64,000 bases of DNA from Rhodanobacter panaciterrae (GCF_014651895.1 NZ_BMXT01000001.1:1364001-1428000), one strand, 5' to 3'. Shown: positions 1 through 64,000, numbered from the stretch's first letter. Program-made: numbers and translations. Notes: generated by a model from the sequence alone, not told the origin.

Positions 1-484
1 CGAAACGGCGCCGATTGGCGACGCCGGTCAGGCCATCACGAAACGAAAGCTCCTCCAGCTCCTTCTGCAGGGTGATCAGCTGATGCTCGGTGCGCTTGCG
101 CTCGCTGATGTCGAACATGAAGCCGATCAGCGAATTCACCGTGCCGTCCGCGTTGCGCACTACATGCACCACATCGCGAATCCACACGTAACGGCCGTCG
201 TGGGTCAGCGCGCGGTAGTCGGCCTCGTGATCCACGCCTGCCTGCGATTGCGCCACGCAGAAATTCACCACCCACTCGCGATCCTCCGGATGCATGCGGC
301 TGGCCCAGTCGCCCACGGTCACCCAGCTCGCCGGGGTCCAGCCTAGCAACGCCTCGATCTGCGGCCCGATGTAGGCGAACTGCATGGTGCCCCAGTCGAT
401 CTTCCACGGAATCGCCTTGGTCGACTCCAGCAAGGTCTTGTAGACCGCGCTGTCAGGTTCCAGCTTGTTTTGAATATCGACCAT
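1..484 (-). CDS. Diguanylate cyclase, PAS-GGDEF (partial, 5' end only)
   Basis: The reading frame runs off the left edge of the window, leaving about 161 N-terminal residues. It opens with ATG at 484 (MVDIQNKLEP). A PAS domain of the PAS_3 type follows at about residues 20-125, with the typical end FMFDISERKRTE. A short coiled linker (residues 126-145) leads into RDGLTGVANRRRF, the conserved opening of a GGDEF domain. The protein therefore probably makes cyclic di-GMP in response to a signal sensed by the PAS domain. No signal peptide or membrane segment is visible, so it is probably cytoplasmic. The GG(D/E)EF catalytic loop lies outside the window, so activity cannot be judged. The upstream ribosome site is weak, so the start is approximate. 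Confidence 0.85.
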   Translation of the reverse strand, partial: MVDIQNKLEPDSAVYKTLLESTKAIPWKIDWGTMQFAYIGPQIEALLGWTPASWVTVGDWASRMHPEDREWVVNFCVAQSQAGVDHEADYRALTHDGRYVWIRDVVHVVRNADGTVNSLIGFMFDISERKRTEHQLITLQKELEELSFRDGLTGVANRRRF

Positions 485-565
485 CGCTTTCGGGCTCGAT
501 TGGTGAAGTGCAGCGGGGCACGCCTGAGATCATATCGCTGTGCCCGGAAGCACAGCCGGCTGCTG

Positions 566-595
566 AAAAAGGAAACCCCGCAGTTGCGGGGCTTC
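566..595 (-). terminator. Rho-independent terminator of the M1 aminopeptidase gene
   Basis: The hairpin arms are GGAA-CCCCGCA and TGCGGGG-TTCC (571-595), followed on the minus strand by a T run (566-570). It lies 25 bases after the aminopeptidase stop. Confidence 0.85.
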
Positions 596-619
596 CTTGG
601 GTCAAACCGCAGCCAGGGA

Positions 620-3274
<2,655 letters not shown>

Positions 3275-3642
3275 GAGATCCCCTCAGGTTGTGGTGCGGC
3301 CGTCGGTTGGACACGCCGTCGTCGGATACGGAAAACACGCAAGACGGGTGGCGACCGCCAACCGGTCACACCTGCCCTGCCCGCCGAGATAGTGATCCCC
3401 ACCCGAGCTTCCTGACACGGCCGGAAGTCATGGCAGGCGCCAAGCACCCCGAAAACCCCGCTCATGAAGTCCCCCCACTCCTATAGCACCTCACCCGACC
3501 TTTGGCGTCTCGATACCCTACCTACATCGTCATTCCGGCGAAGGCCGGAGGAGTTTTTCAACAGCGAAGCTGGTCATCGCACCCCCCAACAACCCAAACC
3601 GCGCCAACCACCGTCAGCGTCATGGATCGACCACGCACAAAA
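3275..3642. other. Intergenic region upstream of the M1 aminopeptidase
   Basis: About 370 bases without a convincing gene. It should hold the aminopeptidase promoter near 3275-3350. It also holds one REP-like repeat (3528-3580). The short open frames across it have no ribosome sites and no recognisable product. Confidence 0.6.
3528..3580 (+). repeat. REP-like interspersed element, copy A
   Basis: It begins CGTCATTCCGGC with a partial inverted repeat (GGCCGGAG), then a 33-base tail (3548-3580). The tail is found again, inverted and with one mismatch, at 9104-9136. It also shares the CGTCATTCC core with the palindrome at 17520-17547 and more loosely with the one at 14564-14583. Confidence 0.7.
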
Positions 3643-3662
3643 AGGCCCCGATGCCGGGGCCT
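3639..3662 (-). terminator. Rho-independent terminator of the small CDS at 3705-3977
   Basis: Stem AGGCCCCG/CGGGGCCT with a four-base loop, then a T run on the minus strand at 3639-3643. Confidence 0.85.
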
Positions 3663-3704
3663 CTTCATCGCGCTGGCAATGCCATCACCGGCATCGCATC
3701 TCCA

Positions 3705-3977
3705 CTAAGCCTCAGCCTCTGGTTCGGGCTTCATCTTCTCCAGCACTTCTTCCAGATCGACGATCGCGTTTTCCAGCGCCTCATGCAGCTGCCCCTGCCG
3801 ATCCATCAGGTCGGCAATCTTGTCGGCCAGTTTCAGCTTGGACAACTCACCGTCGAACAGCAGCCATTCCGCCGTCAGCGTTTCCACGTTGTTCTTCGAG
3901 TAGTGCCGCATCTCCTTGAGTTGCGTCACCGTATTGCCGATATGGTCGGCAGGTGTCTTGGCATGTTCGTCGGACAT
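3705..3977 (-). CDS. Small acidic hypothetical protein (90 aa)
   Basis: The product starts MSDEHAKTPADHIG and ends in an acidic Pro/Glu tail (KPEPEAEA). The ATG at 3977 is chosen because AGGAGG lies eight bases upstream; an upstream in-frame start lacks such a site. The middle is predicted helical and has many Leu, Glu and Lys residues in heptad-like spacing (LSKLKLADKIADLMDR, LEEVLEKM), so a small coiled-coil or oligomeric protein is plausible. No signal peptide, membrane segment or metal motif is seen. I do not recognise the family. It has its own terminator and looks like a single-gene unit. Confidence 0.75.
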   Translation of the reverse strand: MSDEHAKTPADHIGNTVTQLKEMRHYSKNNVETLTAEWLLFDGELSKLKLADKIADLMDRQGQLHEALENAIVDLEEVLEKMKPEPEAEA

Positions 3978-4213
3978 GGATGGTTCCTCCTGGCAAAGCG
4001 TGGCGATCATTCGATAGCCTTCGGCGATGCTGGCTATCGGCAGGATGCAGATGCCGTGATCCCGGCGTATCGGGCCGTTCGATCTGACGGTAGCGAGGTA
4101 GATGCGAAGTGCGAGTCAACGCCCTGCTCAAGACTCGTTGTCCGTCACGGCGCCATGGCCAGACAAACGGAAGATCCTCATCCGGGACGGGCGCGTGACG
4201 ACACGTCGTGCGT

Positions 4214-4969
4214 CTAGCGCCAGCCGGTATCGCGCGCTGCACGCTCCTGCTGCGCATTGAAGACATCGCCGCGCAGACGCGCGTCGACCGCGGCCTGCAC
4301 TGCGGGTGGCAGGGCACTCGCTGCCTGACGCAGCTCGCCGCCTTCGGATGGGGTTGCCGCGCTGAGTACGGGCAGCGACCAGCCGGCATCGCCATGGCAG
4401 GCAAGGCCGGCTCGCACCGGCGGGGAACGCAGAACGAAGGTGCGGCAAATCTGCCCGTCGGCACTGCGGAAACTCAGGCCGATGGCAACCGGCGCATTCG
4501 CATCGGGTTCGCTCGCCAGCGCCTTGTCGAGCGCACGGGTCAAGGCGCCCGCGGCGAATGACTGGCCGCCCTGCATGCGCACCATCTCGCCGGATCGCGA
4601 CCACCACAGGCCCACGGCGAGCAGCGCCACCGACGCGGCCAGCGCGGCACCCGGCACAAACCAGCGGCGGGTCGCGCGACGTCGCGTCGTGCCAATGCCA
4701 TGCCCACCGACAGGCAGCACGCGTGGCGTGACGGGCATCGCCGCCTGCGGAGATGGCGGCTGCAACAAGGCGGACAGACGCGCCGGAACCGGCTCTTCGA
4801 GCACCGGGTCGAACGCGGCCTGTACCTGTGCTCGCACGGCGCGCGCCTGCCGTACGCGACGTGCGAGCACATCGTCGTGCATCAGCGCGGCGTCGATCCG
4901 CGCGATGTCCGGCGCGTCGAGTTCGCCGTCCACGTATGCCTGCAATGTATCGTCGTCGATCGGGTTCAT
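4214..4969 (-). CDS. Anti-sigma factor with one transmembrane segment
   Basis: A 251-residue protein. Its N-terminal part (DDDTLQAYVDGELDAPDIARIDAALMHDD) matches the cytoplasmic sigma-binding domain of RsiW/ChrR-like anti-sigma factors. A single transmembrane helix sits near residues 105-127 (WFVPGAALAASVALLAVGLWW). About 120 residues then follow that would be periplasmic. No zinc HxxxCxxC motif is seen. The ATG overlaps the stop of the upstream sigma gene (ATGA), so the two are translationally coupled and should be partners. The C-terminal domain, with two Cys residues, may sense the envelope signal. The signal is unknown. Confidence 0.85.
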   Translation of the reverse strand: MNPIDDDTLQAYVDGELDAPDIARIDAALMHDDVLARRVRQARAVRAQVQAAFDPVLEEPVPARLSALLQPPSPQAAMPVTPRVLPVGGHGIGTTRRRATRRWFVPGAALAASVALLAVGLWWSRSGEMVRMQGGQSFAAGALTRALDKALASEPDANAPVAIGLSFRSADGQICRTFVLRSPPVRAGLACHGDAGWSLPVLSAATPSEGGELRQAASALPPAVQAAVDARLRGDVFNAQQERAARDTGWR

Positions 4970-5457
4970 TGGTCTTTCCCAAGATGGGCCTGCAAGGTGG
5001 CGCGGGCGCGGGCCAGACGGCTGGTGACGGTTCCTACCGGCACCTCCAGCAACTCGGCGGCTTCGCTGTACGACATGCCCTCGACCAGCACCAGGGCCAC
5101 TACTTCGCGATGGTCTGGCGGCAGCGCCGCCAACGCCATCGCCAGTTCCAGCTGCTGCGCGGGCTGTGCGCTGGCGCGATCGGCAGCCATCTCACCGGCT
5201 TCCTCCGGCGCGAACAAATGTTGCGTCCTGCCACGCGCGCGCAACTCGTCCCGCCAGGCGTTGCGCGCGATCGCGAACACCCACTTGTCCAACGCGGCGT
5301 CGGGCCGCCACTGCGCGGCACGAGCCAGCGCGCGTTCCAGCACGATCTGCACCAGGTCGTCGGCGTCGGCCACCTGCCCTGCCAGCGCTCGCGCCAGGCG
5401 GCGCAGGCGCGGCAACAGCGGGATCAGTCCTTCGCGCACGGTGTCGCTCGAATTCAC
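4966..5457 (-). CDS. ECF RNA polymerase sigma factor
   Basis: A 163-residue protein with both ECF regions. Sigma-2 spans about residues 15-75 (AGQVADADDLVQIVLERAL and the core-binding WVFAIARNAWRDELR). Sigma-4 spans residues 105-158 (LPPDHREVVALVLVEGMSYSEAAELLEVPVGTVTSRLARAR). Translation probably starts with GTG at 5457, preceded by GGAAGGTG. It forms an operon with the anti-sigma gene, which starts inside its stop codon. The operon is divergent from the S8 protease gene at 5579, and the 120-base gap between them is the natural place for autoregulation. The target promoter sequence was not identified. Confidence 0.93.
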   Translation of the reverse strand: MNSSDTVREGLIPLLPRLRRLARALAGQVADADDLVQIVLERALARAAQWRPDAALDKWVFAIARNAWRDELRARGRTQHLFAPEEAGEMAADRASAQPAQQLELAMALAALPPDHREVVALVLVEGMSYSEAAELLEVPVGTVTSRLARARATLQAHLGKDQ

Positions 5458-5578
5458 GCATCACCTTCCATTACGTCTGGAGGGGAGGATTCCTTCCCTC
5501 GTGCGCATCGGCGCAGTTCGGGGGCGTAAAGCAGGTCAATGCTAGCATCCGATCCCGTTGCTCCCGAGGCCTTTGGAC

Positions 5579-6826
5579 ATGCCCCTGCACCGCCCGTCCA
5601 CCATGCTTGTTTCGTTGCTGACCATCGCGCTTGCCGCGGTCGGCGCAACGCCTGCACAGGCACAGGTGCTTGGTCCGGTGCAGAACCTGCGCAACCTGCA
5701 GATGCCCGGCGTGGGCCTGCCCGGTGTCGTTCCGGCTTCGCCCCTGCGCAGCGTCGATGACCTGCTGCGCGGCTCACTGGCGATCACGCGGAAGTTGCAG
5801 ATCGATACGCTGCTGCGCAGCGAACCCCGGCGCGTCGATGTCGACCCCCACGGCGCACCGATCCTGCGCGGCGAATTCCTCGCCATGGGTCTATCGGCGA
5901 CGCAACGCGATGCGGTGCAAACACTGGGTTTCGTGGTGGATCGCGAGACACCGGCCGATGCGACGCTGGGGTTGGACTTCGTGGTCCTGCACGATACCCG
6001 CGGACGCAGCACGGCCAAGGCCATGCGCGCCCTGCAGCAGGCGGCGCCGGACGCGGCGTTTACCTACCAGCACCTCTATCTGCCTGCAGGCAGCAACGAC
6101 CCGGCCAGCACAACGACCTCGGCCAACCCGCCGCCCACCGCATCAGAGCAGCGCGTGGGACTGGTCGATGGCGGCGTCGACCCGGCCGACCCCGCGCTGG
6201 CACGCGCGCGCATCGAGCAACACGGCTGCAAGACGGCAAGCGCATCGCGCCACGGCACCGCGGTCGCCGCGCGCCTCGTCGCCGGCGACGCGGACACCTT
6301 GTACGCCGCCGACCTGTGGTGTGGCGACGTGGTCGGCGGCGCCACCTCGAACCTGGTGGACGCGCTCGCATGGATGGCGCGCGAGCATGTGGCGGTGATC
6401 AACATCAGCCTGGTCGGGCCCGACAACCCGGTGCTCGCGCGCGCGGTGCAGGCGATGATCGCGCGCGGCCACGTGCTGGTCAGCGCGGTCGGCAACGACG
6501 GACCTGCGGCGCCACCGCTATTCCCGGCAGCGTATCCGGGCGTGATCGGCGTCAGCGGCGTCGATGCGCGCGAGCGCGTGTTGCCCGAATCTGGCAGCGG
6601 CGATCAGGTGGACTTCTGCGCGTCCGGCGTGGTCGGCAGCGGCCGCAATGCGCTGCGCGGCACCTCCTTCGCGGCGCCGATCGTGGCGCGAAAAGCTGCC
6701 CAATTGATGGACGCTCCTCGCGAAGGAGCCGCATCCCAGGTACAGCAGCGCCTGATCGAGGAGGCTCGCCATCTCGGTGCGCCGGGGCACGATCCACGCT
6801 ACGGCTACGGCCTGTTGTCGCCCTGA
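5579..6826 (+). CDS. Secreted S8 (subtilisin) family serine protease
   Basis: A protein of 415 residues from the ATG at 5579. That start gives an Arg-containing signal peptide ending ...TPAQA, with the mature protein beginning QVLGPVQNLRN. A pro-like region of about 150 residues precedes the catalytic core. The triad is visible as Asp197 (VDGGVD), His225 (RHGTAVA) and Ser363 (GTSFAAP), with the oxyanion Asn in GND. It is divergent from the ECF sigma/anti-sigma operon and followed 106 bases downstream by a secreted low-complexity protein whose mature N-terminus is also QVLG. The pair may form one module controlled by the ECF factor; that is inference. An upstream TTG (5558) and a downstream ATG (5603) are alternative starts. 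Confidence 0.88.
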   Translation: MPLHRPSTMLVSLLTIALAAVGATPAQAQVLGPVQNLRNLQMPGVGLPGVVPASPLRSVDDLLRGSLAITRKLQIDTLLRSEPRRVDVDPHGAPILRGEFLAMGLSATQRDAVQTLGFVVDRETPADATLGLDFVVLHDTRGRSTAKAMRALQQAAPDAAFTYQHLYLPAGSNDPASTTTSANPPPTASEQRVGLVDGGVDPADPALARARIEQHGCKTASASRHGTAVAARLVAGDADTLYAADLWCGDVVGGATSNLVDALAWMAREHVAVINISLVGPDNPVLARAVQAMIARGHVLVSAVGNDGPAAPPLFPAAYPGVIGVSGVDARERVLPESGSGDQVDFCASGVVGSGRNALRGTSFAAPIVARKAAQLMDAPREGAASQVQQRLIEEARHLGAPGHDPRYGYGLLSP

Positions 6827-6932
6827 AACTGAATACCACCCAACCGCAGCCTGCCGACGTGGAAGGATCTTCCCGGCACGGACGTACAGGACCTCGGAAG
6901 CCGCGGATTCGCCGCAGGCAGGAGGTCCTCCC

Positions 6933-7970
6933 ATGCGCAACACGACCCTCAACAACAAGAATCTCAACATCGCCCTGTTCGCCGGCGCCTTTGCCTTGGC
7001 CGCGATGGCCCCGGCGCACGCCCAGGTCCTGGGTCGCGTCACTGGCGGCATCACCGGCGGGCTGAGCAGCCCGGTCAATTCCACGATGGGCCAGATGAGC
7101 GGCCAGGTCGGCGGCTCCGCGCGCGGCATGAGTGGTCTCGATACTCCCGACATCAACCAGCGGGCTGCCGAGCGGCGCGCGGAGCGCCTGCGTCAACGCG
7201 CCGCTGCAACCGCCGCTTCCGCGACGGGCACCGCTGCGCAAGCTGCCCATCAGGCGAACGGTCAGGCGTCCACTGACGCCGTCGGCAACCTCACGGGTGC
7301 GGCTGGCGCCGACGCCGGCAACGGCAACAACGCCGCGCTGGACGGCGCAGCGGGTGTGGGCTCGTCCGCGACCGGCGCAGTCGATACCTCAACCATGCGC
7401 GATGCCGCGACCGGCGCCGCAGGCCAGGCGGTCGGCCAGACGCGTTCAGCCGTCTCGACGGCCAAACGTGGCGCCAAGGGCACACTGAGCCGCGCGCAGA
7501 ACGCGGCCGACAACGCGTCCGCGAACGCCGAAAGTGCAGCCGATGGCTCGGCCAGTACCGGTCTGAGCGCAGCGCAGCAAGCCACCGCCGCCGGCGCGCA
7601 GTCGGCTCATACCGCCGGCTCGCTCGGCTCGAATGCCGCCGGCAATGCGTCGCAAGCCACCTCGGCCGCAGGGAGCGCCGCGAGCCAACAGTCGGGTGAC
7701 GCAAGCACCACGCAACCGGGCCTGGTGTCGCCGACCGCCAGCGCTGCGCGCAGTGCCGGTGACAAATCCGTCGACGCGTCCGGCTCGGGCGCAGCCAAGG
7801 GCAACGCGAATGCCGGCACCAGCTCGACCTCGGGCACCAGCAGCTCGGCCAACACCAGCGGCCGCGCCGCCGGCAGCGCCAGCGCGCACGGTTCGGCCCG
7901 CGGTGGCGTCACCACGTCGGCGCAGGCCGACGGCGATGCCGGCGTCAGCGCAAATGCGCAGCAGCACTAA
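6933..7970 (+). CDS. Secreted Ala/Ser/Gly/Thr-rich low-complexity protein
   Basis: A protein of 345 residues starting at ATG 6933, with AGGAGG just upstream. It has a clear signal peptide (residues 1-29, ending PAHA) and a mature start QVLGRVTGGITGG. A short charged stretch follows (NQRAAERRAERLRQRAAA). The remaining 260 residues are built almost only of Ala, Ser, Gly, Thr, Asn and Gln without a strict repeat unit. There is no anchor or lipobox. It could be an exported structural or surface-coating protein, or a substrate of the S8 protease encoded just upstream, but no family is recognised. Low-complexity composition makes similarity searches unreliable here. Confidence 0.75.
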   Translation: MRNTTLNNKNLNIALFAGAFALAAMAPAHAQVLGRVTGGITGGLSSPVNSTMGQMSGQVGGSARGMSGLDTPDINQRAAERRAERLRQRAAATAASATGTAAQAAHQANGQASTDAVGNLTGAAGADAGNGNNAALDGAAGVGSSATGAVDTSTMRDAATGAAGQAVGQTRSAVSTAKRGAKGTLSRAQNAADNASANAESAADGSASTGLSAAQQATAAGAQSAHTAGSLGSNAAGNASQATSAAGSAASQQSGDASTTQPGLVSPTASAARSAGDKSVDASGSGAAKGNANAGTSSTSGTSSSANTSGRAAGSASAHGSARGGVTTSAQADGDAGVSANAQQH

Positions 7971-7989
7971 GCCATCCGTGCCGTAAAAA

Positions 7990-8017
7990 GCAGGAGCCTC
8001 GCTTGCGGGGCTCCTGC
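7990..8017 (-). terminator. Terminator-like hairpin, first of two in tandem
   Basis: A strong stem (GCAGGAGCC/GGCTCCTGC). The T run is on the minus strand (revcomp of 7985-7989). It lies between two convergent genes and may serve both. Confidence 0.6.
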
Positions 8018-8022
8018 GCGAC

Positions 8023-8053
8023 AAAAAGAGAGGCCCCGCCATGCGGGGCCTCT
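8023..8053 (-). terminator. Rho-independent terminator of the CDS at 8086-8580
   Basis: Stem AGAGGCCCCGC/GCGGGGCCTCT at 8029-8053, with a T run on the minus strand at 8023-8027. It lies 33 bases past the stop codon. Confidence 0.85.
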
Positions 8054-8085
8054 TTGGTCTCACCAGAGATGCAGCGAATCCAGAC

Positions 8086-8580
8086 TCAAGCCGTCAGCGG
8101 CCCGCTCGGCGCAGGGCCAGTCGGCTGCGCGGGCGTACGCGGTCCACGACTGAAACGAGCGGACAGCGCCCTGCGCGCCTCGTCCAGCCCCTGCCCCTTG
8201 CCGGCAACCTTGAACACCGCGTAGCCCTCCAGCGCATTGGTCATCAGATCGCTGCCGATCGCCATTTCGGTATCGGTGCCGCGCTGATGCAGCTTGCCCA
8301 TGCGCACCAGTCGCGGACGCAACGCATCCAGCGTAGCCAGATCGCGCTGATAACCGGCCAGATCGAAATTGCCCGGCAACAGGCCCGGGTTGTCGCCGAA
8401 GACGTGACCGGCCTGCCGGCAGAACGCCTCGGACTTGTCGCCCATCTTGGTCAGCTGGTGCCGCTGGTCCGGCGTCAGCGCGATCAACGAGGCCAGGCCC
8501 GTTTCCAGCGCGGTGAGAGCGTTGTCGATGGCCGCAAGCGCGTCGGTGTTGAGATCGATATCGACCAGATTCTGGCTCAT
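8086..8580 (-). CDS. Hypothetical cytoplasmic protein (164 aa)
   Basis: The product begins MSQNLVDIDLNTDAL. ATG 8580 is preferred because AAGGAG lies five bases upstream, whereas an in-frame GTG six bases earlier overlaps that site. The protein is predicted mainly helical, with conserved-looking blocks such as LIALTPDQRHQLTKMGDKSEAFCRQA and DLATLDALRPRLVRMGKLHQRGTDTEMAIGSDLM, and a Pro-rich C-terminal tail. No signal peptide or membrane segment is seen. I do not recognise a named family. The gene is a single unit with its own terminator, facing the secreted low-complexity protein gene. Confidence 0.75.
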   Translation of the reverse strand: MSQNLVDIDLNTDALAAIDNALTALETGLASLIALTPDQRHQLTKMGDKSEAFCRQAGHVFGDNPGLLPGNFDLAGYQRDLATLDALRPRLVRMGKLHQRGTDTEMAIGSDLMTNALEGYAVFKVAGKGQGLDEARRALSARFSRGPRTPAQPTGPAPSGPLTA

Positions 8581-8783
8581 GTCCACTCCTTAGATGTGAT
8601 GTCAGGAAAGCCAGCCCGCTTGGCCGGCGCCGCAGCGTAACGTGCCCGCCATCCCCCGCCCATGCCTCACCTGTAGGTCAAAAAAGCGCTTCGGCGTAGG
8701 CGTGGAACGCGTTTCCGGGCGCGTGAATGCTGGTGGTCGGCGCGACCATCCCTGCTCCGGGCGCTTGAGAGGGTCGTTCCACC

Positions 8784-9046
8784 CAAAAAGAGCCAATCGC
8801 CGACCAAAAAGACCCACGCTCGACCGGAAAAGACCCACGCGCCGATGCCAGAGAGCCACGCGTGGGACTGGGGAGCCCCAAACGCCAGTGAAAAAGAGCC
8901 ACGTTCCGAATGAGTAGAGCCAAGCGTGGCTCTCCTGAGTGCCAAGCGTGGGTCTTTTAGTCCCAAGTGCGACACTAAAAGAGTCGCGTTTGGCTCTTTG
9001 AATGTGGCGGGTGGGACTCGGGAGAGCAACGCTTGGCTCTTTCCAC
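8784..9046. repeat. Degenerate 21-22 bp tandem repeat tract
   Basis: Cores of the type AAAAAGAGCC(A/C)A(C)GC or AAAAGACCCACGC begin at about 8785, 8806, 8828, 8850, 8874, 8891 and 8914. Several inverted versions (GCGTGGGTCTTTT, GGCTCTTT) follow up to 9046. Spacing is mostly 21-24 bases, so minus-strand frames show a loose seven-residue pattern (SARGSFP, VERGSFW, SAIGSFW). No ribosome site or conserved start supports a real protein, so I call it a repeat tract. Confidence 0.6.
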
Positions 9047-9060
9047 GCAACTATCAGGGT

Positions 9061-9147
9061 CGTCATCCCTGCGCAGGCAGGGATCGCACTTCGCTGTGAC
9101 GAAGCGATGACCAGCTTCGCTGTTGAAAAGCTCCTCAGGGATGACGG
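9061..9147 (-). repeat. REP-like interspersed element, copy B
   Basis: The outer arms CGTCATCCCTG and CAGGGATGACG form an inverted repeat around about 65 bases. Positions 9104-9136 are the reverse complement of 3548-3580 with a single mismatch, so this is the same element family in the opposite orientation. Confidence 0.75.
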
Positions 9148-9302
9148 CAAAAAAGAGCGTAACGCCGACTCGCCGCCCACCCCACCAATAACGCGATCAG
9201 GCCACCGCCCGCTCGACCAAGGCATCGGCACGATGGCCGTGCCAAAATCGGAGCCTGTTGCCTCGGATTGGAGGCCGCGAATCCATTGCCTCAGGGAAAG
9301 AC

Positions 9303-12300
9303 ATGAGCGCTCTGCAAGACCTGCTGACTACCTTCCGCGATGCCGCTGTCACCGAACGTGAGAAAGGCACCTACTTTGAAGAGCTTATCTGCGCCTATCT
9401 GCGCAACGAGGCCACCTATCGCGATCTCTACAGTGACGTGTGGATGTATGCCGACTGGGCCAAGGCACAAGGTCTGGATGCTCGCGATACCGGCATCGAC
9501 CTGGTAGCCAAGACACAAGGTACGGGCGAGTTCCACGCCATCCAGTGCAAGTTCTACCCCGAGAGCCATCGCATCTCGAAGAACGACATCGACAGCTTCT
9601 TTACCGCCTCGGGCAAGAAGGTGTTTTCGCATCGCATCATCGTCTGCACTACCAATGACTGGAGCGAGCACGCCGAGGAAGCGCTGCGCGACCAGCATCC
9701 GCCCGTCAGCAAGATCGACCTGCACGACTTGGAAACCAGCCAGATCGACTGGGCCAAGTATCAGCCCAAGATCGCGCCTGTCCTCAAGCCCCAGAAAGCC
9801 CTGCGCCCGCATCAGCAATCCGCGCTGGCTGCGGTGCGCGAAGGCTTGGACAAGGCCGACCGTGGCAAGCTCATCATGGCCTGCGGCTCCGGCAAGACTT
9901 TCACCGCGCTGAAGATCGCCGAGACACTAGCTGGCAAGGGCAAGCGCGTGCTGTTCCTCGTGCCCAGTCTCGCTCTGCTCTCACAGACGCTGACGGAGTG
10001 GACGCAGGAAAGCACCACCCCGCTGCACAACTTCGCTGTCTGCTCGGATAGCGATGTGGGCAAGAAGCGCAAGACTGACGACGACAGCGTGCAGACCTTC
10101 ACCCATGAGCTGCGCTACCCGGCCACCACGGACGCCAATCGACTGGCCATCGAGATGGTCAAGCGGCACGACGCCACGCATATGAGCGTGGTTTATGCCA
10201 CCTATCATTCAATCGACGTCATCAGTCGCGCGCAGAAAGAGCACGGCCTGCCCGCGTTCGACCTGATCGTCTGCGATGAAGCCCACCGCACCACTGGCGC
10301 CACCTTTGAGGGCGACGACGAAAGCCATTTCGTCAAGGTGCACGACGCAGCCTTCATCAAGGCAGACAAGCGGCTCTACATGACCGCCACACCACGAATC
10401 TATGGCGAGAACGCCAAGGCCAGCGCGCAGAAGGACAACGTCGCGCTGTGCTCGATGGATGACGAGGCGCTGTTCGGCAAACAGCTCTACGTGCTCACCT
10501 TCTCCGAAGCGGTCAAGCGCGGCTTGCTGGTGGACTACAAGGTCATCGTGCTGGCCGTGGAGGAAAGCCACATCAACCGGCGCCTGCAAAAATTGCTGGC
10601 CGGCGACGACAACGAGCTGAAGATGGACGATGCCGCTCGCATCGTCGGTAGCTGGAAGGCATTGTCCAAGCAGGGACTGTCCAACGACCTGGGCGACGAT
10701 CACCATCCGATGCAGCGCGCCGTGGCGTTCTGCCAGGTCATCGAAGCGAAGAAAGGCGCCAAGACGCGCAAGGTCGGCTCCAAGAATATCGCGCAGATGT
10801 TCCAGGCCGTGGTCGAGGAGTACCAGAAAGGTGCTGACACGGACGAGGAGATCGCCGCCACGCTCACTTGTGAAGCCGAGCATGTAGACGGCGGCATGAA
10901 CGCCAGCGCGAAAGAGGAGAAGCTCGACTGGCTCAAGGCCAATCCACCCGAGAACACATGCCGCATCCTCAGCAATGTGCGCTGCCTGTCCGAAGGCGTG
11001 GACGTGCCAGCGCTGGACGCCGTGCTGTTCCTCACCCCGCGTAACTCGCAGGTGGACGTGGTGCAGTCGGTAGGCCGCGTGATGCGCAATGCGCCGGGCA
11101 AGCAGCGCGGCTATATCGTGCTGCCGGTGGTGATCCCTGCCGGGGTCGAACCACACGAGGCGCTCAACGACAACAGCACCTACAAGGTCGTGTGGCAGGT
11201 GCTGCAGGCATTGCGCTCACACGATGATCGCTTCGACGCGATGGTCAACAAGCTCGACCTGATCGGCAAGGACACCAGCAAGATGGAAGTGGTGGCCGTC
11301 ACCGACAAGGTGCAGCGCCGCGCCGCCAACCTGCGCGTCAGCAAAACCCAGCAGCACGCGGCCAAGGCCCGCGGCGGCCAGAGCATCGGTCGTGGCGTAG
11401 GCGACGAGAAGGTTCCCGAGCAGGTGGCGATGGAATTCGAGATCGGCGAGATCGAGCGCGCCATCTACGCCAAACTGGTGCAGAAAGTCGGCAACCGTCA
11501 CCACTGGGAAGACTGGGCCAATGACATTGCGCGCATCGCGCATACGCATATCGACCGCATCCAGGCCATCCTCGAAGATTCAGACCACATCCGCGAGCGC
11601 GCCGCGTTCGACGCCTTCGCGGCCGAACTGCGCGACGACCTCAACGACAGCATCAGCGATGGCGAGATCATCGAGATGCTGGCCCAGCACCTGATCACCA
11701 AGCCGGTATTCGACGCGTTGTTCGAGGGCTACAGCTTCGCTCAGCACAACCCCATGTCCCGTGCCATGCAGCAGGTGCTTGACCTGCTGCATGAACATCG
11801 TCTCGACAAGGAAGCAGACACGCTGCAATCGTTCTATGACAGCGTGAAGCTGCGTGCCCAAGGCATCGACAACGCCGCTGGCAAACAGAAGATCGTGGTG
11901 GAGCTGTACGACAAGTTCTTCCGCAACGCCTTCCCCAAGATGACCGAGCGTCTGGGCATCGTCTATACGCCGGTGGAGGTGGTTGATTTCATCATCCACA
12001 GCGTCGACCACATCCTGCGCACCGAGTTTGGCGAATCGCTGGGCAGCAAAAATGTCCATATCCTGGACCCGTTCACCGGCACCGGCACCTTCATCACCCG
12101 CCTGATGCAGAGCGGCCTGATCAGCCCCGAGCAGCTCAAGCACAAGTACAAGCACGAAATCCACGCCAACGAGATCGTGCTGCTGGCCTACTACATCGCT
12201 GCTATCAACATCGAAGCGGCCTACCACGACATTGTCGGTGGCGACTACGTGCCGTTTGAAGGCATCTGCCTCACCGACACGTTCCAGATGTATGAGAAGG

Positions 12301-13778
12301 ACGATCTAGTCGATGCACTGCTGGTGGATAACAGTGCACGGCGCAAGCGGCAGAAGAAGCTGGATATACGAGTCATTGTCGGGAATCCGCCGTATTCAGC
12401 CGGACAGAAAAGCGAGAATGACAATGCCGACAACGTGACCTATCCATACTTGGACGAGCGCATCCGCCGCACTTACGCCGCGCGCTCCAAAGCTACCCTC
12501 GCGAAGGGTTTATACGACAGCTATATTCGTGCCATTCGCTGGGCTAGCGACCGCGTAGGCGACAGCGGCGTGATCGGCTTCGTCACTAACGCCGGCTTTC
12601 TGGACGCCAACACCGCCGACGGCCTGCGTCAGTGTCTGGCTGAGGAGTTCGGCAGCATTCATGTGTTTCATCTGCGCGGCAATCAACGCACAGCCGGCGA
12701 ACTGTCGCGCAAGGAAGGCGGCAAGATCTTTGGCAGCGGCAGCCGCGCACCGATCGCTATTTCCCTACTGGTCAAGAATCCACACGCGGCGGAACACGGC
12801 CGCGTCTTCTTCCACGATATCGGCGACTATCTCAACCGCGAAGATAAGCTGGACAAGATCAAGGCTTTCCGCAGTATCGCAGGCATCGGCGAAGCGAACG
12901 CTTGGCAATCCATTACGCCGGACGCACACGGCGACTGGCTCAAGCAACGCGACGATAGTTTTGGCGAATTCATCGCGCTGGGTGACAAGAAGGGCGATGG
13001 CCTCAAGTTGTTTGACAACTTCTCACAAGGCGTTCTCACTGCGCGCGACGCATGGTGTTACAACTCCAGCCACTCCGCCGTCAGCGACAATATGGCGCGC
13101 ATGATCGCTTTCTACAACGACGAAGTGGTGCGCTTCGGCACGGCCCACGCCGGACTGGACAAGAAAAGTCGCGAAACACAAGTGGATAGTTTCATCGACA
13201 CCGACTCGACACGAATCAGCTGGACATCCAATATCAAGCAGGAACTGATTAAGGATCGCCAGTTCGCGTTCGATGCGGTCTGCGTCACGCCGAGCCTGTA
13301 TCGCCCATTCACCAAGCAATGGGTGTATTTCAACCGTCGTTTCAACGAGAGGGTGTATCAGCTGCCGCGTATCTTTCCTGATGCGGAAACCAAGAATCGG
13401 GTGATCTGCGCCTTGGGGACGGGCAGCAAGAAGGATTTTTCTGCCTTGATAGCTGAGGTGGCACCTAATTTCGACAGCATGGAGAAGGGCCAATGCTTCC
13501 CGGAACATCTTTATGAAATGGACGCAACCGCAGCAATAGCAGCGAGCAGCGAGCAGCGAGCAGCGAGCAGCGAGCAGCGAGCAGCGAGCAGCGAGAACAG
13601 CATACCGTTTGGCAGCCTGAAAGCGGCGAACCCACCCAATCGAGTCATCTGTCTGACATTGAGCGGGACGAAAGGATTTTCAGCTCTGATGACGGATACG
13701 CTACCGGACAATCATCTGATCGGCGACGCACAGTGCTTTCCGATGTTTCTCTACGAAACGGAGGAGACCGAGCAATGA
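9303..13778 (+). CDS. Type ISP restriction-modification enzyme (nuclease-helicase-methyltransferase)
   Basis: A protein of 1,491 residues from ATG 9303, preceded by AGGGA. Domains in order: an Mrr-like PD-(D/E)XK nuclease (Asp66 in TGIDLVAK, Gln81-Cys-Lys83), then an SF2 helicase/translocase (Walker A ACGSGKT at 193-199, DEAH at 325-328). Next come a helical coupler and a gamma-class N6-adenine methyltransferase (motif I DPFTGTGTF near 921, catalytic NPPY at 1028-1031), then part of a target-recognition region. This is the order of the single-chain LlaGI/LlaBIII enzymes. Near the C-terminus eight perfect heptanucleotide repeats encode SSEQRAA-type residues (13539-13594). The stop overlaps the next ATG (ATGA at 13775-13778), and that ORF resembles the missing C-terminal domain. 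The enzyme should methylate its site and cut unmodified invading DNA. Confidence 0.92.
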   Translation: MSALQDLLTTFRDAAVTEREKGTYFEELICAYLRNEATYRDLYSDVWMYADWAKAQGLDARDTGIDLVAKTQGTGEFHAIQCKFYPESHRISKNDIDSFFTASGKKVFSHRIIVCTTNDWSEHAEEALRDQHPPVSKIDLHDLETSQIDWAKYQPKIAPVLKPQKALRPHQQSALAAVREGLDKADRGKLIMACGSGKTFTALKIAETLAGKGKRVLFLVPSLALLSQTLTEWTQESTTPLHNFAVCSDSDVGKKRKTDDDSVQTFTHELRYPATTDANRLAIEMVKRHDATHMSVVYATYHSIDVISRAQKEHGLPAFDLIVCDEAHRTTGATFEGDDESHFVKVHDAAFIKADKRLYMTATPRIYGENAKASAQKDNVALCSMDDEALFGKQLYVLTFSEAVKRGLLVDYKVIVLAVEESHINRRLQKLLAGDDNELKMDDAARIVGSWKALSKQGLSNDLGDDHHPMQRAVAFCQVIEAKKGAKTRKVGSKNIAQMFQAVVEEYQKGADTDEEIAATLTCEAEHVDGGMNASAKEEKLDWLKANPPENTCRILSNVRCLSEGVDVPALDAVLFLTPRNSQVDVVQSVGRVMRNAPGKQRGYIVLPVVIPAGVEPHEALNDNSTYKVVWQVLQALRSHDDRFDAMVNKLDLIGKDTSKMEVVAVTDKVQRRAANLRVSKTQQHAAKARGGQSIGRGVGDEKVPEQVAMEFEIGEIERAIYAKLVQKVGNRHHWEDWANDIARIAHTHIDRIQAILEDSDHIRERAAFDAFAAELRDDLNDSISDGEIIEMLAQHLITKPVFDALFEGYSFAQHNPMSRAMQQVLDLLHEHRLDKEADTLQSFYDSVKLRAQGIDNAAGKQKIVVELYDKFFRNAFPKMTERLGIVYTPVEVVDFIIHSVDHILRTEFGESLGSKNVHILDPFTGTGTFITRLMQSGLISPEQLKHKYKHEIHANEIVLLAYYIAAINIEAAYHDIVGGDYVPFEGICLTDTFQMYEKDDLVDALLVDNSARRKRQKKLDIRVIVGNPPYSAGQKSENDNADNVTYPYLDERIRRTYAARSKATLAKGLYDSYIRAIRWASDRVGDSGVIGFVTNAGFLDANTADGLRQCLAEEFGSIHVFHLRGNQRTAGELSRKEGGKIFGSGSRAPIAISLLVKNPHAAEHGRVFFHDIGDYLNREDKLDKIKAFRSIAGIGEANAWQSITPDAHGDWLKQRDDSFGEFIALGDKKGDGLKLFDNFSQGVLTARDAWCYNSSHSAVSDNMARMIAFYNDEVVRFGTAHAGLDKKSRETQVDSFIDTDSTRISWTSNIKQELIKDRQFAFDAVCVTPSLYRPFTKQWVYFNRRFNERVYQLPRIFPDAETKNRVICALGTGSKKDFSALIAEVAPNFDSMEKGQCFPEHLYEMDATAAIAASSEQRAASSEQRAASSENSIPFGSLKAANPPNRVICLTLSGTKGFSALMTDTLPDNHLIGDAQCFPMFLYETEETEQ
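13539..13594 (+). repeat. Eight perfect tandem copies of the heptamer GCAGCGA inside the Type ISP gene
   Basis: Exactly 56 bases, 8 x 7, in codons around residues 1413-1431. The unit is not a multiple of three, so slippage changes frame. Loss of one unit gives a stop (TGA) at 13618-13620. Gain of one unit opens a stop-free frame from 13595 through the ATG at 13775 into the next gene. Confidence 0.95.
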
Positions 13779-14485
13779 GTACCGTCAAGCAAACCGGCAA
13801 TGGTGATCTGTTCGAGCAGGAGCATGCCCAGCCAAGGGTCGTCCGCCGCGACGGCATCACCGACGCTGGCCTCGCACACTTTCAGTCGGCCTATCCGGCA
13901 GAGACGATCACCAAAGAAGACCTCTTCTACTACGTCTACGGCCTATTGCATTCGCCCGATTACCGCGAACGCTATGCAGACAACCTCAGCAAGGAACTGC
14001 CGCGCATCCCCTGCGTGAAAACCGCGGCCAACTTCTGGGCGTTCTCTAAGGCCGGTCGTGCACTGGCCGAGTTGCACCTGAACTACGAAACCGTGCCGAC
14101 TTACGCGGGCGCGAAGATCGACACCGGTGGCAAAAAGCTGACCGATGCCGACTACCGCGTGGAGAAGATGAAGGTTCCTAAAATCGGCAAAGAGTACGAC
14201 CGCTCCACGCTGATCTACAACAGCAAGATCACCGTCACCGGCATCCCGCTGGAGGCCTACGACTACGTGGTCAACGGCAAGCCCGCGCTGGACTGGGTGG
14301 TCGAGCGCCAGTGCGTGAAAACCGACAAAGACAGCGGCATCGTCAACGACGCCAACGACTGGGCCATCGACACCATGCACAACCCACGCTACCCGCTGGA
14401 GCTGTTCCTGCGAGTGATCACCGTCAGTCTGGAGACGATGAAAATCGTCAACAGCCTGCCCAAGCTCGACATACTCACCAAGTAG
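13775..14485 (+). CDS. Type ISP C-terminal target-recognition-like protein, separate ORF
   Basis: A 236-residue protein whose ATG overlaps the stop of the large enzyme (ATGA), so translation is probably coupled. After a Gln-rich start (NGDLFEQEHAQP) it has DGITDAGLAHFQSAYPAE, then ITKEDLFYYVYGLLHSPDYR and NLSKELPRIP. I know these blocks from the C-terminal specificity region of single-chain Type ISP enzymes. It lacks any catalytic motif of its own. It most likely completes the DNA-recognition module of the upstream enzyme in trans. The whole could be a gene split by a frameshift, or a state-dependent fusion through the heptamer tract. The family assignment is from memory of these sequences and was not checked by search. 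Confidence 0.82.
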   Translation: MSTVKQTGNGDLFEQEHAQPRVVRRDGITDAGLAHFQSAYPAETITKEDLFYYVYGLLHSPDYRERYADNLSKELPRIPCVKTAANFWAFSKAGRALAELHLNYETVPTYAGAKIDTGGKKLTDADYRVEKMKVPKIGKEYDRSTLIYNSKITVTGIPLEAYDYVVNGKPALDWVVERQCVKTDKDSGIVNDANDWAIDTMHNPRYPLELFLRVITVSLETMKIVNSLPKLDILTK

Positions 14486-14498
14486 CTCGACCGAAATG

Positions 14499-14525
14499 AA
14501 AAGGCCCCGCATTGCGGGGCCTTTT
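14499..14525 (+). terminator. Rho-independent terminator of the restriction-modification operon
   Basis: AAAAGGCCCCGC/GCGGGGCCTTTT stem directly followed by T residues, 14 bases after the stop at 14485. Confidence 0.9.
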
Positions 14526-14563
14526 GTATCAGCTTGGATGATCGGCTTCGTTGTTCAAGTGCG

Positions 14564-14583
14564 ATTCCCGCTTTCGCGGGAAT
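14564..14583 (+). repeat. Short palindrome of the CGTCATTCC repeat family
   Basis: Perfect arms ATTCCCGC/GCGGGAAT with a four-base loop, followed by GACGAC. It is in the gap between the restriction operon and the purA fragment. Confidence 0.6.
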
Positions 14584-14676
14584 GACGACTGGTTAGGATG
14601 GCGCCTCGGGTCAGGAATACGGCTCGTGGGGATGTGCCGTCTTCTTTCTGCTGTTACCGACTGTCGCTACTTCCTA

Positions 14677-15043
14677 TCAAGCAAACGGATCATCCAGCAC
14701 GATCGTGTCATCACGATCCGCGCCGGTAGCAACAAGCGCCAAACGGCAGCCGGAGAGTTCTTCCACCGCGCGCAGGTAGGCGCGTGCCGCGGGTGGCAGT
14801 TTGTTCCAGTCGCGGATGCCGGCGGTGGATTCTTCCCAGCCGGGGAACTCGAGGTAGACCGGCTTGCACTCGTCCCAGCCGTCGGCGTCGAGCGGGGCCA
14901 GTTCGCGGCGCTTGCCGCGGTATTCGTAGGCGATGCAGACCTTGATGGTTTCCAGGCCGTCGAGCACGTCGAGCTTGGTGATGGCCAGGCCGTTGATGCC
15001 GTTGATCTGGGTGGCGCGCTTGAGCGCGACGAGATTGATCAAG
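14677..15043 (-). pseudogene. purA: Duplicated 3' end of purA (fragment)
   Basis: About 120 codons identical in sense to the C-terminus of adenylosuccinate synthetase, from [13 protein letters not shown] to the stop. Compared with the intact gene at 16174-17466, only two residues differ (Asn for Asp, Arg for Lys). I count about 25 base differences over roughly 360, and most are synonymous. Eighteen of them lie in the last 125 bases of the gene. Homology breaks off at about 15043, just before the Fic gene. There is no start codon, ribosome site or nucleotide-binding N-terminus, so it cannot make an enzyme. The two copies form a direct repeat that brackets the Fic gene. Confidence 0.93.
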
Positions 15044-15060
15044 CCACTCCGATAACGGAG

Positions 15061-16041
15061 TCAGCAGAGTTCCCAATGACCACCCTTGGCCGGACCGACG
15101 CGCCGCAGCAGACCTTCTCCCTGCAGCTTCTGCAAGTTCCGTTCGATCGTTCGCGAACTGACTCCTGCCAGTTTGGCCAATTCGGGGATCGTGATGTCCG
15201 GGTTGCTGCGGACGACGGCCAGGATTTTCCCCGACACTTTGCCCGACATTTTCCCCGACACCTGATCAGGTGCTCCCGTCAGCACGGCTTCCGTCATCGC
15301 CGCATGCAGGGCTCGCAGCATGAACTCCACGAACGACGTCGCGTCGGATGCCTTGTCCGATGCAGCCAACGCCGCGTAGTAATCCTGCTGCTGCGAACGG
15401 ATCACCGTTTCCACCGGCAGATACGCCAGCATCGGCTGCCAGCGACCCAGCATGAGCGTCTGCCACAGCCGGCCCATGCGCCCGTTGCCATCAGCGAATG
15501 GATGGATGAATTCGAATTCGTAGTGGAACACGCAGCTGGCAATCAGCGGATGCGTGTCGGTGCGATCCAGCCAGCCGAGCAACTGATCGACGAGGGTGCC
15601 GACACGACTGGCGGGCGGTGCCATGTGCACCAGTTGGTCACCCCGATAGATGCCGACATCGCCCCGGCGAATTCGACCCGGCGCATCCATCAGCCCCGCC
15701 ATCAGCAACCCGTGGGCACTCAGCAGATCGTTGCGTGATCCCGGCTGCCAATCGGCCATGTGTTCATAAGCGACAAAGGCATTGCGCACCTCCTGGATCT
15801 CGCGCGGCTGACCCAGCACGCGCTTGCCGTCGAGTACCGCCGTGACCTGTTCCAGACTCAGGCTGTTGTTCTCGATCGCCAGCGATGCCTGGATGGTGCG
15901 AATGCGATTGTCGCGACGCAGCTGCGGTGCCAATGCAGCATCAGCCGACACCGACCAGCGTCCCAGCAACTCACTGATCTGCGCGACCAGGTTCAGTGCG
16001 GTTGTGGAAATCTGGAAGGGAGGCTGATAGCGATGGGGCAT
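15061..16041 (-). CDS. Fic family protein with C-terminal winged helix
   Basis: A protein of 326 residues. Its N-terminal region carries an inhibitory-helix motif, SLAIENN (class II, N-terminal), in the Fic_N-type domain. The Fic core has the full catalytic loop HPFADGNGRMGRLW, with all canonical residues (His, Phe, Asp, Gly-Asn-Gly, Arg), so AMP transfer from ATP to a protein target is expected. The last 70 residues (VRSNPDITIPELAKLAGVSSRTIERNLQKLQGEGLLRRVG) are a winged helix-turn-helix. A short repeat QVSGKMSGKVSGKI joins the two parts. It sits between two copies of the purA 3' end, so it was probably acquired horizontally. It may autoregulate through the winged helix. Its target is not known. 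Confidence 0.92.
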   Translation of the reverse strand: MPHRYQPPFQISTTALNLVAQISELLGRWSVSADAALAPQLRRDNRIRTIQASLAIENNSLSLEQVTAVLDGKRVLGQPREIQEVRNAFVAYEHMADWQPGSRNDLLSAHGLLMAGLMDAPGRIRRGDVGIYRGDQLVHMAPPASRVGTLVDQLLGWLDRTDTHPLIASCVFHYEFEFIHPFADGNGRMGRLWQTLMLGRWQPMLAYLPVETVIRSQQQDYYAALAASDKASDATSFVEFMLRALHAAMTEAVLTGAPDQVSGKMSGKVSGKILAVVRSNPDITIPELAKLAGVSSRTIERNLQKLQGEGLLRRVGPAKGGHWELC

Positions 16042-16121
16042 TTCGCAAGGGCACCGGATGATGTGTGGAATGCCGCCATCGTAACAGCGGCATCTGGCTC
16101 TATTGGATACGCCACCGGAAA

Positions 16122-16152
16122 CAAGAAGGCCCCGCTATGCGGGGCCTTCTTG
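16122..16152 (-). terminator. Bidirectional terminator after purA
   Basis: CAAGAAGGCCCCGC/GCGGGGCCTTCTTG, a long perfect stem with a three-base loop, 22 bases past the purA stop. It also insulates the Fic gene upstream region. Confidence 0.85.
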
Positions 16153-16173
16153 CATAGATCGCTTGCCAAACAA

Positions 16174-17505
<1,332 letters not shown>

Positions 17506-17519
17506 TCAAATATTTTTCT

Positions 17520-17547
17520 CGTCATTCCGACGCAGGTCGGAATGACG
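17520..17547. repeat. Perfect 12-bp palindrome of the CGTCATTCC repeat family
   Basis: CGTCATTCCGAC and GTCGGAATGACG flank a four-base loop between hflC and purA. It lacks a T run, so it is a REP-like element rather than a classical terminator. Confidence 0.8.
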
Positions 17548-17581
17548 TTTGTTTCGGAATAGCGTGCCGAAATCCGCCGGA

Positions 17582-18451
17582 TCAGCGCTTGGCGGCGGGC
17601 TGGCCGAAGTAGCGCAGGAACTCGTCGTCCGGCTTCATGATCAGCACGCCCTTGCCGTCTTCGAACGACTTCTTGTACGCCTGCAGGCTGCGGAAGAACG
17701 CGAAGAACTCCGGATCCTGGTTATACGCCTGCGCGTAGATCGCCGCCGCCTGCGCATCGCCCTCGCCTTTCACCTTGGCGGCGTCGCGGTTGGCATCAGC
17801 TTTCAGCACCTGCGCCTGGCGGTCGGCGTCGGCCTGGATCGCCTGGGCCGATTCCTGACCGGTGAAGCGCAGTTCGTTGGCCAGTTGCAGGCGCTCGGCG
17901 CGCATGCGCTTGTAGACCGATTCGCTGACTTCGTTGGGCAGGTCGATGCGCTTGATGCGCACGTCGACCACGGCGATGCCGAGGTTCTTGCGCGCGGAGG
18001 CGTCGGTCTGCGCACGTACCCGCTCGGTGATGTCCTTGCGGCCGCCGGAGATCAGGTCAGGCAGGGTACGCGCGTTGAACTCGAAGCGCAGCGCGTCCTT
18101 GACGATCGGGGTCAGCCGCTGCGCGGCCATCAGCTGGTCGCCGCCGGTGGCGCGGTAGTAGGCCGCGTTGTCGGCGACGCGCCACTTCACGTAGAAGTCG
18201 ACGTTGACGCTCTTCTTCTCGGAGGTGAAATAGCGTTCCGGCGGCGCATCCAGCGACAGGATGCGCTTGTCGAAATCCATCACCTGCTGGATCAACGGCA
18301 GCTTGAAGTGCAGCCCCGGCTGGTAATCGGTGTGCACGATGCGGCCGAACTGCAGCAACAGCGCGCTATGCCCTTCGCGGACCACAAACATGCTGTTGAG
18401 GCCGAGCAGGATCAGCAGCAGCGCGATGACGGCGGAAGTGATCTTCATCAT
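17582..18451 (-). CDS. hflC: Protease modulator HflC
   Basis: A protein of 289 residues with an N-terminal signal anchor (residues 3-21) and a stomatin/prohibitin (SPFH) domain (VVREGHSALLLQFGRI, then a long Ala/Glu/Gln-rich helix with RMRAERLQLANELR). HflC and HflK form the large periplasmic cage around the membrane protease FtsH and limit its access to membrane substrates. The start codon overlaps the hflK stop (ATGATGA), showing translational coupling. The length is close to that of E. coli HflC. It is the last gene before purA. Confidence 0.97.
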   Translation of the reverse strand: MMKITSAVIALLLILLGLNSMFVVREGHSALLLQFGRIVHTDYQPGLHFKLPLIQQVMDFDKRILSLDAPPERYFTSEKKSVNVDFYVKWRVADNAAYYRATGGDQLMAAQRLTPIVKDALRFEFNARTLPDLISGGRKDITERVRAQTDASARKNLGIAVVDVRIKRIDLPNEVSESVYKRMRAERLQLANELRFTGQESAQAIQADADRQAQVLKADANRDAAKVKGEGDAQAAAIYAQAYNQDPEFFAFFRSLQAYKKSFEDGKGVLIMKPDDEFLRYFGQPAAKR

Positions 18452-19524
18452 GGCTGCGTCCCCTTGTCGGCCGCGTTGCTGCCGGCCGGTGCCGGCGTCG
18501 GCACGATCGCGCCCACGGTGGCCGAAGCGGTTTCAGGCGCCGCAGCACCTTGCGGTGTCTGCAGGTTGATGATGTTGCGACCGCCGGAGCTGTCGATCAC
18601 CTTGGGGTTGTCGGCCATCACCTGTTCCATCGTTTCCAGCCACAGGCGCTTGCGGGTCACTTCCGGCGCGGCCTTGTACTCGGCCAGGATCAGGCCGAAG
18701 CTGGTGGTGTCACCTTGCGCACGGGCAATCCGCGCCGCCTTGTAACCAGAAGCCTCGGCCGCGATGCGCGCAGCGTCGCCACGCGCGACCGGCACCACCT
18801 TGCTGGCGTAGGCCAAGGCGGCGTTCTCGATGCTCTGCTTGTCTTCGCGGGCGTTGTTGACGTCGTCGAAGGCGTCTTTCACTTCGTTCGGCGGGGACAC
18901 ATTCTGGAAGCTGACCTCGGTGACGCGCAGGCCGGAATCGTAGCCGTCCAGCGTCTTCTGCAAGGTTACCTGGGCTTCGCTGACCAGGCTGGCGCCGGCG
19001 GCGGACAGGATCTGGTCCATGTCGCTGCCGCCGATCACCGAGCGCACCGCAGCCTCGGCCGCGGCGCCGATGGTGCCGTCCGGGTCGTTCAGCGAGAACA
19101 GGTATTTGCGCGAATCGTCCACCTGATACTGCACGGTGAAGTCGATCGTGATGATGTTTTCGTCCTTGGTCAGCATCGCCACCTTGTCGGTGACCGAGCG
19201 GATCCGCGTGGCCTCGACCTTGCTGACCGACTCGATCGGCTGCGGCAGCTTCAGGTGGAAGCCCGGCGCCAGCGTGCGCGAGTACTGGCCGAAGCGCAGC
19301 ACCACGCCCGCTTCACGCGCGCCGACGATGGTGTAGCTGCTCAACAGCAGGAAGACCACCAGCAGGACCAGCACGGCCATCAGGATGCTGCCGGGACCCT
19401 GCCCCAGCTTGCCCAGATGGTTCTTCGCGTTGTTGAGCAGGTCGTCCAGTGGCGATTTGCCGGTGGCGCGCTTCCTGTTCCACGGATCGTTCTGCCCGTT
19501 CTTGCCGGGTTCATTCCATGCCAC
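18448..19524 (-). CDS. hflK: FtsH protease activity modulator HflK
   Basis: A protein of 358 residues from a GTG start (MAWNEPGKNGQNDPW). The GTG is chosen because AAGGAG lies seven bases upstream and the N-terminus matches the family. A Gly/Asn-rich cytoplasmic N-terminus precedes one transmembrane helix (SILMAVLVLLVVFLLLSSYTI) and the SPFH domain (GAREAGVVLRFGQYSRTLAPGFHLKLPQPIE). It partners with HflC around FtsH. The C-terminal tail is low-complexity Ala/Pro. A longer upstream frame exists but has no ribosome site. Confidence 0.96.
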   Translation of the reverse strand: MAWNEPGKNGQNDPWNRKRATGKSPLDDLLNNAKNHLGKLGQGPGSILMAVLVLLVVFLLLSSYTIVGAREAGVVLRFGQYSRTLAPGFHLKLPQPIESVSKVEATRIRSVTDKVAMLTKDENIITIDFTVQYQVDDSRKYLFSLNDPDGTIGAAAEAAVRSVIGGSDMDQILSAAGASLVSEAQVTLQKTLDGYDSGLRVTEVSFQNVSPPNEVKDAFDDVNNAREDKQSIENAALAYASKVVPVARGDAARIAAEASGYKAARIARAQGDTTSFGLILAEYKAAPEVTRKRLWLETMEQVMADNPKVIDSSGGRNIINLQTPQGAAAPETASATVGAIVPTPAPAGSNAADKGTQP

Positions 19525-19681
19525 TGTCAGTCTCCTTGAGGCCGTCGGAGGCCGGCAACCCTGACCAGGACATGTCTTGGCACCGGGTTGCACATGAGAT
19601 TCAGCCTGAGCTGTCGATGGGGTGTGCGGCCTGATGGGGAATGGCCGCACAAACACTGGGTATTCTAGCAGAGCCGGCGGC

Positions 19682-20983
19682 TCATTCCGCCACGGCGAGC
19701 AGCTCGCGCAGCAGCAGGGTTTCGGTGGGATCACCGCCGCTGAGCGGCGCGATGACGCTGCGCGGCGCGTCGATGCGCAGCTGCCAGCCGTGCTCGTCCA
19801 CCGTCTCGCCGGTGATCGCGCCAGCCGCCTTCAGCCGCGCGTGCAGCCGGCCGGCCGACAACGGCAATTGCAGCGCCGACTGCACCCGCTCACCGCCGAG
19901 CAGTTCGCCCAGCGCCTGACGCAGCAGATCGAGCCCAACACCGGTAGCGGCGGACAGCCAGACCCGCACGGGCTTGCCGGCGGCATCGCGATCGATGCGT
20001 GGTTCGGCGCCAGCCAGGTCGATCTTGTTCATGATGTGCAGCTGCGGCACGTCGCCGGCGTCGATCTCCTCCAGCACGTTGTCGACCACGCGGTGCAGGC
20101 GCTCGCGCTCCTCGTCGGCCGCATCGCTGACGTGCAGCAACAGATCCGCATCGTGCGCTTCGGCCAGGGTGGCGCGGAACGCGGCGACCAGATCGTGCGG
20201 CAGCTCGCGGATGAAGCCAACGGTGTCGGCCAGCACGGCTGGGCCACAGCTCAAGTTCTCCAGCTTGCGCACGGTCGGATCGAGCGTGGCGAACAGCAGG
20301 TCGGCGGCGTAGACGTCACCGGTGGTCAGCGCATTGAATAGGGTCGACTTGCCGGCGTTGGTGTAACCGACCAGCGCGACCTGCGGCACCGTGTTGCGCA
20401 GGCGCGAGCGACGCTGCTGGCCGCGCTGGGTCTGCACCTTCTCCAGCCGCTTGGTCAGCATCTTCACGCGCACGCCGATCAGGCGGCGGTCGGTTTCCAG
20501 CTGGGTTTCGCCGGGGCCGCGGTTGCCGATGGCGCCGCCGCGCTGGGCGTCCAGATGGGTCCAGCCGCGCACCAACCGGGTGGCCAGATGCTTGAGCTGG
20601 GCCAGCTCCACTTCCAGCTTGCCTTCGTGCGAGCGCGCACGCTGGGCGAAGATGTCCAGGATCAGGCCGGCACGGTCGACCACGCGGATGCCGAGATGCT
20701 TCTCGAGGTTGCGTTCCTGCACCGGGGTGAGCACGTGGTCGACCAGCACCACGTCGGCCTGCAGCGCACGCGCCGCCTCGGCGACTTCGTCCGCCTTGCC
20801 GCTGCCGATGTAATAACGCGGGTTGGGATCTTCGACGCGGGCGGTGACCACGCCCAGCACGTCGGCACCGGCGGACTTCACCAGCTCGGCGAATTCCTCG
20901 GCACGCCGGGCTGTATCGCCTTCGCCGCGGGAATGCGGCAGGACCAGGACGGCGCGGTCGCCTTTCTCTTTTCTATCGAACAC
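19682..20983 (-). CDS. hflX: Ribosome-associated GTPase HflX
   Basis: A protein of 433 residues with a GTG start (MFDRKEKGDRAVLVLPH). The N-terminal HflX nucleotide-binding domain covers about residues 1-180. It contains YYIGSGKADEVAEAA and GPGETQLETDRR. The G domain starts at VALVGYTNAGKSTLFNALT (G1), with DTVGFIRELP (G3) and NKIDLA (G4). HflX splits stalled or heat-damaged ribosomes into subunits. It lies between hfq and hflK, the usual gammaproteobacterial order. The ribosome site for the GTG is weak and 12 bases away. Confidence 0.97.
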   Translation of the reverse strand: MFDRKEKGDRAVLVLPHSRGEGDTARRAEEFAELVKSAGADVLGVVTARVEDPNPRYYIGSGKADEVAEAARALQADVVLVDHVLTPVQERNLEKHLGIRVVDRAGLILDIFAQRARSHEGKLEVELAQLKHLATRLVRGWTHLDAQRGGAIGNRGPGETQLETDRRLIGVRVKMLTKRLEKVQTQRGQQRRSRLRNTVPQVALVGYTNAGKSTLFNALTTGDVYAADLLFATLDPTVRKLENLSCGPAVLADTVGFIRELPHDLVAAFRATLAEAHDADLLLHVSDAADEERERLHRVVDNVLEEIDAGDVPQLHIMNKIDLAGAEPRIDRDAAGKPVRVWLSAATGVGLDLLRQALGELLGGERVQSALQLPLSAGRLHARLKAAGAITGETVDEHGWQLRIDAPRSVIAPLSGGDPTETLLLRELLAVAE

Positions 20984-21040
20984 TAGTGGGTGCAGTCCTT
21001 CAGGAGCAGACCCACTTCATGCGGGCGGGTGCCCCGTCTA

Positions 21041-21328
21041 TCAAGCGTCCGCGTCGGCGGATGCATCCGACGCACCGGCGTGGCTGTCATGGCCCTCGGG
21101 ACCATCATGGCCATTGCCGATACGCACATTGCGGCTCGGTACCACGGTGGAGATGGCGTGCTTGTAGACCATCTGGCTCACCTGGTTGCGCAGCAGCACC
21201 ACAAACTGGTCGAACGACTCGACCGTCCCCTGCAGCTTGATGCCGTTGACCAGATAGATGGCGACCGGCACGCGTTCGCGCCGCAATGCATTCAAAAACG
21301 GATCCTGCAACGATTGTCCCTTGGACAT
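21041..21328 (-). CDS. hfq: RNA chaperone Hfq
   Basis: A protein of 95 residues from ATG 21328, with GGGGAG about ten bases upstream. The Sm core is complete: [30 protein letters not shown] (Sm1) and [13 protein letters not shown] (Sm2, with the uridine-binding KH). A 25-residue tail is rich in Gly, His, Asp and Ala ([13 protein letters not shown]...DADA) and is acidic, a feature that in E. coli Hfq aids RNA release. The hexamer pairs small RNAs with messages. It lies between miaA and hflX. Confidence 0.98.
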
Positions 21329-21486
21329 TTCTTGTTCTCCCCTTGCTACGGCACAGACCGAAGAAAAAACGCCAAAGGCGCCCCGGCCCAACATGCTGGG
21401 ATGTTAACTGCTTTCAAATACTTGATGAAAGGGGATTTTTGCGTGGCGCAAGTGCACTGGGTCACGCTGGCAATGCGATCCGACCG

Positions 21487-22452
21487 CTATGGCCCGGTTG
21501 GTTGGTCCGGGCGACCGAGAAACAGCTGCACAGCATCGGTGGCGCGCGCGGTCAAGCCGGGTTGATCCGGATCGAACAGGCGGGCGCCGTAGTCGCTGCG
21601 CAGCCAGGTGATCTGGCGCTTGGCCAGCTGGCGGGTGGCGAAGATGGCGCGGTCGCGGAATTCGGCGGTATCGGTCAAACCGTCCAGATGTTCCCATGCC
21701 TGTCGGTAGCCGACGGCGCGGATCGCCGGCAGCTCGGCGTGCAGGTCGTCGCGTGCACGCAATGCACGCACCTCGTCGAGAAAACCCGCCGCCAACATCG
21801 TGTCGAAACGCAGGGCAATGCGTTCGTGCAGCGTGCTGCGATCCGGTGGCAACAGCGCCAGCTTGAGCACACGCCATGGGAAGTGTGTGGTCGCGCCACC
21901 GCGCTGCAGTTCGGACAACGGCCGGCCGGTCAGCTCGATCACTTCCAGCGCGCGTTGCAGGCGTTGCGCGTCATTGCAGCCGATCCGCGTCGCCGCTACC
22001 GGATCCCGCTGCGCCAGTCGCGCATGCATGGCCGGCCAGCCCATCTGTTCGGCCTCCGCGGAAAGCCGCGCCCGGATCGCAGGATCGGCCTCCGGCAAAT
22101 CGGACAGTCCTTGTTGCAGCGCGCGGAAATACAAGCCGGTGCCACCGACCAGCAACGGCACCCTGCCCCACGCGCTGATCTGTTGCATCAGCGGCAACGC
22201 ATCGGCGCGAAAATCCGCCGCCGAATACGGCTGGGCCGGATCGCGGATGTCGATCAACGCGTGCGGATAGCGCGCCAAGGTCGCGGCGTCGGGTTTCGCG
22301 GTACCGATGTCCATGCCGCGATAGACCAGCGCCGAATCCACGCTGACCAGATCCAGTGCGAAACGCTCGCTCAGCTCGCACGCCAGCGCGGTCTTGCCGG
22401 AAGCGGTGGGGCCCATCAGGAAGATGGCGAGGGGGCGATGATCGACGGGCAT
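21487..22452 (-). CDS. miaA: tRNA dimethylallyltransferase
   Basis: A protein of 321 residues from ATG 22452 ([23 protein letters not shown]). The P-loop GPTASGKT and [16 protein letters not shown] match the family, as do [15 protein letters not shown] and [10 protein letters not shown]. It adds a dimethylallyl group to A37 of tRNAs that read UNN codons, improving decoding. It is the first gene of the miaA-hfq-hflX-hflKC set. An in-frame extension of 33 codons upstream exists but is not conserved in character. Confidence 0.97.
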
Positions 22453-22581
22453 CGGTGCATTGTAACGGGCGCTTGGCCATTCGCTGCCGCGGTCAACCAC
22501 TGCCGTGAGCAGCGCGTTTGAGTGAGATGCCGTGCTGCTATACAGCGACATGGCCTCAGCCGACTCTCAGAAGTATTCCCC

Positions 22582-23277
22582 ATGACGCTCCCGAAATCGC
22601 GTTACCTGCCGCTGGTTCTGCTGCTGGCCATATCTTCGCTGGCGGTCCGTGCGGCCAGTCCTCCAACGCCGGACTTCAGCGGCATCTGGCGATTGAACGA
22701 GCAACAGAGCGACAGCCCATCCGACATCGCAGCACGCCTGCATGCGGAAAAGAAGCTCGAACAACCCGTGCAGCAACCCGCGACCGCCGCCTCGTCCGGT
22801 ACACCGGCAAGCCACACGCCCGGTGGACATGGTGGTGGCCGCGGCATGGGTGGCGGCGGCATGGGCGGTGGTGGTCATGGCCATGGAGGTGGCGGTCGAA
22901 GCCATGACAAGACCGCGACCACCGACAACGGCACGGCGGCTCCCGACGACCCGCCGCCGCTGCTGGCCAACGATTCGTTGATGAATGTGCAGCAGGATGC
23001 CAAGGACATCCGCGTGGCGTTTGACGAGAAGGACCAACTGGACGGCCGGCTCGACGGCACTACGCATCAGTCACTCAGCGGCAACGCACTGGTGCAGACC
23101 CGACTGACCGCGGAAGGCCTGCAGATTTCCATGCAATTTGAAGGCGGCGTCCGGTTGCGGCAGGACTGGGTACAGTCGCCCGATGGCCATCATCTGACCG
23201 TCATCGAAACGTGGACCACGCCGGCCGTGCAACAGCCGATCGTGTTCAAGCGCAGCTACGACCGACTGGATATCTGA
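22582..23277 (+). CDS. Secreted hypothetical protein with a Gly/His-rich segment
   Basis: A protein of 231 residues from ATG 22582 (MTLPKSRYLPLVLLLAISSLAVRA, a good signal peptide). The mature start PDFSGIWRLNEQQSD resembles a motif found at the front of many small exported proteins of unknown function (DFSGxWxLN). Residues of about 75-110 are almost pure Gly, His and Met with Arg (GGGMGGGGHGHGGGG), which could bind metal. The C-terminal 110 residues look like a compact beta-rich domain (LDGRLDGTTHQ, GLQISMQFEGGVRLRQDW). No named family is recognised. It is transcribed away from miaA. Confidence 0.75.
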   Translation: MTLPKSRYLPLVLLLAISSLAVRAASPPTPDFSGIWRLNEQQSDSPSDIAARLHAEKKLEQPVQQPATAASSGTPASHTPGGHGGGRGMGGGGMGGGGHGHGGGGRSHDKTATTDNGTAAPDDPPPLLANDSLMNVQQDAKDIRVAFDEKDQLDGRLDGTTHQSLSGNALVQTRLTAEGLQISMQFEGGVRLRQDWVQSPDGHHLTVIETWTTPAVQQPIVFKRSYDRLDI

Positions 23278-23313
23278 ACTGTCGCACCGCTGCTTCCACA
23301 ATAGCCACACAAA

Positions 23314-23346
23314 ACAAAGGCCCGCGTCATCGACGCAGGCCTTTGT
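23314..23346. terminator. Bidirectional terminator between two convergent genes
   Basis: ACAAAGGCC/GGCCTTTGT arms with an internal GCGTC/GACGC stem, lying between the convergent genes ending at 23277 and 23366. Confidence 0.8.
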
Positions 23347-23365
23347 GCTTACACGAGCCGCTGGC

Positions 23366-25528
<2,163 letters not shown>

Positions 25529-25704
25529 GGACAACTCCTTCAACGTGGGTGGATAACGGGTCACGTCGCATTTTCTTGCGATATGAATTGGCCTTTATGC
25601 CGCAAACCCGCGTCACAACGATAGTGACTTTCGGCAGGGTCAGGCCGCTGACCCGGTTCGCCACCATGCCACCAGTGCCTCTACGGCGCCCGATACGATC
25701 CCTC

Positions 25705-25710
25705 TATAAT
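25705..25710 (+). promoter_or_regulatory. Candidate -10 box (TATAAT) for tdh
   Basis: A perfect TATAAT lies 46 bases upstream of the tdh ATG. No good -35 box is seen at 17 bases spacing (TACGGC), so the promoter is tentative. Confidence 0.45.
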
Positions 25711-25755
25711 TGGCGGCTTCCCTGCCCGCTGTGCGGGCCAACCGATGGATTCCCC

Positions 25756-26790
25756 ATGTCGCAGACGATGAAAGCCCTGGTCAAGCGCAAGCCCGAACAG
25801 GGCATCTGGATGGAAGAGGTGCCGCTGCCGGTGGTCGGCCCGAACGAAGTGCTGATCAAGATGGAGAAGACCGCCATCTGCGGCACCGACCTGCACATCT
25901 ACAAGTGGGACGAGTGGAGCCAGCGCACGATCACCCCCGGCCTCACCATCGGCCACGAGTTCGTCGGCCGCATCGTCGAGATCGGCCCGGGCGTGACCGG
26001 CTACAAGATCGGTGATCGCGTCTCCGCCGAAGGCCATATCGTCTGCGGCCATTGCCGCAACTGCCGCGCCGGCCGTCAGCATCTGTGTCCGAACACGATC
26101 GGCATCGGCGTGAATCGCAACGGCGCGTTCGCCGAATACATGACGATGCCGGCCTCGAACCTGTGGCCAATCCCGGACCAGATCCCGTCCGAGCTGGCCG
26201 CGTTCTTCGATCCGTACGGCAACGCCGCGCATTGCGCGCTGGAGTTCGATCTGATTGGCGAGGACGTGCTGATCACCGGCGCCGGCCCGATCGGCATCAT
26301 CGCCGCCGGTATCTGCAAGCACATCGGCGCGCGCAACGTGGTGGTCACCGACATCAACGACTACCGCCTGAAGCTCGCCGCCGACATGGGCGCGACGCGG
26401 GTGGTCAACGTGTCCAAGCAGTCGCTGAAAGATACGGTGAAGGAGTTGCACATCGAAGGCTTCGACGTCGGCCTGGAGATGAGCGGCAACCCGCGCGCGT
26501 TCGGCGACATGCTCGACTGCATGTATCACGGCGGCAAGATCGCGATGCTCGGCATCATGCCGCGCGGCGCCGGCATCGACTGGGACAAGGTGATCTTCAA
26601 GGGCCTCACCCTGCAAGGTATCTACGGCCGCAAGATGTACGAGACCTGGTACAAGATGACCCAGATGGTCCTGACCGGTTTTCCGCTGCAGAAGGTGTTG
26701 ACCCATCAGATCGCGATTGACGATTTCCAGAAGGGTTTCGACCTGATGGACGCCGGCACCTGCGGCAAGGTCGTCTGCTCCTGGAACTGA
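25756..26790 (+). CDS. tdh: L-threonine 3-dehydrogenase
   Basis: A protein of 344 residues, starting [18 protein letters not shown]. It is a zinc medium-chain dehydrogenase: the catalytic zinc site has Cys in [14 protein letters not shown] and GHEFVG, the structural zinc loop is [15 protein letters not shown], and the NAD site is [11 protein letters not shown]. It oxidises L-threonine to 2-amino-3-ketobutyrate, which Kbl (30716-31915) cleaves with CoA to glycine and acetyl-CoA. The usual kbl-tdh pairing is interrupted here by the DUF748 gene. A start at the second Met (25768) is possible. Confidence 0.97.
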
Positions 26791-26842
26791 GCGAATCCTG
26801 TCACACCCTTGCTTTTCCGCCGGGAAAGCCATCCTGAAAACT

Positions 26843-26876
26843 CGGCCGCCCTAGTACACTTGCGTCAGGGCGGCCG
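26843..26876. other. Inverted repeat between tdh and the DUF748 gene
   Basis: Arms CGGCCGCCCT/AGGGCGGCCG with a 14-base loop that contains TAGTACACT. It has no T run. It could attenuate read-through from tdh, or the loop may hold a -10-like sequence for the next gene. Confidence 0.5.
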
Positions 26877-26935
26877 ACAGAATCGCCGGGATTGTGAAGG
26901 TGCAAGGCCTCATGGCCTGACACGGTCGGCGCGCG

Positions 26936-29900
26936 ATGTCATGGGAGCGTCGTTGGATGGCCGATCTCTTCAGCAACCCTCGTATGGCCGCAGGACGCGA
27001 CCACGCCCTGGCCGTCTATCGCTCACATCGTGTGCGCAAATGGCTGATGATCGCGGCCATCGTGCTGGTGATCTTTGGCCTGCTAGGCTTCCTTGCCGCA
27101 CCATCGATCATCCGCAGCCAGATCGAAAAGCGCGCCGGCGTTGCGCTGCAACGCCAGGTAACCCTGGGCGCGGTTCATCTCAATCCGTACACGCTGCGAC
27201 TGCAACTGGATCAGCTGCACATCGCCGACCGCGATGGCAAATCGGCCTTCGTGGATATCGACCAGGCGGTCATCAACGCCTCCTGGACATCCGTATTCCG
27301 CATGGCACCGGTGCTGGACGAACTTGCCTTGCAGCATCCGCGCATCCGCATCGTGCGCACGGCGGACCAGCGCTTCAACTTCAGTGACATCATCGATCGT
27401 TTCGCTGCCCAGCCGTCCGATCCGAACGCATCGCCGACGCGTTTCGCGCTGTCCAACATCAGCGTGCACAACGGCGACATCGCGTTCGACGACCAGCTGT
27501 TGAAGGCGAATCATCACGTCGAACAGCTGGAGCTTGGCATTCCCTTCATCGCCAACCTGCCCAGCGACACGGATGTATTCGTGCAACCGTTGCTGGCCAT
27601 GCGCGTGGATGGCAGCTCCATACACATCGATGGCCATACCAAGCCGTTCGCAGGTAGCCGCGAATCGATCGTCAACTTCCAGCTCGACCGGCTCGATCTG
27701 TCGCGTTACCTCGCCTATGCCCCCACACCGCTGCCGGTGGCTGTACCCAAGGGTCTGCTCAGCGGCAAGCTGGACCTGCACTTCATCCAGACCAAACCCA
27801 CCCCACAGTTGCAACTCACCGGCAACCTGCAGCTGGATGACTTCGTCCTCGACAGCAGCCATGACGAACCCATCGTCACGCTGGCTCGCGGCAATGCGAA
27901 CCTGGTCGACGTGCAGCCGCTGGAGTCGCGTTATCACCTGGGCACGCTGAAGCTGGACCAGGCCCAGCTCCATTACACGCAAGGCGCGGAAGGACACAGC
28001 AACTTCGACACGCTGACCGCCCCCGCTGCCCCGGCAGACGCCAGCAAGAAGGCCACGCCGACCGACCTGCGCATCGCCTCGATGGTGCTCACTGGCAGCA
28101 CCATCCACTACACCGATGCCGCACAGAACAAACTCGACCTGGCCAACCTGCATGGCAGCATGCAGGGCCTGAGCATGCTCGCAGCGCCCCCCGCCCGGCT
28201 CGACCTTGCCGGCCAACTCTACGGCGGCAACATCACTGCCAAGGGCACGGTGGACCTCGCCGCATCGAAGATGGTGGCAGCGCTCGGCCTGAACCAGGTG
28301 GACTTGGTACCGTTGCAAGCGATGGCGGCCTCTTCCGTCGCAGCGCGCATGACCAAGGGCAAGCTCGACGCTACCGGCCAGCTGCAGCTCGACTGGGGCA
28401 AGACAGTGAACGTGCATCTTGCCGATGCCCATGTCGCGGTGAACGACTTCGCACTGGAACCACAATTCAAGGGGCACGGCGCACCCGTCGCCTGGGGCAA
28501 GCTGGACGCCGAGATCAAGCAGATCGACCTCGCGAGCCAGCAGGCCCAGCTGGGTACGGTGACGGCCAGCAACCTCAGCCTGGACGTGCAGCGCAATAGC
28601 AACAAGTTCATCAGCCTGCTCGACCTGTTCGCGGTCAAGAATACCCGGCAGAAGAAAGCGCCGAGCAGCAGCCCGCCCTGGCACTGGAGCATCGCCCACC
28701 TGCTGTTCGACAACGCCATGGTCGACTTCACCGACATGGCGGCCGGCGACAAACCCGTGAAGATCAAGGTGCAGTCGCTCAAGGGCGGCATGGACAACAT
28801 CAGCGACAAGCTCAACGAGCCGCGCGACCTGAAACTCGAGGGCGTGGTCGACAAGGGCAGTTTCGTTGCCACCGGCAAGCTGCAACCGGCGCCGATGCTG
28901 GCCGACTTCCAGCTGACCACCAAGCGGCTGGACATCGCCAATTTCGAGCCGTACATCAGCGTGCCGCTGAATGTCACCATTTCCAGCGCGCGTATCAGCA
29001 GCAACGGCAAGGTGCATTACGACGGTCGTGGTGCGGAGCCAAAATTCACCTACAAGGGCAATGCCGCACTGGAACAGGTGCGGGTGCAGGACAAGCTCAC
29101 CGGCGATGACTTCCTGCGCTGGCGTACGCTCAGCGGCTCCAACATCGATATGACCTACGGTTCGGGCACGCCGCGCATGCACGTGGGCGGGCTGGTGCTC
29201 AGCTCGTTCTATGCCCGCATGATCATCAATGCGAATGGCAAGCTGAATCTGTCCGACGTGGTGGCCAAGCCGGAAGAGGCGCCGGTGTCGGTGACCCGTG
29301 CCGGTGTCACGGGAGCCGCCGCTCCCGCTGCGCCCAAGGTGCCGGTACCGGCACCGGTCGCAGCGACCACGGCAGTCGCACCCGCCACGCCGGCAGCACC
29401 CCAAACACCCGCGGCGGATATGCGTATCGGCGGCATCACGCTGATCAACGGCCAGCTCAACTACACCGACAACTTCATCAAGCCCAATTACACCGCCAAC
29501 CTCACCAAGCTCACCGGCAAGATTGGCGCCATCAGTTCCACCCCGGGCGAACCGCCAGCCGACCTCTCGGTACAGGCTGCGTTGGACGATGCCTCGCCGG
29601 TGGACATCGACGGCAGCATCAACCCGCTGCAGCCAGTGGCTTTCCTCGACATCAAGGGCAAGGCCAACGAGGTCGAGCTGACCCGGCTTGCCGCCTACTC
29701 CACCAGGTACACCGGATATCCGATCACCGCCGGCAAGCTGACGATGGACGTCCACTACATGCTGGACCAGCGCAAGCTCAATGCCGACAACCACATCTTC
29801 ATCACCCAGCTGACCTTTGGCGATCGCGACGAGAGCCCTGGCATCCAGCATCTGCCGGTTAAGCTGGCTGTGGCGCTGCTTAAAGATACCCAGGGCAATA

Positions 29901-30625
29901 TCGACGTGAACGTGCCGGTATCCGGCTCACTGGACGATCCGCAATTCAGCATGGGCGGGCTGATCTGGCATGCCATCGGCAATTTGATCGCCAAGGCCGT
30001 CACCGCGCCGTTCCGACTGCTCGGCGCCGCCTTCGGCGGTGGCAGCCACGAAGACCTGGGTTACGTGGAGTTCGATCCGGGCTCGGATGTGCTCAATAGC
30101 CAAGCGCAGGAGCGGCTGGGCAAGATCGTCGCCATGCTCAACCAGAAGACCGGGCTGAACCTCGACATCATCGGACGCGTGGATCCATCCAAGGATCAGG
30201 ACGGCCTGCGCAAGTTCACCGTGGACACCATGATTCGTCGCGAAAAGGCGCTGAACCAGTCGGGCAAGAACGCCGATACTTCCGATAGCGCACTTGCGGC
30301 AATCAACGTGACACCAGACGAGTACGAAAAGTATCTCAAGCGCGCTTACAAGAACGACGATTTCGCGAGCAAGCCGAAGAACATCATCGGCCTGAAGAAG
30401 TCACTCGAACCCGACGAAATGCGCAGCCTGATGGAAACCAATGTACCGGTCGACGACAAGGCCATGCATGATCTCGCCGAACGTCGCGCCGCCGCGGTGC
30501 AAGCCTGGCTGAAAGGCAAGCTGGACGACAAGCGTGTGTCGCTGAAAGGCCCCAAACTCAATACCGATGGCATCGACGACAAGGGCAAGACGACGCGGGT
30601 GGAATTCGGCCTGCATCAGGGATAA
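26936..30625 (+). CDS. DUF748 (AsmA-like) envelope protein
   Basis: A very large protein of 1,229 residues. A membrane anchor lies near residues 37-58 (WLMIAAIVLVIFGLLGFLA), followed by the DUF748/AsmA opening (IRSQIEKRAGVALQRQVTLGAVHLNPYTLRLQLDQLHIAD). Long beta-rich repeats follow. An Ala/Pro-rich linker sits near residue 800, and a second AsmA-C-like block ends in SLDDPQFSMGGLIWHAIGNLIAKAVTAPFRLLG. The tail carries YVEFDPGSDVLNSQAQERLGKI, an OmpA-like reading. AsmA relatives form periplasmic bridges that move phospholipid to the outer membrane, so a role in envelope lipid balance is plausible. Start codon choice is uncertain (26936, 26957 or 26984); none has a good ribosome site. It separates tdh from kbl. 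Confidence 0.88.
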   Translation: MSWERRWMADLFSNPRMAAGRDHALAVYRSHRVRKWLMIAAIVLVIFGLLGFLAAPSIIRSQIEKRAGVALQRQVTLGAVHLNPYTLRLQLDQLHIADRDGKSAFVDIDQAVINASWTSVFRMAPVLDELALQHPRIRIVRTADQRFNFSDIIDRFAAQPSDPNASPTRFALSNISVHNGDIAFDDQLLKANHHVEQLELGIPFIANLPSDTDVFVQPLLAMRVDGSSIHIDGHTKPFAGSRESIVNFQLDRLDLSRYLAYAPTPLPVAVPKGLLSGKLDLHFIQTKPTPQLQLTGNLQLDDFVLDSSHDEPIVTLARGNANLVDVQPLESRYHLGTLKLDQAQLHYTQGAEGHSNFDTLTAPAAPADASKKATPTDLRIASMVLTGSTIHYTDAAQNKLDLANLHGSMQGLSMLAAPPARLDLAGQLYGGNITAKGTVDLAASKMVAALGLNQVDLVPLQAMAASSVAARMTKGKLDATGQLQLDWGKTVNVHLADAHVAVNDFALEPQFKGHGAPVAWGKLDAEIKQIDLASQQAQLGTVTASNLSLDVQRNSNKFISLLDLFAVKNTRQKKAPSSSPPWHWSIAHLLFDNAMVDFTDMAAGDKPVKIKVQSLKGGMDNISDKLNEPRDLKLEGVVDKGSFVATGKLQPAPMLADFQLTTKRLDIANFEPYISVPLNVTISSARISSNGKVHYDGRGAEPKFTYKGNAALEQVRVQDKLTGDDFLRWRTLSGSNIDMTYGSGTPRMHVGGLVLSSFYARMIINANGKLNLSDVVAKPEEAPVSVTRAGVTGAAAPAAPKVPVPAPVAATTAVAPATPAAPQTPAADMRIGGITLINGQLNYTDNFIKPNYTANLTKLTGKIGAISSTPGEPPADLSVQAALDDASPVDIDGSINPLQPVAFLDIKGKANEVELTRLAAYSTRYTGYPITAGKLTMDVHYMLDQRKLNADNHIFITQLTFGDRDESPGIQHLPVKLAVALLKDTQGNIDVNVPVSGSLDDPQFSMGGLIWHAIGNLIAKAVTAPFRLLGAAFGGGSHEDLGYVEFDPGSDVLNSQAQERLGKIVAMLNQKTGLNLDIIGRVDPSKDQDGLRKFTVDTMIRREKALNQSGKNADTSDSALAAINVTPDEYEKYLKRAYKNDDFASKPKNIIGLKKSLEPDEMRSLMETNVPVDDKAMHDLAERRAAAVQAWLKGKLDDKRVSLKGPKLNTDGIDDKGKTTRVEFGLHQG

Positions 30626-30715
30626 AGAGCGTGGCCGACCATCTGTCGGCTCGCGTTCCTTCACAGCGTGGCCGCGAGGGCTCAAAATAGCCCTTTGCCC
30701 AGTTGGAATACCCTC

Positions 30716-31915
<1,200 letters not shown>

Positions 31916-31920
31916 TCAAG

Positions 31921-31963
31921 TAACTCCGCAGGGCGGGTATGCGCTATCCGCTCTGCGAAGTTA
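31921..31963. terminator. Hairpin between convergent kbl and pseudouridine synthase genes
   Basis: TAACTCCGCAGGGCGG pairs with CCGCTCTGCGAAGTTA with two mismatches across an 11-base loop. There is no T run longer than two, so it may be a weak bidirectional terminator. Confidence 0.5.
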
Positions 31964-31970
31964 TTGACAG

Positions 31971-32750
31971 TCAGTTTTTGCCCTTGCGGGTATCGAGTGC
32001 GCTGACCTCGCCAGCACTCAATCGCCGCCATTGACCCTTCGCCAACTCGCCCAGCGTCAATGGCCCGATCGCCACCCGGATCAGGCGCAGCACATCGAAA
32101 CCCAACGCCGCCAGCAGGCGGCGGATGTGCCGGTTGCGGCCTTCGTCCAGCACCACTTCCAGCCACGCATTCTTCTCGCCGACACGCAGCAGTGTCACCC
32201 GCTTCGCCTTCAGCAAATCACCAGCATCGTTGATGCCTGTCTGCATCATTGCCAACGCCGTCGCATCCGGCTGACCAGCCACCTGTACGTGGTAAGTCTT
32301 GTCCAAGTGTGTCGCCGGATCAGTGATGCCAGCAGCCCACGTCGTGTCGTTGCTCAATAACAGTAAACCTTCGCTGGCCTTGTCCAGCCGGCCGACCGGT
32401 CCCAACCACGGTAATCCGGCGGCGGCCAATGCGGTATAGACCGTTGCGCGCCCCTGCTCGTCGGCCGCGCTGACAATCAGCCCGCGTGGCTTGTTGAACG
32501 CGACATGGACGCATTCGGCGGATTTCACGATCTGACCATCGACCGCAACCTGTTGCCGATCGATCAGCGTCGGGTGATGCGGATCGCGCACGATACGTCC
32601 ATCCAGGCTGACGCGACCAGCGCGTATCCATTGCTCAGCCTGGCTGCGCGAACAGGCACCCAGTTTGGACAGGACGCGTGCCAATCCATGCCGTGGCGGA
32701 TGTATCGCAGGTGCAACGGAACGCGCGGAATGGAAAGGTGGGCGAGACAT
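31971..32750 (-). CDS. rRNA pseudouridine synthase (RsuA/RluB/RluF family)
   Basis: A protein of 259 residues. The N-terminal S4 RNA-binding domain is RHGLARVLSKLGACSRSQAEQWIRAGRVSLDG. The catalytic block is GRLDKASEGLLLLSND, with the nucleophilic Asp, followed by the family-specific LDKTYHVQV and NRHIRRLLAALGFDVLRLIRVAIGPLTLGEL. It makes pseudouridine in ribosomal RNA. Which member it is (RsuA, RluB, RluE or RluF) cannot be settled by eye, so I give no symbol. The N-terminus has about 20 extra residues before the S4 domain. Confidence 0.92.
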   Translation of the reverse strand: MSRPPFHSARSVAPAIHPPRHGLARVLSKLGACSRSQAEQWIRAGRVSLDGRIVRDPHHPTLIDRQQVAVDGQIVKSAECVHVAFNKPRGLIVSAADEQGRATVYTALAAAGLPWLGPVGRLDKASEGLLLLSNDTTWAAGITDPATHLDKTYHVQVAGQPDATALAMMQTGINDAGDLLKAKRVTLLRVGEKNAWLEVVLDEGRNRHIRRLLAALGFDVLRLIRVAIGPLTLGELAKGQWRRLSAGEVSALDTRKGKN

Positions 32751-32865
32751 CCCGCTAGCGTATAAGCCGGAGCCGCAACATCACAAGAATCATTATGAAA
32801 AGGTGGTCCGATCCGGGTATAGAGCGCCGCAATTCGGTGTGCAGAGGACTGGTTTCGACAAACCA

Positions 32866-32896
32866 AAAAAAAAACCCGGCCGAAGCCGGGTTTTTT
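32866..32896 (-). terminator. Rho-independent terminator of the OmpA-like gene
   Basis: A-rich/T-rich flanks around the stem CCCGGC/GCCGGG with loop CGAA. The minus-strand T run is eight or more bases. Confidence 0.92.
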
Positions 32897-32920
32897 CATA
32901 CTACTTTTACCGAGGTTCGA

Positions 32921-34069
32921 TTACTGCTGAACCTGCAGTTCCGTACGACGGTTCTGCGCGCGACCGGAGTCGGTTGCATTGTCGCCAATCGGGTTGCTCA
33001 TGCCGTGGCCGATCGGGCCTTCCAAGCGGCTGGCATCGATGCCGTGGCTGGTCAGGTAGTTGTAGACGATCGAGGCACGACGCTCCGACAGGCTCTGGTT
33101 GTAAGCTTCAGTGCCCTTCGAGTCGGTGTAACCGGCAACCGTCACATGCACCTGCGGATAACGCTGCAGGGTATCGACAGCCTGGTTCAGAACCGCGATC
33201 GAGTCGGCGCTCGGCTCAGCCAGCGACTTCGAAATATCGGTCTCACCCTTCTTCGGGCGATCGAACTTGAAGTTCACACCGCGCAGATCGATGACAACCT
33301 TCTGCGGGCAACCGTCCGGACCGACGATCGTACCGGCAGGCGTACCCGGGCACTTGTCGTCGCAATCATTCACGCCGTCGCCATCGCTGTCCTTGGTCGA
33401 GCAATCAGCCGGCGGCGGAGTAGCCACCGCGGCCGGAGCCGCGGCCGGAGCGCCGAAGCGCGAGACGATGCTGAAACCCAGGAACCAGTCGCCGTAACCG
33501 CTCTTGGCAGGCTGGGTCTTGTTGTCGAAGTCGTAGCGGTAACCACCTTCGACGCGGATGTCCGAGCTGTCGGTGATCGTCTTGGAGACACCGCCGCCCA
33601 CTTCAGCCGCCGGCGACCAGCCTTGATCGCCCGAGGAATGATGGTTACTGCCCATCACACCAGCAAGCAGGTACGGACGCCATGCGTTCCAATCGCCTGC
33701 GTAGAAGCGTGCAACGGCACCGATATTGTTGTTGGACCAATTACTGTGGGAGTGGCCCGTGCCGCCATTCACGACGCGGTTATCAACCTTGCGGCTGGTA
33801 CGGTCGACGAACAAGTCGATCGATGCGTTCGGCGAGATGAAACGACCCACGCCCAAGCCATAATAAATCTGACGGCTGTTGGTGTTGCGATCGGTGTCGT
33901 TGTAATAACCGCCCACGGTCGGAGCGATATACCAACGATCGTCATAGCTCGAGGTAGCGGTGTTGGTGCTGGCGGTATCGGCGGGAGCAGCCGTGGTGTC
34001 CTGCGCATGAACGGCACCTACGCCGCCCAGGGCCAGCGCAATCAGAAAGTACAAGCCCTTACGTTTCAT
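32921..34069 (-). CDS. OmpA family outer membrane protein
   Basis: A protein of 382 residues from ATG 34069, with GAGGAG upstream. The signal peptide is MKRKGLYFLIALALGGVGAVHA. An eight-strand beta-barrel follows (YDDRWYIAPTVGGYYNDTD ... GDWFLGFSIVSRFG). Next come a Pro/Ala hinge, a thrombospondin-3-like calcium repeat (DSDGDGVNDCDDKCPGTPAG) and the C-terminal OmpA domain that binds peptidoglycan (GYTDSKGTEAYNQSLSERRASIVYNYL, with NRRTEL at the end). It links outer membrane and cell wall. The strong terminator and long leader suggest high expression. Confidence 0.95.
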   Translation of the reverse strand: MKRKGLYFLIALALGGVGAVHAQDTTAAPADTASTNTATSSYDDRWYIAPTVGGYYNDTDRNTNSRQIYYGLGVGRFISPNASIDLFVDRTSRKVDNRVVNGGTGHSHSNWSNNNIGAVARFYAGDWNAWRPYLLAGVMGSNHHSSGDQGWSPAAEVGGGVSKTITDSSDIRVEGGYRYDFDNKTQPAKSGYGDWFLGFSIVSRFGAPAAAPAAVATPPPADCSTKDSDGDGVNDCDDKCPGTPAGTIVGPDGCPQKVVIDLRGVNFKFDRPKKGETDISKSLAEPSADSIAVLNQAVDTLQRYPQVHVTVAGYTDSKGTEAYNQSLSERRASIVYNYLTSHGIDASRLEGPIGHGMSNPIGDNATDSGRAQNRRTELQVQQ

Positions 34070-34428
34070 CAGGTGTCTCCTCAATTATTAGGTTTTCGCG
34101 TCCGTTCAACCCCAACCGGAAGTCGCGCGTCAGAACTGAACTACGTCATTCAGAGCATTTACAGCCCCTGCTTGGCGTTTCTGCGGCAAGCGGCGGGCAG
34201 TGTAGCAAACTTGTTAAGTTATTGGTGCTTTAACGCTGCACAACAAAATCCTGGTGAGATTCCGTTCAGAAAAGTTTGTTGGCAAACGCGCCGTCAAATT
34301 CTTCGGGTAGCTATCACGTAATTACATGCAGTTTTCGCACTTGTTCGCAGGTCGAACAGAAGCAGATCGACAGGGGCAGAAGCCATCCTCACTTCTGTCC
34401 CTGTCTTAATCTTCCACTCACGCCGTCT
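34070..34428. other. Leader of the OmpA-like gene and 3' flank of prpD
   Basis: About 360 bases without a gene, less GC-rich than the surroundings. It should hold the promoter and a long 5' leader of the OmpA-like gene. I see a possible minus-strand -10 (TACACT, 34199-34204) but no matching -35. No rho-independent terminator for the upstream prpD-like gene is visible; it would have to lie here. Confidence 0.5.
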
Positions 34429-35880
34429 TTACAACGTGAAGAGCGCCAGAAACTGCTGTACCGGCATTGCATCGAGCTGCGCCGGATCTTTCGTCGCCAC
34501 CATGATCGCCTTGACCCGATGCGCCGGCAAATGGTCGCGAATGGCCGCTTCGAATTTCTGCAGCAGCACCGGGATACCCTCGGCACGACGCTGGCGGTGA
34601 CCGATCGGGTAGTCGATCGATACCTTTCCGGTGCCGCTTCCATCCTTGAAGAACACCTGCACCGAATTGCCGATGTAGCGCTTGGCCGGGTCGAAATAAT
34701 CCCTCGTAAACTGCGGATTTTCGACCACCGTCATCCTGTCCCGCAGCGCATCGATGCGCGGATCGGCGGCAATGTCATCGCTGTAGTCGCTGGCCACCAG
34801 CCGTCCGAAAATCAGTGGCACCGCGACCATGTACTGGATGCAATGGTCGCGGTCGGCGTAATTCGCCAGCGGGCCGGTCTTGTCGATGATGCGGCAGCCG
34901 GCCTCTTGCGTTTCGATGACGATCTTCTCGATCTGATCAATTCTGTCGGCAACCTCCCCATGCAGCTGCATCGCGCATTCCACTGCGGTCTGGGCGTGAA
35001 ATTCGGCCGGAAAGCTGATCTTGAACAGCACGTTTTCCATCACATAGCTGCCAAACGGACGCTCGAACTCGAATGGCTTGCCCTTGAACGCGACGTCGTA
35101 GAAACCCCAGGTCTTTGCCGATAGTGCCGAGGGATAGCCGACCACACCACGATAGACGGCGTTGATCGCGTGAGTCACCGCACGTCGACAAGCATCGCCG
35201 GCAGCCCAGCTCTTGCGCGGGCCGGTGTTCGGCGCATGGCGATAGGTGCGCAGCGCGCCGTTGTCGATCCAGCTATGCGACACGGCGGTGGTGATCTGCT
35301 CCTTGTTGCCGCCCAGCATCGCGGTGGCTACTGCGGTGGAGGCCAGCCGTACCAGGATCACGTGATCCTGACCAACCCGGTTGAAGCTGTTCAGCAGCGC
35401 ATAGCAGCCCTGGATCTCGTGCGCCTTGATCGCATAGCCAAGCACATCGCGCACAGTCAGCGGCTGACCGCCTTCGCGCTCTGCCTTGCGGCTCAGGTAG
35501 TCGGCCACCGCGAGGATGGCACCGAGATTGTCCGACGGATGACCCCACTCGGCCGCCAACCAGGTGTCGTTGAAGTCCAGCCAGCGGATCTGCGTACCAA
35601 TCGCAAACGCGGCCTGCGCCGGATCCAGCTCGTGGCTGGTACCCGGCACGCGCGCACCGCCCGGCAGTGTCGCGCCCGGCACCAGCGGACCGAGATGCTT
35701 CGCGCACTCCGGAAACTTCATGGCCAGCATCGAGGTACCGAGCGAGTCGAGCAACATGTAACGCGCAGTGTCGTAAGCCTCCTGTGAGTCGATCTGATAG
35801 TCGACAACGTAATCGGCGATATCGACCAGTGGCTGGTCGGGATCGGGACGGACGGCCGAACGGGTGTCGTGCGCACTCAT
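34429..35880 (-). CDS. prpD: MmgE/PrpD family 2-methylcitrate dehydratase
   Basis: A protein of 483 residues from ATG 35880 (MSAHDTRSAVRPDPDQPLVDIADYV), the length of E. coli PrpD. Family blocks include YDTARYMLLDSLGTSMLAM, IRWLDFNDTWLAAEWGHPSDNLGAILAVADYLSRK, GYAIKAHEIQGCYALLNSFNRVG and KISFPAEFHAQTAVECAMQLH. It dehydrates 2-methylcitrate to 2-methyl-cis-aconitate in propionate breakdown. The partners prpC, prpB and prpE are on the same strand but 6-13 kb further along. No acnD or prpF is in the window, consistent with the PrpD-type rather than the AcnD-type pathway. Confidence 0.94.
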   Translation of the reverse strand: MSAHDTRSAVRPDPDQPLVDIADYVVDYQIDSQEAYDTARYMLLDSLGTSMLAMKFPECAKHLGPLVPGATLPGGARVPGTSHELDPAQAAFAIGTQIRWLDFNDTWLAAEWGHPSDNLGAILAVADYLSRKAEREGGQPLTVRDVLGYAIKAHEIQGCYALLNSFNRVGQDHVILVRLASTAVATAMLGGNKEQITTAVSHSWIDNGALRTYRHAPNTGPRKSWAAGDACRRAVTHAINAVYRGVVGYPSALSAKTWGFYDVAFKGKPFEFERPFGSYVMENVLFKISFPAEFHAQTAVECAMQLHGEVADRIDQIEKIVIETQEAGCRIIDKTGPLANYADRDHCIQYMVAVPLIFGRLVASDYSDDIAADPRIDALRDRMTVVENPQFTRDYFDPAKRYIGNSVQVFFKDGSGTGKVSIDYPIGHRQRRAEGIPVLLQKFEAAIRDHLPAHRVKAIMVATKDPAQLDAMPVQQFLALFTL

Positions 35881-35981
35881 GGCGGATCTCGCAGGAGGGG
35901 CAACAATCATTTTAGCCGACTGGCGCGCCCGACGTTGCTTGACCGCAACTACCCTGACCCCGACAATCCAACAACACATCC

Positions 35982-36093
35982 CAAAAGGGAGTAGTTCCCG
36001 GCGCAAGTTCAGCTGCGCCGGTGTGGTGATCGTCAACACGAGCGACGCTTCGCTCCGGTCACCTCGGCAGTCCTGCTGCGAACGAGACTTTTG
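35982..36093 (+). promoter_or_regulatory. yybP-ykoY (manganese) riboswitch upstream of terC
   Basis: The leader has the family signature. P1 is CAAAAG (35982-35987) pairing with CTTTTG (36088-36093). The 5' conserved GGGAGTAG follows at 35987-35994, with an internal GGCGCA/TGCGCC stem. CGTCAACA (36031-36038) and the 3' conserved GAGACTTTT close the element. Right behind it a 10-bp hairpin (36096-36105 with 36117-36126) could be the expression platform. There is no T run, so control may be at translation. Members sense Mn2+ and commonly control TerC- and MntP-type exporters. Confidence 0.85.
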
Positions 36094-36154
36094 TGGTGGA
36101 TACGGGCCGCGCGCGTCCGTATCCACTGCATTGTCTGACGCGCATGGACTCCAC

Positions 36155-36844
36155 ATGGATCTCTTCGCTACCGATTTTCTCTCCGGCCTGCTGGCCATCA
36201 TCCTGCTCGATCTGGTGCTGGCCGGCGACAACGCCATCGTCATCGCCATGGCGGCCAGCCGCCTGCCGAAGGCGATGCAGAAAAAGGCCGTGTTCTGGGG
36301 CACGTTCGGTGCCGTCGCCGTTCGTTTTGCACTCACCGCCGTCGTCGTCTATCTGCTCAAACTGCCGGGACTGATGCTGGTCGGTGGCGTACTGTTGCTG
36401 CCGATCGCCTGGAAGTTGTTGCGCCACGATGCCGACGACAATCCCCATGTCAGCGCCAGTAATACGTTCTGGAGCGCACTGCGCACGATCATTGTTGCCG
36501 ATGCCCTGATGGGCATGGACAACGTGCTGGCGATTGCCGGTGCATCGAAAGGGCATCTGTCCCTGGTCATCATCGGACTGCTGGTGAGTGTGCCCTTGGT
36601 CGTCTGGGGCTCGACCCTGATCCTCAAGCTGATCGGGCGTTTTCCGATCATCATGTACATCGGCGCCGGTGCGATCGCATTCACTGCCGGGCGGATGATC
36701 TCGCACGATCATTGGCTGAGCGGCTGGTTCGATGCACACAGCTGGGTGAAATACGCCATGGATGTGTTGCTGGTGATCGGCATCTGCGGTGGCGGCTGGC
36801 TGATGCAACGGCGCCGCCAGCGCCTGAAGCCGCTGTCCGGTTGA
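36155..36844 (+). CDS. TerC family membrane protein (probable Mn2+ exporter)
   Basis: A protein of 229 residues from ATG 36155 (MDLFATDFLSGLLAIILLDLVLAGDNAIVIAMAA). It has about seven transmembrane helices. The TerC/YjbE signature acidic residues lie in the membrane: DLVLAGDNAIV in helix 1 and ADALMGMDNVLAIAG in a later one. The leader carries a yybP-ykoY riboswitch, which supports a role in exporting Mn2+ or supplying it to secreted proteins. The riboswitch lies between the divergent prpD start and this gene. The frame is open far upstream, but only this Met is sensible. Confidence 0.93.
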   Translation: MDLFATDFLSGLLAIILLDLVLAGDNAIVIAMAASRLPKAMQKKAVFWGTFGAVAVRFALTAVVVYLLKLPGLMLVGGVLLLPIAWKLLRHDADDNPHVSASNTFWSALRTIIVADALMGMDNVLAIAGASKGHLSLVIIGLLVSVPLVVWGSTLILKLIGRFPIIMYIGAGAIAFTAGRMISHDHWLSGWFDAHSWVKYAMDVLLVIGICGGGWLMQRRRQRLKPLSG

Positions 36845-36901
36845 GGTCGTGTCAGACATACGAAGCTGCAGAACGCTGCCCTGCCACATACGGAGTCACT
36901 C

Positions 36902-37513
36902 ATGAAGCTTTACTACGTGCCCGGTACCTGTGCCCTAGCCGACCATATCGTGCTGGAGTGGATCGGCCAGCCTTACGAGCTCGAGGAAGTACCTCGTGCC
37001 GAGCTGCGCTCGCCGGAGTATCTGAAGCTCAATCCGGATGGTGTGGTACCGACCCTGGTCGACGACGATGGCTGGGTGTTGACCGAGAACATCGCCATCC
37101 TCAACTACCTGGCCGATCGTTTTCCGGTTGCCCGGCTTGGCGGCAACGGTACGCCGCGCGGACGCGCTGAAGTCAACCGCTGGCTGGGCTTTCTCAACGC
37201 CGACGTGCATCCGGCGTTCAAGCCGCTGTTCCGGCCCGAGCGATTCATTGCCGACCCCGCCCAGCACACCGGACTGCAGGCCACTGCAAAGACAAAGCTG
37301 CGCGGCTATTTCGAGCGATTGGATGGCCAGCTGGCAGGCCGGGACTGGCTCACCGGCACACGTTCGCTCGCCGATCCGTACTTGTTCGTGGTGCAGCGCT
37401 GGGCCAAGGCGAAAGCCGTCGACCTGAACGGGCTCGATCATCTGGAACGCTTTGTCCAGCGCATGCACGCCGATACCGGCGCCATCGCAGCCATGCGTGC
37501 CGAGGGTATCTGA
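36902..37513 (+). CDS. Glutathione S-transferase (beta-class)
   Basis: A protein of 203 residues starting MKLYYVPGTCALADHIVLEW, with GGAG upstream. Cys10 is in the position used by beta-class bacterial transferases. The glutathione-binding cis-Pro site is PDGVVPTLVDDDG, with LTENIAILNYLAD after it. The helical C-terminal domain includes LTGTRSLADPYLFVVQRW. It conjugates glutathione to electrophiles or acts on mixed disulfides. It lies 57 bases after terC on the same strand and may be co-transcribed. It converges, seven bases apart, with the fap-like operon end. Confidence 0.94.
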   Translation: MKLYYVPGTCALADHIVLEWIGQPYELEEVPRAELRSPEYLKLNPDGVVPTLVDDDGWVLTENIAILNYLADRFPVARLGGNGTPRGRAEVNRWLGFLNADVHPAFKPLFRPERFIADPAQHTGLQATAKTKLRGYFERLDGQLAGRDWLTGTRSLADPYLFVVQRWAKAKAVDLNGLDHLERFVQRMHADTGAIAAMRAEGI

Positions 37514-37520
37514 GCGACCG

Positions 37521-38933
37521 CTAGTACATCGTCGGCACTCTGACCGTCACGGTGGCATCGGGCGTATCGCGCGTCACTCCCACACCAAGCGTGAAGTTCA
37601 TGCTGCGCTTGTCGCTGAATCGATAGGAGCCGCCGATCAGCAAGGTGCCCAGCACGCTCTTGGCCGAGCCAGCCACAGTCTTGCCGTTTTGCTTGGTGAT
37701 GCCGACAAAGCTCTGGTCATAGCCGATGCTGATCGATGCCTTCTCATTGAGCGCGAGCCCCATGCCGAGGCTGGCATCAACGATGTCGCCCACCTGCACC
37801 GTACCCAGCGGCTCCTTGCCCCCGAGCAGCACGGTGCGGCTGACGTCGTGACGCGGGAAGTTGTGCAGGTAACTCACGTTGCCGAAGAACACCACCGGAT
37901 CGGAGGGATACAACCAGGTCACACCCGGCTGCAGCGAGTAGAAGCCCGAACCGGTCGGAAGTTGCAGCGGCAGCCCGGTGCCGGTCGCATTCTCCACGCA
38001 GCGGGTGACGCAATCGGTGGTGACCTCGAAAGGATCCCTGCCGGTGCGCGACTTGAAACGTAGCCAGCCTATGTAATACGGCTTGTCTGCACCACCGTCG
38101 TTGATCTGGTAACGGGCGGTGGCCTCCACGTCGCCGATGCCATGGCCAGCGCTCGTGAAGACCTTGTCCGTGGCACTGCCAGTGAAGATCTCGCGACTGA
38201 TCGTGTCGGTGTGCCCATAGACATACGGTATCCGCAGCTCCATCTCCAGTCGGTTGGTAATGCCGTAGCGCAGCGCGACTGCGCCGGTCTGGGTCGTCGT
38301 CTTCACTTGGCGCGCGTCGATCAGACCGATCAGGATCGCCGGGATCACGGTGTAGCCGATCAAGGCGACCCGGTCGGCGGACGAGTAGCCGAATTGATAG
38401 GACGGCTCCACCACCAGCTTGCCACGCGGCGTCAGTACGCCAGGTTGATTGAAGATCGGGGCGACAGCCGGCGGCCCGCTATCGCGCTCAGGTGCCTGCC
38501 CAACTGTCCGGTCCGGTGGATTGTCGGTCGGCTCCGTATCAACGCTGGCCGCGTCGCCGGCAGGCATGGGCAATGCGGTCGCCATCGAGCCACCTGCCCT
38601 CACGTTGCCCGCGCGTTGCCGGTCGAGCACGTCGAGACCCACGGCGTGCCGCAGTGCTCGATAGTCGGCCTGCTGCGATGCGAGCGCTTGCTTCATCGCC
38701 TCGATCTGCGCGTTCTGGGCAGCCAGCTGGGCGCGCATCTCCTCGATGCGCGCGTCCTGCTTGCTCATGTTCTTTTGAAGTACCGCAGACAGTTCACCCG
38801 AACTCACCGGGTTCGAACTCACCGGGGCTGGATTGACTGGCGCTACCGGATCCTGCGCGCTTGCCACACCACCGAGTAGCACCAGCCCGGCACAGCCGGC
38901 TGAACATCTGCTTCGCCACGATTTCCGGGCCAT
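37521..38933 (-). CDS. Outer membrane beta-barrel with N-terminal coiled coil (FapF-like secretin)
   Basis: A protein of 470 residues from ATG 38933, with AGGAGG seven bases upstream. The signal peptide (1-26) is followed by a periplasmic coiled coil at residues 47-97 (heptads with Leu/Met/Ile, ARIEEMRAQLAAQ). A Pro/Ala linker then leads to a beta-barrel of about 300 residues (PRGKLVVEPSYQFGYSSADRV to the final strand TVTVRVPTMY). This matches FapF of the Pseudomonas functional amyloid system, whose coiled coil gates a secretion barrel. Generic databases may call it a phenol-degradation MetA-like transporter. It is the last gene of a five-gene minus-strand operon with a C39 peptidase. Function by analogy, not tested. 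Confidence 0.75.
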   Translation of the reverse strand: MARKSWRSRCSAGCAGLVLLGGVASAQDPVAPVNPAPVSSNPVSSGELSAVLQKNMSKQDARIEEMRAQLAAQNAQIEAMKQALASQQADYRALRHAVGLDVLDRQRAGNVRAGGSMATALPMPAGDAASVDTEPTDNPPDRTVGQAPERDSGPPAVAPIFNQPGVLTPRGKLVVEPSYQFGYSSADRVALIGYTVIPAILIGLIDARQVKTTTQTGAVALRYGITNRLEMELRIPYVYGHTDTISREIFTGSATDKVFTSAGHGIGDVEATARYQINDGGADKPYYIGWLRFKSRTGRDPFEVTTDCVTRCVENATGTGLPLQLPTGSGFYSLQPGVTWLYPSDPVVFFGNVSYLHNFPRHDVSRTVLLGGKEPLGTVQVGDIVDASLGMGLALNEKASISIGYDQSFVGITKQNGKTVAGSAKSVLGTLLIGGSYRFSDKRSMNFTLGVGVTRDTPDATVTVRVPTMY

Positions 38934-39014
38934 CAAGTTGCCCTCCTGTATCGGGCGTCGTTCAAGTGAGGCGGCGTTTGGCCGGCTATTTGCGCATCGG
39001 CTTCGGATACCTTG

Positions 39015-39584
39015 TCAGTGCCCCAGCGATCCGATCAGGCCAGCCTGCAAACTCTCCTGCAGGCCAAGACTGCGGAACAGGTTCTGGCTGTTCGCGGTGA
39101 CATTGATCGTGGTCAAACTGCGGATGTCCTGATTGTCGAGACTGTTCTGGATCACCGTCGCGGCCGTCGCATGGTCGAACGTCGCCGGATCGACGGTGTT
39201 GTTCGCACCGTTCTGGATGATGTTGACCGTGCCCGTGGCGGCAGCCAGGGCGCTGGCCTGATCCGGCGTCATCCGACCAATGTCAGGAATGTTCACGCTG
39301 GTGCTGGAGACCAGATTGCCGTTGATGTAGACCGCGCGTTCGATGCCGAAGGACGCCAGCAGCCCGTTGCCCATATCGAAACCGCCACGAGTGGTATCCA
39401 GCTGACGATCGCTGACCGCCAACGGCCATGCGCCCATGACCCGCATGCCGTCAGCCGGTATGCGCGGCGATGCAGGCTGTGGCAAAGGTGATGGATCCTG
39501 CGCACTGACCATGCCAGCCCAAGCCATCGACAAGCCCGTCAGCACGCAAAGACATGGGAGCCTGGTACGAAAGGTGTTGCTCAT
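39015..39584 (-). CDS. Secreted protein with double-Gly motif, fap-like operon
   Basis: A protein of 189 residues from ATG 39584 (MSNTFRTRLPCLCVLTGLSMAWAGMVSA, signal peptide). A GTG directly after the upstream stop is an alternative. After a Pro-rich stretch it has QLDTTRGGFD, with a double Gly at 67-68, then GLLASFGIERAVYINGNLVSSTS. It is Asn/Gln-rich at the C-terminus (NIIQNGANNTV, TVIQNSLDNQDIRS). It sits between the C39 peptidase and the barrel, where fapE lies in the fap operon. I do not claim true FapE homology; a search is needed. It may be an extracellular chaperone or fibre subunit. Confidence 0.65.
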   Translation of the reverse strand: MSNTFRTRLPCLCVLTGLSMAWAGMVSAQDPSPLPQPASPRIPADGMRVMGAWPLAVSDRQLDTTRGGFDMGNGLLASFGIERAVYINGNLVSSTSVNIPDIGRMTPDQASALAAATGTVNIIQNGANNTVDPATFDHATAATVIQNSLDNQDIRSLTTINVTANSQNLFRSLGLQESLQAGLIGSLGH

Positions 39585-39596
39585 GACGGCACTCAC

Positions 39597-40304
39597 TCAG
39601 ATATCCCCCGGCCCACGTTTGGGCAGCGTGATATTGCCCAAGCCGGTGCGGTCGATGGCGGAATTGATGGGTGCCATTGGCGCAGCGCGCCAGTCGTCGC
39701 TGCTGTTGAATCTTGCCAATGCACGCCGGTTGTGAATGACGAATACCAGCTGGTTTTTCCATGCCGCATCGAACTGCGCGCGTGGGATCGAACGCGTGCC
39801 GCGGGCGGGGTCGCCCACCAGGACACGACCATCACGCATCCCCTTGATCACCACGAAATGGTGGTAACCCCTTTCGTCGATCAACACGATCGCAGGAAGA
39901 TTTTCCTGCCGCAGTTTTTCCAGCGGTACCTGGAACCCGTCGGCGTCGAAACCATTGGCCTGCAGGAAGCGCTTGATATCGAGCAGCGAGAAGCCTTCCC
40001 GGTTGATTTTCGAGCGGTCGCCGTTGGCATACATCTGCACAAACGCTTCCTGCTCGTCGACCGGATAGCCGTACTGATAGGTCAGCAAGGTCGCCACGGC
40101 GGCGGAGCCGCAGCTGAAATCGTATTTCTGGCGGATCGTGTTCCTGAAGCGAATCTCTTTCAGACTCGTCATGTGCAGGCTGTAACTGCCGCCCTGCACG
40201 CCCGGCAACACGACCGGTGCAGCTGCTGCCAGCTGCATCACGGGGAGCAGGCCGGCAACGAACGTCGCGACCAGCCAGAAAGAGCCATGCCACCGGGAAA
40301 TCAT
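39597..40304 (-). CDS. C39 family cysteine peptidase (FapD-like)
   Basis: A protein of 235 residues from ATG 40304, overlapping the preceding stop (ATGA). The signal peptide is in residues 1-28. The C39 catalytic residues are visible: Cys65 in YDFSCGSAAVATLL, His149 in HHFVVI and Asp165 in VGDPARG. There is no ABC transporter attached, so it is a free-standing periplasmic peptidase like FapD, not a bacteriocin exporter. C39 enzymes cut after double-Gly leaders, and neighbouring secreted proteins have GG motifs. It is needed for the maturation step in fap operons. The last 40 residues are a linker-like tail. Confidence 0.88.
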   Translation of the reverse strand: MISRWHGSFWLVATFVAGLLPVMQLAAAAPVVLPGVQGGSYSLHMTSLKEIRFRNTIRQKYDFSCGSAAVATLLTYQYGYPVDEQEAFVQMYANGDRSKINREGFSLLDIKRFLQANGFDADGFQVPLEKLRQENLPAIVLIDERGYHHFVVIKGMRDGRVLVGDPARGTRSIPRAQFDAAWKNQLVFVIHNRRALARFNSSDDWRAAPMAPINSAIDRTGLGNITLPKRGPGDI

Positions 40305-40705
40305 GGCTGGAACTGCACGTTGACGATGGTGGCATTCTGGATCAGCACGGCGTTGCCGCTGTTCTGGATCACCATCGGCAAACCCATCGCTCCAGTGAAC
40401 GAGCCGGAGCTGATCACATTGGCTCCGTTCACCACATGATCGACGTTGTTGTTGGCCACCGTGCCGTTCAACGTCATGGTTTCGGTGACATCGGTACCAC
40501 CACTGAGTTTCGCCAGCGCTGCGGAATCGATGCTCGGCCCCCATCCCGCGACGCCATTTGGCGGCACAACTTCATGCCTGGACGATAATGACGATGTTGC
40601 CGCTACGTTGGGCAACGGTGCGACGGGCTCTCCGGCCAGCGCATTCCATGTCGTTGCCGTGAGCAACAACGGGATGAGCCAGGACATCGGTCTGACTATT
40701 CGCAT
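40301..40705 (-). CDS. Small secreted protein with LxGG and QNSG motifs, fap-like operon
   Basis: A protein of 134 residues. The signal peptide ends WNALA. It has LAKLSGGTDV (double Gly at 69-70), then NGTVANNNVDHVVNGANVISSGSF and the C-terminal VIQNSGNAVLIQNATIVNVQ. Asn and Gln are high (amyloid-like). A similar QNSG-x-IQ ending is seen in the Gly-rich neighbour. Its stop overlaps the C39 start, so the two are coupled. I cannot name a family, but the operon position matches a FapB/A-like minor subunit. Confidence 0.65.
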   Translation of the reverse strand: MRIVRPMSWLIPLLLTATTWNALAGEPVAPLPNVAATSSLSSRHEVVPPNGVAGWGPSIDSAALAKLSGGTDVTETMTLNGTVANNNVDHVVNGANVISSGSFTGAMGLPMVIQNSGNAVLIQNATIVNVQFQP

Positions 40706-40819
40706 GGTTCTATCTCCCTCGCCGGCGCGGGCAGCGATCTCTGCTTATGCCCGGCAGTCCGGTCGCAACCAACGGAAAACACGGTGGAGCGCCTGGCGCT
40801 CCACCGTGTCTGGCTCCAC

Positions 40820-41782
40820 TTATGGACCAACGTTGAGATTGGCCTGGACGTTCACGCTCTGCTGGATCAGTGAGCCGACGCCACTGTTCTGCGCCATGAC
40901 CGTAACGCCGGCGGCTGCCGCAGCTGCACCTGACATGTTGTTGGACATGTCGAACGTGCCCGCATTCACCGAGTTCGATCCACCGGCGCCACCGGAACCA
41001 CCGGCTCCGGCGATACCTTCGCCACCCGTAGCGGAAGCACCGCTGCCGCCAGCTCCACCCATGCCACCGGTGCTGTCAGCTGCACCACTGCTGCCACCCG
41101 TCGAGGTCGCCGCGCCGCTGCTTGCGGTTGCCGAACCGCTGGTGCCTGCTCCGCCAGCCCACGCACCACCAGTTCCGCCGGTCGCCGTTGCCATGCTGGA
41201 GCCGCGTGAGCGGGCATGCGCGTTACCGTAGTTGTCGCCGCTGCTGTCGCCACCGGCTGCTGCACTGAGTGCGCCGACCTGGCCGCTATCGGCGCCTGAT
41301 CCACCGGCATAGCCGCTGTGCGAATGGGCACTTCCACCGTCACCACCGGATCCGCCACGACCACCATTGGCATTGCCGCCGGATCCGCCACCACCGGATC
41401 CGCCACGACCACCATTGGCATTACCCCAATTGCTGGCGACATTGCCGATGTCGTGTGCACGGATGTCGGTCACGGTGCCATCGAGCCGGCTGATCGCGAC
41501 AGCCCGGCTGCTGTTGAACGAAGACGCGATCGAGGATGTGGCCGTTCCGCCATTGTTGGCGGCCGAACTGCCCTGTCCGTTGGCATAGGCGTCGCCATTG
41601 TTGTTGCGTTGACTCGAATGCGTTGAGCTGTTCGAGTGCGTCGAGCTGTCACTGGTCTGCACTGCAATGGAGTGTCTCTGGGCAGAGGGTCCAGCTCCGC
41701 CAGTCTGCGTGTCATCTGCCAAGGCCGGAAGAGTAAGTCCCAAGCCAACACATATCGCTGTTAAAAGTAGAGTCTTTCGCAT
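40820..41782 (-). CDS. Secreted Gly/Ser/Ala-rich protein, candidate fibre subunit
   Basis: A protein of 320 residues from ATG 41782, with AGGAGA upstream. The signal peptide is MRKTLLLTAICVGLGLTLPALA. The mature part is very rich in Gly, Ser, Ala, Asn and Thr. It starts Ser/His/Asn-rich, then has runs such as GGSGGGGSGG and many GG-rich blocks. The C-terminal 40 residues return to VTVMAQNSGVGSLIQQSVNVQ, related to the ends of the next genes. It is the first gene of the operon. The composition suits a silk- or amyloid-like polymer. It lacks the FapC sequence repeats I would expect, so the fibre may be of a different type. Confidence 0.65.
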   Translation of the reverse strand: MRKTLLLTAICVGLGLTLPALADDTQTGGAGPSAQRHSIAVQTSDSSTHSNSSTHSSQRNNNGDAYANGQGSSAANNGGTATSSIASSFNSSRAVAISRLDGTVTDIRAHDIGNVASNWGNANGGRGGSGGGGSGGNANGGRGGSGGDGGSAHSHSGYAGGSGADSGQVGALSAAAGGDSSGDNYGNAHARSRGSSMATATGGTGGAWAGGAGTSGSATASSGAATSTGGSSGAADSTGGMGGAGGSGASATGGEGIAGAGGSGGAGGSNSVNAGTFDMSNNMSGAAAAAAGVTVMAQNSGVGSLIQQSVNVQANLNVGP

Positions 41783-42163
41783 GTTTGTTCTCCTGGAACG
41801 ATGCGGTGACCCCCCTGTTTGGTCTTTGCCGTAAGGCAAGCAGCTACAGCAATCTTCGCGCCAGCATCGAGAGTTTTTTTCGCTCGCTGTCTATCTGCTG
41901 AAAATTCAATGCATTGGAAAATCCGATAGACAGACATGCGCGACACAAGCCGCATGGCGAAGAGTGGAAACTGCGTCAGCTCCGCAACATGCCGACCTGT
42001 CGCAATCCGCACAACCGACGCGGTAGCGGAGGGATCCGGTGCAGATGCCGGCCCTGCCGCGCTTTGCTGCTACATGTAACAAAAATGATACAGCTGCGTG
42101 GTCGCGTGAACGGCTTGCATCATTCGTGAGGTTTCCCACCACTGATTCGGTCATTTTCCAGGC
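41783..42163. promoter_or_regulatory. Upstream region of the fap-like operon
   Basis: About 380 bases without a gene. It must carry the operon promoter. The arms CTGTCTATC (41887-41895) and GATAGACAG (41925-41933) form a perfect 9-bp inverted repeat around a central palindrome CAATGCATTG (41907-41916). These are candidate operator sites about 105-150 bases upstream of the first ATG. Confidence 0.5.
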
Positions 42164-42192
42164 AAAAAGAAGGGAGCCTTGCGGCTCCCTTC
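42164..42192 (-). terminator. Rho-independent terminator of prpC
   Basis: Stem GAAGGGAGCC/GGCTCCCTTC with a T run on the minus strand (42164-42168), 22 bases after the stop. Confidence 0.9.
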
Positions 42193-42213
42193 TCCTGTCA
42201 ATGCAGCCTTTCC

Positions 42214-43365
42214 TCAGCGCTTGTCGATCGGCACGTACGCCTGGTCTTCCGGCCCCATGTAGTTCGCGCTGGGGCGGATGATCTTGCCGTCCTCACGCTG
42301 CTCGATCACATGCGCGCTCCAACCGGAGGTGCGCGCGATCACGAACAGCGGCGTGAACATCGCAGTCGGCACGCCCATCATGTGGTACGCGCTGGCGGAG
42401 AACCAGTCGAGGTTCGGGAACATCTTCTTGACCTCGCCCATCACCTTCTCGATCCGCTCGGACACCTCGAACAAGGTCGGGTTGCCGCCATCGGTGCACA
42501 GCTTGCGCGAGATCTCCTTGATGATCTCGTTGCGCGGGTCGGACACTGTATACACCGGGTGGCCGAAGCCGATGATGATTTCCTTGCGCTCGACGCGGGC
42601 GCGGATATCGGCCTCCGCTTCATTGGCGCTGCGGTAGCGCGCGATGATTTCCATCGCCACCTCGTTCGCCCCGCCGTGCTTCGGACCACGCAACGCGCCG
42701 ATCGCGCCAGTGAGCGCCGAGTACATGTCCGAGCCGGTGCCGGCGATCACGCGCGCGGCGAACGTCGAGGCATTGAACTCATGCTCGGCGTACAGCACCA
42801 GCGACTTGTCCAGCGCATGCGCATGCAGTTCGCTCGGCTTCTTGCCGTGCAGCAGGTGCAGGAAGTGCGCGGCGATCGACTCGTCGTCGGTCTGCGTCTC
42901 GATGCGCTTGCCGTTGTGGCTGAAGTGGTACCAGTACAGCAGCATCGAACCGAAGCTGGCCATCAGGCGATCGGCGATCTCGCGCGCACCGGTGACGTTG
43001 TGGTCGTCCTTTTCCGGCAACACGGTGCCAAGTACCGAGCAACCGGTGCGCATCACGTCCATCGGATGCGTCGCCGCCGGCAACAGCTCCAGCGCAGCCT
43101 TGACCGGCGCCGGCAGGCCGCGCAGGCGCTTCAGCCGCGCGCGATAGTTGTTGAGCTCGGTCCAGTTCGGCAGCACGCCGTGCACCAGCAGATAGGCCAC
43201 TTCCTCGAAGCAACCCTTGGCGGCCAGGTCGTGGATGTCGTAGCCGCGGTAATGCAGGTCGTTGCCGCTGCGGCCGACCGTGCACAGCGCGGTGTTGCCT
43301 GCGGCCACACCGGACAGCGCGACGGATTTCTTGGCCTTGGGCAGCGTTTGCGTGGTTTCGCTCAT
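42214..43365 (-). CDS. prpC: 2-methylcitrate synthase
   Basis: A protein of 383 residues from ATG 43365 ([31 protein letters not shown]), with GAGG nine bases upstream. It is of the short citrate synthase type, with [40 protein letters not shown] (catalytic His) and [13 protein letters not shown]. The start and length match PrpC rather than the longer GltA. It condenses propionyl-CoA with oxaloacetate. It lies 69 bases after prpB and is co-transcribed with it. It is the last gene of this two-gene block. Confidence 0.95.
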
Positions 43366-43434
43366 GGATGGAACCTCAATCAATGAAGATGCGCCGGCAC
43401 GCCGGCGCAGTCAGGGAAGGAACGCGTCAGTCAA

Positions 43435-44325
43435 TCAGTCGGATTTGCCACCGGCAAACAATTCGTCGAGCTTGCGCTCGTAGGCGTGGTAGCCGAGGTA
43501 GTCGTACAACTCCTCGCGCGTCTGCATGGTCGGCACGGCTGCCTTCTGCGTGCCGTCGCGGCGCACCGTCTCGTAGAAATTCAGCGCCGCCTTGTTCATC
43601 GCCCGATACGCGCCGCAGCAGTACAGGATGATGTCGACGTTCGCGCTGGCCAGCTCCTCGCGGGTGAACAGCGGGGTCTGGCCGAACTCGGTGATGTTGG
43701 CGAGGATCGGCACCTTCACCGCCGCCTTGAACTGGCGATACTGCTCCAGCGTGTAGATCGCTTCCGGAAAGATCATGTCGGCGCCCGCCTCGACGCAGGC
43801 CTGCGCCCGTTCGATCGCCGACTCCAGACCTTCCACCGCGATCGAATCGGTACGCGCCATGATCACGAACTGCTCGTCGCTGCGCGCATCGACTGCAGCC
43901 TTGACCCGATCGACCATCTCGTCCTTCGACACAATCGCCTTGCCGGGACGATGACCACAGCGCTTGGCGGCAACCTGGTCCTCGATATGCATCGCGCCGG
44001 CACCTGCCTTGATCATCGAGCGCACGGTGCGGGCGATGTTGAACGCACCACCCCAGCCGGTATCCACGTCGACCAGCAACGGCAGATCACAGACTTCGGT
44101 GATGCGGCGGATGTCGGTGAGTACGTCTTCCATCGTGCTGATGCCCAGATCCGGCATGCCCAACGAGTTGGCGGCAACGCCGCCGCCGGACAGGTAGATC
44201 GCCTTGAAGCCGCTGCGCTGGGCCATGCGGGCAGCGTAGGCGGTGATCGCGCCGACGACCTGCAGCGGCTGTTCCTCGGCAACGGCAGCGCGGAAGCGCG
44301 CGCCGGGGGATGCTGGCTGTGTCAT
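43435..44325 (-). CDS. prpB: 2-methylisocitrate lyase
   Basis: A protein of 296 residues. The ICL/PEPM motif KRCGHRPGK sits at 121-129 with the catalytic Cys123. Other blocks are [35 protein letters not shown] and [11 protein letters not shown]. It splits 2-methylisocitrate into pyruvate and succinate, the last step of the methylcitrate cycle. It is first in the prpB-prpC pair and divergent from ahpC. No PrpR-type regulator gene is present next to it, which differs from enterobacteria. Confidence 0.97.
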
Positions 44326-44627
44326 GTCACCTCCGTAAAACGGTCATTTTAGCGCAGTGCGACGTGCACGCCGCATACGACCATAGGGCGATCACCGAAG
44401 CAGCGCTCCACAGATACGAGCGCACGCACATTCTCGATGACAATACACATGCTCCGGAACAGCTCGATGCATACGACACCCGACTCGGGCAGCAGGCTTG
44501 ATGCCATCGGACCTAATCCATTTTGATAGTCACTGACAATCGAATCAATGCCAACAATCAATTAGATTAATCGACTGAAACCCCATATCCTCACACTTCA
44601 CTTTCAACCACCACGGGAAAACCCACG
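44326..44627. promoter_or_regulatory. Divergent promoter region of prpB and ahpC, with an OxyR-like site
   Basis: The 300-base gap has no gene. At 44526-44562 four tetramers recur with the 11-base spacing of OxyR sites: ATAG-N7-CAAT-N7-ATGC-N7-CAAT, against consensus ATAG-N7-CTAT-N7-ATAG-N7-CTAT. An AT-rich stretch follows (TTAGATTAAT), a fair -10 zone about 60 bases before the ahpC ATG. Confidence 0.5.
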
Positions 44628-45191
44628 ATGTCGCTGATCAACACCGAAATCAAACCGTTCAAGGCGCAGGCGCTCAAGAGCGGTCAGTTCATTGAAGTTT
44701 CCGATGCCGACCTGAAGGGCAAGTGGTCCGTCGTGTTTTTCTACCCGGCCGACTTCACCTTCGTCTGCCCGACCGAGCTTGAGGACCTGGCTGACAACTA
44801 CGCCGAGTTCCAGAAGCTGGGCGTCGAGATCTACTCGGTTTCCACCGATACCCATTTCGCCCACAAGGCGTGGCACGACACCTCGGACGCGGTGAAGAAG
44901 ATCAACTACACCATGGTTGGCGATCCGACCGGCACGATCAGCCGCAACTTCGGCGTGATGATCGAAGAAGCTGGTCTGGCCGATCGCGGCACCTTCGTGA
45001 TCGATCCGTCCGGCAAGATCCAGATCGTCGAGATCACTGCCGGTGGCATCGGCCGTGACGCCAACGAGCTGCTGCGCAAGGTCAAGGCCGCGCAGTACGT
45101 CGCCGCCCATCCGGGCGAAGTCTGCCCGGCCAAGTGGAAGGAAGGCGAGAAGACCCTCGCGCCGTCGCTGGACCTGGTCGGCAAGATCTAA
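44628..45191 (+). CDS. ahpC: Alkyl hydroperoxide reductase subunit C (peroxiredoxin)
   Basis: A protein of 187 residues. It is a typical two-Cys peroxiredoxin: the peroxidatic Cys47 is in FVCPTE and the resolving Cys166 is in EVCPAKW, with GGIGRDANE and FFYPADFTF conserved. It reduces H2O2, organic peroxides and peroxynitrite in the cytoplasm, and AhpF re-reduces it. The ahpF gene follows after 140 bases. The leader contains an OxyR-like site, fitting induction by peroxide. Confidence 0.98.
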
Positions 45192-45331
45192 GCCGTACCG
45201 CGCACCATGCGCCACGGACCCGGAGTTCTTCCGGGTCCGAACTACCGAAACACAGCGCAACGTCGACGCCCGGCCCCGTCCGGGTGCTCGCCAGGCGCAC
45301 CCTGAAGAAACCCATCGACGGAGCTACGCCC

Positions 45332-46927
45332 ATGTTGGATGCCAATCTCACCACCCAGTTGAAGACCTATCTCGAAAAGGTCACGCAGCCGATCGAGATC
45401 GTTGCGTCCCTCGACGACAGTGCCAAATCTCTCGAACTGAACGAGCTGCTCGGCGAGATCGCCGCGCTGTCCGAACGGATCAGCCTGGTGCGCCGCGATG
45501 ACAACGAGCGCAAGCCGTCCTTCGCGATCAACCGCGTTGGCAGCGATATTGGCGTGCGCTTCGCCGGCATTCCGATGGGTCATGAATTCACCTCGCTTGT
45601 GCTCGCCCTGCTGCAAGTCGGTGGACATCCATCCAAGACCGCCGCGGATGTGATCGAGCAAGTGAAAAATCTCGACGGGAGCTATCGCTTCGAAACCTAT
45701 TTCTCGCTGTCCTGCCAGAACTGCCCGGACGTGGTGCAGGCGCTGAACCTGATGAGCATGCTGAATCCGAAGATCCAGCATGTCGCCATCGACGGCGCGC
45801 TGTACCAGGACGAGGTCGATGCACGCCAGATCATGTCGGTGCCGACTGTCTACCTCAACGGCGAAGTGTTCGACCAGGGCCGTATGAGCCTGGAGCAGAT
45901 CCTGGCCAAGCTCGACACCAGCGCCGCCCAGCGCGAAGCCGAGAAACTCCAGACCAAGGATGGATTCGACGTGCTCGTTGTCGGCGGCGGTCCGGCCGGC
46001 TCGGCCGCGGCGATCTATGCCGCGCGCAAGGGCATCCGCACCGGCGTGGCGGCCGAGCGTTTCGGCGGCCAGGTGCTGGACACCATGGCGATCGAGAACT
46101 TCGTCTCCGTCTCGCATACCGAAGGCCCGAAGCTGGCCACCGCGCTGGAGCAGCACGTCAAGGATTACGACGTCGATGTCATGAATTTGCAGCGTGCCGA
46201 GAAGCTGCTGCCGGCGACGGAAGCCGGTGGCCTGATCGAAATACAGCTCGCCAACGGCGCCACGCTGAAGTCGAAGACCGTGATCCTGTCCACTGGCGCA
46301 CGCTGGCGGCAGATGAACGTGCCCGGTGAAGACGAGTACCGCAACAAGGGCGTGGCCTACTGCCCGCATTGCGACGGCCCGCTGTTCAAGGGCAAGCGTG
46401 TAGCGGTGATCGGCGGCGGCAACTCCGGCGTCGAGGCGGCGATCGACCTGGCCGGCATCACCAGCCATGTCACCCTCGTCGAATTCGATAGCAAGCTGCG
46501 TGCGGACGAAGTCCTGCAGCGCAAGCTGCGGAGCTTGCCCAACGTCGACATCATCGTCAGCGCGCAGAGCACCGAAGTGCTGGGTGATGGCCAGAAGGTC
46601 AGCGGCCTTGTCTACAAGGATCGCGTCGATGGCGTCATGCACAGCGTCGAGCTGGAAGGCATCTTCGTGCAGATCGGCCTGCTGCCGAATACCGAATGGC
46701 TGAAGGGCACACTGGAACTGTCGCCCCGCGGCGAGATCGTCATCGACGAGCGTGGCCGGACCTCGCTGCCCGGCGTGTTCGCCGCCGGCGACGCCACCAC
46801 GGTGCCGTACAAGCAGATCGTCATCGCGATGGGTGCCGGTTCCACCGCCGCGCTGAGCGCGTTCGACCATCTGATCCGCAGCCCGCTTCCGGTCGCGGAG
46901 ACGGAAAAAGAAGCAGTCGCTGCTTGA
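45332..46927 (+). CDS. ahpF: Alkyl hydroperoxide reductase subunit F
   Basis: A protein of 531 residues from ATG 45332 ([17 protein letters not shown]), with GGAG about ten bases upstream. The N-terminal double thioredoxin domain has the CQNC pair (Cys128, Cys131). The FAD/NAD part starts [17 protein letters not shown], with the second redox pair CPHC (Cys344, Cys347) and the NADH site [13 protein letters not shown]. It passes electrons from NADH through FAD and both pairs to AhpC. Length and domain order match E. coli AhpF (521). It ends at a terminator. Confidence 0.97.
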
Positions 46928-46942
46928 TCGTGTAAGCAGGAA

Positions 46943-46972
46943 CAAACGGGACGGCAGAAGCCGTCCCGTTTG
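46943..46972 (+). terminator. Terminator between ahpF and convergent prpE
   Basis: CAAACGGGACGGC/GCCGTCCCGTTTG with loop AGAA, a 13-bp stem, between ends at 46927 and 46985; works for both strands. Confidence 0.85.
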
Positions 46973-46984
46973 CGTTGATCGCCC

Positions 46985-48880
46985 TCAACTGCCCAGATCG
47001 GGTCCAAGCTCCAACGCACGACGGATATCGTCCAGTGCGCCCGGATCATCCAACGTGGACAGATCACCCGGATCGCGTTGCTCCGCCAGCGCCTGCAGCG
47101 ATCGGCGCAGCAGCTTGCCGGAACGTGTCTTCGGCAAGGCATTCACCACGTAGACGCGTGACGGCTTCGCCACGCCACCGAGCTGCTCGACCACGCGCTG
47201 CTGCATTGCCAGCGCCATCGCACCCGCCCCGACTCCCGCATCCTGCTTGAGCGTGGCGAACACGATCGGCACCTGCCCTTTTAGTTCGTCACGCACGCCG
47301 ACCACCGCCGCCTCGGCCACGGCCGGATGGCTGGCCACCGCCTCCTCGATCTCGCGTGTACCCAACCGATGGCCAGCCACGTTGATCACATCGTCAGTAC
47401 GGCCAAGGATGAACGTATAGCCGTCCTCGTCGCGGATCGCCCAGTCCAGCGAGCTGTACAACAACTCCCTGAAGTGGCTGAAGTAGCTGTGCACGTAGCG
47501 GTCGTCGTCACGCCAGATCGTGCTGAGGCAACCCGGCGGCAACGGCGGTTGCAGCACCAGTACGCCCTTGGTACCGGCGGGTACTTCCTTGCCGGTGTTC
47601 TCGTCGATCACCTTCATCTTGTAGCCCGGCGCGGGCAACCCGGGCGAACCAAACTTTACGGCCTTCAACTCCAGCCCCGGCATCAGCGTGATCGCCGGCC
47701 AGCCGGTTTCGGTCTGCCAGTAGTTGTCGATCACCGGCACGCCGAGCGCATCGGTGATCCACTGTGCGGTCGGTTCGTCCAGTGGCTCGCCGGCGAGGAA
47801 CAGCCACTTCAGGTTCGACAGGTCATATTTCTTCAGCCAGCTCTCGTCCTGCTTCTTCAGCACGCGGATCGCGGTGGGCGAGGAGAACATGGTGCGCACG
47901 CCGTAACGCTCGCACAGCTGCCACCAGATGCCCGGGTCCGGCCGCGTCGGCATGCCTTCGTACAGCAGCGAAGTGGCGCCGCCGATCAGCGGGCCATAGA
48001 CGTTGTAGGAATGCCCCACCGCCCAACCGACGTCCGAAGTGGAGAACATCGCTTGCCCTGGCGCGATGTCGAACACCGTGCGGATCGACAACGCCATCGC
48101 CACCGCGTAGCCGCCCACGTCACGCTGCACGCCTTTCGGCTTGCCGGTGGTGCCGGAGGTGTACAGCAGGTAGCTCGGCTCGTTCGACTCCAGCCAGATC
48201 ACCGGCACTTCGACGCCTTCGTGCGCCCGGCGCAGTTCGGCGTAGTCGAAGTCGCGTCCCGCCACACGGGTCATCTGCGGATCGAGTCCGCGGTCGACGA
48301 TCAGTACCTGCGGCGGCGGTGCCGAGGCCTCGTTCAATGCCGCATCCACCAGTGGCTTGTACGGAATCACCTTGCCGCCGCGCATGCCGGCATCGGCGGC
48401 GATCAGCAGCTTCGGCTGCGCGTCGTCGATGCGCAGCGCCAGGTTGTGCGCGGCAAAGCCGCCGAACACCACCGAGTGGATCGCGCCGATCCGCGCGCAG
48501 GCCAGCATCGCGAACACGGCCTCGGCCATGTTCGGCAGATAGATCACCACCCGATCGCCCTTGCCCACCCCCAGCGACCGCAACACGGCGGCAAACGCAT
48601 TCACCTCCCAGTACAGCTCCCGATAAGTGAACTCGCGGGTGACATCCGTTTCGCTGGAAATCGCCACCAGCGCCAGCTGTTCGGCACGATCGGCCAGATG
48701 CCTATCGACCGCGTTGTAGCAGAGGTTGGTAGTGCCGCCGACGAACCAGCGCCGGAACGGCAGATTCGACTGGTCGAGGATCTGCTGCGGTGGCGTATCC
48801 CAATGGATCAGCCGCGCCTGCTCGGCCCAGAACTGCTCCGGCTGCTCGATCGACTGCCGGTAGAAATCCTCGTATTGCAT
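46985..48880 (-). CDS. prpE: Propionate--CoA ligase
   Basis: A protein of 631 residues starting MQYEDFYRQSIEQPEQFW. It is an AMP-forming acyl-CoA synthetase: SGTTGKPKGVQRDVGGYA, DVGWAVGHSYNVYGPLI and DNYWQTETGWP. A C-terminal lysine block, KTRSGKLLRR, is regulated by acetylation in relatives. The GWAVGHSYNVYGPL and VQRDVGG pattern fits PrpE rather than Acs. It activates propionate for the PrpC/D/B cycle. It is on the same strand as prpD, prpB and prpC but separated by ahpCF. Confidence 0.93.
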   Translation of the reverse strand: MQYEDFYRQSIEQPEQFWAEQARLIHWDTPPQQILDQSNLPFRRWFVGGTTNLCYNAVDRHLADRAEQLALVAISSETDVTREFTYRELYWEVNAFAAVLRSLGVGKGDRVVIYLPNMAEAVFAMLACARIGAIHSVVFGGFAAHNLALRIDDAQPKLLIAADAGMRGGKVIPYKPLVDAALNEASAPPPQVLIVDRGLDPQMTRVAGRDFDYAELRRAHEGVEVPVIWLESNEPSYLLYTSGTTGKPKGVQRDVGGYAVAMALSIRTVFDIAPGQAMFSTSDVGWAVGHSYNVYGPLIGGATSLLYEGMPTRPDPGIWWQLCERYGVRTMFSSPTAIRVLKKQDESWLKKYDLSNLKWLFLAGEPLDEPTAQWITDALGVPVIDNYWQTETGWPAITLMPGLELKAVKFGSPGLPAPGYKMKVIDENTGKEVPAGTKGVLVLQPPLPPGCLSTIWRDDDRYVHSYFSHFRELLYSSLDWAIRDEDGYTFILGRTDDVINVAGHRLGTREIEEAVASHPAVAEAAVVGVRDELKGQVPIVFATLKQDAGVGAGAMALAMQQRVVEQLGGVAKPSRVYVVNALPKTRSGKLLRRSLQALAEQRDPGDLSTLDDPGALDDIRRALELGPDLGS

Positions 48881-48967
48881 GCTCGCTCCGCCAAGCCTTG
48901 AGACGAACCAAGCCTAGACCGATTCACTGCTGCAAGGCACTCGACTTTCGCCGTATACCCCAACGAA

Positions 48968-48993
48968 AACGGGCCAGCAAAGGCCGGCCCGTT
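48968..48993 (-). terminator. Hairpin after the malate dehydrogenase gene
   Basis: AACGGGCC/GGCCCGTT arms with a ten-base loop. The minus-strand side has a short T run (AACGGGCC ends in A residues on the plus strand). It lies 24 bases past the mdh stop. Confidence 0.65.
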
Positions 48994-49016
48994 CGATCAA
49001 GCAAGATAGGTACTAA

Positions 49017-50003
49017 TTATTTCTTCGCGAACAGGTGCTCGACGCCGGCACGCTCTTCGCGCAGTTCCTTGTCGGTGGCGTCCATGCGGCCGCGCGAGAA
49101 GTCGTTGATCGCCAGACCCTGCACGATCGTGTACTTGCCGTCCTTCACGGTCACCGGATAGCCATAGATCACACCCGGTGCGATGCCGTAGGAACCGTCG
49201 GACGGGATGCCCATCGAGACCCAGTCACCCTCGGCGGTGCCCTGTGCCCAGTAGCGCATGTGGTCGATCGCCGCCGACGCGGCGGATGCTGCCGACGAGG
49301 CGCCGCGCGCCTTGATGATCGCCGCGCCGCGCTGCTGTACGGTTGGGATGAAATCGCTCTCGTACCAGGCCTGGTCGATCAGCGACATCGCAGCCTTGCC
49401 GTTGACAGTGGCGTGGTGGATGTCCGGATACTGGGTCGAGCTGTGGTTGCCCCAGATCGTCATCTTCTTGATGTCGGTGGTGTGCGCACCGGTCTTTTCG
49501 GCCAGCTGCGACAACGCGCGGTTGTGGTCGAGACGGACCATCGCGGTGAAGCAGTTCGGATCCAGATCCGGCGCATTCTGCTGCGCGATCAGCGCATTCG
49601 TATTGGCCGGGTTGCCGACCACCAGCACCTTGACGTCGCGCTTGGCGTGATCGTTCAGTGCCTTGCCCTGCGGGCCGAAGATGGCGCCGTTCGCTTCCAG
49701 CAGATCCTTGCGCTCCATGCCCGGACCGCGCGGACGCGCGCCGACCAGCAACGCATAGTCGACGTCCTTGAACGCCACGTTGAGGTCGTCGGTGGCGACC
49801 ACGCCGGCCAGCGTCGGGAACGCGCAATCGTTGAGTTCCATCACCACACCCTGCAGCGACGGCAGTGCCGGGGTGATTTCCAGCAGGTGCAGGATCACCG
49901 GCTGATCCGGACCCAGCATGTCGCCGGCAGCGATGCGGAACAGCAGCGCATAACCGATCTGGCCGGCAGCGCCGGTAACGGCAACTCGAACGGGGGCTTT
50001 CAT
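49017..50003 (-). CDS. mdh: Malate dehydrogenase (NAD)
   Basis: A protein of 328 residues, starting [31 protein letters not shown] (NAD loop). Substrate and catalytic blocks: [28 protein letters not shown], the proton-relay Asp/His region [20 protein letters not shown] and [12 protein letters not shown]. It belongs to the 325-330 residue LDH-like type common in Xanthomonadales, not the 312-residue E. coli type. It oxidises malate to oxaloacetate in the TCA cycle. GGAGTT precedes the start. Confidence 0.97.
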
Positions 50004-50082
50004 CGTGGCAACTCCATAAGAAATGAGGCGAGGTGGAATAAGACGAGGCCCGCACCCTGCGACGCGGGCCAGAACTAAACGG

Positions 50083-51282
50083 TCAGCTCAACTCGGCGAA
50101 GAACTCGGCGATGCGCGCAAGTCCCGGTGCCAGCTGTGCCGTCGGGCAGGTGTAGGAAATGCGCAGCGCACGCGGCTCGCCGAACGCCGAACCCGGCACG
50201 CAAGCGACGCCCTTGGCTTCCAGCAACGCGGCGCAGAACTCCACATCACTGTTGATCTTCACGCCATTGTGGCTCTTGCCGAACGCCACCGAAATATCCG
50301 GGAACGCGTAGAACGCGCCCTGCGGTCGCGGACAGATCACGCCTGGAATCGCGCTCAGCGCGGCAAATACGGTGTCGCGCTTGCCGGCAAATTCCTTGCA
50401 CTTGGCCTGCGGGATGTCCTGCGGGCCACTGAGTGCTGCCACCGCCGCTGCCGTGATCACTTCCGGCAGGCTGGTGATGTGGTTGGAGTTGAGCGTGGTG
50501 ATCGCCTTGGCCACCACTTCCGGCCCGGCGATCAGGCCGACACGCCAGCCCGGCATGCCGTAGGTCTTGGAGACGGAGTCGACGAAGATCACCCGTTCGC
50601 GCAACTCGGGTCTCGCGAACACGAAGTTGTGATAGCCGAGGCCGTCGAACACCATCGAGTTGTAGATGTCGTCGGTGATCACCCAGGTATCCGGATGCTT
50701 CACCAGCACCTCGGCCAGCGCGGCGATTTCCTCGCCGGTGTAGACCATGCCGGTCGGATTGGACGGGTTGTTGAACAGGAATACCTTCGGCTTGCGCGCC
50801 AGCGCAGTGTCGAGCTGCGACGGGGTGAGCTTGTAGTTCTGCTCCGCACCGCAATGCATCACGTTGGTCTTGGCGCCGACGATATCGGCGATGTCGTGAT
50901 ACGTGGTCCAGTACGGCGCCGCGAAGCAGATCTCGTCGCCTTCGTCGAGCAGTGCCTCGGCCAGGTTGTACAGCACGTGCTTGGCACCGATGCCGATCGA
51001 CAGGTTCATCCGCGTGTAGCCACTGAAACCCAGCGCCTCGATGTGCTTCAGGAACGCATCCAGCAACGCCTCGGCACCGCGGTTGCTGCCGTACTGGCCG
51101 GAGTCGTGCGACAGAGATTCGCGCGCGGCGGCATACACATGTTCGCCGGGCAGAAAATTCGGTACGCCGATCGAGAAGCTGATGATGTCGCGGCCGGCAG
51201 CCTTGAGCTGCTTGGCTTTTTCGGCGATCACCATGATCGCGCTGGGTTTGGCGCGGCCGACGCGCTGGGCAAGCTGTGGCAT
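50083..51282 (-). CDS. Class I PLP aminotransferase (aspartate-type)
   Basis: A protein of 399 residues from ATG 51282 ([26 protein letters not shown]), with GAGGAA upstream. It is a fold-type I aminotransferase of the AspC/AraT kind, with [28 protein letters not shown], the PLP Lys in [17 protein letters not shown] and the substrate-binding Arg in LRISYTCP. It likely moves amino groups between aspartate or another amino acid and 2-oxoglutarate. The substrate cannot be fixed by eye. It lies 80 bases upstream of mdh on the same strand, so oxaloacetate and aspartate metabolism sit together. Confidence 0.92.
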
Positions 51283-51499
51283 GAGTTCCTCGACGTCAGG
51301 GGATGAGGTCAGCAAACCCGCGAATTTTAGCATGCGCCGCCCCACGCATCGGTTCGGTTCGCAAAAGCTTGCGTTGCCGGCCAGCTATGGCGTTTCTTGT
51401 CCGGCTCGTTGCATGATGCCGACGCCACTGCGTTGCCTGCATACGATCGCCGGTGGAGGGGCTACTCAACTCGTTCGCAATCCAAGGAGGTAGGCACCG

Positions 51500-51757
51500 A
51501 TGTTTCATCTGATCTGGTCCATCATCGTTGGTTTCTTTGTCGGTCTGATCGCCAGGGCCATCATCCCCGGCGCCGATCACATGGGGTTCTGGATGACTGC
51601 TGGTGTTGGCATCGTCGGTTCGCTGATCGGCGGCCTGATCGGCAACCTCATCAGCCGACCACCACCGGGCTCCAAGTTCCATCCTGCAGGCTTCTTCATG
51701 TCCATTCTCGGCGCTGTCGTTTTGATGCTGCTCCTGCGTTACGTGTTCCATATGTAA
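51500..51757 (+). CDS. GlsB/YeaQ/YmgE family membrane protein
   Basis: A protein of 85 residues with three hydrophobic segments. The family motif GFFVGLIARAIIPG is followed by a Gly-rich zipper GIVGSLIGGLIGNLISR. The start has a perfect AAGGAGG upstream. Members are small inner-membrane proteins often raised by acid or stationary-phase stress, but their function is not well known. It is a single gene ending at a strong terminator. Confidence 0.9.
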   Translation: MFHLIWSIIVGFFVGLIARAIIPGADHMGFWMTAGVGIVGSLIGGLIGNLISRPPPGSKFHPAGFFMSILGAVVLMLLLRYVFHM

Positions 51758-51784
51758 GGCATTACTTGCGCAAACATGCACCAC

Positions 51785-51821
51785 AAAAAAAGCGGCAGGG
51801 ATGACTCCCTGCCGCTTTTTT
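51785..51821 (+). terminator. Terminator between the GlsB-like and YidB genes
   Basis: A-rich/T-rich flanks around AGCGGCAGGGA/TCCCTGCCGCT with loop TGAC; works in both directions. Confidence 0.95.
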
Positions 51822-51841
51822 GTCTGTTGCTGAAACTGATC

Positions 51842-52273
51842 TCAGGCCGTCTTGCCGAACAGCTTGCCGGCCAGCCCTTCCAGTGCGCCCAGATCGAAAC
51901 CACTACCCTGACCGGCAGCTGGAGCCTGACCGTCAGGCGTCAGATGATCGACCGCATGCGGCAGCACCTGAGAAAGCCCGTTGAGCACCACACTGGGATC
52001 GACGCCAAGCTTGCTGGCGGCCTCCTGCACCACCGAACCCATGCCACCGCTCTGCAGTGCCTGGCCAAGCTGATCACCCGACACCGGCTGGTTCGCACCC
52101 GTACCGACCCATGACTGCACCGCGCCGCCGAGTCCATGTTGCTGCAGCATGCCGATCAGGCCCTGCACGCCACCGGCTTGCTGCAGCAGCTGGCCAGCTA
52201 CCGAAATCATCGAGCCGGTACCGCCGGCCTGCTGCTGTCCCTGACCGCCAAGCAAATCGTTGAGGAATGACAT
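51842..52273 (-). CDS. YidB family protein (DUF937)
   Basis: A protein of 143 residues. It starts MSFLNDLLGGQGQQQ. Its blocks are MISVAGQLLQQAGGVQGLIGMLQQHGLGGAVQSWVGTGANQPVSG and ASKLGVDPSVVLNGLSQVLPHAVDHLTPDG, both typical of YidB/DUF937. AAGGAGAG is upstream of the ATG. A cytoplasmic protein of unknown role; no membrane helix. It is transcribed towards the GlsB-like gene. Confidence 0.9.
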   Translation of the reverse strand: MSFLNDLLGGQGQQQAGGTGSMISVAGQLLQQAGGVQGLIGMLQQHGLGGAVQSWVGTGANQPVSGDQLGQALQSGGMGSVVQEAASKLGVDPSVVLNGLSQVLPHAVDHLTPDGQAPAAGQGSGFDLGALEGLAGKLFGKTA

Positions 52274-52354
52274 GTTCGCTCTCCTTGATGAATGAACAAG
52301 CGTGAAGCCTGCCGATCATAGGCCCACGAAACCGGCGCTGTCATGACATTTGCG

Positions 52355-52395
52355 CACAAAAAAAACCGCCGACAGAAATCGGCGGTTTTTTTGTG
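52355..52395. terminator. Terminator after the cyclophilin gene
   Basis: CACAAAAAAAACCGCCGA/TCGGCGGTTTTTTTGTG with a short loop. The T run on the minus strand serves the gene ending at 52412. Confidence 0.95.
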
Positions 52396-52411
52396 AATCC
52401 GGGCCGGAAAC

Positions 52412-52921
52412 TCAGCCGCGCTGGTCGAGCACCGCATTCCATTCTTTCACGCGATCGGACTGCGCAGCCAGCAGCGCGTCGACGTCGCCGTCTACGGCGA
52501 CCTTCTCGATCACGTCGCCCTGCTGGATCGCGTTCACCACGGCCATGTCAGCCGCGTCGACCACTTCGCCGAACACGCTGTGCTTGCCGTCCAGCCACGG
52601 CGTGGCGCCATGGGTGATGAAGAACTGGCTGCCATTGGTGCGCGGACCGGCGTTCGCCATCGACAGCACGCCCGGCTTGTCGTGACGCAGCGACGCATTG
52701 AACTCGTCCTCGAACTTGTAGCCCGGGCCGCCGCGACCACTGCCCTCGGGGCAACCGCCCTGGATCATGAAGTCGGCGATCACGCGATGGAACGACAGAC
52801 CATCGTAATAACCACGCTTGGCCAGGTTGACGAAATTGGCCACGGTGACCGGGGCCTTGTCTTCATGCAGACGCAGGTGGATCGGGCCGCGGTTGGTGGT
52901 GAAGGTGACATTGATGGTCAT
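52412..52921 (-). CDS. Peptidyl-prolyl cis-trans isomerase, cyclophilin type
   Basis: A protein of 169 residues from ATG 52921 ([24 protein letters not shown]), with AAGGA seven bases upstream. It has the cyclophilin core: [19 protein letters not shown] (catalytic Arg), [38 protein letters not shown]. No signal peptide, so it is the cytoplasmic PpiB type. It accelerates proline isomerisation in folding. A longer upstream frame is not supported. Confidence 0.95.
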
Positions 52922-53029
52922 CGAGAATCCTTGAGTTCGAAAGCTGCGTCGCGCCACGGCTCGGGCGCGAGGGCTGCCAAGAATACTCCAGTGACGCCGA
53001 CGTGACAGCGCCATCTTGGTGAACAGACT

Positions 53030-54880
53030 CTACGGCAGCCCAAGCATGTCGCGCTCCAGCGCACCCACGCCACGCGGCCGGGTCACCGGCGTCGGCACAT
53101 CGGCCGGCCATGCCGCACCTTCGTACAGATGCGCCCACAGCCGATCCAGCGCCGCATAGCCATACGGCACCAGCGGCACGTGCAGGTCGCCAAAACCGGG
53201 CAACGCCAGGAATGCATCGAAGTGCTGCGCGTGCGGCACCTTCCAGTAGATCGGTGCGCGCCCTTCCTCGCGCAGCCACGCCACATACGGCTCGGAGCTG
53301 AACGCGGTCGGCAACAGTCCGTCGCTGGCGCCATGCACCACCCACAGCGGCAGGTCGCTGCGCGGCAACTTGGCCGCGGTGGCCGCAATGGAAGCGTGCA
53401 AGGCCTGCGACTCGTGATCGTCGCCGGTCCATAGCGCGCGCAGGCATTCGCTGCCGATCAGGGTCGGATCGGTCGAGACGCTGGTGCCACCGAGCAGGCC
53501 GATGCCGTTGCCGGGCGGAATGCCTGAACCATCGGCCCACCAGGACGCCCTGATAGCCGGATCAATCACGCCTGGCAAGCCCTTGGCGTCGATCGCCGCG
53601 TAATGGAAACCGCATGACATGTCGGTGGCGCCACGGCGCAGATACGACGAGGCATAACCCGCAGCGATCACCCGCCACAGGTCGAACGCCGTCGAACTGG
53701 CGGCTGTGCTCATCGCCTCGTCGGTCCAGCCACGGGTATGCAGGTACTGATACGCCTGCTCCGCCTGCTCGGCCACGGTGCCGCCGCTCAGCTTGCCCTG
53801 CGCGCGCAGGCTGGCGCAGCGCGGTGGCCATGCCGGCGGCAACACACCGTGCGGGCCACGCGCGAACGGTGTCGCCGCAAAGCGCTCACTGCTCAGCGCG
53901 CATGGCAACCAGATCGCTGCCTCGGTCGCGTAGTCGTACATCGCGCGACCGCGTTCGAACACGTGCACGTTCGGTTCCAGCGCCACCACGCCAGCAAAGA
54001 AATGCTCTTTGTCGAGGCCGGCCGCCTGTAGCACCGCGCCGCCGCCGTTGGACAAACCGGTGGCGATGATCTTCGTGTTCTGCGCTGTGAACGGCGCCTC
54101 GTCGGGAAATGCGCGATCGAGCATCGCCAGCCCGAACTGTGCCGCCTGGATCACATGGTGGCCCCAGTCAGCCTCCGGGTTGTCGCCGGAGTGCATGTGC
54201 TTGATCGCGATACCTGCGCTCGCCGGTGCCAGCGCTGGCTGGAATTCGAGTTCTGCCTCGCCGCGTTTCGCACGGCGGCCGTCCAGCGCCACACCGCTGT
54301 TGTCACCGTAATCGAAATAGCCCGCACCGGTGCCCTTGTCCGTATACGCCACCGCACAACCGTGCGGCAGACCCCAGGCACCGGCCAACGAAATTGCGCC
54401 GTAGATGCCGCGCGAGCCGGACGAGGCTGTGACAACCAGGCAGCGCTTCTGCATGTCGAAGTTATCCGGCAACTGCAGCAGCACGCGATGCGGCGCGCGT
54501 GCACCGGGGATGCGTGCAAACGCCTGGTACTCGCGGCCCGGCACATCCGGCACGCCGCCATACACCGTGCCGTAGCCACCCAGCGGACCGAGATCGGCGA
54601 TGCCCTTCCAACTGGTCTGGATCGCCCGTCGACGCAGTTCGTCCGCCGTGGGATCGAGCGGATCGGCGAACGGCAGTGGCGCGCCGGCCAGACCCGCCAG
54701 CCCCAGACCCGCACTCAGCAGATCATCGTGACCGCGATGTTCGGTCACACGCACTTCGCCGTAATCGACCTCACGCATGACAGGTTCCTTCGTCACCGGG
54801 CTGCTGGCACAAGCCGACAGCATGACTGATACCAGCACAGGCAAACACAGCAGCGTCGACAAGCGGGCGGATTTCTTCAT
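53030..54880 (-). CDS. 3-hydroxybutyrate oligomer hydrolase (lipoprotein)
   Basis: A protein of 616 residues from ATG 54880 (MKKSARLSTLLCLPVLVSVMLSACASS), with a lipobox LSAC, so it is anchored as a lipoprotein. The catalytic Ser277 is in GLSNGGGA. Long blocks conserved in the 3HB-oligomer hydrolase family are present, such as LLQLPDNFDMQKRCLVVTASSGSRGIYGA and HSGDNPEADWGHHVIQAAQFG. It cleaves short 3-hydroxybutyrate oligomers, the products of PHB depolymerase, to monomers. A PHB depolymerase gene is found 5 kb away. It is divergent from the LuxR regulator. Confidence 0.9.
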   Translation of the reverse strand: MKKSARLSTLLCLPVLVSVMLSACASSPVTKEPVMREVDYGEVRVTEHRGHDDLLSAGLGLAGLAGAPLPFADPLDPTADELRRRAIQTSWKGIADLGPLGGYGTVYGGVPDVPGREYQAFARIPGARAPHRVLLQLPDNFDMQKRCLVVTASSGSRGIYGAISLAGAWGLPHGCAVAYTDKGTGAGYFDYGDNSGVALDGRRAKRGEAELEFQPALAPASAGIAIKHMHSGDNPEADWGHHVIQAAQFGLAMLDRAFPDEAPFTAQNTKIIATGLSNGGGAVLQAAGLDKEHFFAGVVALEPNVHVFERGRAMYDYATEAAIWLPCALSSERFAATPFARGPHGVLPPAWPPRCASLRAQGKLSGGTVAEQAEQAYQYLHTRGWTDEAMSTAASSTAFDLWRVIAAGYASSYLRRGATDMSCGFHYAAIDAKGLPGVIDPAIRASWWADGSGIPPGNGIGLLGGTSVSTDPTLIGSECLRALWTGDDHESQALHASIAATAAKLPRSDLPLWVVHGASDGLLPTAFSSEPYVAWLREEGRAPIYWKVPHAQHFDAFLALPGFGDLHVPLVPYGYAALDRLWAHLYEGAAWPADVPTPVTRPRGVGALERDMLGLP

Positions 54881-54985
54881 TCCGCCACCATAACAAGCAC
54901 ACCGCCGCTCGCCATCGTACGAAAGTCCATGCCGCGTCGCGCGCCGAACTCGACGTGACCGCCGCTGCCCGCTAACTTCAACAAC

Positions 54986-55645
54986 ATGACGACCCTGCTG
55001 ATCGCCGACGACCATCCGCTGTTCCGCGCTGCACTGCGCCTCGCCGCCAGCGAGAGTCTGCCCGATTGCATGGTACGCGAGGCTTCGGACCTACCTGGCG
55101 CGCTCGCCGTGCTGGCCGCCGAACCGGACATCGACTTGGTCCTGCTCGACCTGCACATGCCCGGCAGCCAGGGTTTGTCCGGATTGGCCGCGCTGCGCGG
55201 CCAGCATCCCGGCGTCGCCGTGCTGGTGGTCTCCGCCCACGACGAACCACGCATCGTGCGCCGAGTACTCGATCACGGCGCCTCCGGCTTCATACCCAAG
55301 AGCGCCAGCACCACCGAGATCGGCGAAGCGATCCGCAGCGTGCTCGATTGCGGCAGCTGGCTGCCACCCGGCCTCGCCGACGCCGTTGCGGCCTTGCCTG
55401 CCGATCCCGCCGACACCGATCTCGCCAGTCGCCTTGCTCGCCTTACCGAACAGCAGTCCCGCGTACTCGCCCTGCTCGCCGAAGGCCTGCTCAACAAGCA
55501 GATCGCCGATCGGCTGGCAATCCAGGAGCGCACGGTGAAGGCGCATGTGACGGCGATCTTCGAGAAGCTCAGGGTGAGGAATAGGACACAGGCAGGGATG
55601 CTGTTGCGGTCGCTGGATTTGGGGGAGCCAGCGCGGGTTGGTTGA
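54986..55645 (+). CDS. NarL/LuxR-type response regulator
   Basis: A protein of 219 residues. The receiver domain (MTTLLIADDHPLFRAAL, phosphorylated Asp55 in LLDLHMPG, Lys in GFIPKSAS) is followed by a LuxR helix-turn-helix (LTEQQSRVLALLAEGLLNKQIADRLAIQERTVKAHVTAIFEKL). It is divergent from the 3HB-oligomer hydrolase, 105 bases apart. It is the likely partner of the hybrid histidine kinase at 56570-59878 on the opposite strand, although a small ORF now lies between them. Target genes are probably those of the polymer degradation set; that is inference. Confidence 0.93.
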   Translation: MTTLLIADDHPLFRAALRLAASESLPDCMVREASDLPGALAVLAAEPDIDLVLLDLHMPGSQGLSGLAALRGQHPGVAVLVVSAHDEPRIVRRVLDHGASGFIPKSASTTEIGEAIRSVLDCGSWLPPGLADAVAALPADPADTDLASRLARLTEQQSRVLALLAEGLLNKQIADRLAIQERTVKAHVTAIFEKLRVRNRTQAGMLLRSLDLGEPARVG

Positions 55646-55707
55646 ACGGGTCAGACGTCACGAGGACGGATGTTTAGAGGGCAGCTTCCGCGACTGGTCC
55701 GTCATAT

Positions 55708-56421
55708 TCACGCAAACGGGGGGCCGCAACCTTCCTCAAGTAGCTGTGCGACTGGAAGGCTGTGCGGCTGTTGCGGGATAGGGTCTGTTCCAAACGTCGT
55801 CTGCAGCTCGAACGCGAGCTCGTCCCTGTAGCTAAATCCGTACTTCGCAAGAGGTGCATTGGGAGCTATCACTGTTTCCAGACACGCAGCCAAGTCCGAG
55901 AACATGTCGCCCCTGATCAGAGTCAACATGATTTCGCCTTTCGTCCACCCCCCATTCACTCGCCGAGTTAACTGAGGTGTGCCGCCATGTGTGTACTTGT
56001 GAAGCCACTTGGCTGTTCCCCCTGTCTTCAGACCGTCAGACATCTTCTGAATATCTGGGAAGGTGGGAATGAGTGATTTGAGCATATCCCCAAGTTTCGG
56101 GATGTCTACCTTAGGGTTATCCACTGACGTCGTCGGCAGTGCTTGAATTTCGCTGCAGGTGGCGACGTAGACGAACCAGTAACCTATCGTGGACGCTTCG
56201 AGCACTGGACGTAACAGCGCTCCGCCAGTTCCGTATTCTCCGGCCTCTACCACGCGAACAAGGGCAGAGTGGTGTTCAAGCGCAAGGTCTATCGCACACC
56301 TTGCAAAGTTTGCGCGCAAAGAGGGAGCGTCACCCGCTGGCATCAGGGATCTCATTCGGTCGTTGTGTCTTCGCGACAACTGGCAACGCTCTAAGATCAT
56401 TCGCAGGGACTCTGCATCCAT
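55708..56421 (-). CDS. Hypothetical protein, DUF6988-like, lower-GC insert
   Basis: A protein of 237 residues from ATG 56421, with GGGGAAGG five bases upstream. The blocks CAIDLALEHHSALVRVVEAGEYGTGGALLRPVLEASTIGYWFVYVAT resemble a helical family of unknown function that I associate with DUF6988, with moderate certainty. Base composition and codon use are clearly less GC-rich than both neighbours (many AT-ending codons), which suggests recent transfer. It splits a response regulator from its likely kinase. There is no known role. No membrane segment is certain. Confidence 0.7.
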   Translation of the reverse strand: MDAESLRMILERCQLSRRHNDRMRSLMPAGDAPSLRANFARCAIDLALEHHSALVRVVEAGEYGTGGALLRPVLEASTIGYWFVYVATCSEIQALPTTSVDNPKVDIPKLGDMLKSLIPTFPDIQKMSDGLKTGGTAKWLHKYTHGGTPQLTRRVNGGWTKGEIMLTLIRGDMFSDLAACLETVIAPNAPLAKYGFSYRDELAFELQTTFGTDPIPQQPHSLPVAQLLEEGCGPPFA

Positions 56422-56569
56422 TGACCTTCCCCTTTAGCGCATGGCGACAAATCACCGAATAGCTGTAAGCCGGACCCGCTGTTCCTGCAAAAAAAACGGA
56501 CTTCGCAAAGTTCCAACCTAATTGCAGATGTAATGAGAAATTTGGCACATATGGTTTAGATAACTCGAA

Positions 56570-59500
56570 TCACGTACTTATCGCTCCCGCCGCCACCCGC
56601 TGCAAAACCTGCCTCAACGCCAAAGGCTTTAACGGCTTGTACAACACCCCCACGCCTGCATCGAGCAATCGCTGACGCAGTTCACCATCGCGATCCGCCG
56701 TGAGCATCACGGTCGGCACATCAGCATGCAATTCGCGTAACTGATGCCACACATCGAAACCGGTGTGACCGCCGTCTAGGTGGAAATCGAGGATATGCAG
56801 ATCCGGCCGCCACGGTGCCGCCAGCGCCTGCTCGGCATTGCGCGCGGCATGCACGTGCCAGCCCCAGCTGGTCAGCAGGCTGCTGAGCGCAGCGAGTGCG
56901 GCCGGCTCGTTGTCCAGCACCAGCGCACGGCCGGCTGGCAATGACTGCTGCGCATCGGCGATCGGTGGCAGTCGTATCGCAGCTCGCGCAATCGGCATGC
57001 TCAGATCGAACACGCTGCCGCGACCTGGCCACGAGCGCAGCCTCAGCGGATGGCCGAGCAAGCCGGCCATGCGCTGCGCGATCGACAGGCCCAGCCCGAG
57101 CCCCTGCCCGCCCGCCGCACTGCCTCGACGAAATTCCTGGAAAATCAGTTGCTGCTCACCTAGCGCGATGCCCGGCCCGGTATCCCACACCTCCACGCGC
57201 AACTGCTCGCCGCGCCGACGCACGCCGAGTAACACACGTCCGTGTTCCGCATAACGCAACGCATTCGACAGAAAGTTCTGCAGCACACGGCGCAGCAGCT
57301 GCGGATCGGAACGTACCCACGCACGCGTGCCGACCACGTCGAACTGCACGCCGCGCTCGAGCGCGATGGCACGGAATTCGGCGGCGAGCGGATCGAGTAC
57401 CTCAGCCAGCGGGAACGCGCGTGGTTGCGGATGCAGGCGACCGCCTTCGAGCCGGGCCACATCGAGCAGGCCGGTGAGCAAGCCTTCGGTGGCGGCAAGT
57501 GCGCCGTTGAGATGTTGCGCGGTGGTGGCGTCGTTGCCGTGCTCGGTCAGCGAATGGGCGAACAGCTGCGCCGCGTGCAGCGGCTGCATCAAGTCGTGGG
57601 TGACTGCGGTGAGAAAGCGGCTCTTCGCGTCGTTCGCGGCCTGCGCTTCGGCGGATGCTGCAGCCAGTGCGCGGGTGCGTTCTTCCACCCGCAGTTCCAG
57701 CGTTTCGTTGACGCGTTTGAGCGAGCGCTCGGCCTGGCGGAAGGCGGTGACGTCGGTGAAGGTGGCGACGAAGCCGCCGCCGGGCATCGGGTTGCCGCGG
57801 ATCTCGACGATGGTGCCGTCGGGGAAGCGTCGCTCGGACAGGTGCCGGGTGCCGGCGCGCATGTGGGTAAGTCGCTGCTGCACGCGTTGTTCGACTTCGC
57901 CGGGGCCGAGCATGCCGGCGTCGATGTTGTAGCGGGTCAGCTCGGCGACCGGACGGCCGACCTGCAGCAGTTCGGGCGGATAGTTGAACAGGCGCGCGTA
58001 CGGACTGTTCCAGGCGACCAGTTGCAGTTCGGCATCGACCACGCAGATGCCCTGGCTCATGTTCTCCAACGCCGCTTCCAGCACGCGCTGGTTGAAGCGC
58101 AGGTCCTGCGCCGCCTCGCCGACGATCGCGACGACGGTGTCCAGATCATCGCGGCCTTGCCGATGCACCACTTCCAGTAGCAGGCGCGCCGAGGCGGCGC
58201 CGATCACTGCGGCCAGTTCGTGTTCGACCTGACTGACTCGCGCACTGCCGGCGGGGCCGGCCGCGGGTGCATGGGCAAACAAATGCTCGACCCGCTCGGA
58301 CGGCAGGAAGCGCGCCGCCAGCGCGCGCAGTTCGACCACACCGACATCGCCCACGCTAACTGCACGCGCAATGCGGCCGTAACGCGAACTGGCCACCGCC
58401 AGCATCACGGCGATGTTCACCAGCAGGCTCACCACCACGGCGCGGCCGAGCCGGTTCCAGTTGGACAGCCCGAGCAGATCATCCGGTGCCAGCCAGTGCA
58501 GCCCCAGCGGGCCGCTGTGCAGCCATGTCGGTGCGGATGGCAGCAAGGCCGGCAGCACCGCATACATCCACACCAGCGTGCCGACTGCCAGCCCGGCCAT
58601 CACCGCGCGCGAACCCAGTTGCGGGCGATATACCGCGGCCAGCAGCGCCGGTGTCAGCCCGGCCAGCGCGGAGAACGAGATTGCGCCGATATCGGCCAGT
58701 GCCTCGTTGCGTGTCAGCACGCGGCTGTACGCCCACGCCAGCAGGATCACGACAAGAATCGCCACGCGCCGATGATTCAGCAACTCGCCACGCAGGTCGC
58801 CGTGTTCGTCGCGGCCCCAGCCAGCCTTCACCCGCAGCGGTGCGATGAAGTGATTGACCACCATCAGGCTCAACGCCAGCGTGGCGATCACCACCATGCT
58901 GGTGGCGGCACTGAGGCCACCGAGGAACGCGATCAGCGCCAGGCCGTGTTCGCCGCGCGCCAGCGGCAGCGCCAGCACGTACATGTCCGACGACACACCG
59001 CTCGGCCCCAGCAGCGCATCGCCCAGCCGCGCCAGCGGCAGGATCGGCAGCGAGATCAGCAGCATGTACAACGGAAACAGCCAGCGCGCGGTACGCAGAT
59101 GACCGTCGTCGCGGCACTCCACCACACCTGCGTAGAACTGGTGCGGCAAAGTGAACATGGCCAGCGCACCGAGCAGGATCAGCGCCGGGAAGCCACCGCT
59201 ATCGGGTGGCGACGGCACGGTAACCGGCAAATCCGCAGGCAAGGCCGTAAACAACAGCGTGCCCAGCGCCAGCATTGCACCGAGCTTGAACAGCGACTCG
59301 AACGCCATCGCCACCACCAGCCCGCGGTTGTGCGCCATGGTCGACGCGCGGCGCGTACCGAACAGCATCGCGAACAGCGCCATCAGCAACGCCACATACA
59401 GCGCGCTGTCCTGCCATGGATTGGATTCGGACAGCTGGCCGTGACTGAGGATGCCGTAACTCATCGCCACTGCCTTCAACTGCAGCGCGATGTACGGCAC

Positions 59501-59878
59501 GATGCCGACCAGCACCACCGCAGTGACCAGCGCGGCCAGCCCTGAATGCCGCCCCAGCCGCACCGCGATCAGATCAGCCAGCGAACCGGCGTTGTACTCG
59601 CGCACCAGTTGCACCAGCCGGCCAAGGAATTTCAGCGCGAACACGTACATCAGGATCGCCCCGACGAACGTCGGCGGCAGCCACCAGCCGGAGCGGCTGG
59701 CCTGGGTCACGGTGCCGTAGAACGTCCACGAGGTGCAGTGGATCGCTAGCGACAACGCGTAGACGATCGCCCAACGTTTCTCGAACAGCTGCGGGCGGCG
59801 CTCGCCGAGCAAGGCCACGCCAAACAGCAGACCGAGCCAGCACAGCGCAGCGAAGGCGATGAGGCTGGTGTTCAGCAT
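56570..59878 (-). CDS. Hybrid histidine kinase with sodium/solute symporter domain (CbrA-like)
   Basis: A protein of 1,102 residues. The first 490 form about thirteen transmembrane helices of the SSS transporter fold (e.g. LHCTSWTFYGT-like CTSWTFYGTVTQAS, GIVPYIALQLKAVAMSYG). A PAS domain lies near residues 595-700 (MSQGICVVDAELQLVAWN). A histidine kinase follows, with the H-box THDLMQPLHAAQLF (His near 760), the N box and the ATP lid DTGPGIALGEQ, and GLGLGLSIAQRMAGLLGH. The C-terminal receiver has Asp1031 in ILDFHLDGG. CbrA-like sensors couple nutrient transport or uptake to control of carbon use. The neighbours suggest 3-hydroxybutyrate or PHB as signal; that is inference. Confidence 0.92.
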   Translation of the reverse strand: MLNTSLIAFAALCWLGLLFGVALLGERRPQLFEKRWAIVYALSLAIHCTSWTFYGTVTQASRSGWWLPPTFVGAILMYVFALKFLGRLVQLVREYNAGSLADLIAVRLGRHSGLAALVTAVVLVGIVPYIALQLKAVAMSYGILSHGQLSESNPWQDSALYVALLMALFAMLFGTRRASTMAHNRGLVVAMAFESLFKLGAMLALGTLLFTALPADLPVTVPSPPDSGGFPALILLGALAMFTLPHQFYAGVVECRDDGHLRTARWLFPLYMLLISLPILPLARLGDALLGPSGVSSDMYVLALPLARGEHGLALIAFLGGLSAATSMVVIATLALSLMVVNHFIAPLRVKAGWGRDEHGDLRGELLNHRRVAILVVILLAWAYSRVLTRNEALADIGAISFSALAGLTPALLAAVYRPQLGSRAVMAGLAVGTLVWMYAVLPALLPSAPTWLHSGPLGLHWLAPDDLLGLSNWNRLGRAVVVSLLVNIAVMLAVASSRYGRIARAVSVGDVGVVELRALAARFLPSERVEHLFAHAPAAGPAGSARVSQVEHELAAVIGAASARLLLEVVHRQGRDDLDTVVAIVGEAAQDLRFNQRVLEAALENMSQGICVVDAELQLVAWNSPYARLFNYPPELLQVGRPVAELTRYNIDAGMLGPGEVEQRVQQRLTHMRAGTRHLSERRFPDGTIVEIRGNPMPGGGFVATFTDVTAFRQAERSLKRVNETLELRVEERTRALAAASAEAQAANDAKSRFLTAVTHDLMQPLHAAQLFAHSLTEHGNDATTAQHLNGALAATEGLLTGLLDVARLEGGRLHPQPRAFPLAEVLDPLAAEFRAIALERGVQFDVVGTRAWVRSDPQLLRRVLQNFLSNALRYAEHGRVLLGVRRRGEQLRVEVWDTGPGIALGEQQLIFQEFRRGSAAGGQGLGLGLSIAQRMAGLLGHPLRLRSWPGRGSVFDLSMPIARAAIRLPPIADAQQSLPAGRALVLDNEPAALAALSSLLTSWGWHVHAARNAEQALAAPWRPDLHILDFHLDGGHTGFDVWHQLRELHADVPTVMLTADRDGELRQRLLDAGVGVLYKPLKPLALRQVLQRVAAGAIST

Positions 59879-59889
59879 GGCTTTCTTAC

Positions 59890-60046
59890 CCCCTCTCCCC
59901 CGGCAGCTTTATCGCCGGGGGAGAGGGTTGGGGTGAGGGGGATGCCTTGGCTCTTGTTGTTGCTTCGGCTGTTTTGGCTAGAAGCAAAACCCTCCCCCTC
60001 ACCCCAGCCCTCTCCCCCAACGGTAAAACTGTTGGGGGAGAGGGGG
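59890..60046. repeat. Composite inverted element with two CCCTCTCCCCC hairpins
   Basis: Two hairpins (59890-59927 with arms CCCTCTCCCCCGGC; 60008-60045 with arms CCCTCTCCCCCAAC) face each other. Between them GGGGTGAGGGGG (59930-59941) is complemented by CCCCCTCACCCC (59994-60005). The whole is a nested palindrome between the kinase and depolymerase genes. Such elements are widespread in proteobacterial gaps. Confidence 0.8.
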
Positions 60047-60089
60047 CTAAAGCGGCGCGCGTTAGGGAAGCATGGACGACTCGCCGACA

Positions 60090-61127
60090 TCAGGGACGAA
60101 CAGGCAATCCCAGCGCATGCACCGCGTTCACCACCCAGCGCAACTGCACGCCTTGGCGGCTGTCGTAGTTGGCTCCGGAATATCCCCACCAGTCCCAGCA
60201 TGCTTGCGGATTCAAAGGCGCGAAACTTGCGCGGGTCTGAGGATATAGCACTGCCACGTTGTAGACGTCGGCCCAGCGGTTGAAGCCGGCATCTTTGACG
60301 AATGCCTCGCCCACCGCGTCGGCGTTCTGCTTGCAACCATGCAGCGCGACCACTACGCCGCACGACTTGCCGGCGAGGCAGGCTGGCGGCAGGTAGACGT
60401 AGCCGGTGCTGGCCATGAAGGCGTCGGCACCATCGGGGCGCAATGCATCCTGGTCGAATGCACGCAATTCGCCGCGCGCTTCGGTCGCCGCATGAACCGG
60501 CTTGCCAAACATCTGGCTGAAGATTTCGCCGGCGGCATCGAAGCCGCAGTGACCGAGGTATGGCGCGACCGATTTGTCGCAGTCGTCGCCGCTGGCTGCT
60601 ACCGGCAGGTTGTGCGCGAACGCGCGCTGACCATCGTCATGCACCTGCATGCCCTTCAGGCCCGGCACGCCATCGCGCAACTGCTCGTAGAAATGCGCAC
60701 CGGCCTCCGCCACCGCCGGCGCCACCAGCGCGTCGGCGTTGCCGTGCAGCAGGTAGACATGCGCGTGTGCGAGATCCTTCAGCGCACCGATTTCGCCAGC
60801 GGCGGAACGTTTCTCTGCGCTTGCCACCAGCGCGGCGACATCCGGTGTCGGCACGCCCTTCATGCAACTGCCGAGCGCCACGTCCAGCTTGCCGCCGGCG
60901 CAACCGAACGGGCCGCCAGCCACCATTGCCGCGTTCGGAAACAGTTCCGGATACGCCAGTTGGGCCTGCGTTGCCATGTACGCACCGGAGGACAGGCCGA
61001 CCACGGCGGTGCGTGCTGGGTCGATCTTGAGCTTGGGCAGGCTCGAACTGGCGTCTTTCGCGCAGGCGGTGCCGGCGCTGGCCAGCAGGGCCAGCCATAG
61101 CAGGCGCGTTACCCATCGAGTGTTCAT
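60090..61127 (-). CDS. Extracellular PHB depolymerase (short-chain PHA, type 2)
   Basis: A protein of 345 residues with a signal peptide (MNTRWVTRLLWLALLASAGTACA). The lipase-like box is GLSSGAYM (Ser46), early in the chain as in type 2 PHA depolymerases. The Asp is in HGNADALVAPA. The C-terminal half has ACLAGKSCGVVVALHGCKQNAD and the ending CWDWWGYSGANYDSRQGVQL. It hydrolyses poly-3-hydroxybutyrate outside the cell to oligomers. The products would feed the oligomer hydrolase at 53030-54880. It follows the kinase gene on the same strand. Confidence 0.92.
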   Translation of the reverse strand: MNTRWVTRLLWLALLASAGTACAKDASSSLPKLKIDPARTAVVGLSSGAYMATQAQLAYPELFPNAAMVAGGPFGCAGGKLDVALGSCMKGVPTPDVAALVASAEKRSAAGEIGALKDLAHAHVYLLHGNADALVAPAVAEAGAHFYEQLRDGVPGLKGMQVHDDGQRAFAHNLPVAASGDDCDKSVAPYLGHCGFDAAGEIFSQMFGKPVHAATEARGELRAFDQDALRPDGADAFMASTGYVYLPPACLAGKSCGVVVALHGCKQNADAVGEAFVKDAGFNRWADVYNVAVLYPQTRASFAPLNPQACWDWWGYSGANYDSRQGVQLRWVVNAVHALGLPVRP

Positions 61128-61182
61128 CGGTCTGCTCCGTTTCGTCGGTTTAGTGTGTGATGTTTCACTCCCGTGGAAACGG

Positions 61183-61222
61183 CTTCAGCCGCGATAGCTC
61201 ATGCAGAGCATCGCGGCTGAAG
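61183..61222. repeat. REP-type palindrome between depolymerase and TonB receptor genes
   Basis: CTTCAGCCGCGAT and ATCGCGGCTGAAG, 13-base perfect arms, loop 14 bases, then GTCGCTCCTACAAGAG. This GCTGAAGTCGCTCCTAC core is known from REP elements of Stenotrophomonas and Pseudomonas. It lies 27 bases after the receptor stop. Confidence 0.7.
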
Positions 61223-61248
61223 TCGCTCCTACAAGAGCCGATCCATGC

Positions 61249-63561
61249 TTAGAAGTTGTAACGCACACTGGCATACCAGTTGCGCGGCATACCGTAATAC
61301 GCGGTGCGGATATTGCCCACGCTGGAGAACTCCTGGCCGTCGGTCTTGTAGACCTTGTCGGTGAGGTTGCGCACGCCGGCACGCAGCTGCCAGTGGCTGT
61401 CGGCGGAGTCGTAGATGCCAAACAAGCCGACCAGCGAATAGGCCTTCTGGCTGAGCGCAGCGTAGTTGTCCACGCTGAGCCAGGTTTCGGTGCGGTAGGA
61501 GTAATCGCCACCCACGGTGATCGCGCTGCCATCGCCCAGGTTGAAGCTCTGCGTGAGCGCCAGTCGTGTGGTGAGCTTTGGCGAGAACGGCACGTGATCG
61601 TGCAGATGGGGGTTGTAGGCCGGATTGGTCGGATCAAGACGTGCGTCGTCGAAACGCGCATAACGCGCATCGAGATAGCCGACCTGGGCCGACAGTCGTG
61701 TGCCCTGCCCCAGCACGGCGGCGCCTTCGAATTCGATGCCGTCCATCTTCAGCTTGGCCGCATTGAGCACCGGGAACGCGAACGTGGGAGTGATCGCGCC
61801 GGGGTTCTGGATTTCCGACACGCGAGCCTGGAAGTTGGTGTAGTCGCTGTGGAACGCGGCCACGTTCGCCTGCAGCTTGTTGTCCGCCGAGCGCCACTTC
61901 AGGCCCAGCTCGTAGGTCCACACGTACTCGGGGCTGTACTCGGCACTCTTTACTTCAGCAGCGGAGTTGGCGCGGCCATTGAAGCCGCCGGACTTGAAGC
62001 CGCGGCTGGCCGAGGCGTACAGCATGGTCTGCGGATCGAGCTGCTTCTGCAGGCTGAGCGTCGGCGTCCACGCGTTCCAGCGTTTGTTGCCGGTGAAGGC
62101 CACCGGTGCGCCATTCAGCGCCGGGAACGGCAAGAAACCACCATACAAAGAGGTCGAGTTCCAGAACACGCTGGTAGTACGGTCGTAATCCTTGTGGTCG
62201 CTGCTGTAGCGCACACCGGCAGCCAGCGTCCAGCTCGGCACGAACTCCCAGTTCATGTGTGCGAAGCCAGCGTACGTGGTAGTCGTCAGGTCGTCGTCGA
62301 TGGTCCGCAGGAAGCTGACCGGGACGCCGCCGTTGGAGAACAGGTCATTGGCATAGGCCTCCTGGTGCGACGGCACGGTTTCGCGCAGGTAGTAAAGGCC
62401 ATATACCGCCTGCAGGTTGCTGCCGTTGTCGTATTGCAGCTGCAATTCCTGGCTGACCTGCTTCTGGTGGAAATCCACCAGCACGTCACCGAGCTGGAAC
62501 TGCGAGGCGTCGATGTCGATATAGGAATCGCTGTCGAGCTTGCGGAAGGCGCTGATGCTCTTGAGGTTCCACTGGTCGGCGAGCTTCCAGCTCAGGTTGA
62601 GCGCAGCGCCTTCGTGCTTGAGCTGCTGGCCCTTGTCCGGGCTGAATGAGGTGCGTGTCTGGAAATTGTATTTCTGGTCCGGATTCGGCTTGTACAGAAC
62701 GACGGTGCCGAACCTGAAGTCGGTGCGGGTCAACGAGGAAACCGGCTGACCGAGAGTAAGCCCGGTGTCCTGCTTGGTGTAGTCAAGGCTGAGCACCGCG
62801 TCGAACGTGTCCGACGGGTGGTAGCGCAGCTTGCCGCGCACCGCCTTGGTGTTCTCGTCGTTGTATTCATGATGGGTGGTGGGATCTTCCACATAGCCAT
62901 CGGTTTTGGTGATCGCGCCAGCCAGCGAAGCCGACCACGCGCCGCCGAGCTGGCCGCCGAAGTAAAACTTGCCTTCGCGCTTGCCGAAGCTGCCAACGGT
63001 GGCTTCCACCGAGGCCTCGTTGTTGTCGCCTGGATTCTTGGTCACCACCTTGACTGCGCCGCCGGTGGAATTCTTGCCGTACAGCGTGCCCTGCGGGCCG
63101 CGCAGCACTTCGACGCGCTCGACGTCGAACAGGCTGATCAGTGCGCCCTGGATGCGCGAGTAGTAGACGTCATCGACGTACATGCCCACGCCCGGATCGA
63201 ACGTCTGCAGCGCGTCCGGCTGGCCGATGCCGCGGATGAAGATATTGGCGGCCGAGGACGAGCCGCGACCCTGCACGATATTCATGTTCGGCACCGCGCC
63301 CTGCAGTCCGTCGATACTGTTCGCCTGCAGGTCCTTCATGTCATCGCCGCTGAACGCGCTGACCGCGACCGGCACTTTTTCCATCGACTCGTTGCGACGC
63401 CGTGCGCTGACGGTCACCGATTCAAGCTGCTTGGCTTCGGCCTGCTTCGCTGCCGTCGGCTTGGTACTGGCATCCGTGGTCGCCTGTTGCGCATGCATCG
63501 GCGCGATGAATGCCAGACCCAGAACCAGACCGATCGCCGAACTCAAATGCGTACGTTTCAT
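61249..63561 (-). CDS. TonB-dependent outer membrane receptor
   Basis: A protein of 770 residues from ATG 63561 (MKRTHLSSAIGLVLGLAFIAPMHAQQ), with AAGGGGA upstream. The plug domain has ESVTVSARRRNESMEKVPVAVSAFSGDDM and IFIRGIG. The barrel carries FDVERVEVLRGPQGTLYGKNSTGGAV and ends in YGMPRNWYASVRYNF, with the terminal aromatic residue. It imports a nutrient through TonB energy. It lies next to PHB depolymerase and a GntP-like permease, so uptake of 3-hydroxybutyrate oligomers is a possible substrate, but this is inference. Many Xanthomonadales carry dozens of such receptors. Confidence 0.95.
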   Translation of the reverse strand: MKRTHLSSAIGLVLGLAFIAPMHAQQATTDASTKPTAAKQAEAKQLESVTVSARRRNESMEKVPVAVSAFSGDDMKDLQANSIDGLQGAVPNMNIVQGRGSSSAANIFIRGIGQPDALQTFDPGVGMYVDDVYYSRIQGALISLFDVERVEVLRGPQGTLYGKNSTGGAVKVVTKNPGDNNEASVEATVGSFGKREGKFYFGGQLGGAWSASLAGAITKTDGYVEDPTTHHEYNDENTKAVRGKLRYHPSDTFDAVLSLDYTKQDTGLTLGQPVSSLTRTDFRFGTVVLYKPNPDQKYNFQTRTSFSPDKGQQLKHEGAALNLSWKLADQWNLKSISAFRKLDSDSYIDIDASQFQLGDVLVDFHQKQVSQELQLQYDNGSNLQAVYGLYYLRETVPSHQEAYANDLFSNGGVPVSFLRTIDDDLTTTTYAGFAHMNWEFVPSWTLAAGVRYSSDHKDYDRTTSVFWNSTSLYGGFLPFPALNGAPVAFTGNKRWNAWTPTLSLQKQLDPQTMLYASASRGFKSGGFNGRANSAAEVKSAEYSPEYVWTYELGLKWRSADNKLQANVAAFHSDYTNFQARVSEIQNPGAITPTFAFPVLNAAKLKMDGIEFEGAAVLGQGTRLSAQVGYLDARYARFDDARLDPTNPAYNPHLHDHVPFSPKLTTRLALTQSFNLGDGSAITVGGDYSYRTETWLSVDNYAALSQKAYSLVGLFGIYDSADSHWQLRAGVRNLTDKVYKTDGQEFSSVGNIRTAYYGMPRNWYASVRYNF

Positions 63562-63715
63562 GACGTCCCCTTGCGGTGAATGCAATCGCTCACGCGAATG
63601 CTGATGAGGGGAGCTTAGGTGTGCTGTACGACACAGACACTTGTACCTTCGTACAGTGCCGCTGCGGCAGACGCTCCCGGATACTCGGCGCCTGTCGTAG
63701 TGGGGAGATTCACGG

Positions 63716-64000
63716 ATGGCATTCCTGATCGTGCTGGCCGCGCTGTGTTTTCTGATGCTTGCGGCGTATCGCGGCTACAGCGTGATCCTGTTCGCGCCGA
63801 TCGCCGCGCTTGGCGCGGTGCTGCTGACCGAGCCGGCACTGGTCGCGCCGATGTTTACCGGCCTGTTCATGGACAAGATGGTCGGCTTCCTCAAGCTGTA
63901 CTTCCCGGTGTTCATGCTCGGCGCGGTGTTCGGCAAGCTGATCGAACTGTCCGGTTTCTCCAAGGCCATCGTCACCGCCACCATCGGCCTGGTCGGGCGC
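63716..64000 (+). CDS. GntP-like permease (partial, 5' end only)
   Basis: The frame starts at ATG 63716, with GGGGAG upstream, and leaves the window after 95 residues. It is very hydrophobic: MAFLIVLAALCFLMLAAYRGYSV, then IAALGAVLLTEPALVAPMFTGLFMDKMVGFLKLYFPVFMLGAVFGKLIELSGFSKAIV. I match this to the GntP/gluconate-type permease group, some of which carry hydroxybutyrate or similar acids. It is divergent from the TonB receptor. The substrate cannot be told from the fragment. Confidence 0.75.
   Translation, partial: MAFLIVLAALCFLMLAAYRGYSVILFAPIAALGAVLLTEPALVAPMFTGLFMDKMVGFLKLYFPVFMLGAVFGKLIELSGFSKAIVTATIGLVGR

Follow-up and report, generated by a model that had tools for sequence, protein, structure and literature searches.

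A five-gene secretion locus of Rhodanobacter as a probable sister branch of the Fap functional-amyloid system

Introduction

The Fap system, encoded by fapABCDEF in Pseudomonas and also found in Rhodanobacter and Stenotrophomonas, is the closest described counterpart of the locus analysed here. Its FapD (a Sec-exported C39 peptidase) and its FapF are members of larger families (PMC3792158), five more phyla have fapD-fapF pairs (PMC6173800), and FapA is dispensable and often lost from published operons (PMC3792158, PMC6173800). An active-site mutant of FapD blocks FapC secretion; the FapD substrate has been stated to be unknown, the Fap proteins are said to be without canonical C39 sites, and FapE is the sole canonical Fap protein for which N-terminal processing was found by mass spectrometry, within the first ~70 residues (PMC5557850).

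C39 peptidases of the PCAT/AMS type (LahT, PDB 6mpz; PCAT1) are of the same protease family as FapD and follow a leader rule of hydrophobic residues at -12, -7 and -4 before a double glycine. LahT recognises leader positions -4, -7 and -12 and tolerates T at -4, and residues -4 to -11 of its substrate leader are helical (PMC6363468). A C39 peptidase and a barrel are likewise common to the present locus and to Fil (FilB/FilC), a putative pilus system of Acinetobacter on which nothing was found in the open-licence literature. The COG4313 outer-membrane channels (PDB 4rl8) have the barrel fold and PTG motif of FapF-like proteins such as the one described below, and are not known to have the FapF-type coiled coil. 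No C39 partner has been reported for these channels (PMC6173800).

Here, a stretch of 64,000 nucleotides from Rhodanobacter panaciterrae (the window, with positions counted from its first letter) was analysed for a five-gene set, g1-g5, that probably constitutes an operon for secretion of a surface fibre, in a branch sister to that of the Fap functional amyloids (probability of about 0.78). The homologies, clade, leaders, promoter-like site, hairpin and conservation reported below were all established by computation. No description of a g1-g5-type gene set, nor experiments on any member of this second branch, were found in the open-licence literature.

Gene organization and distribution

The host genome (3.46 Mb) has Rhodanobacter genomes as nearest relatives. 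Reading of the ORFs in the window placed all five genes on the minus strand at 41782-37521, in the order that had originally been predicted:

40820..41782, minus strand: g1, the presumed main subunit of the fibre (320 aa, with Sec signal)
40301..40705, minus strand: g2, minor subunit resembling FapB (134 aa, with a Sec signal followed by a double-Gly leader, and a single Fap-type repeat)
39597..40304, minus strand: g3, FapD-like Sec-exported C39 cysteine peptidase (235 aa)
39015..39584, minus strand: g4, FapE-like secreted protein (189 aa; hhalign 91% to FapE)
37521..38933, minus strand: g5, FapF-like outer-membrane channel (470 aa; homology and AlphaFold2 model)

Signal peptides were assessed by eye. 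The flanking genes, named by sequence, are prpC (43383-42214) on one side and a glutathione-transferase-like gene (36902-37513) on the other. The g3 ATG overlaps the g2 stop, and g2, g3 and g4 are overlapping or closely spaced (median gaps of -4 and -1 nt in relatives), so that their translation is probably coupled.

Loss of this gene neighbourhood in relatives had been named as an outcome that would count against the prediction; the five-gene set was found in nearly all of 80 loci fetched with g3, and because the whole set recurs in this way the module is not a chance arrangement. It recurs in Rhodanobacteraceae, Burkholderiales and other Gammaproteobacteria, being colinear in Rhodanobacteraceae and Povalibacter and complete and colinear in Cupriavidus metallidurans CH34 (NC_007974.2, about 67.0-72.7 kb); in Variovorax, Rhodoferax and Polaromonas g5 is divergent and lies upstream. 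Among Rhodanobacteraceae the gene next upstream is usually prpC (55 loci), which suggests vertical inheritance of the module at a fixed site, with losses; in one genome (G030) a FapF fragment alone adjoins prpC (L098).

The peptidase g3 and the barrel g5

The protein g3 is a C39 peptidase (Pfam PF03412 Peptidase_C39, 2.7e-22) with FapD as its best match in the profile search (NCBIfam FapD model, 1.3e-39), and its catalytic residues C65, H149 and D165 are invariant among relatives. Together with the Sec signal read by eye, this gives g3 the exported C39 architecture with catalytic Cys/His/Asp of a FapD in the strict sense. For g5, FapF was likewise the best match, both as NCBIfam model (3.1e-45) and as crystal sequences (4e-29). 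The AlphaFold2 model of g5, built from 35 relatives, has a coiled-coil helix at residues 45-97 that a disordered linker joins to a barrel, predicted with confidence, at 173-470, and its best Foldseek matches are all FapF (TMt about 0.8; 5o65, 0.81), followed by the COG4313 channel 4rl8. The N-terminal coiled coil and barrel of a strict FapF are thus present, and g5 also carries a PTG motif and an invariant C308/C312 pair. As had been predicted for the peptidase, the barrel and the architecture of the latter, g3 and g5 are true relatives of FapD and FapF. Both score below the equivalog cut-offs of the curated models (135.8 bits against 330 for FapD, 154.7 bits against 700 for FapF), a criterion that alone decides little, as the 700-bit cut-off is also missed by the canonical loci found here.

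Secreted proteins and Fap repeats

The alignment of g4 with FapE (hhalign 91%) extends over the signal and leader region and identifies g4, at the level of profile comparison, as a relative of the FapE of strict Fap systems; homologues of FapD, FapE and FapF thus stand in fap order behind fibre-like secreted proteins, which bears out the original reading of a Fap-like operon with fapB/C-fapD-fapE-fapF order. In searches of Pfam, NCBIfam and PHROGs, g1, g2 and g4 fell into no family, and for Pfam and NCBIfam no match was obtained even at E 10 except that of g4 to DUF7691, which is weak (0.036) and below that model's cut-off.

After its Sec signal, g1 has an N-terminal 'SFNSSKAVAISRLDGTV..GN.A.N.GNANGG' block, a Gly/Ser-rich core and a C-terminus consisting of a degenerate Fap-type repeat (..AAGVTVMAQNSGVGSLIQQSVNVQANLN). 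Direct hhalign comparison gave 23% for g2 with FapB and about 0 for g1 with FapC, neither significant, as compared to 97% for g2 with g4 over the full length and 89% for the g1 C-terminus with g2; the negative control FapA remained below 2%. The published Fap repeat GN-X-G-N-X2-AG-X2-NQQ-X-N is absent from g1, which is mostly of low complexity. However, the g1-type proteins of two relatives (L158 and L165) have four repeats (e.g. NTIKDNAFQHAEGITQVQQNNGSNNAMQQGVAVSAN), and an HMM of these repeats, run against 2679 ORFs, found only g1-type, g2-type and FapB proteins below E 1 (best FapB 6.6e-8; best unrelated ORF at E 2.5). This unanchored search replaced an earlier anchored comparison, the null of which was liberal since the repeats had been cut round the same motif. 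The earlier claim that g1 has no FapC-like repeats is nearly right, and falls short in that both g1 and g2 finish with a single degenerate Fap-type repeat, revealed only via the intermediate relatives. By profile, g1 and g2 belong to the Fap repeat superfamily through transitive homology only, unlike the FapB/FapC of strict Fap systems. Since g1 is joined to the FapB repeats solely through intermediates, it reads as a FapC-like subunit the linker of which has turned into a hypervariable polymer, Gly-rich here and Asn/Ser/Asp-rich elsewhere in the branch, where the cores consist of long repeats such as (DNSNNSDNS)n. AlphaFold2 predicts no fold for g2 (pLDDT 62, pTM 0.20), which fits a secretion substrate that is unfolded.

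The composition of g1 (18-35% Gly in relatives, median 26%), its core that is hypervariable in kind, the confinement of conservation to its two ends and the single terminal repeat in most relatives would also fit the same export machine delivering a product other than amyloid, namely a silk-like Gly-rich polymer or an adhesive coat, with the end repeat serving for export or anchoring only. This explanation is unlikely, though a serious one, as the multi-repeat relatives link the terminal repeat to those of FapB and g2, which is mostly repeat after leader removal, is always retained.

Placement relative to canonical Fap

Long matches in a scan of 60 relatives and 369 Gammaproteobacteria with a FapF profile fell into two groups, at 307-456 and 111-171 bits, with no scores between 171 and 307 bits and a weaker tail in addition. 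The loci of the low-score group that were read come from many families, and most carry g2-, g3-, g4- and g5-type genes and a g1-type gene. In the FapD trees the canonical Fap proteins (support 100/96) and the second branch (98/97) lie on separate sides, and the FapF trees agree (supports of 98 and 100; second branch 100). The suggestion of a new branch is thereby upheld: g3 and g5 fall in a sister clade and not inside the canonical one, and the operon would represent a branch sister to the Pseudomonas Fap system that has been little described. The DCxxxC pair of the g5 barrel co-occurs with a Gly-rich g1 in 14/14 window-type loci, 0/18 canonical loci and 0/14 other second-branch loci, one of the latter (L160) being exceptional in having a Gly-rich g1 without the Cys pair.

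The absence of a FapA chaperone gene from the five-gene operon, the gene order and the FapD, FapE and FapF homologues could alternatively indicate a canonical Fap operon minus fapA, the loss of which is the commonest published variant (PMC3792158). Such an ordinary variant is improbable in view of the bimodal FapF scores, the position of g3 and g5 in the trees, the failure of g1 and g2 to match FapB/C directly, and the presence of both a canonical and a second-branch system in two genomes (G015 and G036). As compared to Fap, the g1-g5 group is a separate clade without FapA, in which FapB/C are replaced by a short one-repeat g2 and a Gly-rich g1, the barrel has a conserved Cys pair, and the leaders end in GG instead of the RG[R/K] of canonical FapE.

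Double-glycine leaders

Predicted leader cores were located in g2 and g4:

40496..40531, minus strand: g2 double-glycine leader core IDSAALAKLSGG (residues 59-70; I-12, L-7, L-4, G-2, G-1)
39381..39416, minus strand: g4 double-glycine leader core VSDRQLDTTRGG (residues 57-68)

The predicted sites are IDSAALAKLSGG/TDVTE and VSDRQLDTTRGG/FDMGN, and the predicted canonical FapE counterpart is IPDPELNTLRGR/YTIG. L-7 with GG at -2/-1 after the Sec signal occurs in g2 of 77/78 loci and g4 of 80/80 loci, and a GG leader occurs in g1 of 0/79 relatives (in these counts, as in those for promoter and hairpin, loci are taken singly and shared ancestry is ignored). A single secreted GG-motif protein had been predicted; this holds for g4, and g2 has to be added. 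Position -12 is mostly V or I, so that the C39 leader rule applies to both proteins, save that -4 is sometimes not hydrophobic, as in the window g4 (T). A helix at residues 61-68 of the low-confidence g2 model corresponds to leader positions -10 to -3. The RGG of g4 is kept across the whole branch (12/12 further loci); because GG is often missing from g2 outside the window-type group, cleavage of g2 may not be general. All 18 canonical FapE sequences show [ILV]-12, [LM]-7, a mostly hydrophobic -4, R-3, G-2 and [RK]-1, and a loose leader pattern is found in FapE (17/18), in FapA/B/C (0/38) and in background ORFs (47/981).

From the GG leaders of g2 and g4 and the RG[R/K] form of FapE, we infer that g3/FapD cuts g4/FapE and, in the second branch, also g2. 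Clean C39 sites in two subunits and a degenerate form in FapE, the latter by alignment, make the FapD substrate question assayable by cleavage. Open-licence literature on FapD with double-glycine leaders, and on Fap with Gly-rich proteins or Cupriavidus, left the gene set undescribed.

Genuine double-Gly leaders beside a C39 peptidase are typical of bacteriocin export, and the first PDB match of g3 is the double-Gly protease 6mpz, which would agree with secretion of free, non-fibre peptides by a bacteriocin-like or signalling route. That route is very improbable: no ABC transporter or immunity-like gene occurs among g1-g5, the substrates bear Sec-like signals, homology is of FapE and FapB type with a FapF channel, and a large low-complexity subunit is always present. 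Unlike the PCAT/AMS enzymes, g3 is stand-alone and probably periplasmic, and its presumed substrates arrive via Sec. A Fil-type pilus system is hardly credible and was rejected, for although the FilB model matches g3 at 5.3e-37, the barrel falls below FilC level (FilC matches g5 at 1.1e-9 only, against FapF at 3.1e-45), no FilA/E/F model is matched by g1-g5, and the Fil locus has FilA/E/F with no relatives of g1, g2 or g4.

Proposed mechanism

For the surface-fibre operon of a Fap sister branch, secretion, cleavage, the fibre and its amyloid state, and stoichiometry are pictured as follows. Sec would carry all five proteins across the inner membrane, and g1, g2 and g4 would be kept unfolded in the periplasm. 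The protease g3 would clip the leaders of g2 and g4 after GG, thereby licensing these two proteins for export or nucleation, and the g5 barrel, gated by its presumably trimeric periplasmic coiled coil, would serve g1, g2 and g4 as outer-membrane route. Outside the cell, g2 with its one Fap-type repeat may nucleate or cap, and g1 may polymerise via its terminal repeat and display the long Gly-rich spacer.

More tentatively, and at clearly less than even odds, the branch may represent a second, widespread machine of Fap type. In it, a stand-alone periplasmic C39 peptidase would trim the GG leaders of two minor subunits as an assembly trigger, and g1 would combine a short conserved amyloid-type end with evolvable low-complexity cargo, making the machine a modular surface-polymer exporter and not a classical amyloid. 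The branch also suggests that export of the Fap type extends beyond operons like that of Pseudomonas and can carry very different polymers, which is of relevance to biofilm biology and engineered protein materials.

Control elements

Three candidate control elements were located around g1:

42075..42092, minus strand: palindrome TGTATC-N6-GTTACA, candidate site for an enhancer-binding protein, with the -24 element about 210 nt downstream
41848..41863, minus strand: sigma-54 (-24/-12) promoter-like site TGGCGCGAAGATTGCT, 65 nt ahead of the ATG of g1
40777..40811, minus strand: strong hairpin, 8 nt past the stop codon of g1 (16-bp stem, -29.6 kcal/mol, short U tract only)

The sigma-54-like site precedes g1 in 73/77 relatives, as compared to 2.6% of random windows, and, as a further likeness to Fap, also precedes most canonical fapA genes of Rhodanobacter and related genera. 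A sigma-70 promoter scan found none, and a strict intrinsic-terminator scan found none on the operon strand. The palindrome, in the form TGTAWC-N6-GTTACA, is present in 25/78 loci (background 1.1%), in some of the Rhodanobacteraceae; its gap is always 6 nt, and it lies about 300 nt before g1. Since canonical fapA of P. fluorescens is driven by BrfA, a c-di-GMP-sensing enhancer-binding protein (PMC13101488), a BrfA-like activator is likely, by analogy, to act on the g1-g5 operon, where a sigma-54 activator would switch on transcription.

With its short U tract, the hairpin looks like a stabiliser of mRNA or a partial terminator that would hold g1 mRNA above g2-g5 mRNA; taken together, sigma-54 site and hairpin suggest that expression is regulated and that g1 is made in excess. 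A hairpin of at least 10 bp follows g1 in 52/54 Rhodanobacteraceae and 11/22 Burkholderiales loci and in 3% of shuffles. It is stronger and more constant than its Fap counterpart: a stem of at least 9 bp is found in 12/12 other second-branch genes, whereas 10 bp is reached after canonical fapC in 7/15.

Variation of the operon in relatives

The canonical Fap operon and the second-branch operon are both present in genome G015, and likewise in G036, which makes these genomes useful for a one-cell comparison of the two operons. Two genes of the g1 type (presumed major fibre subunit) per locus are displayed by the second-branch loci L156, L159 and L165, the second copy in L165 being located behind the FapE-like gene g4.

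g1-type gene pairs in second-branch loci
L156, 2504-4123, g1-type gene pair
L159, 9908-12876, g1-type gene pair
L165, 1758-6144, g1-type gene pair

A single fused ORF of 514 aa (L049, 5403-6947) covers g1 and the FapB-like g2, and may be a natural fusion or else a sequencing error. The FilB-like C39 gene of an Acinetobacter record (L177, 3640-4479) is broken into two ORFs.

A third set, diverged further still, is seen in L171-L175, where a C39 peptidase gene adjoins a FapF-like barrel gene; these barrels score about 110 bits or less against the FapF profile, and no g1 or g2 partners are recognisable in these sets.

In L098 (genome G030), prpC, the usual upstream neighbour of the operon in Rhodanobacteraceae, is adjoined by a truncated FapF-like fragment of 191 aa, which appears to be the remnant of an operon copy that decayed in this same position.
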